Of a stretch of DNA of 32,392 bases, positions 1 through 32,392 are shown piece by piece. Within the stretch, counting starts at the first letter, position 1; every line of letters begins with the position of its first letter. A program made the translations under genes and the position numbers. The stretch comes from a virus. The notes under the pieces were generated by a model. It did not search any database. It saw nothing but the letters and a program-made list of their open reading frames with translations, and was not told where the DNA came from. The stretch spans positions 1-32,392 of the IMG/VR virus record IMGVR_UViG_3300037129_000027. One strand, written 5' to 3'.

Positions 1-129
1 ATCAACGGATGAGTGGAAATCAGCCGTAGCCACCTGGACGCTACTTGACGGCTGAATCATGTCGGAATTTAATTGAGCTGACACGCAAAACACGATAAAA
101 GCCAGAGCCAAGAACACTTTTGAGAACAT
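1..129 (-). CDS. Secreted protein with signal peptide, partial at left edge
   Basis: The reading frame starts with ATG at 129 and is still open at position 1, so only the first 43 residues are seen. They begin MFSKVFLALAFIVFCVSA and look like a classic signal peptide: a lysine, a hydrophobic core of about 12 residues and an Ala-x-Ala-like end, followed by QLNSDM. An AAGAAAGGG ribosome site lies seven bases upstream. It is downstream of the tailspike gene on the same strand, so it belongs to the end of the late operon. A spanin or another lysis or periplasmic protein would fit that place, but nothing in the visible part identifies the family. Confidence 0.6.
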   Translation of the reverse strand, partial: MFSKVFLALAFIVFCVSAQLNSDMIQPSSSVQVATADFHSSVD

Positions 130-162
130 AAAAAACCCTTTCTTTAAGTAAAATTAATTGTT

Positions 163-2976
163 TTAAGAAATCATTATCGTTATTACCTGTGATTTTATAC
201 CCACTTGTTGCCCAGGAACTAACGTAGCATAATTAAGCTGATTAAACTCAAAAGCACCACCAAGACCACTGTTAAAAGCGCACGTTCCGCATATCAAATT
301 GTTATTTATGTTCAAAATGCTTGGCTGATACATCGCAATGGCTGGACTTATAGCAATTCCTACAAAGGGGAAATCGAGAGAAATTATTTTCCAGCTTGAT
401 TTTTCCCCACGTCCGCCATTTGCGGACATTATACAAGATAGCGCCCCCGTAGCAGAATTGTAAGAAGAAACCGTCCCTGTCATATAATTTAATGGACTAG
501 AATTGTCTTCTATTCTTATTCTTTGTCCCGAAATTATTGGCCTGTTTGTTGGAATGGTAAAATTAAATATCCCGGTTCCAATAGTTTGTGTAGTGCCAGC
601 GTCATACGTAATATCCCAAGCATGCATTATAAAAGAATTATACGATCCCGCATTACCCCAAGTCCCACTCATTAACGGTAAATAGACACTTACCTGATTG
701 ACAAGAGGTTGATAAATTATACTACTATATATAAAAGTGTCTGTTGTGTCAAACCCGCCAAACCTAACACCGTAAGTAATTGGAGGTTTAATAACTACAC
801 CATATTCTCCAAAACTCAAAGCGTTTACATACAGTCCGTTTCCGTCAAGGCGCATGTTCTCAGTAGCCATGTCACCCCAATGATGAGAACCGTCGTTAAA
901 GTCACGTTCGTACCAAGCCCTCGTATCCGTCCTTGGCGTTAGGTTGGTATTATCTAATTCAAGCGCATCATGAAACCTTGCCCCCACATACCCCGCGCCA
1001 GCCCCATACTTTGTAAGGTGACGACGATTATAAATAGTAATGTTCGAAACCCGACCACCAATTGAAGTGATGGGGTGGCCAATACCAACCGACGAACCAA
1101 TGTCATTCGGATTTATGACAACTTGTTGTGAATTGGCTTTATCATAAGCGCTTTCAAGCGAAGCGTTGCCGACCACCTGTTTATAAACTTTCAACCCATA
1201 AGCGTCTTGAGTCCTTTGAGCCGTCGAATATCCGTCGCCAACATCATAAGGAGTATTAAAATTTGTTACTTGGTTATCGAAAATGTCACCGGGTAAAACC
1301 GCGCCATTATTAACGGTTTTAATTCCCGTACACCCGGTCAAAGAGCTAAGCATATAAAGCACGTTTTTTACGCAATTCACATAGCTAATAACGGAAGAAG
1401 TAATTTGAATTCCAATAACCGCAGAATGGGTAATCGCAGAAATCGTATTCCCGCTTACATCCGCGCTCTGAATTGCGCTGTTTGCAATTGTAATTCCAAT
1501 TCCTGAAATATCGTTCAACACATTGTCGATGATTTTATAGCCAGACCCGGAAACAATAATGTCCGCATCGCTTATTTGAAACGTTGAGTTTTGTGCAACA
1601 ATCCAACCAAGCCCATTCCCCAAAGAAATTCCATTCACGCAGGCCAAAATATTAGAATCAACGATCTTTCCATAGGTTTGAGACGCGCTTGAAACAATTC
1701 CATTCTGGCAGTTATAAACCGTACAATTATTTACCGTGTTCCCCGTTCCAGTGCCTTTAAAATTAATTGCCGTTCCGCTTGTCAGACTTGCATTGCGAAT
1801 CGTACAATAATCAATCAAAGAATCGCTTGCGGTAATATCAAGAATTATGGAAGTAAGTGCATTGCCGTCAATAATTAAGTCCCGGATAATCGGCCCGCGT
1901 CCGCTTCCAAGGACAATAAAGGATCCACTTGCGCCCGCAAATTGAAGATTGGCGAGAAACTCCGTGGAAGCCGCACCCAAAGTATCATTTTCAAGCGCCT
2001 GCGTACCCCTAAGGTTCACGCCGGACTTCCAGGCGACGGAATTGCACCAATACTTTTTAGACGAGTCTAAAACCACCCATTTACCCGCCGAACACGAATT
2101 AACGGCTAATTGAATTGCGGTCGTGTCGTCCGTAGTTTTTGTGTTATTTGCGAAAGAACCATCACCAACAGCACCAAACCATTCGGGATAAATATTAGAC
2201 ATTCCCGACAACACAGGAGCCCAAGCTGAGTTCGAAAGCGCAAAATGCTTATTTTTATCGGTAATTGTCGCAGAAATAACGGGATTTTGAGAAATGGCCC
2301 ATGATAAAATAGCAAGCGGAGAAAATACCACCTTTGCGGTAAAACTTCCCGAACTTATCAAATACGTGCCGTCCTGCAGAAGTACATGAATTCCGTTCGC
2401 CGCAGCGTAAATATCGGCAGCAAAAACCGCCGCTGAATCATCGACCGTACCTTGCCCTTGTGCACCATACATTTTAGGAGTTACGAAGCCATTTAATAAG
2501 CGCACCCATCGACCAGAACCGGAATATCCGGTCGGCTTAATTATGATACCCGCGTCGTCGTCGTCCGTATTAGTGGAATCCCAAAAAAACGTACCGCCCC
2601 CACCATCACCCGTCGCAGTATAGCCTGATACGAACACAATTGCCGCACTATTCGCTGTCAATTCACGAAGCCCAGCAATGGTAGAAACTACGTTTGAAAG
2701 CAATGTATCTTGCCCGATTCCGTCTACGCTCCAAACCACATTTCCGGTTGAATCTTTGAGAACAAATTTATACGCGCCAGTATCAAGGCGAACGTCCGCA
2801 CGGCCCGCACTATCTAAAATAACCGGATTTGTATTCGCGGAACCGTCCGAATATGCGTAAGTCGCTTTTGGTGTCGACGTTCCCGCAATATACGTAAATA
2901 ACTGGCCCCCGGCAAGCGGAAGGCCGTTGTCATTCAGCGCAAAGAATTTCGGCATTGGACTTAAATTATAGCTCAT
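163..2976 (-). CDS. Tailspike / tail fibre with beta-helix (pectate-lyase-like) domain
   Basis: 937 residues. Residues 1-90 form a head-binding domain of the type found on many podovirus spikes (PKFFALNDNGLPLAGG, then VILDSAGRADVRL). Two Pectate_lyase_3-type entry motifs follow, PKMYGAQGQGTVDD near residue 167 and YPEWFGAVGDG near residue 263. A long Ser/Thr/Asn-rich stretch with regularly spaced Ile and Val comes next, typical of a right-handed beta-helix. The family binds host surface polysaccharide and often cleaves it; the catalytic residues cannot be assigned by eye. The C-terminal 250 residues look like a separate beta-rich trimerisation or receptor domain. ATG at 2976 has GAGG six bases upstream. 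It is the last large gene of the virion operon, as gene 9 is in P22. Confidence 0.88.
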   Translation of the reverse strand: MSYNLSPMPKFFALNDNGLPLAGGQLFTYIAGTSTPKATYAYSDGSANTNPVILDSAGRADVRLDTGAYKFVLKDSTGNVVWSVDGIGQDTLLSNVVSTIAGLRELTANSAAIVFVSGYTATGDGGGGTFFWDSTNTDDDDAGIIIKPTGYSGSGRWVRLLNGFVTPKMYGAQGQGTVDDSAAVFAADIYAAANGIHVLLQDGTYLISSGSFTAKVVFSPLAILSWAISQNPVISATITDKNKHFALSNSAWAPVLSGMSNIYPEWFGAVGDGSFANNTKTTDDTTAIQLAVNSCSAGKWVVLDSSKKYWCNSVAWKSGVNLRGTQALENDTLGAASTEFLANLQFAGASGSFIVLGSGRGPIIRDLIIDGNALTSIILDITASDSLIDYCTIRNASLTSGTAINFKGTGTGNTVNNCTVYNCQNGIVSSASQTYGKIVDSNILACVNGISLGNGLGWIVAQNSTFQISDADIIVSGSGYKIIDNVLNDISGIGITIANSAIQSADVSGNTISAITHSAVIGIQITSSVISYVNCVKNVLYMLSSLTGCTGIKTVNNGAVLPGDIFDNQVTNFNTPYDVGDGYSTAQRTQDAYGLKVYKQVVGNASLESAYDKANSQQVVINPNDIGSSVGIGHPITSIGGRVSNITIYNRRHLTKYGAGAGYVGARFHDALELDNTNLTPRTDTRAWYERDFNDGSHHWGDMATENMRLDGNGLYVNALSFGEYGVVIKPPITYGVRFGGFDTTDTFIYSSIIYQPLVNQVSVYLPLMSGTWGNAGSYNSFIMHAWDITYDAGTTQTIGTGIFNFTIPTNRPIISGQRIRIEDNSSPLNYMTGTVSSYNSATGALSCIMSANGGRGEKSSWKIISLDFPFVGIAISPAIAMYQPSILNINNNLICGTCAFNSGLGGAFEFNQLNYATLVPGQQVGIKSQVITIMIS

Positions 2977-2979
2977 AAA

Positions 2980-5900
2980 TTACCTCTTTATCGTTGTTGC
3001 CAAAGAAACAGGTTTATTTTTATCGTTATTTTGATTATTCCGAGTCATCATATTATAAATCTTTGGAATAGAAAGGCCGACAGCACTTGCCCCAGCCATT
3101 CCGGTAAGCATTGCGGTTCCGCTTATTTTTTTATTGCCAACTTGACCAATTGGTTGACCTTCTTCCATTACGGATTTACGCATTGCCGGAGTAATGTCCA
3201 TGGAGTGAACAATTTCCCCAGTGCTTAATTTATCATCCGAAACTTTCGATCCCCACTTCTTACCGTATTTATTGGCGTAATCAGGGATGATTTTGTCGTA
3301 AAAGCCTTTCATTCCTTCGCCTCCAACCTTGAGGTCAAGGCCAGAAAATTCCCCGCCCTCATTGTCTACTATTTTTTTTGCAAGGTCTTTGCCAACCACG
3401 TCAGGAAGGCTTTGGGCAGAATGTCGCCCCATTCCGGTTTCTTTACCATCATTTATTGCAAATATTAAATAATTGTCACCGCTTTTTTTTGCTCGTATCC
3501 CGTCAACTTGCTTGCTCAAATCATACCTTGCCGCTTGTTGTTCTCCGGTTGTCCAAGCCACCTTGTCATAACCCTTTTCAGCAGCTTCACGAAGAATACG
3601 TTTAAATGCAAGCTCGTGCCATGTTTTAGAGAAGGGAGCGGCGGGAACGCTATCATGTTTTTTTATTGAAAACTCTTTAGCGTTAATCTCATTAAGTTCT
3701 TTATAAATAGCCGCATGCTCTGGACTGCTTGGCGGTAAATTCTGTTGTTTTTCTTTTAATTCGCTTGCTCTTTTGTCTAAATTATCAAGAACATCTTTTT
3801 CATCTTTAGTAAGTTCTTGTTGATACCCCTTCTTCCGTCCCTCTTGATGCCAGTCCGATTGCAGTTCTTCGGCAAATAAAACTTTTTTGCCCGCACTATC
3901 TACACGATCATTTAATCGAACATGCGCCAATACGTTTGGTTCGTCCCAGTGGGAGGATTTATAGACATCCTTCATAGTTGAGACATCCGATTTTCCAAAT
4001 AAATCCTTGCTTCTCAAAGCGTTATTGTATTGCTCTTTGGCTACGGCCATTTGAGACTCGGTAAGATCGCTTATATCTCCCCATTTGTTTTTCGCATACT
4101 CTTCAAAAGAAACGTTTTTAGGGTGCTTTACGGGCAGCGTCATCAGCAGCTCGCGGTAGTTTGAACCTCCTGGGAGTTGGTAGTTTTGAAACTTCGTTGT
4201 TGTTCCGAAATCGGTTTTATCGCTTATATATTTTTCAGCTTCCTTTTGAGTATCGAAAGATTTTTCTTTTACACCAGGAATGTTGACGGCGAACCTTTTC
4301 CCTTCCGACGTTTTAAATTTGCCACCGTTTTTAGTATCAATTATTTCCCCAACCATTCCGGCATAATTACCCTCGGGATCGTCCGCCCTAAAAACCTGCA
4401 ATATGTGCGGCTCATCCTCAAGGGGAGTAACAATTATATCCGCTTTCCCCTTCTGAACTTCTTCCAGCTTCACTTTATTCTGGTCAATAAAATCCTGTAT
4501 TTCCTGCTTAGTTACGCTTTGATTGCCCTTTTCTTTCAGGAAGTCGTCAAGGCCTATCCACTTCATTTCGTCGGCTTTTGTGCCCTTACCTTTTGCAGGG
4601 TCAAGCATGGCGGCCCACTGGTCAGCGGGGGCCTTCGGCATGTTGATTTCATTTACGGCTTTTTCAGCGTTGGAGTAAAAGCCAAGATTATCCACCTTTG
4701 GCTTAATTCCTAAAGCACTCCCAATACTCCCTGGCCTTTGGTTGTTTAAAAGCTTTTCCTGTTTTGCAAAATTACCCCGATGTTGGTCGAGAACATCTTT
4801 TAAATTTGCACTTCCTTTAACCGGGAAAGAGCCCGTTCCGTCGTCCATGCCGCCATCTTGAAAGTAATGATAATCAACAGGAACGCCGTGTTCAGGGTCA
4901 GCTTTCATGCTTCCAACATAACTTACCCCGTTAGATTTTGCTTGTTTTGCCATATCGGGATTGTAATACGTTTCTGTGGGTTCAACAGCATCACGAGAAA
5001 GCTTTACGCCCTTACCAGTAGAACCAATAGAGCCGCTTCGTTGATTTGTGAATAAATCGCCAAGAGAAACACCTTTTTTCTTTGGGAGTTCGACCTTGCC
5101 AGCTTCGTTCGCCCATTGAACAATATCATCAGGATGAATTTCTTCACCCTTTTTAATCAGTCCCGCTTCAACGTAGGGTCGCAATGCGTCCGGGTCTGTA
5201 TTCATAGAACCAACACGCTTATTTATTTGCACCTGTTTCGCGGGACTTAAATCTTCAAAACGAATATCTTTTTCACCGGTAACGCCCGGAAAGAAATCGC
5301 GCTTGATTGCCGATTTCAATTTGTCTGTTACTGGATTTGTTGCATGTGGCGTAACGTGTTCAGAACTATACCCGCCCTGGTAAGAAGAATTCATTTGTTG
5401 ATCTTCAAAGCGTTTTCCATATTCTTCAGGTGAAAGTAATTCGTTCGGCGAAGAATAGGGAGGCGCTTCTGGCGCGTTTTCCGCTTGTGCTTTTTTATTA
5501 AACACCTCAGAAAGTTTAACCTCTTTATTTTGCTTTTTATATTCATTTGCGCTTAGTAAATTACGATAAAAAGGATCGTCCGAGGCAACACCAGTGCCCA
5601 CGGTTGACCGGGCTTGAATAGGCTTCGCCGCTTGTTTTTGCACTTCCGAAAGAGGTACGCCTTGAGGCGCAACCGGAGTATTTATGTTTTCGAGAGTTTG
5701 TGCTTGGGGATGCTCTTTTGGTGTAATCGCAGATTCGCCAGGCTTTGGGGCTTTGTTTTGTGCTTTATTATAATAGTCAATCATTTCGTCAAGGGGAGAA
5801 CCTTTAATTTTATTATACGCAGCACCAGCAATTTTAAAAGCCTTATCCGCTATACCGCCATGAAGCACATTCTTAACTTCTCCAATATCGGTTAAAAGAT

Positions 5901-7722
5901 TATTTATTCTCGAATCTCCTACCCCGCGCATTGCCATTTCAGCATAGCCCGCATCTTTAATAAGATCAACACCGGTATAATTTTTTACCCTTTGGAAAAG
6001 CGCCTTTGTTCCCCGGTCTGCATTGCTTTGTATCGCGGATTTCATCAACGATGCACCATGTCTCGCCGTCCCCGTCTCCGGGTCAACAATCGAGCCAAGA
6101 CGGGCATTTAATTGCGTTTCAATATCCCGCAAATCTCCATATTTATCATTTACCGCAGCAAAATCAGGCCCAAGCGATTCATCAAGCTTGCCATCTATTG
6201 CGGCACCAATTGACTTTCCTATTCCCTCAGTAACGGTATTAATCGGTTTTGCTTGGCTTGCTTTTTGATTTTGAACAATATCATTTATTGCTGATTTCAA
6301 ATTGTCACCTTGTTGAACAGAAACAACCTCGGGCATATTCTCAATCATTAAATTTATTTTCTTAATCATTCCAATTTCAGAGGGCTTTCTCACAATGCCC
6401 CCGTTTTCGGAAGCAATAATATTGCCGTCTTCATCCACCGAAGCGCCAAGACGCTCTTTAAGCATATCATTCCAAGATTGTTTTACGTCGGCAATATTTA
6501 TAGTGTTCGCCGCATTATCCTTTAGTATTTGACCCTTTTGCGCACCAACAGTATTTCTAAGGTCTCCGATTTGATTAAGAACCCCAACAGCTTTTTGACC
6601 AGCAACATCAGCAGGAGTCAACTCCCTTTTATTTTGTACTGCTCTTTTAGCTTGCAAGGCATAATCCGTAAATGGCGTATCTTTGTCGGTAATTGGTTCA
6701 TTAAGCAAATTAGCATCCGAATCAGAAAGCCTTGAAAGCGCGGGTTTTTCAGGAGCGTCGGGAACTTGTGCATTTACTTGTTCTTTAGGAAGAATAGTAT
6801 TTCCCGTTTGCCCAGCGATAATCGGCTCTTTGTTCATCACGGAAGAAAGAGGAACACCATTCTTGTCAAGATCGCTTCCCATGGTGAACGCTTTTTTAAC
6901 AGCCGGAATAATATTTCCAGCTATTCCGGTAGCGGCGCCAAGACCCCCGCCCATTGCTTCGGTTCCAATAAATTGACCAAGATTAACCGGCTGATTATTG
7001 GCGATATTTTCCAATTGTTGCGAACCAGCAACCGGAAGCATTTGTGTTGCCCCTTGAATTACGTGCGGTAACAATTTCCCGGCAAGAGGGACACCTTTGA
7101 CCAAATTGCTTATTCCCTCGGCAGCAATTCCACCATAAGGAATCATCCCAGCCGTAAACGATGGACTTTGAGGCTGCATAAACTTTTCAAAGCCAGTCGC
7201 ATTTTCGCTTGGCGAAGTTCTTACAAGTTCACCTTTGCCCTCATTATAGGCTTGCTGTAAACTTCCACCACCTGCTAGAGTTCCAGCCCCGACTGCAATA
7301 GCGTCAAAACTTCTCATTGGCAATGAAACCAAATCGCTTATTGATCGAGCCGCCGCGCCAGGAGCTTGAGGATTTTGGCCGTAAGAGCGCGGCACAATAG
7401 CTTGTTGCAACGATGGTGGCTGTCCTAGTTGTGCCGCTGGCTGAATTGGTTGCTGTTGGGGCGAAGGAGCTACACTTCCACTTTGCGGCAATACCGGCCC
7501 AGAATACCCTGCATCCGCTTGCGGTTGAGGTTCTTGTGCTTTCTGTGCGAATTGAGGCAGTTCGGTTTTTGGTGCAGGCGCGGACACATTCAAATCAACC
7601 GTGTTTTTATATTCTGGATACTTATCAATGATTTTATTCACCAACACAGTATCATCCATATCCGAATAATCAGGATATTTAGCCTTTATTTTTGAAGCAA
7701 ATTCTGTAATTGATAAAGCCAT
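2980..7722 (-). CDS. Giant internal virion (ejection) protein with large polyvalent protein domains
   Basis: 1580 residues. The N-terminus (FASKIKAKYPDYSDMDD, then KYPEYKNTVDL) is a short module seen at the start of many phage internal virion proteins. A Pro/Gln-rich linker and Gly/Ala-rich hydrophobic helices follow (about 120-280). The C-terminal half carries blocks known from phage large polyvalent proteins: LGFYSNAEKAVNEI with QWAAMLDPAKGKGTKADEMKW, then FAEELQSDWHQEGRKKGY, then SKTWHELAFKRILREAAEKG with VAWTTGEQQAARYDL. I see no lysozyme or transglycosylase motif. Such proteins are packaged in the head and ejected with the DNA. The short sequence NQRxGSIGS occurs twice (around residues 895 and 1007), suggesting a module boundary. 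AAGGG lies eight bases before ATG. Confidence 0.75.
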   Translation of the reverse strand: MALSITEFASKIKAKYPDYSDMDDTVLVNKIIDKYPEYKNTVDLNVSAPAPKTELPQFAQKAQEPQPQADAGYSGPVLPQSGSVAPSPQQQPIQPAAQLGQPPSLQQAIVPRSYGQNPQAPGAAARSISDLVSLPMRSFDAIAVGAGTLAGGGSLQQAYNEGKGELVRTSPSENATGFEKFMQPQSPSFTAGMIPYGGIAAEGISNLVKGVPLAGKLLPHVIQGATQMLPVAGSQQLENIANNQPVNLGQFIGTEAMGGGLGAATGIAGNIIPAVKKAFTMGSDLDKNGVPLSSVMNKEPIIAGQTGNTILPKEQVNAQVPDAPEKPALSRLSDSDANLLNEPITDKDTPFTDYALQAKRAVQNKRELTPADVAGQKAVGVLNQIGDLRNTVGAQKGQILKDNAANTINIADVKQSWNDMLKERLGASVDEDGNIIASENGGIVRKPSEIGMIKKINLMIENMPEVVSVQQGDNLKSAINDIVQNQKASQAKPINTVTEGIGKSIGAAIDGKLDESLGPDFAAVNDKYGDLRDIETQLNARLGSIVDPETGTARHGASLMKSAIQSNADRGTKALFQRVKNYTGVDLIKDAGYAEMAMRGVGDSRINNLLTDIGEVKNVLHGGIADKAFKIAGAAYNKIKGSPLDEMIDYYNKAQNKAPKPGESAITPKEHPQAQTLENINTPVAPQGVPLSEVQKQAAKPIQARSTVGTGVASDDPFYRNLLSANEYKKQNKEVKLSEVFNKKAQAENAPEAPPYSSPNELLSPEEYGKRFEDQQMNSSYQGGYSSEHVTPHATNPVTDKLKSAIKRDFFPGVTGEKDIRFEDLSPAKQVQINKRVGSMNTDPDALRPYVEAGLIKKGEEIHPDDIVQWANEAGKVELPKKKGVSLGDLFTNQRSGSIGSTGKGVKLSRDAVEPTETYYNPDMAKQAKSNGVSYVGSMKADPEHGVPVDYHYFQDGGMDDGTGSFPVKGSANLKDVLDQHRGNFAKQEKLLNNQRPGSIGSALGIKPKVDNLGFYSNAEKAVNEINMPKAPADQWAAMLDPAKGKGTKADEMKWIGLDDFLKEKGNQSVTKQEIQDFIDQNKVKLEEVQKGKADIIVTPLEDEPHILQVFRADDPEGNYAGMVGEIIDTKNGGKFKTSEGKRFAVNIPGVKEKSFDTQKEAEKYISDKTDFGTTTKFQNYQLPGGSNYRELLMTLPVKHPKNVSFEEYAKNKWGDISDLTESQMAVAKEQYNNALRSKDLFGKSDVSTMKDVYKSSHWDEPNVLAHVRLNDRVDSAGKKVLFAEELQSDWHQEGRKKGYQQELTKDEKDVLDNLDKRASELKEKQQNLPPSSPEHAAIYKELNEINAKEFSIKKHDSVPAAPFSKTWHELAFKRILREAAEKGYDKVAWTTGEQQAARYDLSKQVDGIRAKKSGDNYLIFAINDGKETGMGRHSAQSLPDVVGKDLAKKIVDNEGGEFSGLDLKVGGEGMKGFYDKIIPDYANKYGKKWGSKVSDDKLSTGEIVHSMDITPAMRKSVMEEGQPIGQVGNKKISGTAMLTGMAGASAVGLSIPKIYNMMTRNNQNNDKNKPVSLATTIKR

Positions 7723-7732
7723 ATTTATACCC

Positions 7733-9181
7733 TTAATTTAAATCAAGCCCCAACGGATTTCCTTTAGTTTTTGCAGTAGTGCCTGAATTTCTTGCACTTC
7801 CTGGCTGTTTAACAAGTTCTTGACCCGCAGCGCCAGTATTAGGGCCTTGTCGCATTGCTTCCATTCTCGCCTCAATTACGCTCCTTGTTGCGTTAATTGC
7901 TGATTGCAATTGTGGATATGTTTGAGCGCTATTCACGTTTTTAATTGCCCGATTATATTTTGAATCACTCAATACACCAGTTCCAAGTAATCCGCGCTCA
8001 ACCTCAGCAACAACATCATCCCTGCGATTGTTAAAATCAACAATTCCAGGGTCGCCAGTTTGAGCTTTTCCCCAATTTACAATGCCATTGACCAAAGGAA
8101 GCGGACTATTCCCAAGCGCTTTTCCAGAAGTTAAAAGTTGATCCAAAAGTGGGTCAATTGTATTTAAGATAGACTTTGTATTCATTGTGCTTTGACTTCG
8201 CTCAAATGCTGCCGCAGCGCTTGCGGAATTCCATTGTTTGCCCGGATTAAGCATTTCTTGATTTGCAAATATTTTTGCCGTTCGTGAATTAATCCATTTT
8301 GGGTCAAGACCACCTTGAAACATTGCATTATTTAAAGCCTGTTCTTCATCAGGTGTTAAGCTTGACGTTCCACCAGAACCGCCAGCGGGCATATTTTTTG
8401 CCCTGGTCATTGCCGCTTGAGCCTGTAAAGTCTTCGCGTCTGCGCCTTGCTGAACAACACCAGCCTGATTATTAATTAACCCTGTCGTTGCGTTATTCTT
8501 ATCAATCACCGAAGGAACGACCGCCGCTTTTGAGTCTGCCGTCGTAACCGCGGCACCCGCTTTTGTTCCCGCAGCCTCAGCAGTAGTTTTCTTTGCCTGA
8601 TCTTCAATTTGTTTAGCTACTGAATAACCGCGATTAATAAGCGCACTCGTAACAATTGGCGTTTTAATCGGGTCAAATTGTTCAAACCCTTTAATTGGGG
8701 AATCTTCACCATTTGCGGTATAAGTCCGGTTTATGGCGTCTACCAATACCGGCCAATCCTGACCAGCAGTCGGGCTTTTTGCATCAAAAGAATTAAGCAT
8801 ATCCGATAATATCCGGTTATTATCCGCTTGCGATTTAAGCGCCTGCGCACGTAATTGAGGCGTAAGTCGATTATTATAATATTCGGTTTGCGCTTTCTTA
8901 AATGCTTCGTCATTATTAAACTTCGTCAACTCTTGAGCTTTGTCCGGGTCAATAGCATTCACGGCTTGCACCGCTTGAGGATTATACGTACCATTGTCGG
9001 CAACCATTCCCGGTTGACCAAGAGCCGACCGCACATTCGTTGCCCTTTGCGTTGCCCCTTGATTAGCACGGCGCTGATCCATTGCGTTTGCCAATGAAAC
9101 GGCTTTCCCCATTTCATCACTCGCATAATCGGGAGAAGGAAGGTTTTGTTCTAATGGCAAATTATAAGCTACTTGATCCAT
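7733..9181 (-). CDS. Probable internal virion / DNA ejection protein
   Basis: 482 residues from the ATG at 9181, which has AAGGAA eight bases upstream. An in-frame codon at 9220 would add 13 residues but would overlap the gene before it and lacks a ribosome site. The protein is rich in Ala, Gln and Asn, with long predicted helices and no Cys (for example DQRRANQGATQRATNV near the start). This composition and the place between a p32-like gene and the giant internal protein fit the second of the three P22-like ejection proteins. No catalytic motif is visible. The assignment rests mainly on gene order and composition. Confidence 0.6.
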   Translation of the reverse strand: MDQVAYNLPLEQNLPSPDYASDEMGKAVSLANAMDQRRANQGATQRATNVRSALGQPGMVADNGTYNPQAVQAVNAIDPDKAQELTKFNNDEAFKKAQTEYYNNRLTPQLRAQALKSQADNNRILSDMLNSFDAKSPTAGQDWPVLVDAINRTYTANGEDSPIKGFEQFDPIKTPIVTSALINRGYSVAKQIEDQAKKTTAEAAGTKAGAAVTTADSKAAVVPSVIDKNNATTGLINNQAGVVQQGADAKTLQAQAAMTRAKNMPAGGSGGTSSLTPDEEQALNNAMFQGGLDPKWINSRTAKIFANQEMLNPGKQWNSASAAAAFERSQSTMNTKSILNTIDPLLDQLLTSGKALGNSPLPLVNGIVNWGKAQTGDPGIVDFNNRRDDVVAEVERGLLGTGVLSDSKYNRAIKNVNSAQTYPQLQSAINATRSVIEARMEAMRQGPNTGAAGQELVKQPGSARNSGTTAKTKGNPLGLDLN

Positions 9182-9191
9182 AATTATTTCC

Positions 9192-10172
9192 TTATTGTTG
9201 CGGCCAATAATTTTGACCATTATCTAATTCGGTCGAACCAACTGGCTGTGTTGATCCTTGATAGTTTACAGTCGAAATCGGCACACCTCTATTTATTCCT
9301 TGTGGAGAATATCCACCCATATCTAAATTCCCGAAATTGTTATTAAAGTCCCCCGCCGCAGTTTGGGGCGCTGCTTTTTGATTGTATAGATAATTACCGG
9401 CAACATTTCCAACACTTTGTAATCCGTTTGAAACAGCCCGACCGACCGCCATAGTTCCCGCAGCCCCGGCATTGGCTTGTCCAATATCCGTATTCGCAAC
9501 GGCCATTCCGGCTTGGTTATAAATATCGCTCAGGTTTCGACTTGCGCCAACGCCCATATTTGCAAGATCGTTATAGCGCCCGTAGTTTTGCTGATTTTGC
9601 TGATTTGCGGTATTATAAACGTTCATTGCGTTTGTCATTCCGGTTTGGCGATTCGTTGCATACTGGTTGTACGCATTCTGATTAGTAGCAAGGCCCAACT
9701 GATTACCTGAAATATACCGTTGATAAGCGTCATTATAATTCTGGTTTGCAACACCAGTACCATACGCCTGCATGGCTTTCATTGTAGCCCCACTGAGAAG
9801 CCCACCACCAGCCGCAGCACCATTCTGGACAGCGTTTAGTCCTTGTTGTTTTTGAAAGGCATAACCCGGATCAGAAGCGTAATTAAACGCTGTTTGCTGA
9901 TACGCTCCTGGTTGCTGTTCTTGGTCTTGATAATTATACGATGGCGTATTAAAATCACCATTGTTTTGCTTTTTGCTTAACGTTGCCGCGTTTTGTGTAC
10001 CAATATCATAATAAGGTTGTTGATACCCGGCAGCCTTGTCAGAATATTTCGTAATATCGGTTTTGGCATTCGCTTCGCCAGCTTGTAATTGTTTTGCGGC
10101 CTTACCAGAAGCAATTCCGTTTGCGATTGCACTTCCCAAAGTCATAGCACCAGCAACAAGTAATGGTATCAT
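9192..10172 (-). CDS. DNA transfer protein, p32 / P22 gp7-like ejection protein
   Basis: 326 residues. It starts with a hydrophobic helix (MIPLLVAGAMTLGSAIANGI), then a Gln/Asn/Tyr-rich body with the family-like blocks DPGYAFQKQQGLNAVQNGAA, GGGLLSGATMKAMQAYG, NDAYQRYISGNQLGLATNQ and YNDLANMGVGASRNLS. These match the pattern of the phage DNA transfer protein p32 family (spacing of Gly-Gly-Leu, the repeated Asn-Gln blocks and the amphipathic N-terminus). Such proteins are packaged in the head and help DNA cross the cell envelope. GGAG precedes the ATG. It lies three bases after the gp10-like gene, so the two are likely co-translated. Confidence 0.72.
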   Translation of the reverse strand: MIPLLVAGAMTLGSAIANGIASGKAAKQLQAGEANAKTDITKYSDKAAGYQQPYYDIGTQNAATLSKKQNNGDFNTPSYNYQDQEQQPGAYQQTAFNYASDPGYAFQKQQGLNAVQNGAAAGGGLLSGATMKAMQAYGTGVANQNYNDAYQRYISGNQLGLATNQNAYNQYATNRQTGMTNAMNVYNTANQQNQQNYGRYNDLANMGVGASRNLSDIYNQAGMAVANTDIGQANAGAAGTMAVGRAVSNGLQSVGNVAGNYLYNQKAAPQTAAGDFNNNFGNLDMGGYSPQGINRGVPISTVNYQGSTQPVGSTELDNGQNYWPQQ

Positions 10173-10174
10173 AG

Positions 10175-11749
10175 TTATTTCTCCGTTGAAATATCACAAA
10201 CAGCAGCAATAAGAACGGCCTTGTTGGGGTCGCTTAGTGTTACCTTAAAAATTCTATCTCTTGACATTCCCATGCGCGTCCACTTTGCGCGGGAAATATA
10301 TTCACCAACCGCCCCCAAAGAAACCCAATCTTCATCCGACCAATTAGCTCCGCCATCATTTGACCACTGAAGCATTATCATAGGAACAATACCTTGTGAA
10401 ATAGGGCTTGTTGGGTTTGCAAGCCCTACACCGCGCTCAATATCTATTTCTACACCATTGAAATACATACGCTTTCGGTCTGCATGAATATGAGAACCCA
10501 CTCGAACGCGCCTTACTATTTCCCCATTGTCGGTAAAATCATCATAGGACAATTCGTAAATATTTCCATTCTGATAATCTCCGACGTAATTCTTGCCATT
10601 AAAAAAGCATGCACAATTTACACGAAACCTATCCATTGTTCCTTTTTCAATATTCCAAGCTCCGCGTTCATGCCAAAGACCCGTGGTCAAATCAAAGCAA
10701 AGAGTTCTATTACCCTCAGTAAACGTGAGAATATAAAAATTATGTCCACCCTGAGTATAACAAAACCCGACCGCATCTTGGATATTTGGTAAGTTCTCAA
10801 TAATAAAATCAATTGAAGGAGTGCTTATTTTTTGCGGTTGATAGTTGGTTGAAGTCCACACTTGACCATGCCCCTGAGCGCTCGATCCAAGCCATAAGAT
10901 ATTTGCACCATTAACCGCAATTGAATTAGGCGCAATAGTTCCATTATTGAATAGTGCTCCATGAATGCGCTGATAAATACCCGGCGTTGTTCCAGTGTCA
11001 TAATGTACCTCCGTGCTTTGGTCACCCAATAGCCAAAGTTCATTATTAATTGTGGCGAGTCCGCTTATACCGTCCGGCGAACCTTCAGCAGAAAAAATGT
11101 TTGAAGGATCCCAATGAAAACCGTCATATATTTCCGATATACGATAAACTTGAGAACCTAATTGATTTACCACAAACCTACCATTAATAAAAACCACGTG
11201 CGAACAGGGCACAAACTCGCCCGGATAATCAATAGGATTATTATTTGCGTCAACAATACCCGTCATCGATGAAACAAATATCCCACCGTCAATTTTCTTG
11301 AGCGTGTTCGTTGTTAAATTGAACATATATCCGTTGAATCCATCAACAAGAATCATTCCAAGCCCTTTGCGTTGTCCGGAATCAGAACCATCAGAATTAA
11401 GTATTATGCCGTCATTCCCTGGCCCATTGTCGGCAAAATTCACACGCGAAGTATATTTGCCGTCTAATGTTCCACGTTCGTATATTTTCCCGAATGCGGA
11501 AACCTCATAAAGAATGCTACCCGCAACACAAAAAAACCTGTCGTTACTTGTGGTATAAATTCCACGAACCGGTTTTTTGTTTGGCAGAGAAACAAAAAGC
11601 TTAAGCCCCGGCGTAGGGTAAAGAACCAATGACGATTTTGCTTGCTCGTTTGGATTGTAAACTTCGGGATACCAATTCACGCACTCTTGGGCATTAACGC
11701 CACGTGAGCGAGATTGATACGTACCGTTTAAAAATCCAATATTAGGCAT
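10175..11749 (-). CDS. P22 gp10-like packaged-DNA stabilisation protein (tail hub)
   Basis: 524 residues from the ATG at 11749, which overlaps the TAA stop of the gene before it in TAATG. A TTG two codons earlier is possible but less likely. The N-terminus GTYQSRSRGVNAQECVNWYPE followed by LYPTPGLKLF is the signature of the gp10-like stabilisation family: 'RS..vnaq.cvN.ypE...lyptPGl'. The body is a beta-rich, propeller-like repeat with Trp/Asp strands. In P22, gp10 sits under the gp4 ring, closes the portal after packaging and takes part in spike attachment. The one-base overlap with the gp4-like gene and the shared gene order with P22 support this. Confidence 0.85.
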   Translation of the reverse strand: MPNIGFLNGTYQSRSRGVNAQECVNWYPEVYNPNEQAKSSLVLYPTPGLKLFVSLPNKKPVRGIYTTSNDRFFCVAGSILYEVSAFGKIYERGTLDGKYTSRVNFADNGPGNDGIILNSDGSDSGQRKGLGMILVDGFNGYMFNLTTNTLKKIDGGIFVSSMTGIVDANNNPIDYPGEFVPCSHVVFINGRFVVNQLGSQVYRISEIYDGFHWDPSNIFSAEGSPDGISGLATINNELWLLGDQSTEVHYDTGTTPGIYQRIHGALFNNGTIAPNSIAVNGANILWLGSSAQGHGQVWTSTNYQPQKISTPSIDFIIENLPNIQDAVGFCYTQGGHNFYILTFTEGNRTLCFDLTTGLWHERGAWNIEKGTMDRFRVNCACFFNGKNYVGDYQNGNIYELSYDDFTDNGEIVRRVRVGSHIHADRKRMYFNGVEIDIERGVGLANPTSPISQGIVPMIMLQWSNDGGANWSDEDWVSLGAVGEYISRAKWTRMGMSRDRIFKVTLSDPNKAVLIAAVCDISTEK

Positions 11750-12822
11750 TACCAATTCCGATCAGAATAAATATTATACCCGCGCCGATTCATAAGCGCC
11801 GAATCACAATCCAACTGCCGAGGTTCGTAGTTATTAATCTGAATGTCATGCTTTGCTTTTAAAAGCAGCATACTAATTTGAGACGAATCCTTGCCAAATT
11901 CGGGAGCCATTTTTTCAGCCAACCCAAGCGCAAGCGCGTCTTTATAACCCGGAGGCAAGCAAACAATATCCTGCATGCCTGTAAACTTCTTTAATTGTTT
12001 CCATTGACTTAATTCAATGATGTACGCTTTATTGGGAACGGGCCAAAGATCAATCGTACCATAAGGCCACGAATGCACAAAATGAATATACCGCGGATAA
12101 CTTGATTGAACAGCCTTTTGGAAGATTTCTTGATATCGATCATTGGGAATTATTTCAAGTTTCCAATCATTATTATATCCGGGAGTAATGTCACGAACAA
12201 AACCGCCAGTTATACGAATCGGATTTGAGGTGAAGAAATCGCAATCCTGAGAATCAGGCCCGATTTTATAAGTTTGTTGGCCAGCAACAAGTGTAAACGT
12301 TTCGTTTAAAATCTGGTAAACAAGAAGCCGATCATTCGACCATTCGTCTACCATCCAATTAAGGATTTGAAGGAAATCCGCAGCTTGTTTTGCCGAAGGC
12401 GTTTCCCCGGCTTCAATTGCCTGTAATAATCGCAATGCGCGTTTAATAATATCAAGAACCACAGTATTTGGAAGCGTTGAACCGTCATTGCAAACGTTTT
12501 TAGGAGCGTCAAAAACATCGATTACAGCCGTCCCGCTTACGCCACCATAAGAAGCGGTTACCACAAACGAACCATTACCCGTATTTTCAGCAGTGAACAA
12601 TCCGGTTTGTGTTATCGTTCCACCGCCAGAAACCGACCAAACAAAAACGGGTTCAGGCTTATAATCTTGACCTGATTGATCTTTTGCATAAGCAGTAAAT
12701 TGAAGGGTTCCATAATTTTTAACCGAAGCGGAACCCGGAATGACCTCAATTTTAGTAAGAATTTGAGGGTAATCTTTATAATAACTTTTCCCATAAGGGA
12801 AGTTTTTACCGTAGTTTGCCAT
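11749..12822 (-). CDS. P22 gp4-like head-tail adaptor with N-terminal Big_2 (Ig-like) domain
   Basis: 357 residues, about twice the size of P22 gp4. Residues 18-105 are a bacterial Ig-like group 2 domain: LTKIEVIPGSASVKNYGTLQ, VFVWSVSGGGTITQTGLFTA, then GSFVVTASYGGVSGTAVIDV. Residues 115-357 match the gp4 tail-accessory pattern: VVLDIIKRALRLLQAIEAGE, QAADFLQILNWMVDEWSND, IDLWPVP and LALGLAEKMAPEFGKD. In P22 this protein forms a dodecameric ring below the portal. The Ig-like domain is probably displayed outside the ring. An AGGG ribosome site is present. It starts the adaptor-gp10 pair through a TAATG junction. Confidence 0.85.
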   Translation of the reverse strand: MANYGKNFPYGKSYYKDYPQILTKIEVIPGSASVKNYGTLQFTAYAKDQSGQDYKPEPVFVWSVSGGGTITQTGLFTAENTGNGSFVVTASYGGVSGTAVIDVFDAPKNVCNDGSTLPNTVVLDIIKRALRLLQAIEAGETPSAKQAADFLQILNWMVDEWSNDRLLVYQILNETFTLVAGQQTYKIGPDSQDCDFFTSNPIRITGGFVRDITPGYNNDWKLEIIPNDRYQEIFQKAVQSSYPRYIHFVHSWPYGTIDLWPVPNKAYIIELSQWKQLKKFTGMQDIVCLPPGYKDALALGLAEKMAPEFGKDSSQISMLLLKAKHDIQINNYEPRQLDCDSALMNRRGYNIYSDRNW

Positions 12823-12849
12823 AAATTATACCCTATCCTATACTAATAA

Positions 12850-13350
12850 TCAAATTTCTTTAATACGCTGTATATTGTCAAGAATTACAATTTTGTACCC
12901 AAAACTTTCAACTGCCGATTTATAACGCATGCAACAACAACCACCATATTCGCCCCCGTCATAATCAAGCATTGGCATTTTTGATAAAATTTCAGTTCTC
13001 CACATTGTACTTGCTATGCGCAAATAATTAATATTAGGTTTTCCAGTATTTCCCCAAAACAAACAAACAGCTGCCACATTGTTATTATCATTTAAAACTT
13101 TTTTTTGACATTCGAAATTATCAACATATAAATGCTTAATGTCAGAATCGTTTACAACGCAATATTTTTCATTCAAGTCAACACCCTTGACAATTTTATC
13201 GCGTCCTTCAAATTCTCCCTTTCGTTTGCACGAAGAAACCGGAGTATTCCAAACCAGTTCAATGTCTGTCTTTACGGTTTGATTGAGAATGCTTTTTTCA
13301 ACCCTTGCGTCAAGAGCATCAATTATCGCAATTGGGATATAAGTTTTCAT
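12850..13350 (-). CDS. Small glycosyltransferase-like (GT-A type) protein
   Basis: 166 residues from the ATG at 13350, which overlaps the previous stop as ATGA. A TTG start ten codons earlier would overlap more. The layout recalls a short GT-A glycosyltransferase: a start strand (KTYIPIAIIDALD), a nucleotide-sugar strand ending in a DxD-like motif (YCVVNDSDIKHLY, about residue 71-83), then a Trp-Arg acceptor-like block (ASTMWRTEILSKM) and a Gly-rich segment with three cysteines in a row (DYDGGEYGGCCCM). The likeness is of pattern only, so the function is tentative. It is one of two such genes inside the virion cluster; the other is at 14219-14920. Confidence 0.45.
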   Translation of the reverse strand: MKTYIPIAIIDALDARVEKSILNQTVKTDIELVWNTPVSSCKRKGEFEGRDKIVKGVDLNEKYCVVNDSDIKHLYVDNFECQKKVLNDNNNVAAVCLFWGNTGKPNINYLRIASTMWRTEILSKMPMLDYDGGEYGGCCCMRYKSAVESFGYKIVILDNIQRIKEI

Positions 13351-13934
13351 CCTTCTTGCATCAAACTCATCATGCGCCAATCACCATTGTCATACATCAT
13401 TATTGCTTGAACAGGCCCCGGACAATCAGAAATACGGTGTCCCTCAATAGCAAGCGTCCAAGTGTTTGCATAATTGTTTACATAAAAAAGCATACCCTCA
13501 ATAGGGTTTGAAAGCGATACTGTTAATGTTCCTGATCCGGTTGTATTTGACGGCCTCCATGAAAAGCGATTATAAATAGAACAATTAACCGATTCGGTAT
13601 TTTGACCAGCTGCACCGGTTTTAGTGCTGATAAACGGGCCGCTTATAATGACGGGGCCATTACAACCTAAAGATTTTTGGGCATTAATAGGGCCGTTTGC
13701 AACAAGAATAATATCAGTAGCGGTTAAAACAGTATTGTTATCGCCCTGAAGCACCATTGTTTTTGCTTGATTATAAAGAGCTAAATGTTTATGTCCACCA
13801 ACATCCTTCACCCCACCGACAGCATCAGAAACAAGGCAATTCTCAATATCCTGAAAATGTTGAACCTCAAGCGGATCCCAACCCGATGTTTCGCTTCCAT
13901 CATTACCAGTAAATCCCTTGTTAGTATACGACAT
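13347..13934 (-). CDS. Virion-associated protein of unknown family
   Basis: 195 residues. It contains a collar-like histidine block (GGVKDVGGHKHLALYN, about 40-56), then a Thr/Ser/Gly-rich beta region with TGSGTLTVSLSNPIEG and a C-terminal WRMMSLMQEG. No Cys cluster or enzyme motif is seen. The composition is like phage surface fibres or decoration proteins. It lies between two glycosyltransferase-like genes, so it is a possible substrate for them (inference). The start has a strong GAAAGGAAA site eight bases upstream. The 3' end overlaps the next gene by four bases. Confidence 0.55.
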   Translation of the reverse strand: MSYTNKGFTGNDGSETSGWDPLEVQHFQDIENCLVSDAVGGVKDVGGHKHLALYNQAKTMVLQGDNNTVLTATDIILVANGPINAQKSLGCNGPVIISGPFISTKTGAAGQNTESVNCSIYNRFSWRPSNTTGSGTLTVSLSNPIEGMLFYVNNYANTWTLAIEGHRISDCPGPVQAIMMYDNGDWRMMSLMQEG

Positions 13935-13936
13935 AA

Positions 13937-14218
13937 TTAATTTCCTTTCACCGGTCTTCCGGGCTTTCTTTTTTCGGGTATATTTGCAGAAGTCCCAATA
14001 GGAACTTCGTTCTTCTCAAAATCAGTTGTTGGCGCATTGAATGGCACCAAATCAGGAACTTCTTTTACGCTTGGCGCGATTATTTGGCCGCGCAATATTT
14101 CTTGTTCTTCATGCGCATTACGGGCGGTTTTCCATACCAATTTATCCGAATCCAAATAAACTACTTTCGGGTAATCGTGGAAAATATGCTCTTTACCATT
14201 AATCATTTCTCGGCGCAT
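13937..14218 (-). CDS. Small protein with C-terminal AT-hook-like motif
   Basis: 93 residues, starting directly after the TAA of the glycosyltransferase gene, with GGAGAG upstream. The C-terminus EKRKPGRPVKGN holds a KRKPGRPVK core that matches the AT-hook pattern (basic-basic-x-GRP-basic), which binds the minor groove of AT-rich DNA. The rest is charged (DYPKVVYLDSDKLVWKTARN) with a Pro-rich middle. In the virion cluster it could be a small head protein that touches packaged DNA, but AT-hook matches also occur by chance in short basic tails. Family unknown. Confidence 0.5.
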   Translation of the reverse strand: MRREMINGKEHIFHDYPKVVYLDSDKLVWKTARNAHEEQEILRGQIIAPSVKEVPDLVPFNAPTTDFEKNEVPIGTSANIPEKRKPGRPVKGN

Positions 14219-14920
14219 TTATTTGCTCTCCGGTTGAGGTTGAGACAATAAAAATTCGTGATAATTTCCAATGTAGGCCTTTTGGCCTATGTGGGCAAGA
14301 TTAATTCTTGGTTCAATCCAAATTTCACCACCAATATTAAGCCACCGGCGACAAAAAGAAACGTCTTCGCCTATATGTTGCCCGTTTCTGAAAGCCGCTT
14401 CAAAAAACAATTGACACTTATTATTTATAAAACTTTGACTCGAATCGGAATTTTCATAAGTCAAGTTTGAATATTCCACTTTAAAGCGTTCAAGACATTT
14501 TCTGGTTATTTTTAAAAACCCCACGGGCACAAAAGATGCGCCGATAAGTCCATTCTCGTTAACAATCGCAGTACCGTTCTCTTTATTGTTTATCAACACA
14601 GGATAACTTTCCCATGAATTTTTCATAGGATAAGCACCACCCACAACATCGTAAGGAGCATTTAAAAGCGCTTCAATCCCATAAGAAGGCCAAGCCATGT
14701 CCGAATCTATAAAGATCAAGTCTGTTCCATCACCTTCGAGAAATTTATTACAAATCGTATTACGGGCGCGATCAACGTAAGAATCTCCCGACAATTCATA
14801 AAAGTCCCAATCAATACCAAGTTCAGACAACCGCTTTACCGTCTTCACTAAACTTGTTACGTATGGCGAAAACGCATTCATCGAATAAAAAGGAGTTGCT
14901 ATAATTACTTTTTGTTTCAT
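14219..14920 (-). CDS. GT-A family glycosyltransferase (phage type)
   Basis: 233 residues. The N-terminus KVIIATPFYSMNAFSPYVTS is the nucleotide-binding strand-loop of GT2-like enzymes. DLIFIDSDMAWPSYGIEALL (about residues 88-107) holds the DxD metal motif. The C-terminus has GEDVSFCRRWLNIGGEIWIE and INLAHIGQKAYIGNYHEFL, the acidic catalytic block and conserved His region of phage glycosyltransferases. The enzyme should transfer a sugar from a nucleotide donor. Targets could be a virion protein or host surface glycan; its place inside the head-tail cluster favours a virion protein (inference). No clear ribosome site precedes ATG: a hairpin (14930-14949) lies there instead, which may hold down its expression. 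Confidence 0.75.
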   Translation of the reverse strand: MKQKVIIATPFYSMNAFSPYVTSLVKTVKRLSELGIDWDFYELSGDSYVDRARNTICNKFLEGDGTDLIFIDSDMAWPSYGIEALLNAPYDVVGGAYPMKNSWESYPVLINNKENGTAIVNENGLIGASFVPVGFLKITRKCLERFKVEYSNLTYENSDSSQSFINNKCQLFFEAAFRNGQHIGEDVSFCRRWLNIGGEIWIEPRINLAHIGQKAYIGNYHEFLLSQPQPESK

Positions 14921-14929
14921 AATTAAGAA

Positions 14930-14949
14930 GCGGGGAAGTTAATCCCCGC
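14930..14949 (-). terminator. Hairpin after the decoration-protein gene
   Basis: A perfect 7-bp inverted repeat, GCGGGGA with loop of six and TCCCCGC, lies between the stop at 14963 and the ATG at 14920. On the minus strand it is followed by TTCTTAATT, a weak U tract, so it is probably a partial terminator or a 3'-end stabiliser. It would limit read-through from the strongly expressed coat and decoration genes into the glycosyltransferase. Confidence 0.55.
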
Positions 14950-14962
14950 TCACTTTCTTCGA

Positions 14963-15193
14963 TTAAGAAGCCGCCGTAAAACCTTGGTTTTGAACAACTG
15001 TAAGTAAAGAATTCAGAGCCGTCGCAATACTGGTAGTTGTCGCCGTTGAAGCGGTCAACTGTGCAATATTCGCAGCCTGGACAACGGGAGTAACCCCGTA
15101 ATGACTGATTTTTGCCGTCGCACTTCCTCCAAAGGTCGATCCGCTCGGAGCGCCTTCACCAATCTGTTCGATATTGTTTCCACCCACTGCCAT
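14963..15193 (-). CDS. Head fibre / decoration protein
   Basis: 76 residues, no Cys. The block ATAKISHYGVTPVVQAANIA followed by a C-terminal helix (TSIATALNSLLTVVQNQGF) matches the end domain of phage head-fibre or decoration proteins ('is.fGatPvvQ...al..l...l...Gl'), which trimerise on the capsid. This version holds only that domain with a short Gly-rich lead, so no long fibre shaft is present. It sits directly downstream of the coat gene with an AAAGGAATT ribosome site, as expected for a high-copy capsid protein. Confidence 0.7.
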   Translation of the reverse strand: MAVGGNNIEQIGEGAPSGSTFGGSATAKISHYGVTPVVQAANIAQLTASTATTTSIATALNSLLTVVQNQGFTAAS

Positions 15194-15220
15194 GATAAAT
15201 TCCTTTCAAAAATTGTTAAG

Positions 15221-15251
15221 CAAAAGAAAAGCAGGGCGGCGCAAACCGCCC
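15221..15251 (-). terminator. Terminator/attenuator downstream of the coat gene
   Basis: Right after the coat stop codon the minus strand reads GGGCGG, a six-base loop, CCGCCC and then TGCTTTTCTTTTG. The perfect 6-bp GC stem followed by a T-rich tract is a good intrinsic terminator. The decoration gene lies 28 bases further, so partial read-through is likely and would set the ratio between coat and decoration protein. Confidence 0.7.
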
Positions 15252-15259
15252 ACACTTAT

Positions 15260-16501
15260 TTACTTGCCGATAACGCGGCAAGCCAACTGCGCATACTGAG
15301 TTAACCATCCGTAAAGTACATCGATACGAGCAACAAGGTTGTCATTGTTGATATCATATTGACGCACAAGCCGCAACGAAATTCCATCATGAACCTGTCG
15401 CTCTGCCATATCCACACCACGGGGGAGGATCAAGTCCGCAGTAGCAAGAGCAAAAGCGTCTTTGTGGAAAACAAGGTTATGCGGATATGAAGTTGATGCA
15501 ACACCGATAAATGTAAGTACCGCACTACCATCCGGCACATTGGTCACTGTTTGAGTCGCGCCCGAAGTAATAATTGACGGGGAAATCGTCAGAGTAACCG
15601 CCGAACTTGCACCCGTAGCCGCAGCCGTTACAACAAATTTCTGAGTTGTTCCAGTGTCTTTCTTCGTTTCCCAGTTTACCGTATTTACCGGCGTGCCAGA
15701 GGAAAAGTAAAACACGTCACCAGCCGCAAAAGTCCAGCCCGTGGTCGTCGCGCATGTAATCTGTGTTCCGTCAGCAGAAACAGAGGTGTAGGTCGTTCCG
15801 CTTCCGATAACGCGAGAGCCAGTAGTGAACCGCGCAACACTCTGATCCATTTTAAAATCCATGCCAAGCGCTTGTCCGATAGTCCCATTTTCGTACTGGC
15901 GACCGATTGCGCTTTGCGGATTAAACAACCCGGAAAGACCGGCAACCGAAGAAGCCTGAGCAAAAGGACTAAGAACAGCAGTGCGTTCGCTTTCAGGGCA
16001 GGCATAATTGCTCAGGGTCGCCGAAGCGTTGAGAAACACATCCGGAGCTTTTGCATCGCCTGAAGAAGCGCCACCGGGATCGGTTCCGGCCACACCCACA
16101 AGATTGTAAATGTTTGCAGCAAGCTGCAAACCATCATAATCAATTGTCGAAGCCAGTAAAAGCATTGCAGGCCGAACATAACGATCAGAGAATTCATCGA
16201 TGGACAGTGAAAGATCAGCCGTCGAAAACCGCATATCAACATGCTTTTGAGTCGATACGGTTAATGTGGCATAGTCTTCAACGGTATCCTGAACAGCAAG
16301 AGCGGGGCCGGTTGAAACCGTATAGCGATTTGGCTTACGGATTCTGAGCGAAGGCCCAATTTTCCCAGACGGAGACGCGCCACTATTGGCGAAAGAATCG
16401 TCATACGACCGAGTAACCGCAGCAGCAAACTTAATGCTGTTATGCAGCACCCTAAGTGCTTCCTTGGTTATAATTGTTGAGGTTAAAATCGTATTAGCCA
16501 T
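15260..16501 (-). CDS. Major capsid protein, P22 coat (gp5) type
   Basis: 413 residues. The N-terminus MANTILTSTIITKEALRVLH, then VTRSYDDSFANSGASPSGKIG, SLRIRKPNRYTVSTGPAL and VEDYATLTVSTQKHVDMRFS follow the P22 gp5 coat pattern closely. DEFSDRYVRPAMLLLASTID is also typical of that family. An insertion region with Ser/Thr-rich strands (about 210-310) matches the place of the P22 I-domain. The length is close to P22 gp5 (430). It builds the icosahedral head with the scaffold and portal encoded next to it. A GAAAGGA site precedes the ATG. Confidence 0.93.
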   Translation of the reverse strand: MANTILTSTIITKEALRVLHNSIKFAAAVTRSYDDSFANSGASPSGKIGPSLRIRKPNRYTVSTGPALAVQDTVEDYATLTVSTQKHVDMRFSTADLSLSIDEFSDRYVRPAMLLLASTIDYDGLQLAANIYNLVGVAGTDPGGASSGDAKAPDVFLNASATLSNYACPESERTAVLSPFAQASSVAGLSGLFNPQSAIGRQYENGTIGQALGMDFKMDQSVARFTTGSRVIGSGTTYTSVSADGTQITCATTTGWTFAAGDVFYFSSGTPVNTVNWETKKDTGTTQKFVVTAAATGASSAVTLTISPSIITSGATQTVTNVPDGSAVLTFIGVASTSYPHNLVFHKDAFALATADLILPRGVDMAERQVHDGISLRLVRQYDINNDNLVARIDVLYGWLTQYAQLACRVIGK

Positions 16502-16554
16502 GATCTAAAATCCTTTCAAGTGTTTTATCCCCCAGCCGTTTTCAAAGCGGGGAA

Positions 16555-17391
16555 TTAGAATTGTTTACCTAACTTTTTTCTTTGTTCATTCCGACGCTTC
16601 ATGAATTCATCAATAGGCACTTTGTCAATATCGGTTTCAACAATAACGCCGTCGCTTTTCACGGGTTTGATCGGAGCCGGAGCGCCCGACACTCTTGGCG
16701 CAACTTTAGGAGCCGGAGCGCTGGCCTTCTTCGCGGTTATTTCCGCTTCGATCCGTGCTTCGATTCTTCCAAGTTCCGCAGCCGCCCGAGCTGGAGCCAT
16801 GGTCATTAACCGTTGTGCATCTTCAGGATGCTTGCAGAAATGATATGCTAAGTCCGGCCCATACTCAGACATCCCGATACCGTCCGCAACAATTTGCGGA
16901 ACAACGATATTTGACGCATCTTCCATAACCTCATCAAAATCAGGAACACTAACCTTTAATTCGTCTACTCGCTGCTTGTAGCTTTTTTCAGCAGCGGCCC
17001 GTTGTGAATTTTGAGCTAATTTCCCTTCAACTTGAGGTATAGCCTGTTGAATACCGAAATCAATTCTTGCCTGAATAAAATCTTCGTCGGATTCAAAACT
17101 TTCTCGTTTCGGCGCTTCAACTTTAACCGGTGCAGGATTTTTCGCTACACCAAACTGTTTTTTGAGCGCCAAATTTTCCGCTTCGAGTTGCGCGGCTTTA
17201 TCCATGAACTTTTTTAATCGTCGCGCTTCATGGTTCTCCTTCGGAGGTTCAATAACCGGCTCAACGGGCGCAGGATTAGCAGGATCAACAACAACTGCCG
17301 GAGCGCCATCGACCGAGGATTCAACAACCGGAGGAACCGCAACACCGTCAACAGGTTGTATAATTGTCTCTGTTGAAATTTCATTTTCCAT
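16555..17391 (-). CDS. Scaffolding protein
   Basis: 278 residues, very acidic and Pro/Val/Ala-rich at the start, then a coiled coil (EARRLKKFMDKAAQLEAENL, about 55-78). A helical middle follows (SFESDEDFIQARIDFGIQQ; YKQRVDELKVSVPDFDEVME). The C-terminus is a basic helix (DEFMKRRNEQRKKLGKQF), which is how P22-type scaffolds bind the coat. The gene lies between portal and coat, as in P22. Its ATG overlaps the portal stop in TAATG. It acts inside the procapsid and leaves before or during DNA packaging. Confidence 0.85.
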   Translation of the reverse strand: MENEISTETIIQPVDGVAVPPVVESSVDGAPAVVVDPANPAPVEPVIEPPKENHEARRLKKFMDKAAQLEAENLALKKQFGVAKNPAPVKVEAPKRESFESDEDFIQARIDFGIQQAIPQVEGKLAQNSQRAAAEKSYKQRVDELKVSVPDFDEVMEDASNIVVPQIVADGIGMSEYGPDLAYHFCKHPEDAQRLMTMAPARAAAELGRIEARIEAEITAKKASAPAPKVAPRVSGAPAPIKPVKSDGVIVETDIDKVPIDEFMKRRNEQRKKLGKQF

Positions 17392-19544
17392 TATTGAACT
17401 CCATTCGCATTGACATTCTCAGCGTTCGCCGCTGGCGCGTTGGTAGAATTTGTTTGCTCAGGGATACCGCCCTGGTTTTGCCCTATATTGTGAAGCAATG
17501 CCGCATTCTCAATGACGGCGCGCGCCGCCACTGGCCCATGATGCATTGCATCTGTTTGCTGTTTAATTTTAGCCGCCGCCAACTGTGTAGCAGCCCGGAC
17601 TTCTGTGTCATGTACCTTTGCCGCAACCGCGTCTGATTTATCTTTTAACGCTTTTTGCAGGTTTTGAATCATGCCTTGCATTTGTTGGTTTTCTTGCATG
17701 GTCTGCATATGTGCTTGTTGAACCTTTTGAAGATCACCGATAACCGCCCGCATTTGATCTTGCGAAATTTGCTCACTATTCCCGTTTTCATCTTGAGCAA
17801 TAACACCCTGCATATTTGGTTGAGCTTGGATAAATCTTTTCAACCTATCGGCCACCTGTTCGCTCAAAGGATTGTCAAGCATGCGCATAATTAAATCAGG
17901 CGCAACTTGACCGACAAGCGGCATTTGAGGCATGATATTTGAAAGTGTTTCGGCAGCTTCAACGCGCTTAGTTTCATACGATGGCCCAACGTCTACAATA
18001 ACGTCATAGCGCCCAACTGTGAGGTCATAAAGTTTGCCGTCTTTTCCAGGATGTTCCGTGTTAACTTCAACAATTTTAGAAGTCATATCTTCGCCAAGAA
18101 TGCGAATCGCGCGGGCCGTGTCGTAAACTTCCGGGATTAATCCAATAAGGATTTTGCCGAGCAAATGATATGACGCGGTTTGGTTGTCGCTAAAATGAAA
18201 ATTAGAAATATCCCCCTGTTTTTGACGGGCTATAATCGCACGACCGGAAGTTTCTTGACCATTTGAGCCCAAAGAAGCATCATAAATTCCCGTGACTTCT
18301 TTCAATTCCCCTGAGGCCAGTTGTACGCCTTGCATTATTCCGCTTTCAACCTCAGCAGAATGTTGTCGTTGTGGCGCACCAATTACAGTCCCGTTTATAT
18401 CTCTTGGTTCATATCGTAAAACAGAATGGGTTTTACTGTTTAAGGTTTTCCATTCCTCAAACTTCTCTGTCTGCCCAGCAGCAGCAATGTAAGGAGCCCG
18501 CGGAGCATTTGCAACCTTTTCAGTATAAGCGGTCATCCAAAAATTGTACATGCGTTGCGGATCTTTCATGAACCGCACAAGTGAAAGGTACGTCTTTCGT
18601 CCGCTTTCATCAACGCTTGGAATTTCTTGCCCAAGAACAGGAATAATCGGGATAAAATCACCGGCAACATCTTTACGGTCAAGAATTTCTGCATCGTTAA
18701 TCAAATACCATTTAATTTCTTTGTCGATTGTTTCCCGCTCTTTGACAATTTCCGCACCTTCGGGAATATCTTTTTTATCACGAACCACAGAGCCATCATT
18801 GAGTAAATAAATGGTGATATTTTTTTCTTCGACATTAAAATATTCAGCTAAATAAATGTAATCCTCACCAACCCAATTTAAATCCCCGCGCGCACTTCCT
18901 TCAAAACTCGCTGTTTTGCTATTCGGATATTTTAAAGCAAACTCATCTTTGCTCATTCGAGAGCGAATAAAACAATGTGTTGCGTCGGAATAATCAGCTT
19001 CTTTTATGAGGTGAACTGGGAAGTAAACAGAAAAAGGATTTTCAATACGAGAAATAAATATTTCCTGGTCAAAACTTTCATCATCAACATAATCGGTAAG
19101 CACACGATAAAAACCCGAACCACAAGCAACCTGAAAAAACGTGGAGTTATTAAAAGCAGCAGGCGCGCTTCCATTGGTTAAAATATGACGAATTAAACCG
19201 TCAAGAACTTCAGCCGTGTCTTTGTCGGTTAAATTGTCAACCCCGCGAACCTTAATTGATGGTTTTGCCTGCCTGATATCGTTGACTACACGATTAACAA
19301 ACGAATAGGTTTTATTTATCGTAAGAGCGGGTCTGCGGTCTTCCGTACGATCTCGCAAAACCTGTTCAACCCATTGCTTGCCGCCGACAAAAGCAATATC
19401 CTCAAGCGCCTCATTGCGGTAATCAGAAGTAGCCGCCTGAATCTGTCGAAAACGCTCAAGGGCAATCTTAAGAATTTTATCATCCTCAGATAGTCCCGTC
19501 GTGTCTACAGCTGGTGTTGCTTTGCCTGTAGCTTTTTTAGCCAC
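17391..19544 (-). CDS. Portal protein, P22 gp1 type
   Basis: 717 residues, the size of P22 gp1 (725). Family blocks include LKIALERFRQIQAATSDYRN, DIAFVGGKQWVEQVLRDRTED with RRPALTINKTYSFVNRVVND, and FYRVLTDYVDDESFDQEIFI. QRMYNFWMTAYTEKVANAPR and TSGRAIIARQKQGDISNFHF are also family-like. The C-terminus is Gln-rich and helical (QKVQQAHMQTMQENQQMQGM), fitting the barrel region. The start codon is GTG at 19544, which overlaps the stop of the 30-residue gene before it as TAGTG, so portal translation is probably coupled to that of the small gene. Confidence 0.92.
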   Translation of the reverse strand: MAKKATGKATPAVDTTGLSEDDKILKIALERFRQIQAATSDYRNEALEDIAFVGGKQWVEQVLRDRTEDRRPALTINKTYSFVNRVVNDIRQAKPSIKVRGVDNLTDKDTAEVLDGLIRHILTNGSAPAAFNNSTFFQVACGSGFYRVLTDYVDDESFDQEIFISRIENPFSVYFPVHLIKEADYSDATHCFIRSRMSKDEFALKYPNSKTASFEGSARGDLNWVGEDYIYLAEYFNVEEKNITIYLLNDGSVVRDKKDIPEGAEIVKERETIDKEIKWYLINDAEILDRKDVAGDFIPIIPVLGQEIPSVDESGRKTYLSLVRFMKDPQRMYNFWMTAYTEKVANAPRAPYIAAAGQTEKFEEWKTLNSKTHSVLRYEPRDINGTVIGAPQRQHSAEVESGIMQGVQLASGELKEVTGIYDASLGSNGQETSGRAIIARQKQGDISNFHFSDNQTASYHLLGKILIGLIPEVYDTARAIRILGEDMTSKIVEVNTEHPGKDGKLYDLTVGRYDVIVDVGPSYETKRVEAAETLSNIMPQMPLVGQVAPDLIMRMLDNPLSEQVADRLKRFIQAQPNMQGVIAQDENGNSEQISQDQMRAVIGDLQKVQQAHMQTMQENQQMQGMIQNLQKALKDKSDAVAAKVHDTEVRAATQLAAAKIKQQTDAMHHGPVAARAVIENAALLHNIGQNQGGIPEQTNSTNAPAANAENVNANGVQ

Positions 19545-19636
19545 TACTTTTCAGCTTTCTTAGCGTCACGAATACGCCTCTTGAATACCTTAACCATTTT
19601 CCGATGTTGGCGACGACGATCAGCGCGGGTTGCCAT
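19544..19636 (-). CDS. 30-residue very basic protein
   Basis: The frame encodes 30 residues, with over 40 percent Arg and Lys: it starts MATRADRRRQHRKMVKVF and ends RDAKKAEK. It is wedged exactly between its neighbours. Its ATG overlaps the previous TAA as TAATG, and its TAG overlaps the portal GTG as TAGTG. Such double coupling without any spare base is strong evidence that it is translated. The basic helix could bind nucleic acid or the acidic scaffold or portal. No family is recognised. Confidence 0.72.
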   Translation of the reverse strand: MATRADRRRQHRKMVKVFKRRIRDAKKAEK

Positions 19637-19896
19637 TACTTTTTTGCCCGCATCTTGGCAAACGTTTCCGCAAGAACTGCTTGCTTTTTTGTCTTTGTGC
19701 TTGCCTTGCTTCCACTTTTAATCACTTCTTTGGCCTTTTGCGCCACCGATTCTCCCGACTCTTCAGCTTTGGCTTTAAACGCGCCTGGATGCTTCACAAC
19801 TTCTCCGCGAGGCTTTCCAAACAGCGTTCCAGCCCCCAAATGCCGATCTGTGGCGTTACGCTTTGCCATGAAATTACCCATCGTTGATTTTGCCAT
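19636..19896 (-). CDS. Small basic protein, unknown
   Basis: 86 residues from the ATG at 19896 (AAGGGGAAA seven bases upstream); a start at 19932 would run into the previous gene and has no ribosome site. The N-terminus MAKSTMGNFMAKRNATDRHL is followed by GTLFGKPRGEVVKHPGAFKA and a C-terminal Lys/Ala-rich helix (VIKSGSKASTKTKKQAVL). The charge and Ala/Lys content suggest a nucleic-acid-binding or virion-associated protein. It lies between two other small genes in front of the portal gene. Family unknown. Confidence 0.6.
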   Translation of the reverse strand: MAKSTMGNFMAKRNATDRHLGAGTLFGKPRGEVVKHPGAFKAKAEESGESVAQKAKEVIKSGSKASTKTKKQAVLAETFAKMRAKK

Positions 19897-19898
19897 GG

Positions 19899-20168
19899 TT
19901 ATTTCCCCTTCATTGCTTTGTCGATGTAACAAGCAGAATTCTTTTTATAAAACTGGCTCGCCTTAGAATTAAGAACAGCAGCCTTTGCAAGGTGATCGGC
20001 GGCGGCAGAATGATCTTTTGCGTCAATGCTTGTTTGCGCCGCATAAGTGTGCTGCCTTGCCATATCCATCATCTCCGCAGGCTTTGGCGTTCTTTTTAAA
20101 TTCGCTTCAGCATTATTCCGAGCGCTGATATAATTTGCAATTGATAACGCGCCTAATCCTTTAGCCAT
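19899..20168 (-). CDS. Small helical protein, unknown
   Basis: 89 residues. A predicted helix-turn-helix-like hairpin is rich in Ala: MARQHTYAAQTSIDAKDHSA and AADHLAKAAVLNSKASQFYK. This spacing of Ala, Tyr and His resembles a single TPR-like helix pair, but one unit is too little to be sure. It has one Cys near the end (KNSACYID). It lies two bases before the next gene and three after the ferritin-like gene. No family recognised. Confidence 0.6.
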   Translation of the reverse strand: MAKGLGALSIANYISARNNAEANLKRTPKPAEMMDMARQHTYAAQTSIDAKDHSAAADHLAKAAVLNSKASQFYKKNSACYIDKAMKGK

Positions 20169-20170
20169 AA

Positions 20171-20590
20171 TTATTCTCCCAACACCGACAAAAGAAAGTT
20201 TTTATGTCCGGTTTCGTCGTTTAAAATATCAAGCAAAACGTATTCAGCTTCGGTTATTTCATAGCTTCTTGCCTGATTGATTCGAGACTTATACCGGGCA
20301 ATCGCTTCGTTTTCCCCTGATAAATCTTGGACGAACATTTCATGGCAATCGCTGGAAATTTCAGGCGTTTCAACAAGAACAGACGGAACGCCGCCAAGAA
20401 GAACGATTAAATCATTAAGTTTGTTTGCGTGTTCTCGTTCTTCGGCGGCATGTTCAAGAATTTCATTTGAGAAGGAGAAATACCAACCAGAAAGAAGTGA
20501 GGCGTGTTGTTCATACTGGATTTGGGCCTTACGCTCACGCTCAAGATCACCATTTAATTCGTTGCAGAAGATTTGAATTTGTTCGTTCAT
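20171..20590 (-). CDS. Ferritin-like diiron protein (bacterioferritin/Dps-like)
   Basis: 139 residues from the ATG at 20590 (GTGGAG five bases upstream); a TTG four codons earlier is a weaker choice. It shows the ferritin four-helix layout with both diiron half-sites: E19 in ERKAQIQYEQHA, E51 and H54 in EEREHANKL, E93 in LSGENEAIARY, and E126 and H129 in NDETGHKNF. Number and spacing match bacterioferritin ligands (E18, E51, H54, E94, E127, H130). The heme-ligand Met next to E51 is Arg here, so heme binding is unlikely. It could oxidise and hold iron or protect against peroxide. A terminator-like hairpin precedes it. Confidence 0.8.
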   Translation of the reverse strand: MNEQIQIFCNELNGDLERERKAQIQYEQHASLLSGWYFSFSNEILEHAAEEREHANKLNDLIVLLGGVPSVLVETPEISSDCHEMFVQDLSGENEAIARYKSRINQARSYEITEAEYVLLDILNDETGHKNFLLSVLGE

Positions 20591-20601
20591 TTTTCTCCAC
20601 A

Positions 20602-20657
20602 AAATAAAAAAGCCCCATCTTGAAAGTGTATGATTAACACGATCAAAACGAGGCTTT
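20602..20657 (-). terminator. Long hairpin with T tract before the ferritin-like gene
   Basis: On the minus strand AAAGCC pairs with GGGCTTT, TTGA with TCAA and GTGT with ACAC around a seven-base loop, giving a long imperfect stem. It is followed by TTTTTTATTTT. It lies after the 47-residue gene and ends just before the ribosome site of the ferritin-like gene, so it works as a terminator or attenuator within the late operon. Confidence 0.65.
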
Positions 20658-20695
20658 AAAAGGCGCTCGATATTACTTGTTTTTAGAGAGCTATA

Positions 20696-20839
20696 TTAAT
20701 GTTTTTCGACAACTTCATAATTTTTTACTTCGCCATCACTGATATAAACCGTAACATGCCCGCGCTTTTTATTTGTCTGCATTTCTTGAACTCGCCTTAC
20801 AGCGGATTCAAGCTTGTCTTTTTGCACAATTTTAGGCAT
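20696..20839 (-). CDS. 47-residue basic protein, probably leaderless
   Basis: The frame encodes 47 residues (MPKIVQKDKLESAVRRVQ at the start, then GHVTVYISDGEVKNYEVVEK). The N-terminal half is an amphipathic basic helix and the C-terminal half two beta strands. No Shine-Dalgarno site precedes the ATG. Instead, a strong promoter (20849-20877) would start transcription about three bases before it, so the mRNA is nearly leaderless. It is the first gene after that promoter, a common place for small regulators. No family recognised. Confidence 0.62.
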   Translation of the reverse strand: MPKIVQKDKLESAVRRVQEMQTNKKRGHVTVYISDGEVKNYEVVEKH

Positions 20840-20848
20840 ATTGTCTAT

Positions 20849-20877
20849 AATATAACCTTATGCGGTTAAGAAGTCAA
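20849..20877 (-). promoter_or_regulatory. Sigma70-type promoter for the late genes
   Basis: The minus strand reads TTGACT, a 17-base spacer and TATATT. This is a near-consensus promoter pointing toward the 47-residue gene, ferritin and head genes. The predicted start is near 20842, three bases before the ATG at 20839. The -35 region extends to TTGACTTCTTA, an 11-base string also found upstream of the terminase genes at 23636-23646. Confidence 0.72.
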
Positions 20878-20886
20878 TAGTTATTT

Positions 20887-21240
20887 TTATAAAAGATGAT
20901 TTGCCACAATTCCGCGCGATATGCGTAACCCTTCAACATAACCAATTGAATAATCCGATCTTTGGGCGTATTGCCAGTTGCGTATTAGTTTGTCTATTTC
21001 CGCTAATATTGCTATCTTTTCCTCACCCCAAACGCTATCAACAGCACCGGCCTTATCAACATTAATTGTAATATAGTCAACCCCTTCTTTAGTATTGTTT
21101 TTCAAAAACCCAGACTCACCCACGGGAACGACATTGGCGTTGATGCAATCAATGATCTTATTGATTTTTTCAGCAAACACCCAAGCGCTTTTTTTATCAG
21201 ATTCTTTTTTGTATGGAACGATACTTATTTTCTCAATCAT
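20887..21240 (-). CDS. Hypothetical protein
   Basis: 117 residues. Short helices and strands are suggested: MIEKISIVPYKKESDKKSAW, then WVFAEKINKIIDCINANVVP, ending in a region with NWQYAQRSDYSIGYVEGLRI. The pattern 'I+.i...ln..i..iN' near residues 20-38 recalls small phage head-associated proteins that carry a helical trimer stem, but this is weak. GAGGAG lies 11 bases before the ATG. It follows the YkgJ-like gene and ends just upstream of the late promoter, so that promoter lies between the two parts of the late cluster. Confidence 0.55.
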   Translation of the reverse strand: MIEKISIVPYKKESDKKSAWVFAEKINKIIDCINANVVPVGESGFLKNNTKEGVDYITINVDKAGAVDSVWGEEKIAILAEIDKLIRNWQYAQRSDYSIGYVEGLRISRGIVANHLL

Positions 21241-21283
21241 TGTTCTTTTTACTCCTCATCTTGTTGTTGGTCGTACCACAGGG

Positions 21284-21589
21284 CTATTTTCCACCAATTT
21301 CCCCACACTTCATTTTGTTCAGCGCATAAAAGTCTTTTTGGTTTATATTGTCCGAATAATGCAGCGCCCACATCTTATCCACATCACAGACAATCGGGCG
21401 CTTATCATAAACCGTGCAAAGACCATTGAAAAGTTTCTCGCACTCACCCTTTAAATTAAAAGCGTAAGGGAACGCGCACAGCAGCTTTGAAACAGTATCG
21501 GCATCATCAATACCCTTACGACGCGCGGCCATGATTGCGCGGCCTATTTTACGGCAACAAGTGCCACATTGAGAGCAGTTAAAAGCCAT
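21284..21589 (-). CDS. YkgJ-family cysteine cluster protein
   Basis: 101 residues from the ATG at 21589. A longer frame starting at 21628 would overlap the terminase gene. The start MAFNCSQCGTCCRKIG has the CxxCGxCC signature. The later FNGLCTVYDKRPIVCDVDKM gives the second half, C..Y..RP..C. This is the YkgJ/UPF0153 pattern, a putative Zn- or Fe-S-binding protein found in many bacteria and some phages. Its biochemical role is not known. It is placed directly after the terminase gene with an eight-base gap, so it is co-transcribed with packaging genes. Confidence 0.72.
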   Translation of the reverse strand: MAFNCSQCGTCCRKIGRAIMAARRKGIDDADTVSKLLCAFPYAFNLKGECEKLFNGLCTVYDKRPIVCDVDKMWALHYSDNINQKDFYALNKMKCGEIGGK

Positions 21590-21596
21590 TATTATT

Positions 21597-23189
21597 TTAT
21601 CCCATCCAAGCTTGTGAACGATCACCACTGTTATTATAATACTGCCGAGTATCTACGTATTGCTCTTGCGCTTTAACCCGGAGCAAAGGATCATCGTATT
21701 GAAAATTGTCAAGCGCGGTATAAAGAATCTTCAGTGCATCGTTCATGTCTTTATACTTTTCAGATTCTTTTTCACATTTATCTTCAAGCCGGTGCATACA
21801 TAATGATGTTCTAAGGTTGACGCATTTTGAAGAAATATACAAACTAGACTCATTATAAATATTTACCGGAATTGTCGTATTAAATCCAAAATCTTTTTTG
21901 ATATTATCTTTCTGAATATCAATTAGCTTCTCGTTTGGCATTGTAAAAATCAAGCCGCCGTTTTCTTTTTTAGCGTGCTCTTTTACCAACCCCATTGAAT
22001 CGTTTGAAAAGTAATTGGACGAACCCGAACCCTTCGCAAAGCGAGTATCAATAACGCGCTTTTGCATTTTAATTCCATGAGTCAATGCGCCTTCCGCAAG
22101 AAGTATTTCGTTTGCCATTGCAAGAAGTGTACCTGAATAAAGAATCTTTTTGCGAGCTTCATGAAATGGCATATTAAAAGTATCAACATTGGGCCATTCC
22201 GCATAAATCCACTTATAGAAATCTTCAGGCCAGCGTTTACGATTGTTTTTAGGAAAAACTACCATAAATAAACAAGCAGGATAATAATGCTGTGCTGGAT
22301 CCATACCCATAAAGAAATTCCCCGTATCAACAACTTTTTGCATATCAAACTCGCGCAAATGTCCGCTATCCAAAACTCCCTCTTTATGTGGCTTATCAAT
22401 AAACATCGGCCAAACCTTGCGACCAACCCCAACTGGCTCGCCATACCATACATTTTTTGCTTCTTGCGGGTTTTTGCGTATATCCTCATCACGCTCTTCC
22501 CTCATAGTTTTTGTTAAATACTGATCAACGTCCCAAGAATTTATAAAAACCACTATAGAACGTGCAGGATTAGCTTCTATTACTCGACGCTTATATGTTG
22601 GATCATCTGTATACCGAGTGTTAAAAGAACACCACACTTCACTATCTTCCTTGCGTATAGTTGGAAGCAGCTTCTTCCATGAATCATCCGAAACGTTTTC
22701 AGCTTCCAATACCGCACAAATAGAAACTTTTTCTAATGATTTTATATTGTGAACATTATTCCAAAGGCCTTCAAAAAAGAAATTGGAACCATTAACACAT
22801 ACAATATTGTCTTTTGTTACCTTATAAATTCCACGTAATCCTAATTCATCAATTCGATCCTTAAGTAATGTCCAGATCGATTTTTCGATTGATTCCTGGG
22901 TTTCTCGACAACATAAAATTCGATGAGGCTCTTCAATCGACAGCCGAATTAATCCACTATCAAAATCGTCGCCCGGAAAAGCAACCTTAAAAGATTTTTC
23001 AATTACAATAACCTTGTTGTTTATTTCATCATATGACAAACTTGAATCATAAAGAGAACCCAAAAATAATAATATTTGAGCATAAGACCAATCTTTACAG
23101 CCGTAACGGCCACCATAATAAGTTTTGTGGCGCTTTGGATAAAGCAGTTTAGAATATTGGTGAGGAACTTCGAGAAGTGATTTTGACAT
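21597..23189 (-). CDS. terL: Terminase large subunit, with degenerate ATPase motifs
   Basis: 530 residues. Family blocks: HRILCCRETQESIEKSIWTLL; FFFEGLWNNVHNIKSLE; LLPTIRKEDSEVWCSFN; KNVWYGEPV. These match the PBSX-type (Terminase_3) subunit that pumps DNA into the procapsid. The nuclease part keeps its acidic residues: D297 in GMDPAQ, an Asp in KRVIDTRFA and one in KDMNDALKIL. The P-loop is abnormal: GGRYGCKDWS (residues 26-35) instead of GGRGSGKSWS, losing the Gly before Lys and the Ser/Thr after it. The Walker B zone reads ICAVLEAEN (157-165) where ICWVEEAE is usual. About 35 residues are inserted between P-loop and the next conserved block. Confidence 0.85.
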   Translation of the reverse strand: MSKSLLEVPHQYSKLLYPKRHKTYYGGRYGCKDWSYAQILLFLGSLYDSSLSYDEINNKVIVIEKSFKVAFPGDDFDSGLIRLSIEEPHRILCCRETQESIEKSIWTLLKDRIDELGLRGIYKVTKDNIVCVNGSNFFFEGLWNNVHNIKSLEKVSICAVLEAENVSDDSWKKLLPTIRKEDSEVWCSFNTRYTDDPTYKRRVIEANPARSIVVFINSWDVDQYLTKTMREERDEDIRKNPQEAKNVWYGEPVGVGRKVWPMFIDKPHKEGVLDSGHLREFDMQKVVDTGNFFMGMDPAQHYYPACLFMVVFPKNNRKRWPEDFYKWIYAEWPNVDTFNMPFHEARKKILYSGTLLAMANEILLAEGALTHGIKMQKRVIDTRFAKGSGSSNYFSNDSMGLVKEHAKKENGGLIFTMPNEKLIDIQKDNIKKDFGFNTTIPVNIYNESSLYISSKCVNLRTSLCMHRLEDKCEKESEKYKDMNDALKILYTALDNFQYDDPLLRVKAQEQYVDTRQYYNNSGDRSQAWMG

Positions 23190-23227
23190 TATTAATTACC
23201 CTGGACAAACCAACACAGGATTAATTT

Positions 23228-23497
23228 TTATTTATTTTCAGCAGTTTTTGGTTTAGTGAAAGATAATTCCCAGCCATCAGAAAAAGAATTTGTATTTGTA
23301 TTTTTATTTTCTTGAACTGGTTTTCCATAAAAATGTTCATACACAAATTTACGAACATCAACGTTTCCGGCAAAAAAATCATCTGCCAACGCTTTATCAA
23401 TCGCGGGAGCCCCAAGAAGGTTTTCAATGCGTGTTTTTGCGGTTTGAACACCTTTCGCTCTGCCGTTTGGATTTCCTGATTGACCTGGCTTAAACAT
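23228..23497 (-). CDS. terS: Probable terminase small subunit (DUF5681-like N-terminus)
   Basis: 89 residues. It begins MFKPGQSGNPNGRAKGVQTA, the well-known FKPGQSGNPNGRPKG motif of DUF5681-type proteins that are often encoded next to terminase genes. A helical part follows (IENLLGAPAIDKALADDFFA; VRKFVYEHFYGKPV) and an Asn-rich tail. It lies directly before terL, which supports a role in DNA recognition for packaging. AAGGT precedes the ATG. A 27-residue upstream frame overlaps its start by eight bases. Confidence 0.7.
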   Translation of the reverse strand: MFKPGQSGNPNGRAKGVQTAKTRIENLLGAPAIDKALADDFFAGNVDVRKFVYEHFYGKPVQENKNTNTNSFSDGWELSFTKPKTAENK

Positions 23498-23573
23498 TGC
23501 TTATACCTTGCTTGATCAAAATCTTATAATCTATATAATATTTAAGAACTTTTAAGGTGTTTCCAGTGGGCAT
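23490..23573 (-). CDS. 27-residue small ORF overlapping the terS start
   Basis: ATG at 23573 is preceded by AAGGAA with an eight-base spacer, a better ribosome site than that of the next gene. The product is 27 residues (start MPTGNTLKVLKYYIDYKI) and ends in TAA inside the first codons of the small terminase gene. The overlap suggests translational coupling: ribosomes ending here could restart on the terS ATG. The peptide is Lys/Tyr/Ile-rich and unlike any family I know. It could be a leader peptide rather than a functional protein. Confidence 0.45.
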   Translation of the reverse strand: MPTGNTLKVLKYYIDYKILIKQGISNV

Positions 23574-23617
23574 ATTAAATTTCCTTAAATTGGTGAAACC
23601 GTCTCAATTCTGATTAT

Positions 23618-23646
23618 AAATAATATTTGGGACAATAAGAAGTCAA
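23618..23646 (-). promoter_or_regulatory. Possible promoter for the terminase genes
   Basis: TTGACT on the minus strand (23646-23641) is part of the same 11-base string TTGACTTCTTA seen in the late promoter at 20867-20877. The best -10 at 17 bases is only TTATTT; TATTAT is at 15 and TATAAT at 22 bases. The -35 likeness is the main support. Confidence 0.35.
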
Positions 23647-23689
23647 GAAAATACGTTTATTAAAATTAAAAAAATTATTTATTATCTAT

Positions 23690-23718
23690 TTGACAAAACT
23701 TATTGCGAAGATTAAATT
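23690..23718 (+). promoter_or_regulatory. Sigma70-like promoter, rightward
   Basis: TTGACA at 23690-23695 is a perfect -35 box. A 17-base spacer leads to TAAATT at 23713-23718, four of six matches to the -10 box. It points toward the 69-residue gene and the cassette-like genes. A transcript would begin near 23725, about 190 bases before the first good start codon. Confidence 0.5.
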
Positions 23719-23875
23719 AAAATGGTAGCGCCAGCGTGCCATTAATACCGCGAATCATTTCATTCTCGCTAGCAAGTATGGGGCCTTCAATTGTCGACCG
23801 AATACATGAATGCGGAATCAAGATTGTTTGCAACTGGAAATCATTTCGTAGAAAATAAATATTTAATTTTTTTTA

Positions 23876-23904
23876 TTGCTTTTGATTCCGTATAGCATTA
23901 TATT
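23876..23904 (+). promoter_or_regulatory. Promoter placed for a leaderless transcript
   Basis: TTGCTT (23876-23881), a 17-base spacer and TATATT (23899-23904) form a promoter whose expected start falls at 23911-23912. That is the A of the next ATG or the base before it. The same -10 hexamer TATATT occurs in three other predicted promoters of this window (20849-20854, 26527-26532, 29700-29705). Confidence 0.5.
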
Positions 23905-23911
23905 TATAGCC

Positions 23912-24121
23912 ATGAAATCAAAAATACAAAAAGCCCAAACAAAATTACCGATTAGATGTTCCCTTGAGTTTTCAAATCTTTGTCGTTTCCATTCTGCAAA
24001 GGCGTATCCCGAAGGATTGAGCATTGCTTGCGGATCGGCAGCACACTTTTTAAGGCAAGCGGCAAAAGAAAAGTTAATTAAATTGGGTGTACCTATAAAG
24101 TTTTTAGATTCAATTGTTTAG
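23912..24121 (+). CDS. 69-residue hypothetical protein, probably leaderless
   Basis: 69 residues from the ATG at 23912 (MKSKIQKAQTKLPIRCSLEF; then YPEGLSIACGSAAHFLRQAA; ends LGVPIKFLDSIV). No Shine-Dalgarno site is seen; a TATATT -10 box ends seven bases before the ATG, so the mRNA may start at the initiation codon. A frame with an ATG at 23876 would begin inside the promoter and is not favoured. Three Cys and a C-terminal helix are visible. It is flanked by a 13-base inverted repeat (23698-23710 and 24131-24145). It is immediately left of the cassette-like array and could be an early regulator. Family unknown. Confidence 0.5.
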   Translation: MKSKIQKAQTKLPIRCSLEFSNLCRFHSAKAYPEGLSIACGSAAHFLRQAAKEKLIKLGVPIKFLDSIV

Positions 24122-24133
24122 GTGTATATACTT

Positions 24134-24154
24134 CGTACAATAAGTAGTTGTACG
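24134..24154 (+). repeat. Inverted repeat at the left end of the cassette array
   Basis: CGTACAA, a seven-base loop and TTGTACG form a perfect 7-bp palindrome. Its right arm contains GTTGTAC (24147-24153), the same core box as at the start of the third and sixth units of the array. It may be the left boundary site (attI-like) or a reduced attC. It is far shorter than the six sites that follow. Confidence 0.5.
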
Positions 24155-24192
24155 CAATTTGCAAACCTTTTTAGATTGTAGGAGCGCGACAA

Positions 24193-24534
24193 ATGAAATG
24201 CCCACTTTGCAAGAAAATAGTCGAAACCAAATGGCCGAGCTGGTCAATGTTCGGTGGAGGTTATTGTGCTCCGAGCATCAATTGTGAGTGTGGTTTTAAT
24301 ATTGGTTGTAGCAACACCCAAATTGACGAGCTGGTAACGACATATCTTGAAAAAATGATCGGTCGCGCTCAGAACAATGCGGAGGGTTTGCAAACAGGCG
24401 CACAACAACCGCAGGCCGAAATTGTTGGCGACCTTTCAAAGTGGTCTGGTAAATGGAGCGAGCTTGCCTCATTCCTTAACAGCACGGTACGTAAAATAAA
24501 CGAACTCGCCAACAACATCGGGCGAGTGCGGTGA
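24193..24534 (+). CDS. Cassette gene A: zinc-ribbon protein
   Basis: 113 residues. The N-terminus MKCPLCKKIVETKWPSWS with a later CECGFNIGC gives CxxC...CxC...C, a zinc-ribbon-like set of Cys residues. Residues 44-58 form a helix (IDELVTTYLEKMIGR). The C-terminal half is encoded by the recombination-site-like palindrome (24400-24543). It is helical by composition (WSGKWSELASFLNSTVRKIN), but it may exist only because the frame runs through the palindrome. GTAGGAG lies eight to ten bases before the ATG. It is the first of six same-strand genes that each start shortly after a core box and end within a palindrome. No function can be named. Confidence 0.65.
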   Translation: MKCPLCKKIVETKWPSWSMFGGGYCAPSINCECGFNIGCSNTQIDELVTTYLEKMIGRAQNNAEGLQTGAQQPQAEIVGDLSKWSGKWSELASFLNSTVRKINELANNIGRVR

Positions 24535-24543
24535 ACGTTGTGC
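24400..24543 (+). repeat. attC-like recombination site A
   Basis: Outer boxes GCACAAC (24400-24406) and GTTGTGC (24537-24543) are exact complements. Inside, after spacers of two (AA) and five bases (TGAAC), CCGCA (24409-24413) pairs with TGCGG (24527-24531). Further in, TGTTGGCGA (24423-24431) pairs perfectly with TCGCCAACA (24506-24514). The whole 144-base element folds into a long imperfect hairpin, laid out as R''-L''-centre-L'-R' like an integron attC site. Confidence 0.75.
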
Positions 24544-24578
24544 AACATAACCGCCGAACCATTTTATAGGAGCCAAAA

Positions 24579-24806
24579 ATGAACAAGCTTTCTACTGGTC
24601 AAGATGCTACTCTTGGTAATTATCGCGCCCTTGCTTCTGTGGTGTTCGGGAACGATAGCGGCGCAACAAAATTTCTCGATGGTAAAATAGCCGAGTCTCA
24701 GAATGGGCGCGATGAAAAGGTCCTTGCCGATGAGCGGCAGATGATATGCCTTTTGGCTCAAATGCATAAGGAGTCGGCGGTTACGGTCGCCCAACAAATA
24801 AAGTGA
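24579..24806 (+). CDS. Cassette gene B: hypothetical protein
   Basis: 75 residues, TAGGAG nine bases before the ATG. It begins MNKLSTGQDATLGNYRALAS and has an acidic, helical middle (GATKFLDGKIAESQNGRDEK; ADERQMICLLAQMHKES). The last residues (VAQQIK) come from the left box of its site, which begins at 24789. It has one Cys and no membrane segment. The arrangement, a promoterless gene with its own ribosome site and an attC-like palindrome over its stop codon, is that of an integron gene cassette. No family is recognised. Confidence 0.6.
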   Translation: MNKLSTGQDATLGNYRALASVVFGNDSGATKFLDGKIAESQNGRDEKVLADERQMICLLAQMHKESAVTVAQQIK

Positions 24807-24851
24807 TGCCATTTGTAAAGCCAAACGGCACACGTTTATCAAACGTTGTAC
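24789..24851 (+). repeat. attC-like recombination site B
   Basis: Outer boxes GCCCAAC (24789-24795) and GTTGTAC (24845-24851). The inner ATAAA (24798-24802) pairs with TTTAT (24835-24839) and GTG (24803-24805) with CAC (24831-24833), leaving G24834 unpaired in the right arm. A central hairpin TGCCATTTG / CAAACGGCA follows with one wobble. Spacers are two (left) and five bases (right). At 63 bases it is the shortest of the six. Confidence 0.72.
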
Positions 24852-24883
24852 AAAATTTTTAACGCTTTGAATTTGGAGTTTTT

Positions 24884-25144
24884 ATGCTTGGTGGCAAAAT
24901 AGAAATCAACCAGTTTCAAAACCACATCGATCATACGTATCCGGTCGGCCATTGGGTGCAAGTCGAGTGGCAGCGCATAAAAAATGACATTGCGGAGGCG
25001 TTAAAACCTTCGCACAACAGCGATTTAATAAAATTGCTTTGTGATATTAAAACTTTATTGCTCGATGTCGATACACCTACTCGTGAACAACGGTCAGATA
25101 TTGTTCATCGTATCGCAAATGTAAGTGTAGCGCAACTTCACTAA
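24884..25144 (+). CDS. Cassette gene C: hypothetical protein, paralogue of F
   Basis: 86 residues, GGAG six to nine bases before the ATG. The start MLGGKIEINQFQNHIDHTYP is followed by WQRIKNDIAEALKPSHNSDL, which is nearly the same as residues 25-40 of gene F (YRKRIAEALKPSRNNRSDEI). Part of this likeness reflects the shared DNA around the left box of the site; the rest of the two proteins is less alike. The C-terminal half runs through the palindrome. No motif or membrane segment is seen. Confidence 0.6.
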   Translation: MLGGKIEINQFQNHIDHTYPVGHWVQVEWQRIKNDIAEALKPSHNSDLIKLLCDIKTLLLDVDTPTREQRSDIVHRIANVSVAQLH

Positions 25145-25160
25145 ATCGCAAACGTTGTGC
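25012..25160 (+). repeat. attC-like recombination site C
   Basis: Outer boxes GCACAAC (25012-25018) and GTTGTGC (25154-25160) are exact complements. The inner boxes GCGATTTA (25020-25027) and TAAATCGC (25142-25149) are also perfect over eight bases. The spacers are one base (A) on the left and four (AAAC) on the right. The element is 149 bases long and covers the 3' half of gene C. Confidence 0.75.
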
Positions 25161-25198
25161 AAAATTGCAGCCGAGATCAAATATTATAGGGGGTAGAA

Positions 25199-25552
25199 AT
25201 GTGGTCGTTCAAAAAGTCGGTTCCTAAAGTTGACGAAGAATTGGAGGCTCTCCGCAAACGCCTGAAAGCAGTGGAAGCCTTTGCTCCAGTTGGTTCTTTT
25301 GTTGAGTACCTTAGTGTTAAAATGATGGTCGTTAAGCATCACGAGTTTTATCCGATGCTTTATACTAAGTCAATTTATGTTCCTGGTTTAAAGTTGGAAT
25401 GGATGGATAGTATGCAGCGTTTGCAGAGAACCTTTTTAAGAGATTGGGAGTTTCCTCTTTGCAAAGTTATTTCGACCCCTGAAAATAAGGAGTCGGATGC
25501 AACTATCGCACAACAGCCGCAGCCAGAAAACGCGGCAGCACTGGCGGAGTAG
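25199..25552 (+). CDS. Cassette gene D: hypothetical protein
   Basis: 117 residues, AGGGGG seven bases before the ATG. It starts MWSFKKSVPKVDEELEALRK, with a coiled helix to about residue 25, then VGSFVEYLSVKMMVVKHHEF and a Tyr/Trp-rich middle (PMLYTKSIYVPGLKLEWMDS) that suggests a beta-sandwich or small alpha/beta fold. The last 18 residues (IAQQPQPENAAALAE) are encoded by the palindrome. No Cys pairs or transmembrane segment. The leader shares a 16-base stretch (GAGATCAAATATTATA) with the broken unit at 26292-26307. Family unknown. Confidence 0.6.
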   Translation: MWSFKKSVPKVDEELEALRKRLKAVEAFAPVGSFVEYLSVKMMVVKHHEFYPMLYTKSIYVPGLKLEWMDSMQRLQRTFLRDWEFPLCKVISTPENKESDATIAQQPQPENAAALAE

Positions 25553-25597
25553 TTTTTTATAGGCCGCGTCATCTGGCGAGTGCGGCACACGTTAGGC
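25508..25597 (+). repeat. attC-like recombination site D
   Basis: Left box GCACAAC (25508-25514) faces right box GTTAGGC (25591-25597), so the two outer boxes do not match each other fully. Inside, CCGCA (25517-25521) pairs with TGCGG (25581-25585) and GCCAG (25522-25526) with CTGGC (25573-25577), leaving GAG unpaired in the right arm. A central ACGCGGC / GCCGCGT stem is perfect. The odd right box belongs to the next unit, E. Confidence 0.78.
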
Positions 25598-25640
25598 ACA
25601 ATACCGGCTCCGGCCATACCAGAAAGCGGCGCGAGGAAAA

Positions 25641-25961
25641 ATGCCAAAAAGCATCAAATTTTTCAAGGACAAAAAGAAGGCTCTTGCCTATCGCAATAGA
25701 CAGCGCAAGCAAAATTATGATAAAAGTGTCAAGTTTGGGATTAATAAAAATCAACGGTGGTCGGCGGAAGACGTTGCAATAATAATGAAGCATGGCGTAA
25801 ACGATATAGTTATTGCAAAACTGATTGGGAGATCAGTAGCCGCAATTTTTAACAAACGAAACGAAGTCAAATATCGCGCCGCAGAAAGCGGAGCGGAGCC
25901 GGTACAATGCCTAACAAACAAAGGCCAAAATACCGGCAGTCCTGTAGGTAGCAAAGAATAA
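25641..25961 (+). CDS. Cassette gene E: Myb/SANT-like DNA-binding protein
   Basis: 106 residues, GAGGAAAAATG start region. The N-terminal 30 residues are very basic (KFFKDKKKALAYRNRQRKQN). Residues 38-76 read QRWSAEDVAIIMKHGVNDIV and IAKLIGRSVAAIFNKRNEVK, the W..eD..I......d..IA..lgRs..Ai..kR pattern of Myb/SANT-like helix-turn-helix domains. It probably binds DNA; a role in control is inference. The last 20 residues (CLTNKGQNTGSPVGSKE) are encoded by its palindrome. It starts 44 bases after the box GTTAGGC. Confidence 0.7.
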   Translation: MPKSIKFFKDKKKALAYRNRQRKQNYDKSVKFGINKNQRWSAEDVAIIMKHGVNDIVIAKLIGRSVAAIFNKRNEVKYRAAESGAEPVQCLTNKGQNTGSPVGSKE

Positions 25962-25999
25962 TTATAGGCCGGTACTTCGGCCATTTGTCAACGTTGTAC
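25909..25999 (+). repeat. attC-like recombination site E
   Basis: Left box GCCTAAC (25909-25915) is the exact complement of GTTAGGC at 25591, the start of its own unit. Right box GTTGTAC is at 25993-25999. The inner boxes ACAAA (25918-25922) and TTTGT (25984-25988) pair, then GGCC with GGCC, leaving A25983 unpaired. TACCGGC (25931-25937) pairs with GCCGGTA (25968-25974). This is the cleanest of the six sites. Confidence 0.8.
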
Positions 26000-26024
26000 A
26001 AAAGTTTTAACGCTTGGAGTAAAT

Positions 26025-26270
26025 ATGGTTTGCGATGGTTTAAATTGTGGGTTGATTTGCGGTATAAGAAATCCTCAAAGTGATTTGTGCATAGAGTATC
26101 GCAAACGTATTGCGGAGGCGTTAAAACCTTCGCGCAACAACCGCAGCGACGAAATTGCTTTTCTGGAATGTATAGTTAACGATCTAAAGGTGTTTTCTAC
26201 GCATTTTAAATATAAACGACTCATAGCGGCAATAACTGGCCGTATGGCGCAACTTCGCGCAATGCGGTGA
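26025..26270 (+). CDS. Cassette gene F: hypothetical protein, paralogue of C
   Basis: 81 residues, TTGGAG six to eight bases before the ATG. It starts MVCDGLNCGLICGIRNPQSD (three Cys near the start) and continues RKRIAEALKPSRNNRSDEIA, which matches gene C. The C-terminal half (FLECIVNDLKVFSTHFKYKR; ends AQLRAMR) is encoded inside the palindrome. The leader ACAAAAGTTTTAACGCTTGG matches that of gene C (ACAAAATTTTTAACGCTTTG), so C and F look like copies of one ancestral cassette. Function unknown. Confidence 0.6.
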   Translation: MVCDGLNCGLICGIRNPQSDLCIEYRKRIAEALKPSRNNRSDEIAFLECIVNDLKVFSTHFKYKRLIAAITGRMAQLRAMR

Positions 26271-26279
26271 ACGTTGGCA
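26132..26279 (+). repeat. attC-like recombination site F
   Basis: Left box GCGCAAC (26132-26138), right box GTTGGCA (26273-26279). CCGCA (26141-26145) pairs with TGCGG (26263-26267), followed by GCG with CGC (AA left unpaired on the right). CGAAATTGC (26150-26158) pairs with GCAACTTCG (26249-26257) with one mismatch. The spacers are two and five bases. It is the last complete site; the unit that should follow is broken. Confidence 0.7.
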
Positions 26280-26306
26280 GAAATAAATCCGGAGATCAAA
26301 TATTAT

Positions 26307-26423
26307 ATGCGCCCCACAAGCACAATCCCAATGCCTTACCGACAGTTGTGATAGACCAGTAGGGCCAGTTAAGGCTTTACAAGTCGCACACATCCTGGTG
26401 GAATTTCTTGAATCAGGTTCAGA
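26307..26423 (-). pseudogene. Remnant of IS200/IS605-type TnpB (C-terminal zinc finger)
   Basis: On the minus strand the frame reads SEPDSRNSTRMCATCKALTG and continues PTGLSQLSVRHWDCACGAH, 39 residues. This is the conserved TnpB pattern 'EvdprnstrtCs.CGa.tGp.Gl..Lsvr.W.C.CGa.Hd', with its CxxC and CxC zinc pairs. A TAG stop lies directly before the first residue. The expected HDRDxNAA continuation is missing because the sequence turns into cassette DNA at 26307. So this is a short relic of a transposon-encoded RNA-guided nuclease-family gene, not a working gene. TnpB remnants are common near IS insertions. Confidence 0.72.
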
Positions 26424-26462
26424 CTATAATATAATTATTTGTTGATTGCAAGAGAAGTTTTT

Positions 26463-26546
26463 ATGTCCCAACAATTTTATTTTAATAAAAATAAAAATAA
26501 TCCTTGCATATATCCAAAATATATAATATATTTAATGCATTGGTAA
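26463..26546 (+). CDS. Possible 27-residue small ORF
   Basis: ATG at 26463 follows AGAAG with a five-base spacer and codes for 27 residues (MSQQFYFNKNKNNPCIYPKY, then ILMHW-like end) before TAA at 26544. The sequence is poor in complexity and overlaps the predicted early promoter, so it may be chance. It is listed because its ribosome site is reasonable. Confidence 0.2.
   Translation: MSQQFYFNKNKNNPCIYPKYIIYLMHW
26504..26532 (+). promoter_or_regulatory. Early promoter
   Basis: TTGCAT (26504-26509), a 17-base spacer and TATATT (26527-26532). It faces right, toward the run of small early genes starting at 26575. The predicted start is near 26539. It shares TATATT with the other promoters of this window. 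Confidence 0.55.
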
Positions 26547-26574
26547 AACAGTAACACACAGAAAGAAGGGCAAA

Positions 26575-26775
26575 ATGAGCACAACAAAACTAACAATTGA
26601 TAATGTAAACGTCGGTGACGTAGTCCAAGGCGCAGAAGGATATAGCCGAGTTAAAGAGTGCGTCCACGGTAATAAGTATTATGCCTTTTTGGGCGATACT
26701 TGGGAAGATGCAGACACGGATGACATAGTAGAGGTGTCGGACGATGATACACACACGCTTGAGTGCTGCAACTAA
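26575..26775 (+). CDS. Small acidic protein, unknown
   Basis: 66 residues, GAAGGG five bases before the ATG. It is acidic throughout (DADTDDIVEVSDDDTHTLEC) with a KLTIDNVNVGDVVQGAEGYS start and two Cys at the end (ECCN). The first 30 residues look like a short beta-barrel or SH3-like fold (VNVGDVVQG, KECVHGNKYYAFLGDTWED). It is the first gene of the early operon and a strong hairpin follows it. Small acidic phage proteins in this position often bind host DNA-binding proteins, but there is no motif to say which. Family unknown. Confidence 0.6.
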   Translation: MSTTKLTIDNVNVGDVVQGAEGYSRVKECVHGNKYYAFLGDTWEDADTDDIVEVSDDDTHTLECCN

Positions 26776-26790
26776 TCAACCACACACCGC

Positions 26791-26813
26791 GCCGGGCGGA
26801 TCCCGGCTTTTCT
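26791..26813 (+). terminator. Intrinsic terminator/attenuator
   Basis: GCCGGG (26791-26796), a five-base loop and CCCGGC (26802-26807) followed by TTTTCT. It is a perfect six-base GC stem with a short T tract, between the acidic protein gene and the pentapeptide-repeat gene. The next gene has its own ribosome site right after it, so it probably lowers rather than stops read-through. Confidence 0.65.
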
Positions 26814-26827
26814 AAAGAGGAAAAAAA

Positions 26828-27250
26828 ATGAAAATTGAAATTAAATCGTGGTTATCGGACAGCGTTTTATTTTGTGGAGATTATAAAAATATTTTGGACG
26901 CGTTAAAAAGTGCTATTAAATCCGGAGCCAACCTGTCCGGGGCCGACCTGTCCAGGGCCAACCTGTACGGGGCCAACCTGTCCGGAGCCAACCTGTCCGG
27001 AGTCAACCTGTCCAGGGCCAACATTGATACAAAATATTGTTTTTTGTCAATTTCTCCCGTCGGCTCAGAAAACGGATGTTTATGGGTAATGCGTGGTGAT
27101 GATGGTGTTTTAAAATATAGTAGAGGCTGCTTTTATGGGACGGAACAGGAATTTGTTGACGCTGTTAAAAATAAACACAGTGGAACGGAAATTGAAAAAA
27201 AATATCTTGCGGCAGTTAGTTTTATTAAAATTCAATTGGGAGAAAAATAA
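26828..27250 (+). CDS. Pentapeptide-repeat protein
   Basis: 140 residues. Residues 33-67 are seven A(D/N)LxG-type units: GANLS, GADLS, RANLY, GANLS, GANLS, GVNLS, RANID. Such repeats fold into a right-handed quadrilateral helix. Seven units make less than two full coils, much shorter than gyrase-mimicking family members such as QnrB. Before them lie SWLSDSVLFCGDYKNILDAL and a short Lys helix; after them a mixed alpha/beta domain (CLWVMRGDDGVLKYSRGCFY; FVDAVKNKHSG). The repeat DNA (26926-27023) is clearly GC-richer than its surroundings. GAGGAAA precedes ATG. Confidence 0.75.
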   Translation: MKIEIKSWLSDSVLFCGDYKNILDALKSAIKSGANLSGADLSRANLYGANLSGANLSGVNLSRANIDTKYCFLSISPVGSENGCLWVMRGDDGVLKYSRGCFYGTEQEFVDAVKNKHSGTEIEKKYLAAVSFIKIQLGEK

Positions 27251-27453
27251 TGAAAAACCAAAAAAAAATGAAAGAAAAAATAAATAAAAACCCCAAAGTG
27301 GTTGGCAATTACAACGTTGGGCCAGTTTCTCTAACCAGAAAAAACGACAAAAAAGACCTACCGCAAAGAATTACGTGGGATGATGTTGTAAAGGCGGGAA
27401 TTGAATGGTATCAAGAGCATTTAAAAGCACAGGCAGAAAAGCATGAAATATAA
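27250..27453 (+). CDS. Small basic protein, unknown
   Basis: 67 residues. ATG overlaps the TAA of the pentapeptide gene in TAATG. The first 20 residues are Lys-rich (MKNQKKMKEKINKNPKVVGN). A middle strand (NYNVGPVSLTRKNDKK) and a C-terminal helix (ITWDDVVKAGIEWYQEHLKA) follow. The layout would fit a nucleic-acid or protein adapter, but no family is recognised. It overlaps the next small gene by 11 bases. Confidence 0.55.
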   Translation: MKNQKKMKEKINKNPKVVGNYNVGPVSLTRKNDKKDLPQRITWDDVVKAGIEWYQEHLKAQAEKHEI

Positions 27454-27577
27454 ATGTATGTGCGGCGCTCTTGACTGTAAATCCTGTCACCCTGAAAACT
27501 TTACCAATGACGGACGTTTTATTGATGATGAAGAATTTAAAAAGGAGGAAGATTCCGAATGCTTGACCGATTTTTGA
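27443..27577 (+). CDS. 44-residue Cys-rich protein (probable zinc binding)
   Basis: 44 residues beginning MKYKCMCGALDCKSCHPENF, with CxCGxxDCxxC, a compact metal-binding pattern often seen in small phage proteins. The tail is acidic (DDEEFKKEEDSE). An AGGC site lies seven bases upstream, and the gene overlaps both neighbours (11 and 19 bases), as in tightly packed early operons. A related pattern is in the product of 28379-28597 (CSDGFCGADDCFRCHGENF). Confidence 0.62.
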   Translation: MKYKCMCGALDCKSCHPENFTNDGRFIDDEEFKKEEDSECLTDF

Positions 27578-27675
27578 AAATGTTAATATTGACGCGTCTT
27601 GATCTTGTAATAATAACAATGGCGCTGCTTGGAATTGCTTTTGTTTTAATCATTAGAATGGAGTTGTTAAAATGA
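27559..27675 (+). CDS. 38-residue single-span membrane peptide
   Basis: 38 residues beginning MLDRFLKMLILTRLDLVIIT, with a hydrophobic segment (LVIITMALLGIAFVLII) that is long enough to cross the membrane once. A strong GGAGGA lies eight bases before the ATG. The stop TGA overlaps the next ATG as ATGA. A role in lysis or superinfection exclusion is possible but not shown. Confidence 0.58.
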   Translation: MLDRFLKMLILTRLDLVIITMALLGIAFVLIIRMELLK

Positions 27676-27902
27676 GTATGCCATTAAAATACATTCGTTT
27701 TGCCGATGATAATTTCGCACTGTTTTCAAACAAAATTCAACATGCGACTATCGCGCTTCCTGTCAACAAAGAAATAAAAAGTGCCGGATTCGTTATGATT
27801 GAAGAGTTTAAATTGTTTGCCTATGGCGATTCGACAACCCTTGAAATCAAAAGCGACCCGACCGACACGGTATTTTTTGAAGGAGTTTTTGCAAATGAAT
27901 GA
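27672..27902 (+). CDS. Hypothetical protein
   Basis: 76 residues. ATG overlaps the previous TGA; a second ATG six bases on is also possible. The protein (MPLKYIRFADDNFALFSNKI; QHATIALPVNKEIKSAGFVM; ends VFFEGVFANE) looks like a small alpha/beta domain with alternating hydrophobic and polar residues. One or two such genes are often found in the non-essential early region of podoviruses. No Cys pairs or signal are seen. Family unknown. Confidence 0.5.
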   Translation: MSMPLKYIRFADDNFALFSNKIQHATIALPVNKEIKSAGFVMIEEFKLFAYGDSTTLEIKSDPTDTVFFEGVFANE

Positions 27903-28086
27903 ACCAGCAACACTAAACCAGCGCCGGGCCTTATTCAACATGTACTCAGCTTTAAAAATTGGATTCAAAGACCCGCGATTTTTAGCCATTCGCAATATGT
28001 CAAAGGGGGAGGCTTCGGTCAAAATAAGCCTTCTCAAAAAAGAAATAGAAAAAAACGGATTGCCAGAAATGAGGGAGATAAACTAA
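27895..28086 (+). CDS. Hypothetical helical protein
   Basis: 63 residues from the ATG at 27895, which overlaps the previous gene by eight bases. AAGGAG lies further upstream inside that gene. The sequence is nearly all helical: LNQRRALFNMYSALKIGFKD, then MSKGEASVKISLLKKEIEKN. The pattern 't.nQrr.l..m.....i......mskgeAs..I..Lk' recurs in small phage proteins but has no function assigned by me. Its stop overlaps the next ATG in TAATG. Confidence 0.52.
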   Translation: MNEPATLNQRRALFNMYSALKIGFKDPRFLAIRNMSKGEASVKISLLKKEIEKNGLPEMREIN

Positions 28087-28382
28087 TGTTTAAACCAAAT
28101 TTCGGAAAACTAATTTCCGATCAACTTGACAACGTGATATACAAGGGCGTTCAAAGGGGCGTCCAGGGTGAGCCGTTAGCAATGCTTTTTTATGACAAAA
28201 TAACGCGCCGACCATTCTCGGCGACCACGTTGCGCGGGGCGCGAACAATCCTCACTAAAATGAGAAATCCGCAAGCGCGCATGAATTCCCCGCTCACCGA
28301 CGCAACGGGAAAAATAATCGAGAAAATTACTATCCCCGATCAAATTGCAATTGATTTTTGCATGGAGGAAAAAACCAAATGA
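28086..28382 (+). CDS. Hypothetical protein
   Basis: 98 residues. It starts with MFKPNFGKLISDQLDNVIYK, has a strand-turn part (GEPLAMLFYDKITRRPFSAT) and a basic stretch (LRGARTILTKMRNPQARMNS), and ends in an acidic tail (MEEKTK). The many Arg and Lys in the middle could bind nucleic acid. It is coupled at both ends (TAATG at the start, ATGA at the end), so it is certainly part of the early operon. No family recognised. Confidence 0.52.
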   Translation: MFKPNFGKLISDQLDNVIYKGVQRGVQGEPLAMLFYDKITRRPFSATTLRGARTILTKMRNPQARMNSPLTDATGKIIEKITIPDQIAIDFCMEEKTK

Positions 28383-28597
28383 GACCCTATAGCTGTTCCG
28401 ATGGTTTTTGCGGCGCTGATGATTGTTTCCGATGTCACGGTGAAAATTTTGCGCGAGGAGATGACGAAGAATGGCACTATCTCGACCCGGATTTGATTGA
28501 ATTGATTGCAGCGGATGACAGCGACGATGATCAAATTGATGGCGCGGAGCAATTCCAAATCGAAACTATCCCAGAGGTACAAAATGAACTATTTTAA
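28379..28597 (+). CDS. Small acidic Cys-rich protein (probable zinc binding)
   Basis: 72 residues from the ATG at 28379, which overlaps the previous stop as ATGA; an earlier ATG at 28358 lies inside that gene. The N-terminus MRPYSCSDGFCGADDCFRCH has four Cys and a His (C-x4-C-x4-C-x2-CH), a probable zinc site. The rest is very acidic (ARGDDEEWHYLDPDLIELIA; DDSDDDQIDG). It resembles in pattern the 44-residue protein at 27443-27577. Function unknown. Confidence 0.58.
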   Translation: MRPYSCSDGFCGADDCFRCHGENFARGDDEEWHYLDPDLIELIAADDSDDDQIDGAEQFQIETIPEVQNELF

Positions 28598-28955
28598 AAA
28601 TGTTTGTATAATTTGTGGCAGAAAAACACATAATCCAAAGTGTTGTAGTCCAGAATGCCAAAAAAAAGAAGCGAACCGAATAAATCTTATAAAATACCAT
28701 CGAAAACGCGAAGAATTTTTAGCAAACAATCCAAGTTATATTTTAAACGGGAAGGTTCGATCTAAAAAAAATATCGGAGGGTATGTTTTAAAAAAGGATC
28801 TTACAATCCGGATTGATTTAACCGTGGCAGGAAAACGCGGGAAGATTTTTCCGCTTGATGATGATGATTGCCGGCATGATGTTAATGGTTTGGATTATAC
28901 CCGGCTCAATGTCGGGCGGCAGATACAAAAAAATAGCAGGGAGTATGAAAAATGA
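28584..28955 (+). CDS. Zinc-finger protein, unknown
   Basis: 123 residues from the ATG at 28584, with AGAGG seven to eleven bases upstream; an in-frame earlier start at 28506 lies within another gene. The N-terminus has CIICGRKTHNPKCCSPECQK, a CxxC...C(C)xxxC zinc-ribbon of the type found before HNH or replication proteins. The following helix is basic (KKEANRINLIKYHRKREEFL). The C-terminal part has a beta region with acidic turn (GKIFPLDDDDCRHDVNGLDY). No HNH catalytic motif is found. The last bases overlap the next gene as ATGA. Confidence 0.58.
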   Translation: MNYFKNVCIICGRKTHNPKCCSPECQKKEANRINLIKYHRKREEFLANNPSYILNGKVRSKKNIGGYVLKKDLTIRIDLTVAGKRGKIFPLDDDDCRHDVNGLDYTRLNVGRQIQKNSREYEK

Positions 28956-29155
28956 TATTTATAATTATCCTAATCGTTTTGGCAATTACCGCGTTGGTGT
29001 TGCTATTTTTTAAAGGAACAACGCGGAAAAATCCATATTGTTACGGCTGCCATCATTGCGACAAAAAACCTACAGATATGCCATGCGCAATATGCCATCA
29101 TTTACCGTTTAAAATTAAGGGAGTTACTAATGCCAAAAATAAAAGAATGCAATAA
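28952..29155 (+). CDS. Membrane-anchored zinc-ribbon protein
   Basis: 67 residues. Residues 1-20 (MIFIIILIVLAITALVLLFF) form one membrane span, followed by a basic patch (KGTTRKNP) that would stay in the cytoplasm, and then CYGCHHCDKKPTDMPCAICH. The latter holds two CxxC pairs, a probable zinc ribbon. A small membrane protein with a cytosolic metal site could recruit something to the membrane. It begins with an ATGA overlap and ends within the next gene's start. Confidence 0.6.
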   Translation: MIFIIILIVLAITALVLLFFKGTTRKNPYCYGCHHCDKKPTDMPCAICHHLPFKIKGVTNAKNKRMQ

Positions 29156-29297
29156 TTGCAGACATGAAAAAAAACATTATCGCCATCAACCGTGTAGGCG
29201 TTGTGTTTTTGATCTGATTTTTTCTTGGGAGCCGAAACCTAAAAAGAAAGCGATAAAAAATGCAAAAACGTCAAAAAATAACAAATCTCGTATTTAA
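29130..29297 (+). CDS. 55-residue Cys-rich basic protein
   Basis: 55 residues; start MPKIKECNNCRHEKKHYRHQ, then PCRRCVFDLIFSWE, and a Lys-rich tail. The pairs CNNC and CRRC, 13 residues apart, fit a small zinc ribbon. AAGGGAG lies seven bases before the ATG. The gene overlaps both neighbours (26 and 38 bases), which is normal here. Function unknown; several other genes in this operon carry similar double CxxC sites. Confidence 0.58.
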   Translation: MPKIKECNNCRHEKKHYRHQPCRRCVFDLIFSWEPKPKKKAIKNAKTSKNNKSRI

Positions 29298-29469
29298 ATC
29301 TGAAGAAAACGCTTATAATGCCGGGGAAATAGCAGCGGCATGGGTAAAATCAAAGCTACACGGCATAGCTATAGTTTCGGTGGGTTTGGGTGTTGTCGCG
29401 GTTTTTGGGGCATTGGCGGCGGTTGTGGGGTTTGTGCGGGAAATATCAAAAGGGGGAAATCGTGAATAA
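29260..29469 (+). CDS. Small membrane protein (one span, holin-like size)
   Basis: 69 residues. The middle (LHGIAIVSVGLGVVAVFGAL) and the next ten residues (AAVVGFV) form one long Gly/Ala/Val-rich membrane segment, flanked by charged ends (KRQKITNLVFKSEENAYNAG in front, REISKGGNRE behind). This is the size of a small holin, but the class cannot be set from one span. It lies in the early operon far from the late genes, so a different membrane role is just as possible. The ribosome site is weak (GAAAG). Confidence 0.52.
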   Translation: MQKRQKITNLVFKSEENAYNAGEIAAAWVKSKLHGIAIVSVGLGVVAVFGALAAVVGFVREISKGGNRE

Positions 29470-29674
29470 TCAAAACTTATTTTCCTTGATGAAAAAAGAC
29501 CATAGACTTGTTTTGGTGCAATCTGAATTGGAGGATATAAAAGAGGCAGTTAAAAAAGATGCCCAAGAAGAAGAAAATTGCAAAAAATGTGTTGGGCATG
29601 ATGGCAAAAACTATACCATGCGTTGCTATGAATGCAAAAAATATTATGGCAATTTGTTCAAAAGAAGAAAATAA
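29462..29674 (+). CDS. 70-residue Cys-rich protein, GTG start
   Basis: The best start is GTG at 29462, with GGGGGAAA directly upstream and an eight-base overlap with the previous gene. The 70 residues (start NNQNLFSLMKKDHRLVLVQS) hold an acidic coiled helix (LEDIKEAVKKDAQEEENCKK) and then CKKCVGHDG...CYECKKYYGNL, two CxxC pairs. A zinc-ribbon fold is likely. Function unknown. It is the last gene before the control region of the replication genes. Confidence 0.58.
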   Translation: MNNQNLFSLMKKDHRLVLVQSELEDIKEAVKKDAQEEENCKKCVGHDGKNYTMRCYECKKYYGNLFKRRK

Positions 29675-29675
29675 T

Positions 29676-29705
29676 TTCACACTTTAACCGGGGATATGTT
29701 ATATT
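29676..29705 (+). promoter_or_regulatory. Extended -10 promoter for the replication genes
   Basis: TTCACA (29676-29681), an 18-base spacer and TATATT (29700-29705), with TG at 29697-29698 giving the extended -10 form TGnTATATT. The expected start is at 29712, the A of an ATG. It faces the three-way-junction leader and the replication genes. Confidence 0.55.
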
Positions 29706-29711
29706 ATCAGC

Positions 29712-29744
29712 ATGAATGACCAACTCAAATTGAAAACAAAATAA
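29712..29744 (+). CDS. Possible 10-residue leader peptide
   Basis: ATG at 29712 to TAA at 29744 encodes MNDQLKLKTK. The promoter before it predicts an mRNA starting exactly at this ATG, and the stop lies two bases before the three-way-junction structure (29747-29820). A leader peptide controlling that structure is conceivable. The bases GAATGACC over its second and third codons can pair with GGTCGTTC in the loop of the second hairpin. Alternatively it is chance. Confidence 0.25.
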   Translation: MNDQLKLKTK

Positions 29745-29746
29745 CT

Positions 29747-29820
29747 CCTTTAGGCAACTATGGCTCCACGCCATAGGCTTTGTGATGTTCTTGGTCGTTC
29801 AACACAAAGCGGCCTAAAGG
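29747..29820 (+). ncRNA. Perfect three-way-junction RNA leader, likely cis-regulatory
   Basis: Outer stem CCTTTAGGC (29747-29755) pairs with GCCTAAAGG (29812-29820), nine perfect pairs. Inside are two hairpins. The first is CTATGGC/GCCATAG (29758-29764, 29770-29776, loop of five). The second is GCTTTGTG/CACAAAGC (29777-29784, 29803-29810, loop of 18). Junction strands are AA, none and G. The Shine-Dalgarno TAAAGG (29827-29832) of the next gene repeats the outer stem's right strand, so CCTTTA at 29747-29752 could pair with either. It matches no riboswitch family that I know. Confidence 0.68.
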
Positions 29821-29840
29821 TATTTTTAAAGGCTTTTTAA

Positions 29841-30590
29841 ATGGGAAAAGACCCAGCTTTTTTGTTTTACGATGGAGATGCAGCCCGAGACGTTTCCCAC
29901 ATGAACCGCTTAGAGCGTGGAGCGTATTTTGATTTTATTCAGGCTCAAAGAAAATTCCATGGAATAACCGTGGAACAAGCCCGGAAGATTCTTGGTAATG
30001 ATTTTGAAACTTGCTGGCCATCTCTTGAATTAATTCTTATTGCAGAAAATGATGTTTTTTTTATCGATTGGGTAAGAGATTCAATTTTAAAAAGAAAAGA
30101 ACATGCTGAAATTCAAAGAAAGCGTATCCAAGCTTATTGGGATAAGAAAAAAAACATTCCACGGAATAACGGCGGAATATCCGTGGATATACCCTTAGAA
30201 AATGAAAATGAAAATGAAAATGAAAATGAAAATACAATTAAAAATGTAATTGAAATTGTTCCTGAACACCGCGCCCTTTCAGAAAAATTAAAATCCAGGA
30301 TTTTAGAACACAAGCAGCAAAAAATAGAAGAGCATCATTTAAAATCTTGGGACAACGAAGTCAGGCTTATGATAAAACGGGACGGCAGAACACTTGAGCA
30401 AATCGGGATTTTAATTGATGAATGTCACGATATGGAGCCGCGAGGGACGCAAAATTTTACTTGGAGAAACAATATTTTATCAATGGGTAAATTGCGAGAA
30501 AATTGGAATTTAGGAAAAATATTTATTGGAATGAATCCTAAACCGCAATCGTTCGACAATAACCCATATCAAAAAGGCTACCAGGAATGA
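29841..30590 (+). CDS. Replication initiator / helicase-loader-like protein
   Basis: 249 residues. The N-terminal half (MGKDPAFLFYDGDAARDVSH; MNRLERGAYFDFIQAQRKFH) is like the DUF1376-type winged-helix domain of phage replication proteins. A linker of six Glu-Asn pairs (residues 120-131) follows. The C-terminal half (WDNEVRLMIKRDGRTLEQIG; FTWRNNILSMGKLRENWN) has the 'W...v+lm...d.r....I..li......Fw..nI.s...LR.nw' pattern of replication and helicase-loader proteins next to DnaB. It should mark the origin and load the helicase. Its stop overlaps the DnaB start (ATGA). TAAAGG precedes the ATG by eight bases. Confidence 0.78.
   Translation: MGKDPAFLFYDGDAARDVSHMNRLERGAYFDFIQAQRKFHGITVEQARKILGNDFETCWPSLELILIAENDVFFIDWVRDSILKRKEHAEIQRKRIQAYWDKKKNIPRNNGGISVDIPLENENENENENENTIKNVIEIVPEHRALSEKLKSRILEHKQQKIEEHHLKSWDNEVRLMIKRDGRTLEQIGILIDECHDMEPRGTQNFTWRNNILSMGKLRENWNLGKIFIGMNPKPQSFDNNPYQKGYQE
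30198..30233 (+). repeat. Hexanucleotide repeat GAAAAT x6 inside the initiator gene
   Basis: Six perfect copies of GAAAAT encode a Glu-Asn linker between the two domains. Because the unit is six bases, gain or loss of copies changes linker length without breaking the frame. Confidence 0.9.
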
Positions 30591-31876
30591 CAGACAAAAT
30601 AATGCCGCAATGCTTAGAAATAGAAAAAGGTATTTTGGCGTCGTTTATGATAAATCACGATACCTTTTTAAAATATGCAGCAGGAATTAAAGCGGAAGAT
30701 TTTTATTCAACTTGCCACAAATCCATTTTTGAATACATGGTTGAAACCACAATAACCGATATGATTATTCTTTCCGACAAATTTCCGCAACATATCGGCC
30801 CAATTACCGATATGGTATCCACCACCGCAACAAGCGAAAACCTTGACTATTATTTAAAAGAGCTCAAAGACCGCTCCTATCGACGCAAACAAATTGAGGC
30901 AGTGAATAGAGCGTCAAACCAATTATACGACGATTTTGATACCACAGCGCTTAAAATAGCTGAAAATACAATGCTTGCACTAAACGTTTCGGAGCATATT
31001 CAAAGCAAACCGCAATCCATCCTCGAAATAATGCCGTCAATGTATGAGCAGTTCCGGGTTTTACAGGAGGGAAAAGGAATTAAAACCGGGCTTACCGACT
31101 CAGACAGGTTTTTGGGTACTTTTATGCCGGGAGAATTTGTTTTACTTGCTGGTCGGCCTTCAATGGGAAAAACTTCCCTTGCTACCCAAATAGCTACCAA
31201 AGCCGCTTTTGAAAACTACCCGGTTATAATTTTTTCTCTCGAAACTTTAAAAAATCAAATGTGTGGCAGAATTGTTTTTTGTGAGACCGAACACTCTTTA
31301 GATCGAGCATTAAAAGGCAATATGAGAGAAGTTGAGGGAATGACCACGCTTTGTGGGCCAGTGTCCGAATTGCCGATTTATCTTGACGATTCTCCTGATA
31401 TTACAATAGGGCATATTCAAAGCGTTACCGAGCATTATGTAAAAAGTTATGGCGTGAAAATGGTTGTCGTAGATCATCTTGGTTTGATTAAGGTTAAAGG
31501 GGGACGGTCCCGAAACGAAGAAGTTTCTGAAATTTCAGCAGGTCTTAAAAAAATAGGATTGCGCTACAAAATACCCATGCTTGTATTATCGCAACTTTCC
31601 CGTGAGGTAGAAAAGCGCAATCCACCAAGGCCCATGCTTTCTGATTTGCGGGATAGTGGAAGCCTTGAACAGGACGCGGATAAGGTAATTTTTATTTACC
31701 GCGAAGAATATTATAATCCCAAGTCGGGAAAAAAAGGAATTGCTGAAATAATTGTAGCAAAAAATAAAAACGGGCAAGTTGGATATAATGAAGTTGTTTT
31801 TCAAAAAGAGATTATGAAGTTTAAAAACTTGGAAAGGGAGCATAAAGATGCAACAGAATCATGGCAAAATAATTAA
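30587..31876 (+). CDS. dnaB: Replicative DNA helicase, DnaB family
   Basis: 429 residues. The N-terminal domain (MPQCLEIEKGILASFMINHD; SIFEYMVETT; MIILSDKFPQHIGPITDMVS) is the DnaB primase-interaction domain. The RecA-like domain has GRPSMGKT (Walker A, residues 189-196), FSLETLKNQMCGRIV (H1a-like), VVVDHLGLIK (Walker B, Asp near 296), QLSREVEKRNPPRPMLSDLR (H3 region) and GSLEQDADKVIFIYREEYY (H4). All key residues are present. It unwinds the phage DNA 5' to 3' as a hexamer, loaded by the preceding gene product. A 45-residue gene overlaps its 3' end. Confidence 0.95.
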   Translation: MTDKIMPQCLEIEKGILASFMINHDTFLKYAAGIKAEDFYSTCHKSIFEYMVETTITDMIILSDKFPQHIGPITDMVSTTATSENLDYYLKELKDRSYRRKQIEAVNRASNQLYDDFDTTALKIAENTMLALNVSEHIQSKPQSILEIMPSMYEQFRVLQEGKGIKTGLTDSDRFLGTFMPGEFVLLAGRPSMGKTSLATQIATKAAFENYPVIIFSLETLKNQMCGRIVFCETEHSLDRALKGNMREVEGMTTLCGPVSELPIYLDDSPDITIGHIQSVTEHYVKSYGVKMVVVDHLGLIKVKGGRSRNEEVSEISAGLKKIGLRYKIPMLVLSQLSREVEKRNPPRPMLSDLRDSGSLEQDADKVIFIYREEYYNPKSGKKGIAEIIVAKNKNGQVGYNEVVFQKEIMKFKNLEREHKDATESWQNN

Positions 31877-31985
31877 TGTATGGAAAGTTTACGAACAAGA
31901 GAAAAGGAAAATAATAAATAAAAACCTTTCTTTTGAAGAATATGAAAAAGAAATTTGGGAACTTAAAAACAAATTAAAGATTTAA
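31848..31985 (+). CDS. 45-residue hypothetical helical protein
   Basis: 45 residues starting MQQNHGKIINVWKVYEQEKR and ending in a long charged helix (FEEYEKEIWELKNKLKI). It overlaps the helicase gene by 29 bases and has AAGGGAG eight bases before its ATG, which is a strong ribosome site. It may bind the helicase or act as a small regulator. No family recognised. Confidence 0.6.
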   Translation: MQQNHGKIINVWKVYEQEKRKIINKNLSFEEYEKEIWELKNKLKI

Positions 31986-32050
31986 ACAGCTAACCGCCGA
32001 GATTGACAAAACAATTCTTAAAATATAAAAACTTAACAGAGGATAAAAAA

Positions 32051-32392
32051 ATGAAGTACGGTAAAATTATTGATGGCGATTATAAGTTTAAAAGTGATGA
32101 CGATTTAAGTGATACGGAAGAAATAAAAGGCAACCTGTATTGCTATGGCGCGGATACTAAAGCGGCATTCCCCCAACTCACGACCGTAAATTACCTGTAT
32201 TGCTATGGCGCGGATACTAAAGTGGCATTCCCCCAACTCACGACCGTAGGCACCCTGTATTGCAATGAAGCGGATACTAAAGTGGCATTCCCCCAACTCA
32301 CGACCGTAAATTACCTGGATTGCAGAGGCGCGGATACTAAAACGGCATTCCCCCAACTCACGACCGTAGGCACCCTGTATTGCAGAGGCGCG
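32051..32392 (+). CDS. LRR-like tandem-repeat protein, partial at right edge
   Basis: 114 residues are visible and the frame is still open. After an acidic start (MKYGKIIDGDYKFKSDDDLS), a 20-residue unit repeats: LYCYGADTKAAFPQLTTVNY, then LYCYGADTKVAFPQLTTVGT, LYCNEADTKVAFPQLTTVNY, LDCRGADTKTAFPQLTTVGT. Spacing of Leu, Cys and Leu in 'LxC...A...FPqLttv' resembles a compact leucine-rich repeat. Such solenoids bind proteins. AGAGG precedes the ATG by eight bases. The DNA repeats with a period of 60 bases and over 85 percent identity. Confidence 0.72.
   Translation, partial: MKYGKIIDGDYKFKSDDDLSDTEEIKGNLYCYGADTKAAFPQLTTVNYLYCYGADTKVAFPQLTTVGTLYCNEADTKVAFPQLTTVNYLDCRGADTKTAFPQLTTVGTLYCRGA
32134..32392 (+). 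repeat. 60-base tandem repeat, more than four copies
   Basis: Units begin CCTGTATTGC and end near ACGACCGTA. The part CATTCCCCCAACTCACGACC is identical in all copies, whereas the TTGC(TAT/AAT/AGA)G(G/A) position varies. This suggests recent duplication followed by diversification at surface positions. The array continues beyond the window. Confidence 0.92.

Follow-up and report, generated by a model that had tools for sequence, protein, structure and literature searches.

The window analysed here is the whole of the IMG/VR virus record IMGVR_UViG_3300037129_000027, a single metagenome contig of 32,392 bases carrying phage genes for a terminase, a portal protein, a replication organiser and DnaB. 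Its packaging genes lie on the minus strand up to position 23497 and its replication genes on the plus strand from 29841, and the interval between them holds an array of six same-strand cassettes spanning 24147-26272. The terminase, portal and DnaB genes in the same record agree with a preliminary description that had placed such an array inside a phage genome. The features of the locus are listed below; scores and E-values refer to covariance model R1, which was built from 18 aligned, similar-looking sites of other viral contigs, with the window left out.

23912..24121, + strand: leader gene, 69 aa, with a homologue directly before the first cassette of contig G018
24123..24146, + strand: leader motif TGTATATACT (24123-24132) and 14 nt to the first R' box; promoter-like, with putative -10 element TATACT
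24147..24536, + strand: cassette 1; ORF 24193-24534, 113 aa; site 24400-24543 (144 nt); 35.9 bits, E 2.4e-7
24537..24844, + strand: cassette 2; ORF 24579-24806, 75 aa; site 24789-24851 (63 nt); 38.8 bits, E 4.5e-8
24845..25153, + strand: cassette 3; ORF 24884-25144, 86 aa; site 25012-25160 (149 nt); 36.6 bits, E 1.6e-7
25154..25590, + strand: cassette 4; ORF 25199-25552, 117 aa; site 25508-25597 (90 nt); 32.5 bits, E 1.9e-6
25591..25992, + strand: cassette 5; ORF 25641-25961, 106 aa; site 25909-25999 (91 nt); 36.3 bits, E 2e-7
25993..26272, + strand: cassette 6; ORF 26025-26270, 81 aa; site 26132-26278 (147 nt); 24.6 bits, E 1.8e-4
26273..26310, + strand: start of a seventh, truncated cassette; R' box GTTGGCA and a leader resembling that of cassette 4, a direct repeat of 25151-25188 at 74%

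Six short ORFs, each with its own ribosome site, are present on the plus strand where they had been placed, and the unit boundaries proposed earlier coincide exactly with seven GTT boxes at 24147, 24537, 24845, 25154, 25591, 25993 and 26273, giving units of 390, 308, 309, 437, 402 and 280 bases. Inspection by eye found no matching end box downstream for the seventh cassette. None of the cassettes has a promoter of its own, as had also been stated, and this part of the description is refined by a promoter-like, possibly attI-like leader 14 nt before the first box. With promoterless same-strand cassettes and one site apiece, the array is organised as an integron is. That an imperfect palindrome ends each unit is borne out by R1, which returned the six sites as its six best matches over the whole record, all on the plus strand and with E-values from 4.5e-8 to 1.8e-4, the next match having E 0.05.

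In the R1 alignment, 91.7% of the L-helix cells are paired, with two-sided changes in all six L pairs; pairing over the whole structure amounts to 87% and falls to 20-24% once the partner is shifted by one column. The phage sites carry R boxes GCACAAC/GTTGTRC, of the attC form RYYYAAC/GTTRRRY, together with complementary, covarying L boxes. The box GTTGTRC shows one departure from the RRR of the attC consensus, and the Vibrio box GTTATGY departs from it too. Rfam gave no match in the window.

The position at which units break was read from repeated sequences. Near-identical hairpins have a common left flank and no common right flank; two G006 copies, for example, agree as far as ...GCGAACGTT and diverge from the next base. 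Among the 45 repeats listed, a count by eye gives 12 whose ends fall within the R' GTT in both copies and 9 that start in it. An automatic tally placed 6 of 89 right ends and 4 of 89 left ends at R', against 0.9% expected, and is too low because its site list was incomplete. The assignment of hairpins to genes was settled by comparing hairpin flanks, body homology having given 7 pairs. Repeat ends and flank comparison together put the exchange point in R' and assign each hairpin to the gene before it, as in integrons; crossover would thus occur at G|TT of the R' box, as at attC. With R and L boxes, a variable tip and repeats breaking in the R' box, the six window sites are, judged from their sequence, attC-like.

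In addition to the hairpin, the two ends of each unit are complementary. The first ~25 nt of a window cassette pair with the ~25 nt ending in its own R'' box, 140-360 nt apart. This own-end pairing reaches -18.2 kcal/mol in cassette 1; in cassette 5, positions 25591-25612 pair with 25894-25915, the whole arms giving -23.7 kcal/mol. In the case of cassette 4, its own R boxes match perfectly (GTTGTGC/GCACAAC) while the neighbour's box is mismatched. Own start-end pairing beats the other pairings of the six starts and ends, and 2 of the 720 permutations are equally good because cassettes 3 and 6 share arms, the outer arm of cassette 6 being identical to that of cassette 3. The end of cassette 3 is also present in G002 and G004. 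For 90 cassettes delimited by R1 alone, and hence not selected for end pairing, own-end pairing summed to -890.8, whereas permutation gave a mean of -454.7 (sd 15.9); it also clearly exceeded permuted pairing in an earlier set of 71 cassettes. In that earlier set, pairing of an arm with the start of the next cassette stays at background level (-5.0 against -5.1). Such complementarity is understandable if the two ends of a unit come together, as they do in an excised circle, and in the predicted folds of the bottom strand the circle form is more stable than the array form for all six window sites, by 5 to 18 kcal/mol.

Start and end arms also constitute imperfect inverted repeats around each ORF, as would be seen in transposon-like units with 21-nt terminal inverted repeats round the gene body, moved by a transposase and using the hairpins as targets. 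This explanation is very improbable, since the repeats break at the R' box and leave the hairpin on the upstream body, the hairpin L helix covaries strongly, and no transposase family is common to the arrays.

For comparison with canonical attC sites, we assembled a home-made model, R2, whose alignment comprised 13 sites from Shewanella, Vibrio and TJE1; the model is small and its E-values are rough. R2 detects Shewanella sites outside its alignment and left-out class 1 sites, yet it recovered none of the six window sites (best match 14 bits, E 0.72) and likewise missed the phage arrays, while R1 found none of the canonical attC sites. A CALIN is defined by at least two matches of an attC model, and R2 yields one weak match in the window; the term CALIN-like used in the preliminary description is not supported in the strict sense, because R2 recognises held-out bacterial sites and none of these six.

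The phage units resemble the cassettes of class 1, Vibrio and Shewanella integrons in having one promoterless ORF and one folding site per unit, R'/R'' heptamers with GTT/AAC, L boxes, a variable tip and an exchange point in R', as well as in size (sites of ~60-150 nt, units of 280-440 nt). They differ in several respects. Outside the R boxes, the phage type adds an outer helix of 8-11 bp, which forms only from the unit's own ends and of which the same caller gave no instance in canonical control integrons. The predicted R-L spacer is asymmetric, 1x4 or 2x5 nt, whereas canonical spacers are mostly 3x3. Predicted single-base bulges number 17 on the R' arm and 4 on the R'' arm of the phage sites, against 0 and 23, respectively, in the canonical control, so that the extrahelical bases that mark the R''-L'' arm of attC are not found there. 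The remaining differences are the phage-array ORFs that read through the site, the lack of cross-detection between the models, and the lack of an intI gene among the records searched. Strand choice at canonical attC is directed by bulges on the R'' arm (PMC2727003); with bulges on the R' arm, the strand preference of the phage sites cannot be assumed, and their mirrored placement makes recognition by a normal IntI uncertain. This mirroring first suggested an inverted polarity with the cut in R'', against which the repeat ends speak. In sequence and predicted fold, the phage sites are a family separate from canonical attC and common to unrelated phages.

Exact-pattern scans of viral contigs combined with R1 located more than 120 sites of this type in about a dozen viral contigs, each array lying on one strand. 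The array-bearing contigs include G001 (213 kb), G002, G003 (219 kb), G004 (254 kb), G005, G006, G012, G014, G017 (170 kb), G018 and G022 (86 kb, about 20 sites), and all such records are metagenome contigs. Carriers comprise podovirus-like phages, phages with a lambda-type terminase and phages of 170-254 kb; terminase, portal, head or other phage genes are present in most of them, the signal being weak for G014 and G017 and G022 lying outside that check. A strict two-ended rule retrieves 40 cassettes from 1.18 Mb, compared with 1 when that DNA is reversed. Homologous cassettes recur across phages, unrelated ones included; a G002 and a G001 cassette, for instance, are 51% identical over 77 residues. 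Many stretches of DNA are likewise shared between arrays.

Gain or loss of whole units between related phages, whose absence would have counted against the preliminary description, is found. The jumbo phages G001 and G003 are collinear and carry arrays at different loci, each where the other has none: in G001, about 13 kb including an array lies between genes that are ~2 kb apart in G003, and a 0.2-kb interval of G001 corresponds to about 5 kb of cassettes in G003. G005, whose TerL is 39% identical to that of the window, carries its array beyond its replication gene. Among the other TerL or portal relatives of the window with flanking sequence, no arrays were found at the thresholds used. Misassembly or bacterial contamination is an explanation that any single metagenome contig invites; here its probability is close to nil, as the GC content of the array (0.44) is near that of the whole record (0.42), independent phages have the same arrays beside phage genes, and the leader gene also occurs in another phage.

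The 69-aa leader protein is 52% identical over its full length to that encoded at L126:2115-2315 in G018 (E 7e-13). The terminase of G018 is unrelated to that of the window. The leader protein has no Pfam match, and a search of 50,697 phage records returned almost nothing (best E 0.4). In both the window and G018, the gene is followed by TTGTTTAGrTGTATATACT and, 13-14 nt later, by the first R' box. The motif GTATATACT, followed after 13-14 nt by an R' box with the cassette-start motif, occurs at four arrays (window, G018, G005 and G003) and at none in the reversed control. A weak sigma-70 match covers 24103-24132. We infer that the leader motif is a putative promoter and preferred insertion point, possibly attI-like. 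On inspection only, the gene before the motif in G005 resembles a small ribbon-helix-helix protein.

The window proteins have no credible function by Pfam, PADLOC or NCBIfam, and PHROGs gave a match only for cassette 5, a weak one to a phage regulator family (phrog_323, E 7e-4). The protein of cassette 2 is 62% identical over residues 1-63 to gp32 of phage Zuri (E 1e-16), an early gene of Pseudomonas Schitoviridae phages, and the homology ends at the beginning of the site's outer arm. Cargo of the other arrays includes C5 and N6/N4 DNA methyltransferases and an RlmN-like radical-SAM protein. The TerL of G018 is 66% identical to that of Pseudomonas phage TC7, which, together with the cassette 2 homologues in Pseudomonas phages, hints at a Pseudomonas-like host.

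These data bear on whether the stretch could be a piece of an ordinary bacterial chromosomal integron, a CALIN, taken up by a phage, its sites being the taxon-specific attC of an unsampled host. The general architecture is that of attC, attC types vary between taxa, and phage CALINs exist that are active with IntI1 (PMC9892861). We nevertheless consider this origin unlikely: R2 misses the sites while finding held-out class 1 and Shewanella ones, the site type and leader are common to unrelated phages, and the cargo includes a phage early gene. Moreover, an 18-mer present in several array-bearing viral records gave 3 chance matches only in 84,980 prokaryote genomes, and R1 found no site in any of 296 Bacteroidota genomes, a scan run without a positive control. 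A 31-nt probe gave chance matches in plasmids and phages, three of which were checked and are not arrays.

The earlier statement that no integron integrase is present is upheld: PF00589, which matched 14 of 14 genomes in a positive control, has no match anywhere in the window, nor in the other array-bearing records tested, which may be incomplete. The intI gene that an integron possesses is thus not seen, and an IntI BLAST over the records, run without a positive control, returned no recombinase. Apart from cassette-type methyltransferases, no protein family is common to more than four array records, and no recombinase family fits. A recombinase supplied in trans is therefore the simplest reading.

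Taken as a whole, the stretch is probably an integron-like cassette array of a phage-associated type, moved by an IntI-type recombinase in trans. Each unit would consist of a promoterless small gene and one folding recombination site, and the promoter-like element at the leader end may drive the array. An IntI-type tyrosine recombinase, provided by an integron of the host, by a co-infecting element or by genome sequence outside the record, would act on single-stranded DNA arising in phage replication; it would excise a cassette as a circle, which it would then join either to a different R' box or to the leader end at 24146/24147. In the circle, the unit's own two ends would add the outer helix, so that free circles would fold better than inserted sites, and we propose that insertion is thereby favoured over excision. 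As the cargo consists of small phage genes and, elsewhere, methyltransferases, unrelated phages of overlapping hosts could swap early genes. A more far-reaching version, which we advance tentatively as possible though doubtful, is that phages own a separate cassette-shuffling system, with a distinct site class (two-ended outer helix, mirrored bulges), a conserved leader (a small DNA-binding-like gene, a promoter and an insertion point), a pool of early-gene and methyltransferase cassettes common to unrelated phages, and a non-canonical recombinase.

Phage mosaicism is well known, and swaps of whole small genes between unrelated phages are mostly ascribed to rare illegitimate recombination. Such swaps would have a direct and testable route in a site-specific cassette pool that spans jumbo, podovirus-like and lambda-terminase phages, and phages seem to trade small genes through an integron-like system of their own. 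The results also suggest that an entire class of sites may escape integron surveys based on current attC models, and that the two-ended outer helix could tilt the balance towards insertion of cassettes. CALINs in phages are in themselves already known: 17 have been reported, and 5 of 6 tested virulent-phage sites recombine with IntI1 (Qi et al. 2023, PMC9892861). Those of Tetrasphaera phage TJE1, PH101 and P12002L are likewise integrase-less arrays in phage genomes, some with methyltransferase cargo, but that report describes no leader and no site type common to unrelated phages (PMC9892861). The TJE1 sites are canonical-looking; three were used in R2 and are found by it, whereas R1 finds none. 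The literature search, with preprints and most subscription journals outside its scope, did not turn up any description of a site class specific to phages, of a common leader or of jumbo-phage arrays, and the site class, its leader and its spread appear new.

Small early genes of T4-type phages are reportedly shuffled by means of stem-loops as well, in mobile promoter/stem-loop (PeSL) cassettes, work that is cited in PMC4503421. PeSL units each carry an early promoter, whereas the array described here lacks per-unit promoters and has a site-specific box and a two-ended outer helix. By analogy with the T4-type proposal, the hairpins could be transcription or RNA-processing elements between early genes, shuffled by homologous recombination only; they do sit between same-strand small genes, and some give terminator-like matches. 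We regard this as extremely improbable, since the two arms of a unit pair with each other over the full length of the gene (150-1100 nt), a reach that an intergenic RNA hairpin has no need of, many breakpoints fall in a box of 3-5 nt instead of being spread over the homology, and in 41 of 44 cases an ORF continues into its site. Within the outer arm, the GGAR motif lies in one reading frame in 23 of 29 cases, and this constancy of frame, together with the read-through, indicates that the sites encode protein tails. Some of these site-encoded tails resemble zinc ribbons on inspection only.

The cassette array of G006, a viral metagenomic contig of 48 kb, reaches both contig ends (stretches L052 and L054), which overlap by 97 identical bases; the record is therefore probably a closed circle, cut within the array.

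In several phages, DNA methyltransferases of the C5 and N6/N4 types are encoded by cassettes or by neighbours of cassettes, including the following genes in stretches of array-bearing contigs:

L110, 2301-3665: DNA methyltransferase gene
L110, 5044-5841: DNA methyltransferase gene
L126, 4777-5484: DNA methyltransferase gene
L050, 434-1492: DNA methyltransferase gene

Other phage CALINs (clusters of attC sites without an integrase) also carry DNA methyltransferases, like the arrays in L110, L126 and L050. A cassette of the 213-kb contig G001 (L060, 7811-8833) encodes a 340-aa protein with similarity to RlmN/Cfr-like radical-SAM proteins, matching TIGR00048 at E 1.9e-9, a match that falls far short of the cut-off of that model. 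On the 219-kb phage contig G003, a tmRNA gene (L085, 981-1330; RF00023, 74.8 bits) lies about 200 nt before the start of the cassette array, and a tRNA-Leu gene is followed by a second short array.

The C-terminal tails of cassette ORFs are translated recombination sites, for example at 26132-26270 of the window and in the L050 and L060 arrays. Some of these tails contain CxxC zinc-ribbon patterns, some end in QLRA or QLSA, and one matches phrog_13471 (E 1e-4).

Just downstream of the window's array, a gene containing a 15-bp DNA repeat encodes a small pentapeptide-repeat protein (26828-27250; PF00805, E 7e-13). After dnaB, a 60-bp unit is repeated in tandem in 4.4 copies (32128-32392), extending into the record end.
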